From: an uncultured bacterium
Lineage (GTDB): Bacteria > Patescibacteria > JAEDAM01 > Absconditabacterales > Absconditicoccaceae
Assembly: GCA_903904545.1 (NCBI GenBank)
Contig: CAIVDB010000054.1
Span: 1 to 7,248, forward strand
Length of the DNA stretch: 7,248 bases
Direction of reading: 5' to 3'
The translations under genes were made by a program, and so were the position numbers. The notes under the pieces are model-generated. The model was not told the origin of the DNA. It ran no database searches and saw only the letters and a program-made list of their open reading frames with translations. Shown here piece after piece: positions 1-7,248 of the stretch (position 1 is its first letter; every line of letters starts with the position of its first letter).

Positions 1-216
1 AAATATATAACCTTTAAAAACTATTCTAAAAAACATATTCTGCAATGATGATTGTTTCTATGATTCCAACTTATTGGACAGGGGATTTATATGGTGTTCT
101 TGTGGATTTGAGTGGACCATCTTCATCTCTATTATATGTATGTTGCTATTTTTGCTAAATGAATAGCATTTATCTGGAATTATATCTCTAACCATTATTT
201 TAATTTTAAGAAATAG
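1..216 (+). CDS. GtrA-like membrane protein, C-terminal part (5' end outside window)
   Basis: Seventy-one C-terminal residues are visible in frame 1, ending at TAG 214-216; the start lies to the left of the window. Read with UGA as glycine there are five in-frame UGAs (46, 49, 61, 109, 160). Two hydrophobic stretches are visible, about residues 18-37 and 44-63, separated by a short polar turn (VDHLH). The end AKGIAFIWNYISNHYFNFKK matches the closing helix and basic tail usual for the GtrA-like family (small four-helix membrane proteins; typical endings are of the type 'F..NR.WVF'). GtrA proteins are thought to help flip undecaprenyl-phosphate-linked sugars across the membrane. The next gene, a GT2 enzyme, starts only two bases later, which is the common gtrA-gtrB arrangement. 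The assignment rests on hydrophobicity, the C-terminal pattern and this neighbour, so another small polytopic membrane protein remains possible. Confidence 0.68.
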
Positions 217-218
217 GA

Positions 219-950
219 ATGAAGGTACTCTCTGTAATAATCCCTGTATATAATGAGGAAAATACCCTTAGACAGTTGGTTGAGAAAGTTGTCTCTGTCG
301 ATTTAACCCTTGTCTGATACAAGAAACAACTTGTCTTGGTAAATGATGGGAGTAAGGATAATTCTGAGAAAATTATTTACGATCTTATTTCTCAGTATTC
401 GGCATCTTGTGAGATTAAATATATCAAAAATAAGCAGAACTCTGGTAAGTGATTTTCTTTAAAAGAATGATTTAGATATGCAAATGGAGATGTAATGATC
501 GTTCAGGATGCTGATCTTGAATATTTCCCTGAGAAAGATTATGTCCCCATGATTAAGATGTTTGAGCAAAGTAAGTGTGATTTTGTTTATTGATCAAGAA
601 CCTTAGGTGTTAAACAATTTGGGAATGAATATTCTTCTAAATCCTTTATGCTTTGAGGTCTTGTAGTATCTTGGCTTACTAGTGTCCTCTCATTTATTAA
701 GGTTACCGATGAACCTACCTGTTATAAAATGTTTACAAAAAAACTTAAGCCTTATCTTTTATTGCCTCAAGAAAATTGATTTGAATGGGAGCCAGCAATA
801 ACTATGCTTTTGTTGAGGAAAAGATTTACCTACAAAGAAATTCCTATCCATTATCATGCAAGACATTTTGATGAAGGAAAAAAAATTAATTGGAAAGATG
901 GATTGAAAGCCCTATGGACCTTAGTAAAATGGAGATTTAAACGTGTATAA
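219..950 (+). CDS. Family 2 glycosyltransferase, dolichol-phosphate mannose synthase / GtrB type
   Basis: A 243-residue GT-A fold glycosyltransferase. It probably moves a sugar from a nucleotide donor to a polyprenyl-phosphate on the cytoplasmic face. Motifs in order: SVIIPVYNEENT (5-16), the donor-binding VNDGSKD (41-47), SGKGFSLKEGF (75-85) followed by ANGD, the metal-binding QDADLEY (96-102, DAD at 97-99), YGSR near 124-127 and the acceptor-side QENGFEWEP near 184-192. Six UGA codons are in frame (residues 33, 78, 84, 125, 146, 187). Residues 78, 84 and 125 fall on glycines the family conserves, which argues for Gly rather than Trp. No C-terminal membrane helices follow the catalytic domain, unlike classical GtrB; the basic C-terminus (KALWTLVKWRFKRV) could touch the membrane. 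The start at 219 sits two bases after the preceding gene; AGGA at 215-218 abuts the ATG, too close for a normal ribosome site. The sugar is unknown. Confidence 0.9.
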
Positions 951-976
951 TATTTATTTTGTTTATCATGTTAGCG

Positions 977-1957
977 ATGTCTTATATTATTACCTGATGA
1001 GCTGGTTTTATTGGTAGTGTCTTAGTTGGATATCTTAATGCACAGGGGATTGATAATATTATTATAGTTGATCATCTTGCTGTTAGTGAGAAATGGAAGA
1101 ATTTGGTAGGTAAGAAATACAGGGATTATTTTGATAGATATGATTTTCTGGATAAGGTCGAGCAGGATGGTTATATTACTTCAGACGATGTTGTAATCCA
1201 TTTGTGAGCTTGTAGTGCTACAACGGAATTGGATACACAATATCTTATGAAAAATAATGCAAAATATAGTAGGACTCTTTATGAACAATGTTCTTTTGTG
1301 GGCGCTAGATTTATCTATGCCTCCTCAGCGGCTACCTATGGTGATGGAGCTCAATGATATTCAGATACTAAATTTGATCTTATTCCATTGAATATGTATG
1401 GATATACTAAATATCTTTCTGATCAGTGGATTCTCAATTGAACGAATAACTTTTCATCGTGTTCATCCCAGATAGTTGGTCTTAAGTTTTTTAATGTCTA
1501 TTGACCGAATGAATACCATAAAGGGAGTATGTCATCTGTGATTTATCATGGATTTAATCAAATACAGAGTGAAGGCAAAATAGAGCTCTTTAAGTCCTAT
1601 AAAGAGTGAGTTACGGATGGTGAGCAAAAGAGGGATTTTGTTTATGTAAAAGATGTTGTAAAAGTTATTTCTTTCTTTATCGATCATCCGGAGAAGAATT
1701 GAATATTTAACCTTTGAACTGGTGAAGCAAGAAGTTTTAATGATTTAGCAAAGGCAACATTCGCTGCTTTAGGCCTTGAACCAAAAATCTTCTATAAGGA
1801 GATGCCAGAGTCGTTGCAGGTAAAATATCAATATTTTACTCAAGCAGAGATGATGAAGCTTCGTAATATAGGCTATAAAGAAGACTTTTTCTCCCTTGAG
1901 GCATGAATAAAGGATTATGTTCAAAATTATCTTAATAAGGAATGTGCTATATTCTAA
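977..1957 (+). CDS. hldD: ADP-L-glycero-D-manno-heptose 6-epimerase
   Basis: A 326-residue extended short-chain dehydrogenase that converts ADP-D-glycero- to ADP-L-glycero-beta-D-manno-heptose, the last step of activated heptose synthesis. Visible: dinucleotide loop TGGAGFIGS (6-14), VDHL after the second strand (31-34), GACSATTE (77-84), ASSAATYG with the catalytic Ser region (115-122), YGYTK as the YxxxK pair (Tyr141, Lys145), [16 protein letters not shown] (173-188) with Lys182 matching the second catalytic lysine of the E. coli enzyme, [11 protein letters not shown] and FNLGTGEARSF. These match HldD rather than generic UDP-sugar epimerases, and the length is usual for HldD. Ten UGA codons are in frame; two in tandem (995-1000) encode both leading glycines of the dinucleotide loop. 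An in-frame ATG at 968 would add MLA; 977 is preferred because it puts the Rossmann strand at the N-terminus as in known HldD. No Shine-Dalgarno site precedes either start. Confidence 0.95.
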
Positions 1958-2034
1958 TTGGTTTATTATTTGATAATATTATGGGATTGATTATCGTTCT
2001 TGTGGTTTAAAAATTTAATTTCTAATTGAGTGTT
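1958..2034. other. Longest intergenic gap, between hldD and hldA
   Basis: Seventy-seven bases without a gene, the largest gap in the window. It is very AT-rich. It contains a weak all-A/T inverted repeat (TATTAT 1964-1969, ATAATA 1973-1978, three-base loop) without a clear T-run after it, so it is not a convincing terminator. No promoter with two good boxes at proper spacing was found. If the heptose genes hldA-gmhA-hldC have their own promoter, this is where it would lie, but the sequence does not show it. Confidence 0.3.
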
Positions 2035-2955
2035 ATGTCGAGGATAGTTGTAATAGGTGATTTGATGCTTGATAAATATTCATATGGGTTAGTCAAAAGA
2101 CTTAATCCTGAGTGACCCACACCGTTACTTAATATTAATCGTGAAGAGTATAAACTTTGATGAGCTGCTAATGTTGCTTCTAATATCGCTAGTCTTAATG
2201 GATTTGTTGATCTGATCTGAGTTTTGTGAGAAGACGATTATGGTGAAAAATTTCTATCATTATGCCAAGAAGAGCATATCCAACTTACTCACATTGTAAC
2301 TGGAGTCTCGACAATTACAAAGCAGAGGTTCGTAGAGACTACTTATCAACATCAGCTTTTGAGAGTAGATTATGAGGAAAAGTATCTTATGTCTCAGTCT
2401 CATAGTGATATGGTTATATCAGCACTTCAAGAGATTTCTCCTGAGTACATAGTTTTCTCGGATTATAATAAATGAATTATTGATAAATATCTTGTGGATT
2501 GAATTAAATCTTATGCGCAGAAAAATAATGTAAAAATTTTTGTCGATACAAAACCAGATAACCTTAAATATTTTGAGAATGTTTATTTGATTAAGCCCAA
2601 TCTTAAGGAATTTCGTCAAATGATAGGTAATGAAGAACTACCAGATTCAGACGAGGCATTACAAGAACAGGGAATATTGTTTGTGAATCAATATAAGACT
2701 AATCTTGTTATTACAAGATGAAGTAAGTGAGCTGTTTTGATTACTCAAGAAGGAGAATTCTACTCTCTTCCAACACAAGCAAAACAGGTTTTTGATGTGA
2801 CGGGTGCTTGAGATACTTTTTTGGCTGCAATTGTTTGCTCTCTTGCCCTTGGTTCTACACTTGTTGCTGCTGTAGAACTTGGTAATAAAGCAAGCTGAAT
2901 TGTTGTTGGAAAACAAGGTACCGTCTCTATCACTTCTCAAGAATTGGGTCTTTAA
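2035..2955 (+). CDS. hldA: D-glycero-beta-D-manno-heptose 7-phosphate kinase (HldE kinase half as a separate protein)
   Basis: A 306-residue PfkB-family sugar kinase that phosphorylates heptose 7-phosphate to the 1,7-bisphosphate with ATP. Motifs follow the N-terminal half of E. coli HldE in order: VIGDLMLDKYSYG (6-18), GGAANVASNIASL (42-54), LRVD near 105-108, FSDYNKG around 141-147, VDTKPDN, IKPNLKEF, VITRGSKGA, LPTQAKQVFDVTGAGDTF with the catalytic Asp at 260, and NKASGIVVGKQGT at the end. Eleven UGA codons are in frame; UGA supplies both glycines of GGAAN (2158-2163) and the glycine before the catalytic Asp (2809-2811). The nucleotidyltransferase half of HldE is missing from this protein and sits two genes downstream as hldC. 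An in-frame TAA at 2023-2025 limits the start; ATG 2035 is the first candidate, with only a poor TTGAG upstream. The PfkB fold marks the ADP-heptose route; the GDP-heptose route uses a GHMP-type kinase (HddA). Confidence 0.94.
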
Positions 2956-2972
2956 TCCATAAAACTTATTCC

Positions 2973-3530
2973 ATGGACTTACAAAAGTATTTTTATGAAT
3001 CGGCAAGTGTTAAACAAAAATTCATTGATGCGCAACAAGAGCTTTTTGAAGATGTTATAGAGGTGTTCCTTGATTGTTTTTCTTCATGATCTAAGGTTTT
3101 GATAGCTTGAAATGGATGAAGTGCTGCTGATGCACAACATCGAGCTGCAGAATTTATGGGGAGATATAAACTTGAAAGGCAGCCACTTCCTGCTGTGGCA
3201 TTGACCACTGATACTTCAAATCTTACTGCTGTAGCAAATGATTATAGTTTTGATGATATCTTTGCTAGACAAGTTGCATGATTGGGAAATGCAGGAGATG
3301 TTTTTGTTGGTATTTCTACTAGTGGCAATTCTATAAATATTATCAATGCTATAGAGGTTTGTAAAACTAAGTGAATTAAAGTGATTGCTCTTCTTGGTAA
3401 GTGAGGTGGAAAAATAAAGGATCTTGCAGATATTTCTCTTGTTGTCCCATCAGATAATACTCCGAGAATACAAGAGTGTCATCAGACAATCTATCATACT
3501 ATTTGTGAGGAAGTAGAAAATAATATCTAA
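2973..3530 (+). CDS. gmhA: Sedoheptulose 7-phosphate isomerase
   Basis: A 185-residue SIS-domain enzyme that turns sedoheptulose 7-phosphate into D-glycero-D-manno-heptose 7-phosphate, the first committed step of the heptose pathway. Motifs: GNGGSAADAQH (46-56) and AAEFMGRY (58-65), [16 protein letters not shown] (76-91), [13 protein letters not shown] (108-120) forming the phosphate loop, and [13 protein letters not shown] (163-175). Residues matching the zinc/catalytic set of E. coli GmhA are present: His56, Glu60, Gln167 and His175. The Asp before RIQ in E. coli is Pro164 here, which I believe also occurs in other GmhA proteins. Six UGA codons are in frame (3087, 3108, 3117, 3279, 3372, 3402); those at 3108 and 3117 encode glycines of the NGGSA loop. 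The gene starts 17 bases after hldA and ends 24 bases before hldC. No ribosome binding site is evident. Confidence 0.95.
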
Positions 3531-3554
3531 TTCTTTTAAACTTTTTTTAATGTC

Positions 3555-4025
3555 ATGATTTTACAAGAACTCTCTTTGTTGAGAGATATTTCTATAGCTG
3601 CAAAACAACAGTGACTTAAAATATGATTTACTAATGGTTGTTTTGATATTCTTCATCCGGGGCATGTTTATAATTTAAAAGAGGCGAAGAAGTATTGTGA
3701 TATTTTGATTGTTGCTATAAATAGCGATATCTCTTCTTATTGGAAAACCAAACCATGAAGACCTATTCACGATCAGCAACATAGAGCTATGCTCTTGGAT
3801 AGTATGAAATATGTAAACTATGTTACTTTTTTTGATCATGAGACGCCTATTCTTCTTATATCAGAGATTTTGCCTGATGTCCTGATTAAATGAGGAGACT
3901 ATACTCCAGATACGGTCGTTTGATATCAAGAAGTTGTTGAAAATGGGGGCAAAGTCATTATTGTTCCTATTGTTGAGTGATACTCGACCACCAATAGTGT
4001 GAAGAAAATTTTATGAATTAGTTAG
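3555..4025 (+). CDS. hldC: D-glycero-beta-D-manno-heptose 1-phosphate adenylyltransferase (HldE C-terminal half as a separate protein)
   Basis: A 156-residue cytidylyltransferase-like enzyme that joins AMP from ATP to heptose 1-phosphate, giving ADP-D-glycero-beta-D-manno-heptose. [14 protein letters not shown] (25-38) carries the HxGH nucleotide-binding signature (His34-His37), followed by [12 protein letters not shown] (68-71), [13 protein letters not shown] (111-123) and the closing VEGYSTTN (140-147). The last two are typical of the RfaE2/HldC group and separate it from CTP-using relatives. Seven UGA codons are in frame (3612, 3624, 3756, 3891, 3921, 3978, 4014). The usual basic segment before RPI (KRLKG in E. 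coli HldE) reads SYWKTKPG here, so part of the ATP-side loop differs. ATG 3555 is chosen; the ATG at 3550 is in another frame. The stop TAG ends six bases before the heptosyltransferase start, suggesting coupled translation. Confidence 0.94.
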
Positions 4026-4031
4026 TTATGT

Positions 4032-5156
4032 ATGTGGATAAGATTATTTAGAATGCTGGATACTTATATTGTTGGGTTTTTTGTTTTGCTTTTATTCCCA
4101 CTTAAATACCTTTCTCCTGGGCATAGAAATAAATTACAAAATCCCAAGAAGATATTAGTAATCAGACTTTGGGCCATGGGGAGTAGTATCCTTTCCTTCC
4201 CTATGATCAAGCAACTGGAGGATTATTATGGCGATAGCGTACAGTATGATTTATTAGCAACTTCTAGAAACATAGGGGTATTCAAGAATCAGGGATATTT
4301 TGATCATGCTTACAACCTTTTCTCTTGTGCATGACTCTTGTATGTATTGTCTTCTTTCAGAAGATATGACATCGTGATTGATGTGGAGGAATATTTTAAG
4401 GTATCTACTTTCTTGGCACTTTGGCTAGGTAAGAAGACGATATGATTTGGTAATTTATGGAATAGAAGAGTCGGGTATACAAACCCTGTCATATATAATG
4501 ATCATCAACATACGATTCTCACTTTTTTAGATCTACTGAAACCTTTAGGTATTAAAGTGTACACTCCAGGAGCAATGGAATCATTAATTTATAAAGAAAA
4601 AGATACAACGAAAGTAAAAGATTTTCTAGAAAAAATTTCTACGTATGGTATAGTTTGTATACATACATGAGGTGCAGAGACCGCTAAAGAAAGAGCGCGA
4701 CCAGCTTATAAATGGGTTTCTCTTATTCAAAACCTCCTTATAAAGTATAAAAATATCGTTATTGTCCTTTCTGGCACTTATTTTGAACAAGAGATAGTAC
4801 AAGAGATTTTAGATAAGCTGACTAACGATGAAAAACATTATGTAATTAATATCTGTGGAATGTTTAATCTATTTGAATTTTCCTGTTTATTGGAGAAATG
4901 TGCTTTGATGGTTTCTAATGATACTGGTCCCATGCATTTGGCTGCTGCTATGTGAACCAAAACCATAGGTCTCTTTGGTCCAGAACTGCCTAGGAAATTT
5001 GGTCCATGGCCATTAGATAAAAATATATGACTTTATAAGTGAAAGTGAGAGGCATTTATCAAAGTACACTTAGCTCAGTGGAAAAAAGATAAAGAGTATA
5101 CTATAGATAAAATATCTGTAGATGATGTTTTGAAAGAGATAAACCTATTGAAATAG
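4032..5156 (+). CDS. GT9 family heptosyltransferase-like glycosyltransferase (WaaC/WaaF type)
   Basis: A 374-residue GT-B enzyme of family GT9, which transfers heptose from ADP-L-glycero-beta-D-manno-heptose to a glycan acceptor. Near the N-terminus is a hydrophobic segment (about 12-27, VGFFVLLLFPL) that may anchor it to the membrane, then the first Rossmann strand KILVIRLWAMGSSILSFP (40-57). IHTGGAETAKERARP around residues 211-225 and SNDTGPMHLAAAMGTKTIGL (295-314) with FGP after it are the C-domain donor-site signatures of GT9. Seven UGA codons are in frame (4332, 4443, 4668, 4953, 5028, 5040, 5046). It follows hldC by six bases and closes the heptose block, so it is the natural user of the ADP-heptose made by its neighbours. 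GT9 also includes ADP-glucose and GlcNAc transferases, so the heptose donor is inferred from context. Nothing here identifies the acceptor. Confidence 0.9.
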
Positions 5157-5207
5157 TTACTTTAAACCTTATATCAGTTACGTTTTTATGACTCTAACCT
5201 TCTTTGC

Positions 5208-6146
5208 ATGAAAAGTACTCCTATGATAAGTATCTGTATCCCTACGTATAATAGATATAAAACTCTTAAAGAAGGGATAGAGAGTATTGTAGCTCAATTT
5301 GATGGTGAGATAGAAAAGAAAGTCGAAATCATTATTGCTGATGATGCAAGTCCAGATCTTACTATAGAGCCTATGGTTAGGGCGTTTATGGAAAAATATG
5401 ACAATATACGTTATCATAGATATCCTAAGAATATGCGATTGTCTAGTAATCTCGTGCATGTTACTACCTATGCTCATTGAGAATATCTTTGGCTTATGGC
5501 TGATGATGATTGTATGACTAATTTTGCTCTAAAGTATACTCTTGATATATTGGAGAAAACCAACTGTGATCTTATGATATGTAATGGTGTTTTCTGACCT
5601 GATATGAAGGTACATATTGATAAGAAAGAAAATGTGTTTAGAACGTTGCATTGAATGCCTGATCTTGTGGATTATCTTTATGATCATAGAAGAACATACC
5701 AAGATCTTGTTGTTTTCTTTCAATTCTATTCTATATTGGTAGTTAGAAATTCATATTTTAAGCAGTCATTGGCTATGTATGATAGAGATTTTATCTATGA
5801 CAACATTTTCCCACAAGATATAATAATTTATAGTAATATAGAAAATAGAAAGATAATTATCCCCGATAATATCTTTGTCTTATGAAGGACATTAAATGAA
5901 TCTTATAAGGCCTCTATGAAATTTGTAACTGATTTTGAGAAGGCTATGGATATGATAGGGGAGGCTAATGCTTTGCAATGATCAAAGAAGTGGAGAAGTC
6001 TTCAGAAACTCGTCTGTTCCTGATGGAGAAGGACTATAGTTCTTGGAAGGATGCTTAGACGATTACATATAGACTACAAAAAGAATACCTTATTCAGAAA
6101 ATTATATTTTTTCTATAAGAAACATATTCAGAATAGAATGGCGTAG
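5208..6146 (+). CDS. Family 2 glycosyltransferase with a basic C-terminal tail
   Basis: A 312-residue GT-A glycosyltransferase. The N-terminus carries MISICIPTYNRYKTL (6-20), then VEIIIADDASPD (39-50) with the nucleotide-contacting Asp pair, and YLWLMADDD (93-101) whose DDD is the metal-binding DxD equivalent. The rest (about 110-255) is specific to this protein and gives no acceptor clue. There are no membrane helices, but residues 260-312 are strongly cationic (16 Lys/Arg against one Asp), which may hold the enzyme at the membrane. Six UGA codons are in frame (5478, 5595, 5652, 5883, 5979, 6021); the first gives HGEYLWLMADDD, where a glycine before the DxD strand is usual. ATG 5208 is the first in-frame start after TAA 5163-5165, 51 bases after the GT9 gene. 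The ATG at 5188 opens only a 13-codon frame. It probably extends the same surface glycan; donor sugar unknown. Confidence 0.88.
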
Positions 6147-6151
6147 TATAA
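6147..6151. other. Strand-switch point between two convergent gene groups
   Basis: The + strand operon ends at TAG 6144-6146 and the - strand group ends at 6152, leaving five bases. The perfect palindrome TATAATTATA (6147-6156) spans the junction and overlaps the - strand stop codon. It is only A/T, so it is weak as a terminator. No GC-rich hairpin with a T-run is present on either strand, so transcripts from the two sides may overlap. Confidence 0.5.
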
Positions 6152-6883
6152 TTATATCTTATTTACTCAAATTTTATGGAGTATTTGTATCGCTGTTTCT
6201 ATTATTATTGATTTTTTTAGATCCCCTCATGCTCAGGGTACTCCTCTCATTTTAGGATATTGGGCTAGGGGATGAATTTTCCTAGATAGATTTTTTAGCC
6301 TTGTGAAGTAGACATGTTCTAAAAAATGAGTTTTGGTATCATCGACATCTTCTCCGGCTCCAACTAATACTGTATTGAAGAAGTTGACGGATGTTTTAAA
6401 TATCGCGGTATTCACTGCTTTGGTACCCAATTCAATTAATGATATGGGCATCATTTTTGAAAAGCAAATTTCCTTGTCTTGGGATCATTGGATTATTTGA
6501 TTAATATTTTCACACCAATATCTTCAGGTTATCTTTATGAAACTTCATGATCTCTTTATTAATCTAGAATGCTTTATTGCATATTCCATTATTTCACTTT
6601 CTCAGAATCATCTTCCTCTTTTTACAGATTTCTCATGATTGCCATTAAATTGTAGTATCTCTAATTCCTTTCAGAATATTCCTGCTACTCATGTTAGAGC
6701 AGATAAATCCTTTATTTTATATCAAGAATTTTCGCAAAATACGATCGAATCAAACTCCGAAAGACAGATATATTTTATTATATTCTGTATATATTGTTGG
6801 TACCTAATCATAGGATCTTTTACGTTGAGGAAGAGGATATCTTGATTCGGTTGTATTGTTCCTGTGAGTAGGGCAGTATTCAT
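6152..6883 (-). CDS. Unnamed polysaccharide-locus protein, possible glycosyltransferase
   Basis: A 243-residue soluble protein, visible only when eleven in-frame UGAs are read as glycine. The order of motifs resembles an unnamed family I recall from bacterial capsule and LPS gene clusters: ALLTGTIQPN (4-13), VKDPMIRYQQYI (21-32), SIVFCENSGY (46-55), QFNGN (78-82), KRGRGFGESEIMEYAIKHS (88-106), SFIKITGRY (114-122), a Thr/Ser-rich middle, EDVDDTKTHFLEHVYF (178-193) and a C-terminal GVPGAGGD (214-221). The alternation of beta strands with Asp/Asn-rich loops and the KITGR motif suggest a GT-A-like nucleotide-sugar fold, but I cannot assign an activity. ATG 6883 is the first start after an in-frame TAG (read on the - strand at 6910-6908), which is the stop of the upstream gene; the gap is 24 bases and pyrimidine-rich with no ribosome site. 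It converges on the GT2 gene with five bases between stops. Confidence 0.85.
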
Positions 6884-6907
6884 GGTAGGAGAGAGTGAGA
6901 TAAAAGT

Positions 6908-7248
6908 CTAATTTACAGTTAAATCCTTGATAATTCTAGTATAATAGTTTTTCATAATAAAATATTTCTCATATGTATCTCTTATTTCTTTCTGAATCTC
7001 TGTTAGATCTCATTTATTTTTTTCTATGAACTTATCAATGTAATGTCATATATTATGAATTTGTTTAAACGGTATTATAACAAATAGTTTATCATATGGT
7101 ATCTCATCCTGGAACGGTAGTTTTGCTCAAGTATCTATATATATAGGTATCTTTCATAGGCTCATAACCTCGTATAATCTAGATGAATAGTTCGCGAATC
7201 ATCTTATTATTAGTCCAAAGTCCGAATTATTTAAATTCTCAATATATT
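6908..7248 (-). CDS. Exostosin-like glycosyltransferase, C-terminal part (5' end outside window)
   Basis: The last 112 residues are visible, ending at TAG (6910-6908 on the - strand); the start lies beyond the right edge. Five UGA codons are in frame. The segment SDFGLIIRGFANYSSRLYEV, followed directly by MSLGKIPIYIDTGAKLPF (about 7124-7225), carries the pattern of the exostosin/GT47-like C-terminal domain. There an Arg-Gly, Asn-x-Ser-x-Arg-x-x-Glu series and a Gly-x-Ile-Pro-Ile strand form the nucleotide-sugar site, followed by a conserved Leu-Pro-Phe. The tail is charged and helical (TEIQKEIRDTYEKYF). Such enzymes add sugars in surface polysaccharides, and the next gene 24 bases downstream is also of the polysaccharide-locus type. 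Because only the C-terminus is visible, the exact family and donor sugar are uncertain. Confidence 0.78.

Follow-up and report, generated by a model that had tools for sequence, protein, structure and literature searches.

The question raised by this locus is which genetic code its genes obey, namely which residue is inserted at the numerous in-frame UGA codons and at the few CGA codons. The window, by which we mean the whole stretch of 7,248 nt that was analysed, has a GC content of 31-34% and holds ten reading frames (Table 1), whose matched families belong to sugar and polysaccharide metabolism, plus one orphan protein. We are confident that the window is a cluster of polysaccharide and heptose genes from a bacterium of the Absconditabacteria (SR1) which reads UGA as glycine and CGA as tryptophan, and equally confident that the locus is decoded by translation table 25 with CGA reassigned to tryptophan. 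For hldD, the start was set at the ATG at 977, and the computations ran on 980-1957. With the limits applied, searches of Pfam, NCBIfam, PHROGs and PDB sequences returned nothing for the protein encoded at 6152..6883, and a tRNA search of the window found none.

Table 1 Genes and CGA codons of the window, with in-frame codon counts and profile scores under the readings compared.
Feature	Positions	Strand	In-frame UGA	In-frame CGA	Scores and remarks
GtrA-like membrane protein, 3' part	1..216	+	5		PF04138 33.5 bits (UGA = Gly), 31.1 (Trp)
GT2 glycosyltransferase, first	219..950	+	6		Two UGA within GKGxxLxxGF stretch; PF00535 100.7 bits (UGA = Gly), 90.4 (Trp)
hldD, ADP-glyceromanno-heptose 6-epimerase	977..1957	+	10		TIGR02197 395.1 bits (UGA = Gly), 358.5 (Trp), cut-off 274.6
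hldA-like heptose-7-phosphate kinase	2035..2955	+	11		TIGR02198 287.6 bits (UGA = Gly), 240.4 (Trp), under cut-off 345
gmhA, sedoheptulose-7-phosphate isomerase	2973..3530	+	6	1	TIGR00441 213.5 bits (UGA = Gly), 196.3 (Trp), 215.4 (UGA = Gly and CGA = Trp), cut-off 209.45
CGA codon, GmhA residue 57	3141..3143	+			Most likely Trp
hldC-like heptose-1-phosphate adenylyltransferase	3555..4025	+	7		TIGR02199 165.9 bits (UGA = Gly), 150.0 (Trp), under cut-off 181.5
GT9 glycosyltransferase, heptosyltransferase-like	4032..5156	+	7	1	PF01075 98.6 bits, 94.3 with UGA = Trp
CGA codon, GT9 residue 223	4698..4700	+			On conserved family Trp; most likely Trp
Second GT2 glycosyltransferase	5208..6146	+	6	2	PF00535 86.3 bits (UGA = Gly), 80.9 (Trp)
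CGA codon, second GT2 residue 77	5436..5438	+			Gly opposite in 5/5 PDB alignments listed
CGA codon, second GT2 residue 285	6060..6062	+			Beyond Pfam match
Protein without known family (orf9)	6152..6883	-	11		
Exostosin/GT47-like protein, C-terminal part	6908..7246	-	5		PF03016 38.3 bits (UGA = Gly), 23.8 (Trp), cut-off 33.4

UGA as a frequent glycine codon

The sequence-only reading had stated that all ten genes become intact only if UGA is a sense codon, and its gene-by-gene counts were reproduced exactly, adding up to 74 in-frame UGAs, with five genes ending in UAA, five in UAG and none in UGA. Frames of at least 100 codons, measured from stop to stop, take up 95.7% of the window if UGA is sense, versus 14% under table 11, while simulations with UGA as sense (200 first-order Markov runs) reached a maximum of 41.6%, and freeing UAG or UAA instead gave a coverage of 22% and 60%, respectively. 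The longest ORF listed under table 11 comprises 115 aa and is antisense, in line with the earlier expectation that standard-code annotation shreds the locus; the accompanying expectation that the locus would be missed does not hold for hldD, which is present in the protein collection. UGA accounts for 74 of the 164 glycine codons over all ten genes and, as had been estimated, for 10 of 28 glycines in hldD (10 UGA plus 18 GGN), and it is an ordinary, frequent glycine codon in the window.

When all 20 residues were compared at UGA in profiles made of relatives that are not Trp-rich, Gly ranked first in five of five enzymes, and in the summed profiles it led Ala by 73.8 bits and Trp, ranked 17th of 20, by 131.2 bits. 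The rows were P0029-P0120 (92 of 92), P0272-P0360 (72 of 89, W-rich rows dropped) and P0219-P0240 (22 of 22), and for HldA and HldC stop-free matches only (24 and 15); W-rich denotes more than 3% Trp, a cut-off set by us, above which lay 16 of 119, 85 of 120 and 48 of 120 homologs. Two of the GmhA rows are named Gracilibacteria, and Gly still ranked first for GmhA in a retest with both removed (70 rows). Moreover, counting the best match per locus for 82 loci (L001-L082 of L001-L112), Gly was the commonest residue opposite UGA in 28 of 33 alignable columns and Trp in none, with a mean Gly share of 0.74 at UGA columns that lies within the range of GGN codons (0.62-0.92). The remaining five columns were HldD 154 and 210, HldA 27 (Ala in 24/24) and 156, and HldC 68; among non-W-rich rows, Gly was also not the commonest residue at two of the seven GT9 columns (101 and 333), and GmhA 103 held Ala in 50 of 72.

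All nine Pfam-matched proteins scored higher with Gly than with Trp, and glycine as the residue for UGA, proposed before from motif positions, is strongly supported by these sequence comparisons. Two marks of the core of table 25 are seen here, frames open only with UGA as sense with no gene ending in UGA, and UGA opposite conserved glycines. That UGA falls on invariant motif glycines proved mostly right, as at HldD 6 (Gly in 82/82), HldA 42, 43 and 259 (24/24, 23/24 and 24/24), GmhA 46 and 49 (13/13 each) and residues 78 and 84 of the first GT2 (2/2 each), with a second residue present at HldD 7 (Gly 72/82, Ala 10) and HldC 113 (Gly 11/16, Glu 5).

CGA at a tryptophan column of GT9 and a hydrophobic column of GmhA

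Two of the four in-frame CGA codons are informative for their meaning. At GT9 residue 223, all 22 outgroup rows and the two matched solved structures (PDB 1psw and 3tov) have Trp, as do 32 of the 35 non-W-rich homologs. Of these 35, 13 rank above P0219, among them rows from the recoded group, and the three with R belong to the SR1 clade in the tree; in the 85 W-rich homologs this column holds only W (62) or R (23). Trp ranked first of 20 for CGA in the GT9 profile and also in the sum of the GmhA and GT9 profiles, there 8.7 bits over Arg. Reading CGA as Trp raised the PF01075 score of GT9 to 107.5 bits (+8.9) and the scores of five out of five listed NCBIfam models for GT9 as well as for GmhA.

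At GmhA 57, R or W occurs in 40 of 48 W-rich relatives and F in 51 of 72 others, with W in both rows that bear the name Gracilibacteria and F or I in the five PDB alignments listed. The profile places Trp 0.9-1.1 bits over Arg (0.9 without the Gracilibacteria rows), and Phe, Met and Ile outscore Trp, as does Val when those rows are left out. Residue 77 of the second GT2 lies opposite Gly and fits neither Arg nor Trp. CGA at a conserved Trp column, as in the Absconditabacteria code, is found at GT9 223, with GmhA 57 fitting weakly, and Trp is favoured over the Arg of table 25 clearly at the former and weakly at the latter. The earlier choice of table 25 for the window accordingly stands for UGA and needs revision for CGA, which very probably means Trp on these alignments.

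Furthermore, exchanges between R and W were counted in a 73-row GT9 clade (72 of the 120 relatives plus the window) as protein letters, not codons. The Trp columns 47, 131, 223 and 228 showed 15, 17, 18 and 20 changes, and the other Trp columns 2, 143, 326 and 350 showed 0, 1, 3 and 8, while none was seen at the five Arg columns 7, 45, 79, 145 and 221, which are fixed or almost so, and the Arg columns 4 and 146 showed two and three, respectively. In the 72 relatives without the window, R makes up 96 of 281 R plus W letters at columns 47, 131, 223 and 228; over all GT9 Trp columns, R accounts for 80 of the 581 letters of W-rich rows and for 15 of the 214 letters of the other rows. Because CGA sits on a conserved GT9 Trp and the clade exchanges R and W at Trp columns, not at fixed Arg columns, CGA is most likely a Trp codon, and the clade pattern suggests that CGG probably is as well.

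Lineage and rival readings

The assignment to Absconditabacteria or Gracilibacteria made from the sequence is supported and can be narrowed to Absconditabacteria by one gene tree, that of GT9, which was built by a quick method and has four named rows of relevance. Here the window and the SR1 row share a nine-row group, and the only row bearing the name Gracilibacteria lies outside the 73-row clade, so that GT9 groups with SR1 and not with the named Gracilibacteria row; closest among the named rows are SR1 (60%) and Absconditabacterales (58%). The GT9 relative P0121 is 84% identical, and its longest contig measures 140,690 bases. Among genome contigs, none of the best 80 of 337 hldD relatives is titled SR1 or Gracilibacteria. 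In the phylum of a Parcubacteria genome, a tRNA-Gly(UCA) pattern was found in 0 of 379 genomes, a set in which no recoded genome was recognised and which was searched without a positive control. In the same genomes, hldD matches occurred in 309 of 379 (E 0.001), and the matches listed were free of internal UGA; GT9 matches occurred in 2 of 379 (E 1e-25), neither with internal stops.

Table 4, in which UGA means Trp, leaves the frames likewise open and was assumed for the hldD translation in the protein collection (P0001), but it is ruled out by the profile ranks and the columns opposite UGA given above, and we regard its probability as negligible. Plain table 25, with CGA as Arg and its occurrence at Trp or hydrophobic columns due to substitutions in one organism, is more of a contender, since CGA is rare, GmhA alone parts Trp from Arg weakly, and the Pfam scores of the second GT2 drop with CGA as Trp (86.3 to 85.7 and 21.0 to 19.7), making Arg 0.6 bits better in the first case; passages of PMC8629427 moreover report some Gracilibacteria with CGG as Arg. 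Against it stand the outgroup rows at GT9 223, the 18 changes at this column in a clade whose fixed Arg columns never hold W, and the grouping of the window with SR1 apart from the named Gracilibacteria row, which together make plain table 25 improbable.

A third rival takes the contig for phage or provirus DNA that follows the code of its Absconditabacterium host, and passages of PMC10746230 report phages with code 25 for these hosts. Homologs of hldD occur in 82 phage records, but all below 60% identity, and in two viral-contig loci at 53%, whereas no DNA match was found among 50,697 phage records, GT9, the second GT2 and orf9 have no relatives in viral contigs, and the family matches, one orphan protein aside, all fall within sugar and polysaccharide metabolism. 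With so little support, a phage origin was rejected as very unlikely, even less probable than plain table 25, and a cellular SR1 locus with UGA as glycine and CGA as tryptophan is the reading retained.

Known codes and consequences for annotation

Both code changes are already published for Absconditabacteria: passages of PMC8629427 (Shulgina & Eddy 2021) give UGA as Gly and CGA/CGG as Trp from inference, and passages of PMC13092985 describe CGG and CGA as decoded as Trp in Absconditabacterales. The window resembles the former description in UGA as Gly, CGA as Trp, low GC, arginine encoded mainly by AGA and rare CGN, and no difference from the passages was found, CGG occurring nowhere in frame across the ten genes. 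NCBI table 25 (SR1 and Gracilibacteria) has UGA as Gly in common with the window but keeps CGA as Arg, and the Mycoplasma-type code (table 4) shares a sense UGA but differs in the residue. In the BD1-5/SN-2 enrichment, a different organism from a related division, UGA is likewise Gly by proteomics, with 97 Gly-only peptides versus three for Trp (passages of PMC4032931). The literature searched contained no paper joining Absconditabacteria with heptose. Following the literature, UGA would be read by a tRNA-Gly with anticodon UCA, free of competition owing to the loss of release factor 2, release factor 1 would end translation at UAA and UAG, and a Trp-charged tRNA with anticodon UCG (and CCG) would read CGA and CGG; as criteria for such a tRNA, passages of PMC8629427 give G73 and the lack of A20.

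Since the code changes are already published, the value of these findings is practical. The collection entry P0001 is the full-length hldD product of this contig with all ten UGA translated as Trp, and it is a wrong protein despite its full length. Proteins of this clade in collections can err twice, by UGA given as Trp, as in P0001, and by CGA given as Arg even under table 25; expression, folding or searches of these enzymes should use UGA as Gly and CGA as Trp, and the GT9 223 column offers a simple conserved-site test for the CGA change. Overall, we consider it likely that CGA/CGG is a working Trp codon of the SR1 lineage in free exchange with UGG rather than a relict. If so, CGR would encode about one third of the Trp at the four conserved GT9 columns, each of which would have switched 15-20 times. 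The CGA/CGG reassignment would then be an old, settled change, and two codons would be mistranslated throughout the clade by NCBI table 25.

UGA as a sense codon for glycine

With UGA open, all ten frames of the window were present and held the 74 in-frame UGAs counted in the sequence-only reading (5, 6, 10, 11, 6, 7, 7, 6, 11 and 5 under table 25), which make up 74 of the 164 glycine codons, and every frame ends in UAA or UAG. With UGA as a sense codon, stop-to-stop frames of at least 100 codons take up 95.7% of the window, compared with 14% under table 11, where only short fragments appear, the longest listed being an antisense frame of 115 aa. Coverage reached a maximum of 41.6% in simulated sequences with UGA as sense (n = 200); in the window itself, freeing UAG or UAA instead gave 22% and 60%, respectively. 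The open frames obtained with UGA as a sense codon are real and lie far beyond chance.

That the UGAs fall on conserved glycines was borne out by relatives from 82 loci, comprising 80 genome loci (the best 80 of 337 relatives) and two viral-contig loci: of the 33 UGA columns to which five or more rows could be aligned (the remaining 41 UGAs had fewer), 28 had Gly as their most frequent residue and none had Trp. On average, Gly made up a share of 0.74 opposite UGA, which lies between the lowest and highest values for the four GGN codons (0.62-0.92). Another residue was commonest at HldD 154 and 210, HldA 27 (Ala in 24/24 relatives) and 156, and HldC 68. In the protein collection, the product of this hldD (P0001, 977-1957) is written with Trp at all 10 UGA positions, and homologs above a cut-off of 3% Trp (16/119 for HldD, 85/120 for GT9, 48/120 for GmhA; hereafter W-rich) look to have been translated in the same way, with UGA as Trp. 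Against the 35 GT9 homologs that are not W-rich, Gly was commonest at five of the seven UGAs (138, 213, 308, 337 and 339) and another residue at 101 and 333.

In profiles of HldD, HldA, GmhA, HldC and GT9, built from 92, 24, 72, 15 and 22 relatives, respectively, Gly ranked first of 20 residues at UGA in all five enzymes, and again in GmhA after removal of two Gracilibacteria-named rows. Summed over the five, Gly scored 1671.8 bits, ahead of Ala (1598.0) and Trp (1540.6). Pfam scores were higher with Gly than with Trp in 9/9 matched proteins, and the GT47-like fragment reached its cut-off solely under UGA = Gly. Alignment columns, enzyme profiles and Pfam scores show the proposed glycine reading to be right, and UGA stands, by conservation, for glycine.

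CGA codons and Arg/Trp exchange among relatives

In frame, the window contains CGA four times, CGT five times and AGR 66 times, and CGG and CGC do not occur. At GT9 223, Trp occurs in 32/35 homologs that are not W-rich; the three Arg rows (P0137, P0138, P0184) all sit within the SR1 clade of the GT9 tree (one gene, quick method, W masked), so that the 22 outgroup rows (P0219-P0240) are uniformly Trp. In the W-rich set (85 homologs) the site holds Trp in 62 and Arg in 23, with no other residue, and both matched structures, 1psw and 3tov, have Trp in the alignments listed.

Positions of individual features
Feature	Position	Strand	Remark
CGA codon	4698	+	GT9 residue 223, Trp column
CGA codon	3141	+	GmhA residue 57, hydrophobic column
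Orphan protein, 243 aa, 11 UGA	6152-6883	-	Family searches

Reading CGA as Trp raised the Pfam score from 98.6 to 107.5 bits for GT9 (+8.9) and from 99.6 to 100.7 bits for GmhA (SIS_2), and improved 5/5 NCBIfam models listed (E 1e-12) for both proteins alike. The GT9 profile ranked Trp best of 20 residues, as did the GmhA and GT9 scores combined (702.1 vs 693.4 bits for Arg). In the GmhA profile by itself Phe, Met and Ile outscored Trp, as did Val once the two Gracilibacteria-named rows were removed. These two rows have W at GmhA 57. Among the 48 W-rich relatives this site is R in 24, W in 16, and F, I or L in the rest; the other 72 relatives have mainly F (51) there, and the five PDB alignments listed have F or I. 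The second GT2, with two CGAs, scored 0.6 bits lower in Pfam under CGA = Trp, and its residue 77 (CGA) lies opposite Gly in the PDB alignments listed. Conservation shows the CGA at 4698 to stand for tryptophan, and Trp is the most likely reading of CGA across the sites at 3141 and 4698.

The smallest GT9 clade uniting the window with the three rows named SR1, Absconditabacterales and Absconditicoccaceae has 73 rows and leaves the Gracilibacteria-named row outside; on this single gene tree, the suggested placement in Absconditabacteria or Gracilibacteria holds and narrows to Absconditabacteria. Within the clade, Trp columns 47, 131, 223 and 228 are nearly all W or R, with 15, 17, 18 and 20 Arg-Trp changes, and the variable Trp columns 2, 143, 326 and 350 show 0, 1, 3 and 8. 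W is absent from the fixed or near-fixed Arg columns (7, 45, 79, 145, 221). Two changes are counted at Arg column 4 and three at column 146, where 38 rows have W, probably because their records translate UGA as Trp. At the two HldD Trp columns, R makes up 11/32 letters in W-rich relatives vs 3/205 in others. Over all GT9 Trp columns the contrast is weaker (80/581 vs 15/214), partly because the set that is not W-rich includes recoded rows. Since the relatives are known here by protein letters alone, we infer CGR codons behind the R at their Trp columns.

Gene content of the locus

Between 977 and 5156, hldD, hldA, gmhA, hldC and a GT9 heptosyltransferase-like gene cluster, covering most steps of ADP-heptose synthesis; a GmhB phosphatase had no match among the ten frames, and the library searched yielded no literature joining 'Absconditabacteria' and 'heptose'. 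Searches of Pfam, NCBIfam, PHROGs and PDB sequences gave no match for the orphan protein. Contigs of the same size recur among the hldD, GT9 and gmhA matches (e.g., 97,582 bases in all three), which suggests that these genes are kept together on one contig in relatives.

Working code of the locus

The window yielded neither a tRNA gene nor any Rfam hit at the gathering threshold. UGA would be decoded by a tRNA-Gly(UCA) following loss of RF2, and CGA and CGG by a Trp-charged tRNA. Both code changes are already known: UGA as Gly with CGA and CGG as Trp is described for Absconditabacteria (PMC8629427), and proteomics shows UGA as Gly in a relative (PMC4032931). Code 25 is taken as the code of these bacteria in PMC10746230, the main text of which contains neither 'CGA' nor 'CGG'. 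Table 25, as originally assigned to this locus, stands for UGA, and its arginine at CGA gives way to Trp at GT9 223. The working code of the locus is thus most likely table 25 plus CGA = Trp.
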